From Deltaproteobacteria bacterium RIFOXYA12_FULL_61_11 (GTDB lineage Bacteria > Bdellovibrionota_F > JAHFAK01 > YA12-FULL-61-11), in the NCBI GenBank assembly GCA_001799195.1, contig MGSU01000176.1, positions 1-9,196 of the forward strand: 9,196 bases of DNA, in the 5' to 3' direction. The notes under the pieces were generated by a model. It was not told the DNA's origin. It did not search any database and saw only the letters and a list, made by a program, of their open reading frames with translations. The position numbers were made by a program, and so were the translations under genes. Of this stretch, positions 1-9,196 are shown in pieces (position 1 is the first letter of the stretch; every line of letters starts with the position of its first letter).

Positions 1-28
1 GAGCGTTGGTTCCCTCGACAGCACTTCT

Positions 29-60
29 AGCCACCGTCGCAAGACGGTGGCTTTTTTCTT
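29..60 (+). terminator. Rho-independent terminator of an upstream gene
   Basis: A perfect 10-bp stem, AGCCACCGTC (29-38) with GACGGTGGCT (43-52), closes on a GCAA tetraloop and runs straight into a T-rich tract (52-60). This is a textbook intrinsic terminator on the plus strand. It must serve a gene left of the window, since bases 1-28 hold no recognisable coding end. It isolates the following accessory genes from upstream transcription. Confidence 0.9.
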
Positions 61-73
61 CTATGAACTGGGC

Positions 74-102
74 TTGCTCACAGGCCCATGGTCCTCTACA
101 AT
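74..102 (+). promoter_or_regulatory. Putative sigma-70-like promoter for the DUF4160 remnant and fic
   Basis: A TTGCTC -35-like box (74-79) is separated by 17 bases from TACAAT (97-102), a five-of-six match to the -10 consensus. It sits just after the upstream terminator and 28 bases before the ATG at 131, so placement fits well. The -35 box is weak. It would transcribe the remnant ORF and the fic gene together. Confidence 0.5.
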
Positions 103-130
103 TCCCACGCCTGACGACCCGAGGTAGCGT

Positions 131-277
131 ATGCCCATTATTTCCACCTTCTTCGGCATCCTCATCCGTTGTTGCGATTCCTCGCCTCTGCACCTTCACC
201 TCACCCTCCGGTCCAGGGATGGAAGGAAAACTCCGAACAAAGGTCTTGCGCCAAAGACGGGAAGGAAAGGTCAGTGA
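131..277 (+). pseudogene. N-terminal remnant of a DUF4160 gene
   Basis: This 48-codon reading frame begins with an ATG preceded by GAGGT at a 5-base spacing. The first 13 residues, MPIISTFFGILIR, closely match the characteristic start of DUF4160 proteins (usually MPTIS-x-F-[FY]-G-I-x-IR). Residues 16-24 (DSSPLHLHL) could be a degraded form of the family's conserved D-H-x-P-P-H-x-H segment. From about residue 25 the sequence is basic and no longer resembles the family, and the ORF stops where a normal protein would have 30 to 60 more residues. The stop overlaps the fic start as TGATG, so translation of the remnant may be coupled to fic. DUF4160 genes are commonly found beside DUF2442 genes in toxin-antitoxin-like pairs; no DUF2442 gene is seen here. 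The match is from memory of the family and has not been searched. It could also be a short expressed leader peptide. Confidence 0.55.
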
Positions 278-1284
278 TGCCACTTGAGAAGTTTTTTACA
301 GAAGACCCTGGATGGTATGAAAAAATAGGAGATATTCACGCACTGCTCGAGCGCGTCAAGATCAGCGAAGAACGGAGTAGCGACGTACTGCACCTGCGCA
401 AAAGGAGCCGCATCCTCTCTATCCACTCCTCCACTGCCATCGAAGGAAACCGGCTCACCTTGGGACAGGTCACCGATGTCATCAACGGCAAACCCATCTG
501 GGGACCGCCCAAGGACATCAAGGAGGTGCAGAATGCCTGGCGCGCGTATAACGAAATGACAGGCCATAACCCCTGGTCGGTGGGCGATTTGCTGAAGGCT
601 CACGCCAACCTGACCGATACACTCATCGGTGAATCTGGCCAGTTCCGTACGGTCGGTGTGGCCGTGGTGCGCGGCGATGGCACGGTGATGCACCGTGGCG
701 CTCCGGCAGAGGAAGTCCCTGCCCTCGTCGAACAACTCCTGCATTGGGGGGAAACTACCGCGGCGCACCCCCTCATCAAGAGTTCCGCCGTCCACTACAT
801 GCTGGAGCACATCCACCCCTTCCGCGACGGCAACGGCAGAATCGGACGGTTGTGGCAGACCCTGATTCTTTCCATATGGAATCCGTTATTTGCCTGGATG
901 CCGGTCGAAACCCTGGTTCACTACAACCAGACGCAATACTACAGAGCATTGCAGGATTCGCATGCAGGCACTGTGGATTGCCGGCCGTTCATCGGCTTCA
1001 TGCTCGAGGCTATTGGCAATTCCCTGTATCGCTACATTGATGTAGCAACGGAAACAACGGTCGATGTCGGTGTAAATGTCGGTGTAAATGTCGGTGTACC
1101 TGACCACATTCTGGAACTGGTGCAACGCGATCCCCGATTGTCGGCCAAGGAGTTGGCTACCTTGCTCAAGAAATCCACCCGCACCATCGAACGCCACCTC
1201 AAGATGCTCCGTGAACAGGGCCGTCTGAAGCGTACTGGTTCCGACAAGGCCGGCCACTGGGAAATCCTCGAAAAGCGGCCATGA
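277..1284 (+). CDS. Fic family protein adenylyltransferase with C-terminal winged helix
   Basis: This 335-residue protein carries the complete Fic core HPFRDGNGRIGR at residues 180-191. That includes the catalytic His180 and the GNGR phosphate-binding segment, so it should transfer AMP from ATP to a hydroxyl side chain of a target protein. Upstream, residues 52-57 (STAIEG) fit the [S/T]xxxE[G/N] inhibitory helix, with Glu56 as the autoinhibitory glutamate. It is therefore a class II, self-inhibited Fic that needs no separate antitoxin. Residues 264-274 form a short Gly-Val-Asn-Val repeat linker. Residues about 276-333 resemble a winged helix-turn-helix (LSAKELATLLKKSTRTIERH), suggesting DNA binding or autoregulation. 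I chose ATG 277 because GGAAAGG lies 6 bases upstream and the Fic_N region starts soon after it; an in-frame start at 169 has no such support. The gene overlaps the DUF4160 remnant as TGATG. The target protein cannot be inferred. Confidence 0.92.
   Translation: MPLEKFFTEDPGWYEKIGDIHALLERVKISEERSSDVLHLRKRSRILSIHSSTAIEGNRLTLGQVTDVINGKPIWGPPKDIKEVQNAWRAYNEMTGHNPWSVGDLLKAHANLTDTLIGESGQFRTVGVAVVRGDGTVMHRGAPAEEVPALVEQLLHWGETTAAHPLIKSSAVHYMLEHIHPFRDGNGRIGRLWQTLILSIWNPLFAWMPVETLVHYNQTQYYRALQDSHAGTVDCRPFIGFMLEAIGNSLYRYIDVATETTVDVGVNVGVNVGVPDHILELVQRDPRLSAKELATLLKKSTRTIERHLKMLREQGRLKRTGSDKAGHWEILEKRP
1063..1098 (+). repeat. Three tandem 12-bp units encoding the GVNV linker of Fic
   Basis: Three head-to-tail copies of a 12-base unit, [GA]ATGTCGGTGTA, are identical except for the first base of the first copy. 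They encode the VDVGVNVGVNVGV linker between the Fic core and the winged helix. In-frame 12-bp repeats like this can change copy number by slippage without breaking the frame. Confidence 0.9.
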
Positions 1285-1382
1285 AGAACAGAGACCTTGG
1301 ACAGGAACTCATCGACAGCCTTCGGGAGATCTCTTCGCCTTTCCCCATGGCCTCACTCTCCTGGCTTGTGCTATGGTGGTAA
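1281..1382 (+). pseudogene. 33-codon remnant resembling the start of a HigA-type antitoxin
   Basis: An ATG overlapping the fic stop as ATGA opens a 33-codon ORF. Its first 18 residues, MKNRDLGQELIDSLREIS, resemble the N-termini of HigA-like XRE antitoxins, which often begin with a K-R-D-[IL]-G-x-E-[IL]-L-x-[GS]-[IL]-[RK]-E-I pattern ahead of the helix-turn-helix. The helix-turn-helix itself is absent: the frame ends in a hydrophobic, tryptophan-rich tail that does not look like a folded domain. I read it as the stump of an antitoxin gene that was once co-translated with fic, cut off by a deletion or recombination before the next gene. The match rests on a short stretch recalled from family sequences. 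An alternative is a short unrelated ORF created by chance. Confidence 0.35.
1369..1377 (+). promoter_or_regulatory. Possible extended -10 promoter for the nucleotidyltransferase
   Basis: TGCTATGGT has the TGn extension followed by a four-of-six -10 hexamer. It lies 28 bases before the GTG at 1406. No convincing -35 box is present 16 to 18 bases upstream, so this is a weak call. Confidence 0.25.
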
Positions 1383-1405
1383 CGGTTGAGTGAGAGGACT
1401 GAACC

Positions 1406-1726
1406 GTGGGCATCGACGACACCTTGGCCGAGGAGATCATCAGGCGCGTGCTGCAAGTGCTTCCCGCGCGGAAGATCATCCTGTTCGGGTCTGCCGCGAC
1501 CGGCACCATGACCAAGGACAGCGACATCGACCTCTTGGTGCTCACCAACGGCCCCTGCAACCGACGCGAGCTCGGCTTGGACATAGAAGAATCTCTCACC
1601 GGCCTCGGTCACTGCTTCGACATCATGGTCCTCACGGCCGAGTGGTTCGAGAACAGCAAAAAGTACATCGGAGGGCTTGCCTACCCCGCCCACCGATACG
1701 GCAGAGTGCTGTATGAAGCAGCCTGA
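1406..1726 (+). CDS. MntA-type minimal nucleotidyltransferase (antitoxin-like)
   Basis: The 106-residue protein is a stand-alone minimal nucleotidyltransferase. Residues 28-42 give an exact GSx10DxD signature: Gly28-Ser29, then Asp40 and Asp42 as metal ligands. Asp72 in FDIMVL is a good candidate for the third catalytic carboxylate. In characterised MntA-HepT pairs, such enzymes add AMP to the HEPN toxin and neutralise its RNase activity, so an antitoxin role is the natural inference here. The start is GTG, supported by AGAGGA with a 7-base spacer; no ATG fits the family start better. The 3' end overlaps the HEPN reading frame by 14 bases, the usual close pairing of these modules. Because the HEPN partner is frameshifted, the enzyme may now lack its substrate. 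Confidence 0.88.
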   Translation: MGIDDTLAEEIIRRVLQVLPARKIILFGSAATGTMTKDSDIDLLVLTNGPCNRRELGLDIEESLTGLGHCFDIMVLTAEWFENSKKYIGGLAYPAHRYGRVLYEAA

Positions 1727-1944
1727 CGGTGCGGTGCTCGCAATACTCGTGACAAGCTGGTTGCAGAAAGCGGACTTGGACCTCCGTGCCGGGGATGCTC
1801 TCCTGGCCAGTGAACCGCCATTACTGTTCCCAGCGTGCTACCACTTTCAGCAGGCTGCCGAGAAATTCCTGAGCACCTTTCACGAGCATTGACATTGTCT
1901 CGCATGAATGCAAGTTGCCAACTCACCTGGGACAACACCTAGTG
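1713..1944 (+). pseudogene. Frameshifted HEPN-domain toxin partner
   Basis: The ATG at 1713 opens a frame that stops at 1892 after 59 codons, against about 120 to 140 residues for a whole HEPN protein. The visible part is typical of the HEPN family: W-L-Q-K-A-D-x-D-L at residues 16-24, then a FPACYHFQQAAEKFL segment. In another frame (bases about 1873-1944) the sequence encodes SHECKLPTHLGQHLV, which resembles the T-H-D-L-x-x-L-L segment that normally follows. A +1-type frameshift between about 1873 and 1892 explains both. Beyond 1944 I cannot recognise the C-terminal half or its RNase motif Rx4-6H, so the gene probably also lost its end. The product would be an inactive fragment. If the frameshift were a sequencing error, the missing C-terminal half would still argue against function. 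Confidence 0.65.
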
Positions 1945-1956
1945 CCGAGCACTAGG
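1938..1956. repeat. 8-bp perfect inverted repeat
   Basis: CCTAGTGC (1938-1945) is followed after CGA by its exact reverse complement GCACTAGG (1949-1956). The hairpin begins where recognisable HEPN similarity ends. No T-run follows on either strand, so it is not a standard terminator. Confidence 0.8.
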
Positions 1957-2197
1957 CACCACCGGGATCGACCAGTTGCCTTTTTACTCTTCCCGCGGTG
2001 TCGAGATGGAACTCGAACAAGGCTCGATACCGCAATACAAGCATACAATATATTGTTTTCAATACAATTCATACATCTCGTGAAAATGACCCAGTGCGGC
2101 ATACTTCCTGCTAGCAGCCGACCCCGAACAGCACCTCTGCAACACCCGGCCAGGCTTGCGGAGGGAAATAACTCATGGAGTACTGGAGGATCTTGTC
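1945..2197. other. Non-coding stretch with inverted repeats and AT-rich palindrome
   Basis: No convincing gene occurs here. Besides the inverted repeats near 1938-1956 and 1995-2033, an AT-rich patch (2034-2075) contains the perfect 12-bp palindrome ACAATATATTGT (2045-2056) and repeated AATACAA-like words. These could be an operator or a decayed recombination junction. No -35/-10 pair with good spacing was found, although a promoter for the gene at 2198 should lie in this stretch. Confidence 0.5.
1995..2033. repeat. 11-bp inverted repeat with a competing inner hairpin
   Basis: GCGGTGTCGAG (1995-2005) pairs with CTCGATACCGC (2023-2033) over 11 positions with a single G-U wobble and a 17-base loop. 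Within it, TCGAG (2001-2005) can instead pair with CTCGA (2012-2016), so two exclusive folds are possible. There is no adjacent T-run. The function is unknown. Confidence 0.7.
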
Positions 2198-2605
2198 ATG
2201 GTCAGAACCATCCTGCTCAGCCTCATCGCCCTGTTGACCCTTCCGACCTATGCGGCCCTGCTCACCTGTAAGGTATTGCCGGGCCCCTATATCGGGTACC
2301 TCGAGCCGGGTATGCTTGAGACAAGCGTCTCGGTCATCCTCGATCCGGCGGGGAGGACGGCCAAGGCGACTATCTCCCTCGTCCCGAGCGATGGGCAGGA
2401 TATCATGCTGTTACGCGAGGTGCAGACCATGATCCTCGAAGAAGCCCGGCCCGGCCGCGTGTACGCCAAAGCCTCAGAGATGGAGGAAGATGAGGTCATC
2501 CTGGCCGAACTCGATCTCGAGGCCAAGGGCGTCGAAGCCCGAGGAAAGACCCTCTTCGGGACTCTCTACGACGGCGGGGTCGAATTCTCCCTCGAGTGCC
2601 GTTGA
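2198..2605 (+). CDS. Small exported protein of unknown function
   Basis: The 135-residue product starts with a clear signal peptide: Arg3, then a hydrophobic core (residues 4-15), then LPTYA with likely signal peptidase I cleavage near residue 19. The mature part of about 115 residues is acidic and probably beta-rich. It has only two cysteines, Cys24 near the new N-terminus and Cys134 one residue from the end, which could form a disulfide joining both ends in the periplasm. LLTC at 21-24 is a poor lipobox because Thr is at -1, so I do not call a lipoprotein. The ATG at 2198 was chosen because GGAGGA lies 7 bases upstream and it places the signal peptide at the start; an in-frame TTG at 2156 would bury it. 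I do not recognise the family. It precedes the TMTC-like gene by 99 bases but has its own ribosome site. Confidence 0.75.
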   Translation: MVRTILLSLIALLTLPTYAALLTCKVLPGPYIGYLEPGMLETSVSVILDPAGRTAKATISLVPSDGQDIMLLREVQTMILEEARPGRVYAKASEMEEDEVILAELDLEAKGVEARGKTLFGTLYDGGVEFSLECR

Positions 2606-2638
2606 AGCGCGAACACGACCTGCCCTCGACCGTCCGGC

Positions 2639-2668
2639 TTGACCCTCCTCCTCGGCCTCGCCTAGGAT
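2639..2668 (+). promoter_or_regulatory. Putative sigma-70-like promoter for the TMTC-like gene and mnmA
   Basis: TTGACC (2639-2644) is a five-of-six -35 box. After 18 bases comes TAGGAT (2663-2668), a four-of-six -10 box. It falls between the exported-protein stop and the GTG at 2705, 36 bases upstream of that start. The same TAGGAT -10 word recurs in the predicted tatD promoter, which supports the call. Confidence 0.5.
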
Positions 2669-2704
2669 ACACCCCGATCCGAGAATACGGAGTGCTGCAC
2701 GGAC

Positions 2705-4492
2705 GTGCCCACGGGAATTGGAGCAGGAAACGCGAAGGAACTGGGACGACACTTCGCCCTGATCGGCGTGCTGCTCGCATTGACCTTCGCCGCCTCACTC
2801 GACCACGAATTCGTCAACTGGGATGACGATTATTACCTCCATCGCAACAGCAGGGTGAAGGAACTGTCCCTCGGCCACGTCCTCTCCCTGTTCAACCCAA
2901 ACTCCATTCACGAAGGGAAGACCTTCATCGAGTTCCTCCCCCTGCGCGACCTGACCTGGGCCATCGATTTCGCGGCCTGGGCCTATAACCCGGTCGGGTA
3001 CCACCTCGGCAACGTGGTGCTGCACTACCTCACCTGCCTGGCCTTGTACCTCCTCGTGGTCGTGGCCTTCTCCTCGCGCCGACAGGCCCTGCTCGCCGCC
3101 ATGCTTTTCGCTGTCCTCCCCTGCCACGTCGAATCCGTCGCCTGGATAGCGTGCCGCAAGGACCCACTCTTCCTCTTCCTGGAACTGCTCTCCATGGTCG
3201 CCCTACTGCAGTACCTCGACGGCGCATCCAGGAGCAGGCTCTGGCTCTCGGCCTTGTTCCTCGCTTTATCGCTCTGGTCCAAGTCTCTGGCCCTGACCAT
3301 GCCGGCCCTTGCCGTCCTGCTCCTCCTCGCCGCCCGGCCCGCGCTGCCGTGGCGACGGTACCTTGCCCTGCTGCCTCACCTCGTCGTCGTTGTCATCTTC
3401 GCGCACCAGTTCCTCGGTACCGGTGTGGCCAAGGATCTCGTGCAGCCCGATTACGGCGGTCTGCGCGCCTTGCCCAAGGTGTTTCTGGCCTACCTGCAGG
3501 TTCAGATCCTGCCCTTCCCGCTCTGCCAACGGTACGACCTTGCAATACCCCCGGGTTGGCTCCAACTCGAGGTTCTGCTACCCGCAGCGATCCTCCTCGT
3601 ACTCGTCCTCCTCACTGTCAAGGTGAGGCTGGCCCACTTCGCGCTGGCTTGGACCTTCGTCGCCCTGGTCCCGGTGCTCAATTTCGTGCCGTTCCCTATC
3701 CTGATGGCCGAGCGGTACCTCTACCTGCCTTCGGTCGGCCCTGTGCTGTTCGCTTCCTGGTGGCTCGCGAAACGTCCCCCGGCATTCTCCGCTATCATCT
3801 TCCTGGTCTTCGCCGGGTTGAGCGCCTCGCACGCCGAGGTGTTCCAAAACAGCATCACCCTGTGGAGCGACGTTCTCTCGAAATACCCCCGCCTTGGAGT
3901 GGCTCATGCCAACCTCACCTCGGCCCTCTTCGAACGAGGGCAAGAGCGGGAAGCCCTCGCAGCAGCAACAGCGGGCCTCGAGGTAGAACCGGACAACGCC
4001 ATGCTGCACCTCGTCCTCGGGCACCATCACCGCCGCGCCGGCCGGTACGACCAGGCTCTCGCCTCCTATGAACGTGCCGGGCATGCACAGCAGCTCGCTT
4101 CCAAGCTCCACGCCGGACGGGGCACCACCTTCTTGCTCCAGGGACGTCTGACGGAGGCCCGGGAGGCCCTGCTTTCGGCTCTTTCCACCCCGAGCCACGA
4201 CCACTACCGCGCCGACCCGACGACCTACCACAACCTGGCCCTGGTCGAGGTCAGGCTCGGACACCGCGAAGGCTTCAAGCGAGCCGTGACCGGCCTCCTC
4301 GAGACCCTCGACTTCTCGCGGCCCGAGCAGGTGATCGAAGCCGCGCATCTCCTGGCCGCGACCGGCAGGGCGACCGAGGGTCTGGCCCTCTTGGAACGCG
4401 GCAGGACCGCTTTCTCGGATCTCCGATACGACGAGGCCCTTGTCCTGTTCCGAAACCGGCTTGGTCTCGACCCCCAGGACCAAAGACCATGA
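2705..4492 (+). CDS. TMTC-like multi-span membrane glycosyltransferase with TPR domain
   Basis: The 595-residue protein combines a hydrophobic GT-C-type membrane part with a soluble TPR tail, the layout of TMTC-like O-mannosyltransferases and their bacterial relatives. After a first membrane helix (about 17-32) comes F-V-N-W-D-D-D (37-42), where family members carry a catalytic Asp pair in the first extracytoplasmic loop. Further family landmarks are N-P-x-G-Y-H-L-x-N (95-103), H-V-E-S-V-A-W-x-x-x-R-K-D (141-153) and E-R-Y-L-Y-L-P (336-342). Several more helices fill residues about 100-375. TPR-like helical repeats follow (about 385-575), likely periplasmic. It should use a lipid-linked sugar to glycosylate an exported protein; the acceptor is unknown. 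The start is GTG with a weak CGGAG 12 bases upstream; no nearer ATG exists, so the start is the least certain part. Its stop overlaps the mnmA start as ATGA. Confidence 0.82.
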   Translation: MPTGIGAGNAKELGRHFALIGVLLALTFAASLDHEFVNWDDDYYLHRNSRVKELSLGHVLSLFNPNSIHEGKTFIEFLPLRDLTWAIDFAAWAYNPVGYHLGNVVLHYLTCLALYLLVVVAFSSRRQALLAAMLFAVLPCHVESVAWIACRKDPLFLFLELLSMVALLQYLDGASRSRLWLSALFLALSLWSKSLALTMPALAVLLLLAARPALPWRRYLALLPHLVVVVIFAHQFLGTGVAKDLVQPDYGGLRALPKVFLAYLQVQILPFPLCQRYDLAIPPGWLQLEVLLPAAILLVLVLLTVKVRLAHFALAWTFVALVPVLNFVPFPILMAERYLYLPSVGPVLFASWWLAKRPPAFSAIIFLVFAGLSASHAEVFQNSITLWSDVLSKYPRLGVAHANLTSALFERGQEREALAAATAGLEVEPDNAMLHLVLGHHHRRAGRYDQALASYERAGHAQQLASKLHAGRGTTFLLQGRLTEAREALLSALSTPSHDHYRADPTTYHNLALVEVRLGHREGFKRAVTGLLETLDFSRPEQVIEAAHLLAATGRATEGLALLERGRTAFSDLRYDEALVLFRNRLGLDPQDQRP

Positions 4493-5589
4493 ACAAAGAC
4501 CTCGCGACACTGCCCCAATCGATCAGCCGCCTGCGAGGAGCTCGCCTCGGCGTCGCCATGAGCGGTGGAGTGGACAGCAGCGTGGCCGCCGCGCTCCTCG
4601 TCGAAGCCGGCCTCGAGGTCCTCGGCCTGACCATGAAGCTCCTCCCCGCGGACAGCGCCCCCCCCTCGGACCACCTCGCCTCGGCGGCCGAGGTCGCACG
4701 TTCGCTCGGCATCGAACATCATGTCCTCGACCTGCATGAGGTTTTCTCTCGCGAGGTGCTCGACCCGTTCCTTTGCTCCTACCTGGCGGGCACGACTCCC
4801 AATCCCTGCGCCCTGTGCAATCCCAGGATCAAGTTCGGTGCGCTCTTGACGCACGCTCGAAACCTCGGTTGCCTTGGCCTGGCCACGGGGCATTACGTGC
4901 GCAAACTGGAACATAACGGACGGTACTATCTCGGCGCTCCGGTCGACCGGGGTAAGGACCAGACCTATTTCCTCTTCCTGCTCGAACAGACCGCGCTCGC
5001 CAGGGCCTATTTCCCCCTCGAGGGGATTTCCAAGACCGAGGTCCGCGCCCTGGCGGCGGCCCGCAACTTACCCGTCGCCGGACGACCGGAGAGCCAGGAC
5101 CTCTGTTTCGTCCCCAAAGGCAGATATCCCGAGTTCGTCGAACAGCACCGTGCCCCCCCTCCACCGGGTCCTATCCTCGACCTCGACGGCACCGTGCTGG
5201 GTCACCATCGCGGCCTGCATCGGTACACCTTGGGACAACGCCACAGCCTGGGCCTATCCTCTCCCCGTCCACTCTACGTCGTTGCCCTCGATCCCGGCAG
5301 GAACGCCGTACGGGTAGGTCCCGAGGCCGCGCTCTACAGCGACCGACTCCGCTGTGAGCGTCTGTACCCCATGAAGGAAACCGACCTCGACGGCAGGACC
5401 TTCCTGGTCAAGGTGCGCTCCACGGCACGTCCCGTGACCGGAACGGTGACCCTGACCAACGAGGGGGCAGAAATACGCTTCGAGCAACCCCAGCGCGGCT
5501 TGACCCCCGGCCAAGCGGCGGTGCTCTACGACGACGAGGGCGGCGTGGTCGCCGGCGGCTGGATCCGCGAGGTCGGTGCGTTTACTTGA
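4489..5589 (+). CDS. mnmA: tRNA-specific 2-thiouridylase MnmA
   Basis: MnmA makes 2-thiouridine at wobble position U34 of tRNA for Lys, Glu and Gln in the cytoplasm, activating the base with ATP and receiving sulfur from a relay. The 366-residue length is normal. Residues 24-31 (MSGGVDSS) are the PP-loop that binds ATP. Cys110 in NPCALCN and Cys206 in ESQDLCF correspond to the two catalytic cysteines (Cys102 and Cys199 of the E. coli enzyme). The tRNA-contacting T-x-G-H-Y (133-136 region) and the C-terminal G-x-T-P-G-Q-A-A-V-x-Y segment with GGGW-like AGGW (355-358) are present. The position three before Cys110 is also Cys (Cys107), where E. coli has Asp, giving a CxxC form. The start overlaps the TMTC gene by ATGA, implying coupled translation. 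The last 8 bases overlap the end of the convergent flagellin-like gene. Confidence 0.96.
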   Translation: MNKDLATLPQSISRLRGARLGVAMSGGVDSSVAAALLVEAGLEVLGLTMKLLPADSAPPSDHLASAAEVARSLGIEHHVLDLHEVFSREVLDPFLCSYLAGTTPNPCALCNPRIKFGALLTHARNLGCLGLATGHYVRKLEHNGRYYLGAPVDRGKDQTYFLFLLEQTALARAYFPLEGISKTEVRALAAARNLPVAGRPESQDLCFVPKGRYPEFVEQHRAPPPPGPILDLDGTVLGHHRGLHRYTLGQRHSLGLSSPRPLYVVALDPGRNAVRVGPEAALYSDRLRCERLYPMKETDLDGRTFLVKVRSTARPVTGTVTLTNEGAEIRFEQPQRGLTPGQAAVLYDDEGGVVAGGWIREVGAFT

Positions 5590-6397
5590 GCAGGGATTCC
5601 AACGAGGCGCGGAGGGTGTCGTTCTCGGTCTTGAGAGTCTTCATTGCGGCCTTGGTCTGGAGCTGCAACCTCGTCTGCATGGACACGGCCTCGGCATAAT
5701 CGAGATCCCGCATCTTCGATCGGGTCTCCTCGGCATGGACGAGTTGGTTCTCGACCGTGGTCAGGGCAGAGCCGAGCTGGTTGCTCTTGGCTCCGATCGC
5801 CGCCCGGGTGTTCATTACCTCGGATAGGGCGCTGTCCAATCCCTCGAGCGCGTTGGCCGCACCCTCCTGGGTCGAGAGGTCGAGACTGGACACCCCGAGG
5901 GCCGAGGTCCGCAGGTCCATGCTCGGCAGGGCAATGTGCTGGTTCTCGCCCACGGCGACCGTGGTCGAGCCGCTGCCGAGGCCCTGACCGTTCAAGAGAG
6001 GTTGACCGTTGAAGCTGGTCTGGCTGGAAATGCGGTCGAGTTCCTCGTTCAGCGCTTGGAACTCCACGTTCAAGGTGTTCCGATCGCGATCGGAGAGGAC
6101 TCCGTTGGAGGCCTGGAGGGCCAATTCGCGTTGCCGCTGCAAAATGTTGCCGACCTCCGAGGCTGCGCCGTCGGCGGTGTTGAGCACGGCCAAGCCGGAG
6201 CTGAGATTATCCCTGGCCTTGTTGTACTCGTTGATCTCGGTGGTGAAACCCTCGACCATCGCCATGACCGCGGCATCGTCCGAGGCGCGTTCGATGCGCT
6301 TACCGCTGGCCATCTTGCGACTGAGGTCGAGCAATTGGTTCCTGGTTTTTTCGAGATTGCCCAGGGCGGTGAGCGGCCCCTTGAGTTCCATCACCAT
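5582..6397 (-). CDS. Short divergent flagellin paralogue
   Basis: This 271-residue protein is a flagellin reduced to D0/D1 helices. The N-terminal half keeps the flagellin pattern: SGKRIERASDDAA (31-43), ILQRQRELALQASNG (85-99) and ISSQTSFNGQPLLNG (123-137). Residues about 138-180 are a short linker in place of D2/D3, and 183-234 form the returning D1 helix with TRSKMRDLDYAEA. The ends are unusual: the N-terminus lacks the INTN start, and the last 30 residues replace the normal Q-A-G-x-x-x-L-A-Q-A-N core with a charged helix ending in LESLLK. It may be a minor filament subunit, a cap- or junction-type component, or a decaying copy. The ATG at 6397 has GGGAGGT with a 6-base spacer; an upstream in-frame GTG at 6436 lacks this. 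It lies 93 bases after tatD on the same strand. I found no convincing sigma-54 or sigma-28 site before it. Confidence 0.85.
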   Translation of the reverse strand: MVMELKGPLTALGNLEKTRNQLLDLSRKMASGKRIERASDDAAVMAMVEGFTTEINEYNKARDNLSSGLAVLNTADGAASEVGNILQRQRELALQASNGVLSDRDRNTLNVEFQALNEELDRISSQTSFNGQPLLNGQGLGSGSTTVAVGENQHIALPSMDLRTSALGVSSLDLSTQEGAANALEGLDSALSEVMNTRAAIGAKSNQLGSALTTVENQLVHAEETRSKMRDLDYAEAVSMQTRLQLQTKAAMKTLKTENDTLRASLESLLK

Positions 6398-6490
6398 GCC
6401 ACTACCTCCCTTATTCTCGGTGAGCGCCTTGCACACGGTCTTCCATCGGTCTCTTTCGGCATACTCGGCCTCTGCCTGAAGGAAATTCTT

Positions 6491-7297
6491 TCAACTCGTT
6501 CGATCTCTTGAATCGATACATTCCGGCGCGAGCCGGAAGAGGCGCTCGGCGCACGCGGTGGTGCTCACCGCGAGGACCTCGAGGGGAACCCCGCGCAACT
6601 CGGCCAACCGAGCAGCGGTATGGACGACGAAGGCCGGCTCGTTGCGCTTCCCCCGACAGGGGACCGGGGCCAGGTACGGGGCATCGCTCTCGACGAGCAA
6701 CCGTCCGTCCGGGACGTAGCGTGCAACCTCCTCGAGCCCACCCCCGCCCTTGAAGGTGACGACCCCGGCGAGGGAGAGACTCATCCCCAGGTCCAGGAAA
6801 CGCTTGGCCCAGGCCTTGTCACCGGTGTAGCAGTGCATCACCCCGAGCTCGTCGCGGACATGCGCCGCCAGCATGGCGTAGACCTCGTCGAAAGCGTCCC
6901 GGCAGTGGACCACCACCGGCAACCTCAGTTTCGCTGCCAGATCGAGCTGTGCGGCGAAGACCTCCCTCTGCACCGGACGAGGAGAGAGGTCGTGGTGGAA
7001 GTCGAGCCCGATCTCGCCGAGAGCCGAGCAGGCACCGCGCCGAAGGGCCTCAGCCAGGGTTCGTAGGGCCGGCTCATCCACCTTCGAGGCCTCGTGGGGA
7101 TGATAACCGAGGACCGGGGTAATGGCCTTGTGCCGCGAAGAGAGCGCCAGCACCGCGGCAAGGTCTTCCCCGGTATTCGCCGAGTTGAGACAGAGGACTC
7201 TGGCAACTCCTGCGGCCTTTGCCCGGGCGAGCAGCGCGGGAATTTCGGTTTCCGGAAAAGCCTCGGCACTGAGGTGACAGTGGCTATCGACGAGCAT
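6491..7297 (-). CDS. tatD: TatD family metal-dependent hydrolase (deoxyribonuclease)
   Basis: The 268-residue protein is a TatD-type TIM-barrel hydrolase of the amidohydrolase superfamily, cytoplasmic, associated with 3'-5' exonuclease activity on DNA and with DNA quality control. Numbered from the chosen start, it has the metal-binding D-S-H-C-H-L at the N-terminus (residues 4-9), then GYHPH, the bridging glutamate in GEIGLDFH, V-V-H-C-R-D, M-H-C-Y-T-G and the late L-V-E-S-D-A-P-Y-L-A-P motif, all in the usual order. I chose the ATG at 7297: it places the H-x-H motif right at the start as in the family, GGAG lies upstream, and a promoter at 7329-7357 would exclude the longer frame beginning at 7357. 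It is probably transcribed into the flagellin-like gene 93 bases downstream, although the functions are unrelated. The paralogue YcfH or YjjV cannot be distinguished here. Confidence 0.93.
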   Translation of the reverse strand: MLVDSHCHLSAEAFPETEIPALLARAKAAGVARVLCLNSANTGEDLAAVLALSSRHKAITPVLGYHPHEASKVDEPALRTLAEALRRGACSALGEIGLDFHHDLSPRPVQREVFAAQLDLAAKLRLPVVVHCRDAFDEVYAMLAAHVRDELGVMHCYTGDKAWAKRFLDLGMSLSLAGVVTFKGGGGLEEVARYVPDGRLLVESDAPYLAPVPCRGKRNEPAFVVHTAARLAELRGVPLEVLAVSTTACAERLFRLAPECIDSRDRTS

Positions 7298-7328
7298 CTC
7301 CTTCTCCAGGCGGCACATCCTGCAGCCC

Positions 7329-7357
7329 ATCCTAGGGATCGAACACCACAAAGACAA
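7329..7357 (-). promoter_or_regulatory. Putative sigma-70-like promoter for tatD
   Basis: On the minus strand TTGTCT (7357-7352) is followed after exactly 17 bases by TAGGAT (7334-7329). The predicted transcript would begin about 25 bases before the tatD ATG at 7297. The -10 word is identical to that of the predicted promoter at 2639-2668. Confidence 0.5.
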
Positions 7358-7510
7358 GGACTTCCGTTCATCCTTTCTGAGGCGCTAGGCAATTCCTGCC
7401 CATCGAACTCCGGCTCGGCACTACGCGCAGAAGGGCTCAGTGCAAGCTAACACTATGATAGTATTCATTTTTACGAATGGGGCCACTGATTGATCTCCTG
7501 GCCTCGGGGG

Positions 7511-7536
7511 AAAAATCTGCCGCTCGGTACGGCAGA
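7511..7536 (-). promoter_or_regulatory. Inverted repeat: enhancer site or minus-strand terminator
   Basis: TCTGCCG (7516-7522) and CGGCAGA (7530-7536) form a perfect 7-bp inverted repeat with a 7-base spacer. It is centred about 95 bases upstream of the expected flagellin start, where activators of sigma-54 flagellar promoters (FlrC/FleR/FlbD type) normally bind. Read on the minus strand, the same hairpin is followed directly by five T residues, so it also has the form of an intrinsic terminator. No minus-strand gene to its right is known in this window. Confidence 0.5.
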
Positions 7537-7593
7537 CTTCGAGTGCCGATCGTTCAAACAATCTTTACCAGTTGATTTCTTGTTGCTTTTTAC

Positions 7594-7610
7594 TTGGCAT
7601 TGGACTTGCG
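7594..7610 (+). promoter_or_regulatory. Sigma-54 (RpoN) promoter of the flagellin gene
   Basis: TTGGCATTGGACTTGCG has the -24 GG (7596-7597) and -12 GC (7608-7609) exactly 10 bases apart and matches the TGGCAY-N5-TTGC consensus. Transcription would start near 7621, about 53 bases before the flagellin ATG. RpoN control means a bacterial enhancer-binding protein and ATP hydrolysis are needed, as in late flagellar gene classes of many flagellated bacteria. Confidence 0.88.
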
Positions 7611-7673
7611 TTGGGGCGACGCAGGCAAGGGGCAGGGATCGCCTCCATCGAAACGTGTAGGGAGGGAACGCAC

Positions 7674-9119
7674 ATGGGTCTGCGCATTAACACCAACGTC
7701 GCGGCGCTCAACGCGCAACGGAACCTGTACAACACTACCAGTGGCCTCAATTCCACCTTGGAGCGCCTCAGCACCGGTCTGCGCATCAACCGGGCCGCCG
7801 ATGACGCCGCGGGCATGGCCATCAGCGAAGGCCTGACCTCGCAACTCCGAGGGCTCAAACAGGTGGTGAGGAACACCGAGGACGCCATCTCCATGGTGTC
7901 CACGGCCGAGAGTGCCATTGCCGAACAGGTGGCGATCTCGCAGCGCATGCGCGAGTTGTCGGTGCAAGCGGCCAACGGCGCCATCAGCGACTACGATCGG
8001 GCCAATATCCAGAAAGAGGTCGACCAACTCCTGGCCGAGTTCGACCGCATTGCCACCCAAACCTCCTTCAACGGCGTGGCCCTGCTCAACGGACAGTTCG
8101 GGACCAAGGACCTGCAGGTCGGGACCGAGAAAGGCCAGACCATCCGCCTGACCCTGGCCAGCTCGCGCATCAACGCCATCGGCGGCGTCGCCATCGGAGA
8201 CGGGGCGCAACGCGACGCCGTGGCCGGGGTCCTGACCGCCATCACCACCTTCGAGGTCAACGATATCTCCGTGACCGGCTTCACCTCGGACGGAGTCTCG
8301 GACGTCGAGGCCGCCAAGTCAGCCCTGGCCGTGGTCGCGGCCGTCAACGCCCTGTCCGGCAGCACCGGCGTCACCGCCACCAGCGAGTCCACGGTGTTCA
8401 CCGCAGCCCAGGCCTTCAGCGCGGCCTGCGCCAACTTCAACTACACCAACACTGCCGACTCCCTGGTCATCAATGGGGTCAGCATCACTGGCTCGGGTTC
8501 GACCATCTCCGACGCCATCGATGTCATCAACAACTTCTCCAACCAGACCGGCGTGCGCGCCACCAGCTCGGGCACTTCCATCGTGCTCGAAGCCCCGGAC
8601 GGGCGCAACATCCACCTCGAGTCCGACGCCTCGCTCACCGGCGTCAACAACATCGGCATCCTCTCCGCCGCCACCGTCGAGAAGGTCACGGCCGCGGCCG
8701 TGACCCTGACTTCGGACAACAAGTTCAAGCTCGAGGATGCGGGCGGCGGCACCACGCTCGCCTCGATCGGCATCACCTCGAACACGTATTCGATCGACGC
8801 CACGACGACGATCGACACGATCAGCCTGCTGTCCACCAGCTCGGCGGGCAACGCCATCGAGATCACGGACAACACCCTGCGCCAGCTCAACAACTTGCGT
8901 TCCAAGATCGGCGCCCTGCAGAACCGGCTGGAGAGCACGAGGCGCAACCTCTCGACCACCTACGAGAACCTGTCGGCGGCGCGTTCGCGCATCCTCGACG
9001 CGGACATCGCGGTCGAGACCGCAGAAATGACCAAGATGCAGATCTTGCAACAGGCAGGTCTTGCGGTGCTGGCCCAGGCCAACATGGCTCCTCAAGCGGT
9101 GCTCTCGTTGTTGCAATGA
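7674..9119 (+). CDS. fliC: Flagellin, filament subunit
   Basis: The 481-residue protein is a full flagellin, exported by the flagellar type III apparatus and polymerised into the filament. The N-terminal D0/D1 part (1-170) has GLRINTNVAALNAQRNL, TGLRINRAADDAAGMAISEG and QRMRELSVQAANG. The C-terminal D1/D0 part (about 395-481) has SRILDADIAVETAEMTKMQI and ends in NMAPQAVLSLLQ. The middle (about 175-390) is a variable surface domain rich in Thr, Ser, Ala and Val. Two segments in it (about 195-245 and 264-306) both read as I-N-[DG]-[IV]-S-[IV]-T-G, then a V-N or I-N helix, then TGV-x-A-T-S, like Flagellin_IN motifs. A single Cys252 is unusual for flagellins. The ATG at 7674 has GGAGGG 7 bases upstream; the in-frame start at 7572 lies before the sigma-54 promoter and is excluded. 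No signal peptide is present, as expected. Confidence 0.97.
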   Translation: MGLRINTNVAALNAQRNLYNTTSGLNSTLERLSTGLRINRAADDAAGMAISEGLTSQLRGLKQVVRNTEDAISMVSTAESAIAEQVAISQRMRELSVQAANGAISDYDRANIQKEVDQLLAEFDRIATQTSFNGVALLNGQFGTKDLQVGTEKGQTIRLTLASSRINAIGGVAIGDGAQRDAVAGVLTAITTFEVNDISVTGFTSDGVSDVEAAKSALAVVAAVNALSGSTGVTATSESTVFTAAQAFSAACANFNYTNTADSLVINGVSITGSGSTISDAIDVINNFSNQTGVRATSSGTSIVLEAPDGRNIHLESDASLTGVNNIGILSAATVEKVTAAAVTLTSDNKFKLEDAGGGTTLASIGITSNTYSIDATTTIDTISLLSTSSAGNAIEITDNTLRQLNNLRSKIGALQNRLESTRRNLSTTYENLSAARSRILDADIAVETAEMTKMQILQQAGLAVLAQANMAPQAVLSLLQ

Positions 9120-9143
9120 CCTCGCGGCTCACGCCGGAGGTTT
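9119..9143 (+). terminator. Possible terminator after the flagellin gene
   Basis: ACCTC-CGGC (9119-9128, with G9124 bulged out) pairs with GCCGGAGGT (9133-9141) around a TCAC loop. It begins inside the stop codon. Only three T residues follow, so it is a weak intrinsic terminator or an mRNA-stabilising 3' hairpin. Confidence 0.4.
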
Positions 9144-9196
9144 GCATACCCGGGCCCGTCCGTCCCCGCGCACGGAGTCCGGACAGCACGGGGGTA

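Follow-up and report, generated by a model that had tools for sequence, protein, structure and literature searches.

The window spans contig C176 entirely (9196 bases), in a draft genome of 4.64 Mb that is 87% complete, and carries a short flagellin that has kept the D1 bundle of the family and lost flagellin-type D0 helices at both ends. As judged from its sequence, the protein is a flagellin paralogue and is neither a FlgL or FlgK protein nor the wreck of a gene. We tentatively favour for it a role outside the filament, comparable to that of FlaC or possibly to that of HP1076. One other genome of the phylum was available for comparison.

An earlier note on this DNA had described a mini-flagellin with D1 motifs, and this description was borne out by both Pfam flagellin domains, Flagellin_N over residues 10-138 (1.4e-32, 113.1 bits for a cut-off of 26.6) and Flagellin_C over residues 185-257 (3.9e-10, 40.3 bits for a cut-off of 23), as well as by three D1 motifs present in alignments (SGKRIxRASDDAA, QRxRELALQASNG and FNGxxLLNG). 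The D0 domain makes the core of the flagellar filament. In the short flagellin the INTN motif is missing, the protein starting with MVMELKGPLTALGN where the window's own FliC starts with MGLRINTNVAALNA, and at the C-terminal end a charged helix, LQTKAAMKTLKTENDTLRASLESLLK, stands in place of the QAG..LAQAN helix. Both changes had been pointed out in the earlier note, and the scores of the two ends agree with it.

The D0 ends were scored against HMM profiles built leaving the scored protein out (leave-one-out), with typical flagellins and FlgL proteins collected from other genomes as the comparison set. Against the end profiles of typical flagellins, the short flagellin reached 3.1 bits at the N-terminal and 1.8 bits at the C-terminal end, whereas most typical flagellins gave 34-69 and 38-72 bits, respectively, and the weakest two, Fla_L013 and Fla_L016, gave 22-26 and 18-23 bits; the size of this gap depends on the set, since the typical flagellins were hand-chosen and odd-looking proteins were removed before the profiles were built. 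The last 29 residues hold 9 charges, versus 0-3 in 28 typical flagellins, and the tail is a full-length amphipathic helix (moment of 1.00 versus a mean of 0.78). At the level of sequence, the change in D0 is far beyond ordinary variation among flagellins.

Table 1. Position and strand of the features of the window, with the evidence for each.
Feature	Position	Strand	Evidence or remark
mnmA	4489..5589	+	Pfam tRNA_Me_trans 9e-61
Short flagellin paralogue, both D0 ends rewritten	5582..6397	-	271 aa; coordinates include the stop codon
C-terminal D0 segment, residues 235-271, charged helix LQTKAAMKTLKTENDTLRASLESLLK	5585..5695	-	1.8 bits with flagellin profile; 9 charges; 13.7 bits with tail profile of the orphan family
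C-terminal D1 helix, about residues 185-234	5696..5845	-	Pfam Flagellin_C
N-terminal D1 helices, residues 32-138, conserved, flagellin-like	5984..6304	-	Pfam Flagellin_N; predicted fold Z 18-19
N-terminal D0 segment (residues 1-31), INTN missing	6305..6397	-	3.1 bits with flagellin profile, 13.2 bits with FlgL profile; pLDDT about 35-55
Ribosome-binding site GGGAGG, 7 nt before ATG of the short flagellin	6405..6410	-	Direct reading
tatD	6491..7297	-	Pfam TatD_DNase 6.2e-72; start 7297 inferred from MLVDSHCHLS
Sigma-54 type site TGGCATTGGACTTGC before fliC	7595..7609	+	Exact match; no counterpart before the short flagellin
Ordinary fliC, 481 aa, internal comparison	7674..9119	+	Read from sequence and Pfam

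An AlphaFold model of the short flagellin, built from eight sequences only (mean pLDDT of 68.7), showed the flagellin D1 fold, with Z values of 18-19 to solved flagellins, and the tail was predicted as a single long helix (H177-270, tail pLDDT of 62-73). The D1 part of the model is usable; the central loop and the first 13 residues have a pLDDT under 50 and are unreliable, and for this reason no claim on D0 packing is made from it.

Phylogeny, which the earlier note had proposed as a check, placed the protein with flagellins and not with FlgL: in a tree of 62 proteins, the two families were split with a support of 100/99 and the short flagellin, whose branch is long, stood on the flagellin side, a placement that was unchanged without the D0 columns. 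Flagellins were also its top matches among solved structures. The NCBIfam FlgL model TIGR02550 gave 111.7 bits, below its cut-off of 127.2, and the two ends scored 13.2 bits (N) and 0.7 bits (C) against the FlgL end profiles. FlgL, or a junction protein, as the family of the short flagellin was thus ruled out on the sub-cut-off TIGR02550 score, the C-terminal end, the position outside the FlgL clade and the existence of a separate FlgL in the genome. In addition, the short flagellins L056 (G050) and L061 (G192), both with degenerate starts and from two other genomes of different families, were found to group together (100/96).

The gene is free of internal stops, with a frame intact over 271 codons. 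It converges with mnmA, the final 8 nt of which overlap the flagellin 3' end, and it lies on the same strand as tatD, directly downstream of it after a gap of 93 nt. Both are on the strand opposite to fliC; the earlier note had likewise put the short gene on the opposite strand, after tatD. Pattern scans upstream of position 6397 detected neither a sigma-54 site nor a sigma-28-like motif, in line with the earlier remark that no flagellar promoter was visible, and no convincing sigma-70 promoter either; the short flagellin gene may be read together with tatD. The site before fliC is the only exact sigma-54 match in the window, one-mismatch matches arising by chance, and the second fliC of the genome (L025 near 12179) and fliD (L026 near 1113) have a common sigma-28-like motif, TTMAGTTTTTTCCC..TCCTTCCGATG, which suggests that the two flagellins of the genome are under two control routes, one of sigma-54 and the other of sigma-28-like type. 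Both typical fliC genes have an AGGGAGG-type motif in front of them, as does the short flagellin gene. With a GC3 of 0.84 and a codon-usage log-odds of 0.323, the latter is as host-like as its neighbours, and from its intact frame, good ribosome site and host codon usage it looks like a live, native and maintained gene.

The ordinary flagellar roles are covered in this genome by typical FliC copies and by FlgK and FlgL, whose genes adjoin each other on contig C112; FliS is encoded beside fliD on contig C19 (2742-3077). Fragments of the second typical flagellin were found at the end of C297 and at the start of C19, and perhaps represent one split gene. The same genome also encodes a 1075-aa protein (L024 1912-5139, G000:C17), residues 38-134 of which match Flagellin_N (2.9e-08); it does not have an ordinary flagellin start and is preceded by a 298-aa gene without a Pfam match. 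Two further proteins of the genome (L024 8254-9000 and L026 8223-9404) end in hydrophobic-plus-arginine tails, LLGLRRRHG and WSWRRRRG, which, judged by eye only, resemble sorting tails of the MYXO-CTERM type.

Relatives of the short flagellin were searched for in several collections. The only other available genome of the phylum yielded no flagellin, a contig scan of other genomes returned typical flagellins only, from gammaproteobacterial records, and no relative was recovered from the viral contigs searched. Plasmid matches, among those listed, were at most 36% identical, and the annotated ones were called flagellin. A joint-profile search of 386 genomes gave no further members clearly above typical flagellins, and the open-access literature no direct match for such proteins beyond FlaC and HP1076. 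A group made of L048, L049 and the window protein was considered and abandoned because L049 has an ordinary tail (35.4 bits) and was dropped.

Short flagellins with weak D0 ends recur in other genomes. Among 78 complete short flagellins from the retrieved loci, a sample biased towards relatives of the window protein, the tail falls below 5 bits on the typical profile in 15, ten of which are members of a single family. This orphan family (about 262 aa, one per genome) was found at 21 loci in the phylum of G119, and in 19 of them a STAS-domain gene lies directly upstream of the flagellin (L098 6717-7933 in G119; L101-L121). Over the whole gene, dN/dS among four close members is about 0.05-0.12, a sign of purifying selection, some pairs being close to saturation at synonymous sites. 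The D0 parts, too, show limited nonsynonymous change. A flagellin devoid of ordinary ends can therefore be a stable, selected gene.

The relation of the window protein to this family was examined on the tail and on the whole protein. Its last 29 residues scored 13.7 bits against the tail profile of the orphan family, a value reached by 0 of 5000 shuffles (best 9.2), versus -0.8 bits against flagellin tails and -3.0 bits against FlgL tails; the match is partly selected, because it was a search with the window protein's own C-terminal half that led to the family. The tail motif of the family, LQSxxAIKxFKxxxxxRxxVLxLL, is present in the window protein, and no other flagellin tail from outside the family exceeds 10.2 bits on its profile. 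A common origin, in which the window protein would belong to one cross-phylum orphan family of D0-rewritten flagellins with the STAS-linked genes, would fit any of the roles discussed below; it draws on this tail match and on the AU test, in which a single clade was neither supported nor rejected (p 0.319), but the whole protein scored 210.7 bits with typical flagellins versus 170.8 bits with the family, neither tree grouped the two, and the 386 genomes supplied no more members, so that we regard it as doubtful. The window protein was accordingly kept out of the STAS-linked family, of which it shares the tail and not the whole sequence, and no STAS homologue was found in the window.

As for function, the short flagellin would most likely not be a bulk subunit of the filament. 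Neither D0 segment has a flagellin sequence, and ordinary polymerisation is therefore unlikely. FliS grips the C-terminal D0 of flagellin (PMC7248283, PMC5466977), which makes the usual binding through the C-terminal helix doubtful; contacts between D1 and FliS could remain. The protein would be handled as a flagellar-type export substrate, since about residues 20-45, past the very start, still resemble flagellin, and after export it might be released, or kept at the surface of the cell or flagellum as a soluble or minor component. The maintenance of D0-degenerate flagellins elsewhere, at 21 single-copy loci, would add to the case for a non-filament paralogue. Such a role is the first in our ranking, and is followed in order by a minor structural subunit, a cytoplasmic regulator and a decaying duplicate.

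A minor structural subunit, of which a small number of copies would sit at the filament base or the hook-filament junction, for instance, with D0 altered for a special interface, appears unlikely. Incorporation into the structure is conceivable because the modelled tail is one long helix, and a leaning to FlgL is seen in the N-terminal end (13.2 bits), in the TIGR02550 score just below the cut-off and in an RDLDYAEAV stretch resembling FlgL. Against it are the C-terminal end, which scores 0.7 bits with FlgL, the trees, which put the protein with flagellins, the flgK and flgL genes present elsewhere in the genome, and the lack of the sigma-54 and sigma-28-like sites of the fliC and fliD genes. 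Of the 'junction-like' protein suggested in the earlier note, it is thus the FlgL-like leaning of the N-terminal end that stands, while the C-terminal end, the position on the flagellin side and the separate flgK-flgL pair speak against it. Placed next, and likewise improbable, is a cytoplasmic flagellin mimic whose D1 bundle would engage an export partner, such as FliS or FliW, and thereby adjust flagellin export or synthesis. Helicobacter pylori HP1076 provides an in vitro precedent: it has a D1-like fold, binds FliS, competes with flagellin for it and does not polymerise (PMC7248283). A FliS gene is present in the genome, and STAS, a domain type of partner-switch regulation, adjoins the other-phylum family in 19 of 21 loci; but the window has no STAS gene, its protein was not placed in the STAS-linked family, and loss of hp1076 leaves motility unaffected, the role of HP1076 being unknown (PMC7248283).

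A duplicate in decay, functionless after the loss of its ends, would account for the missing flagellin signature, for the absence of a flagellar promoter pattern and for the want of an orthologue in the one near-relative genome examined. It is nonetheless the least likely of the four: the frame is intact over 271 codons with the D1 motifs kept, the ribosome site is good, codon usage is as adapted as that of the neighbours, and the tail, a full-length amphipathic helix, matches that of a conserved family. We also consider it rather improbable, though a little less so, that D0-rewritten flagellins would form a class of non-filament regulators or soluble factors in distant phyla, one of them tied to STAS, with the tail of the window protein acting as a dedicated binding helix.

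Few parts of the flagellum are as conserved as the ends of flagellin, since these form the flagellar core and also hold the contacts for export and chaperone binding. A flagellin that has been maintained without ordinary ends thus offers a natural experiment on the regions that export, chaperone binding and assembly require. That such proteins recur, together with the existence of the conserved STAS-linked family, suggests that the reuse of flagellin for other tasks is commoner than the examples of FlaC and HP1076 show.

Compared with known systems, the protein resembles FliC/Hag (PF00669 and PF00700) in its D1 helices, domain order, short D0-D1 length and predicted fold, and differs by two D0 ends without the flagellin signature and by the charges of its tail. 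It approaches FlgL at the N-terminal end and in the near-cut-off TIGR02550 score, and departs from it at the C-terminal end, in the trees and in coexisting with a FlgL of its own genome. PDB entries 3K8V, 3K8W and 2ZBI, which we take to be p5, a cell-surface flagellin homologue of Sphingomonas sp. A1, have the flagellin fold (Z of 18.9 to the model); p5, which was compared by fold, is longer, with a larger central region. The STAS-linked family offers similar length, an intact D1, rewritten D0 ends and a matching charged tail, but has a STAS gene upstream where the window has other neighbours, and taken whole the window protein lies closer to typical flagellins. HP1076 likewise has a bundle similar to flagellin D1 and lacks an ordinary D0 for polymerisation, but it is of 171 aa, RpoN-dependent and known from its own lineage only, whereas the sequence of the window protein clearly identifies it as a flagellin homologue. 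Campylobacter jejuni FlaC is a D0-D1 flagellin which is secreted and absent from the filament (PMC5466977, PMC4863622). Like the window protein, for which a non-filament role is proposed, it is a short paralogue largely without D2-D3, found beside ordinary flagellins in one genome; the two are likened by architecture, and since FlaC keeps D0-D1 and binds FliS, the parallel is one of role and not of end sequence.
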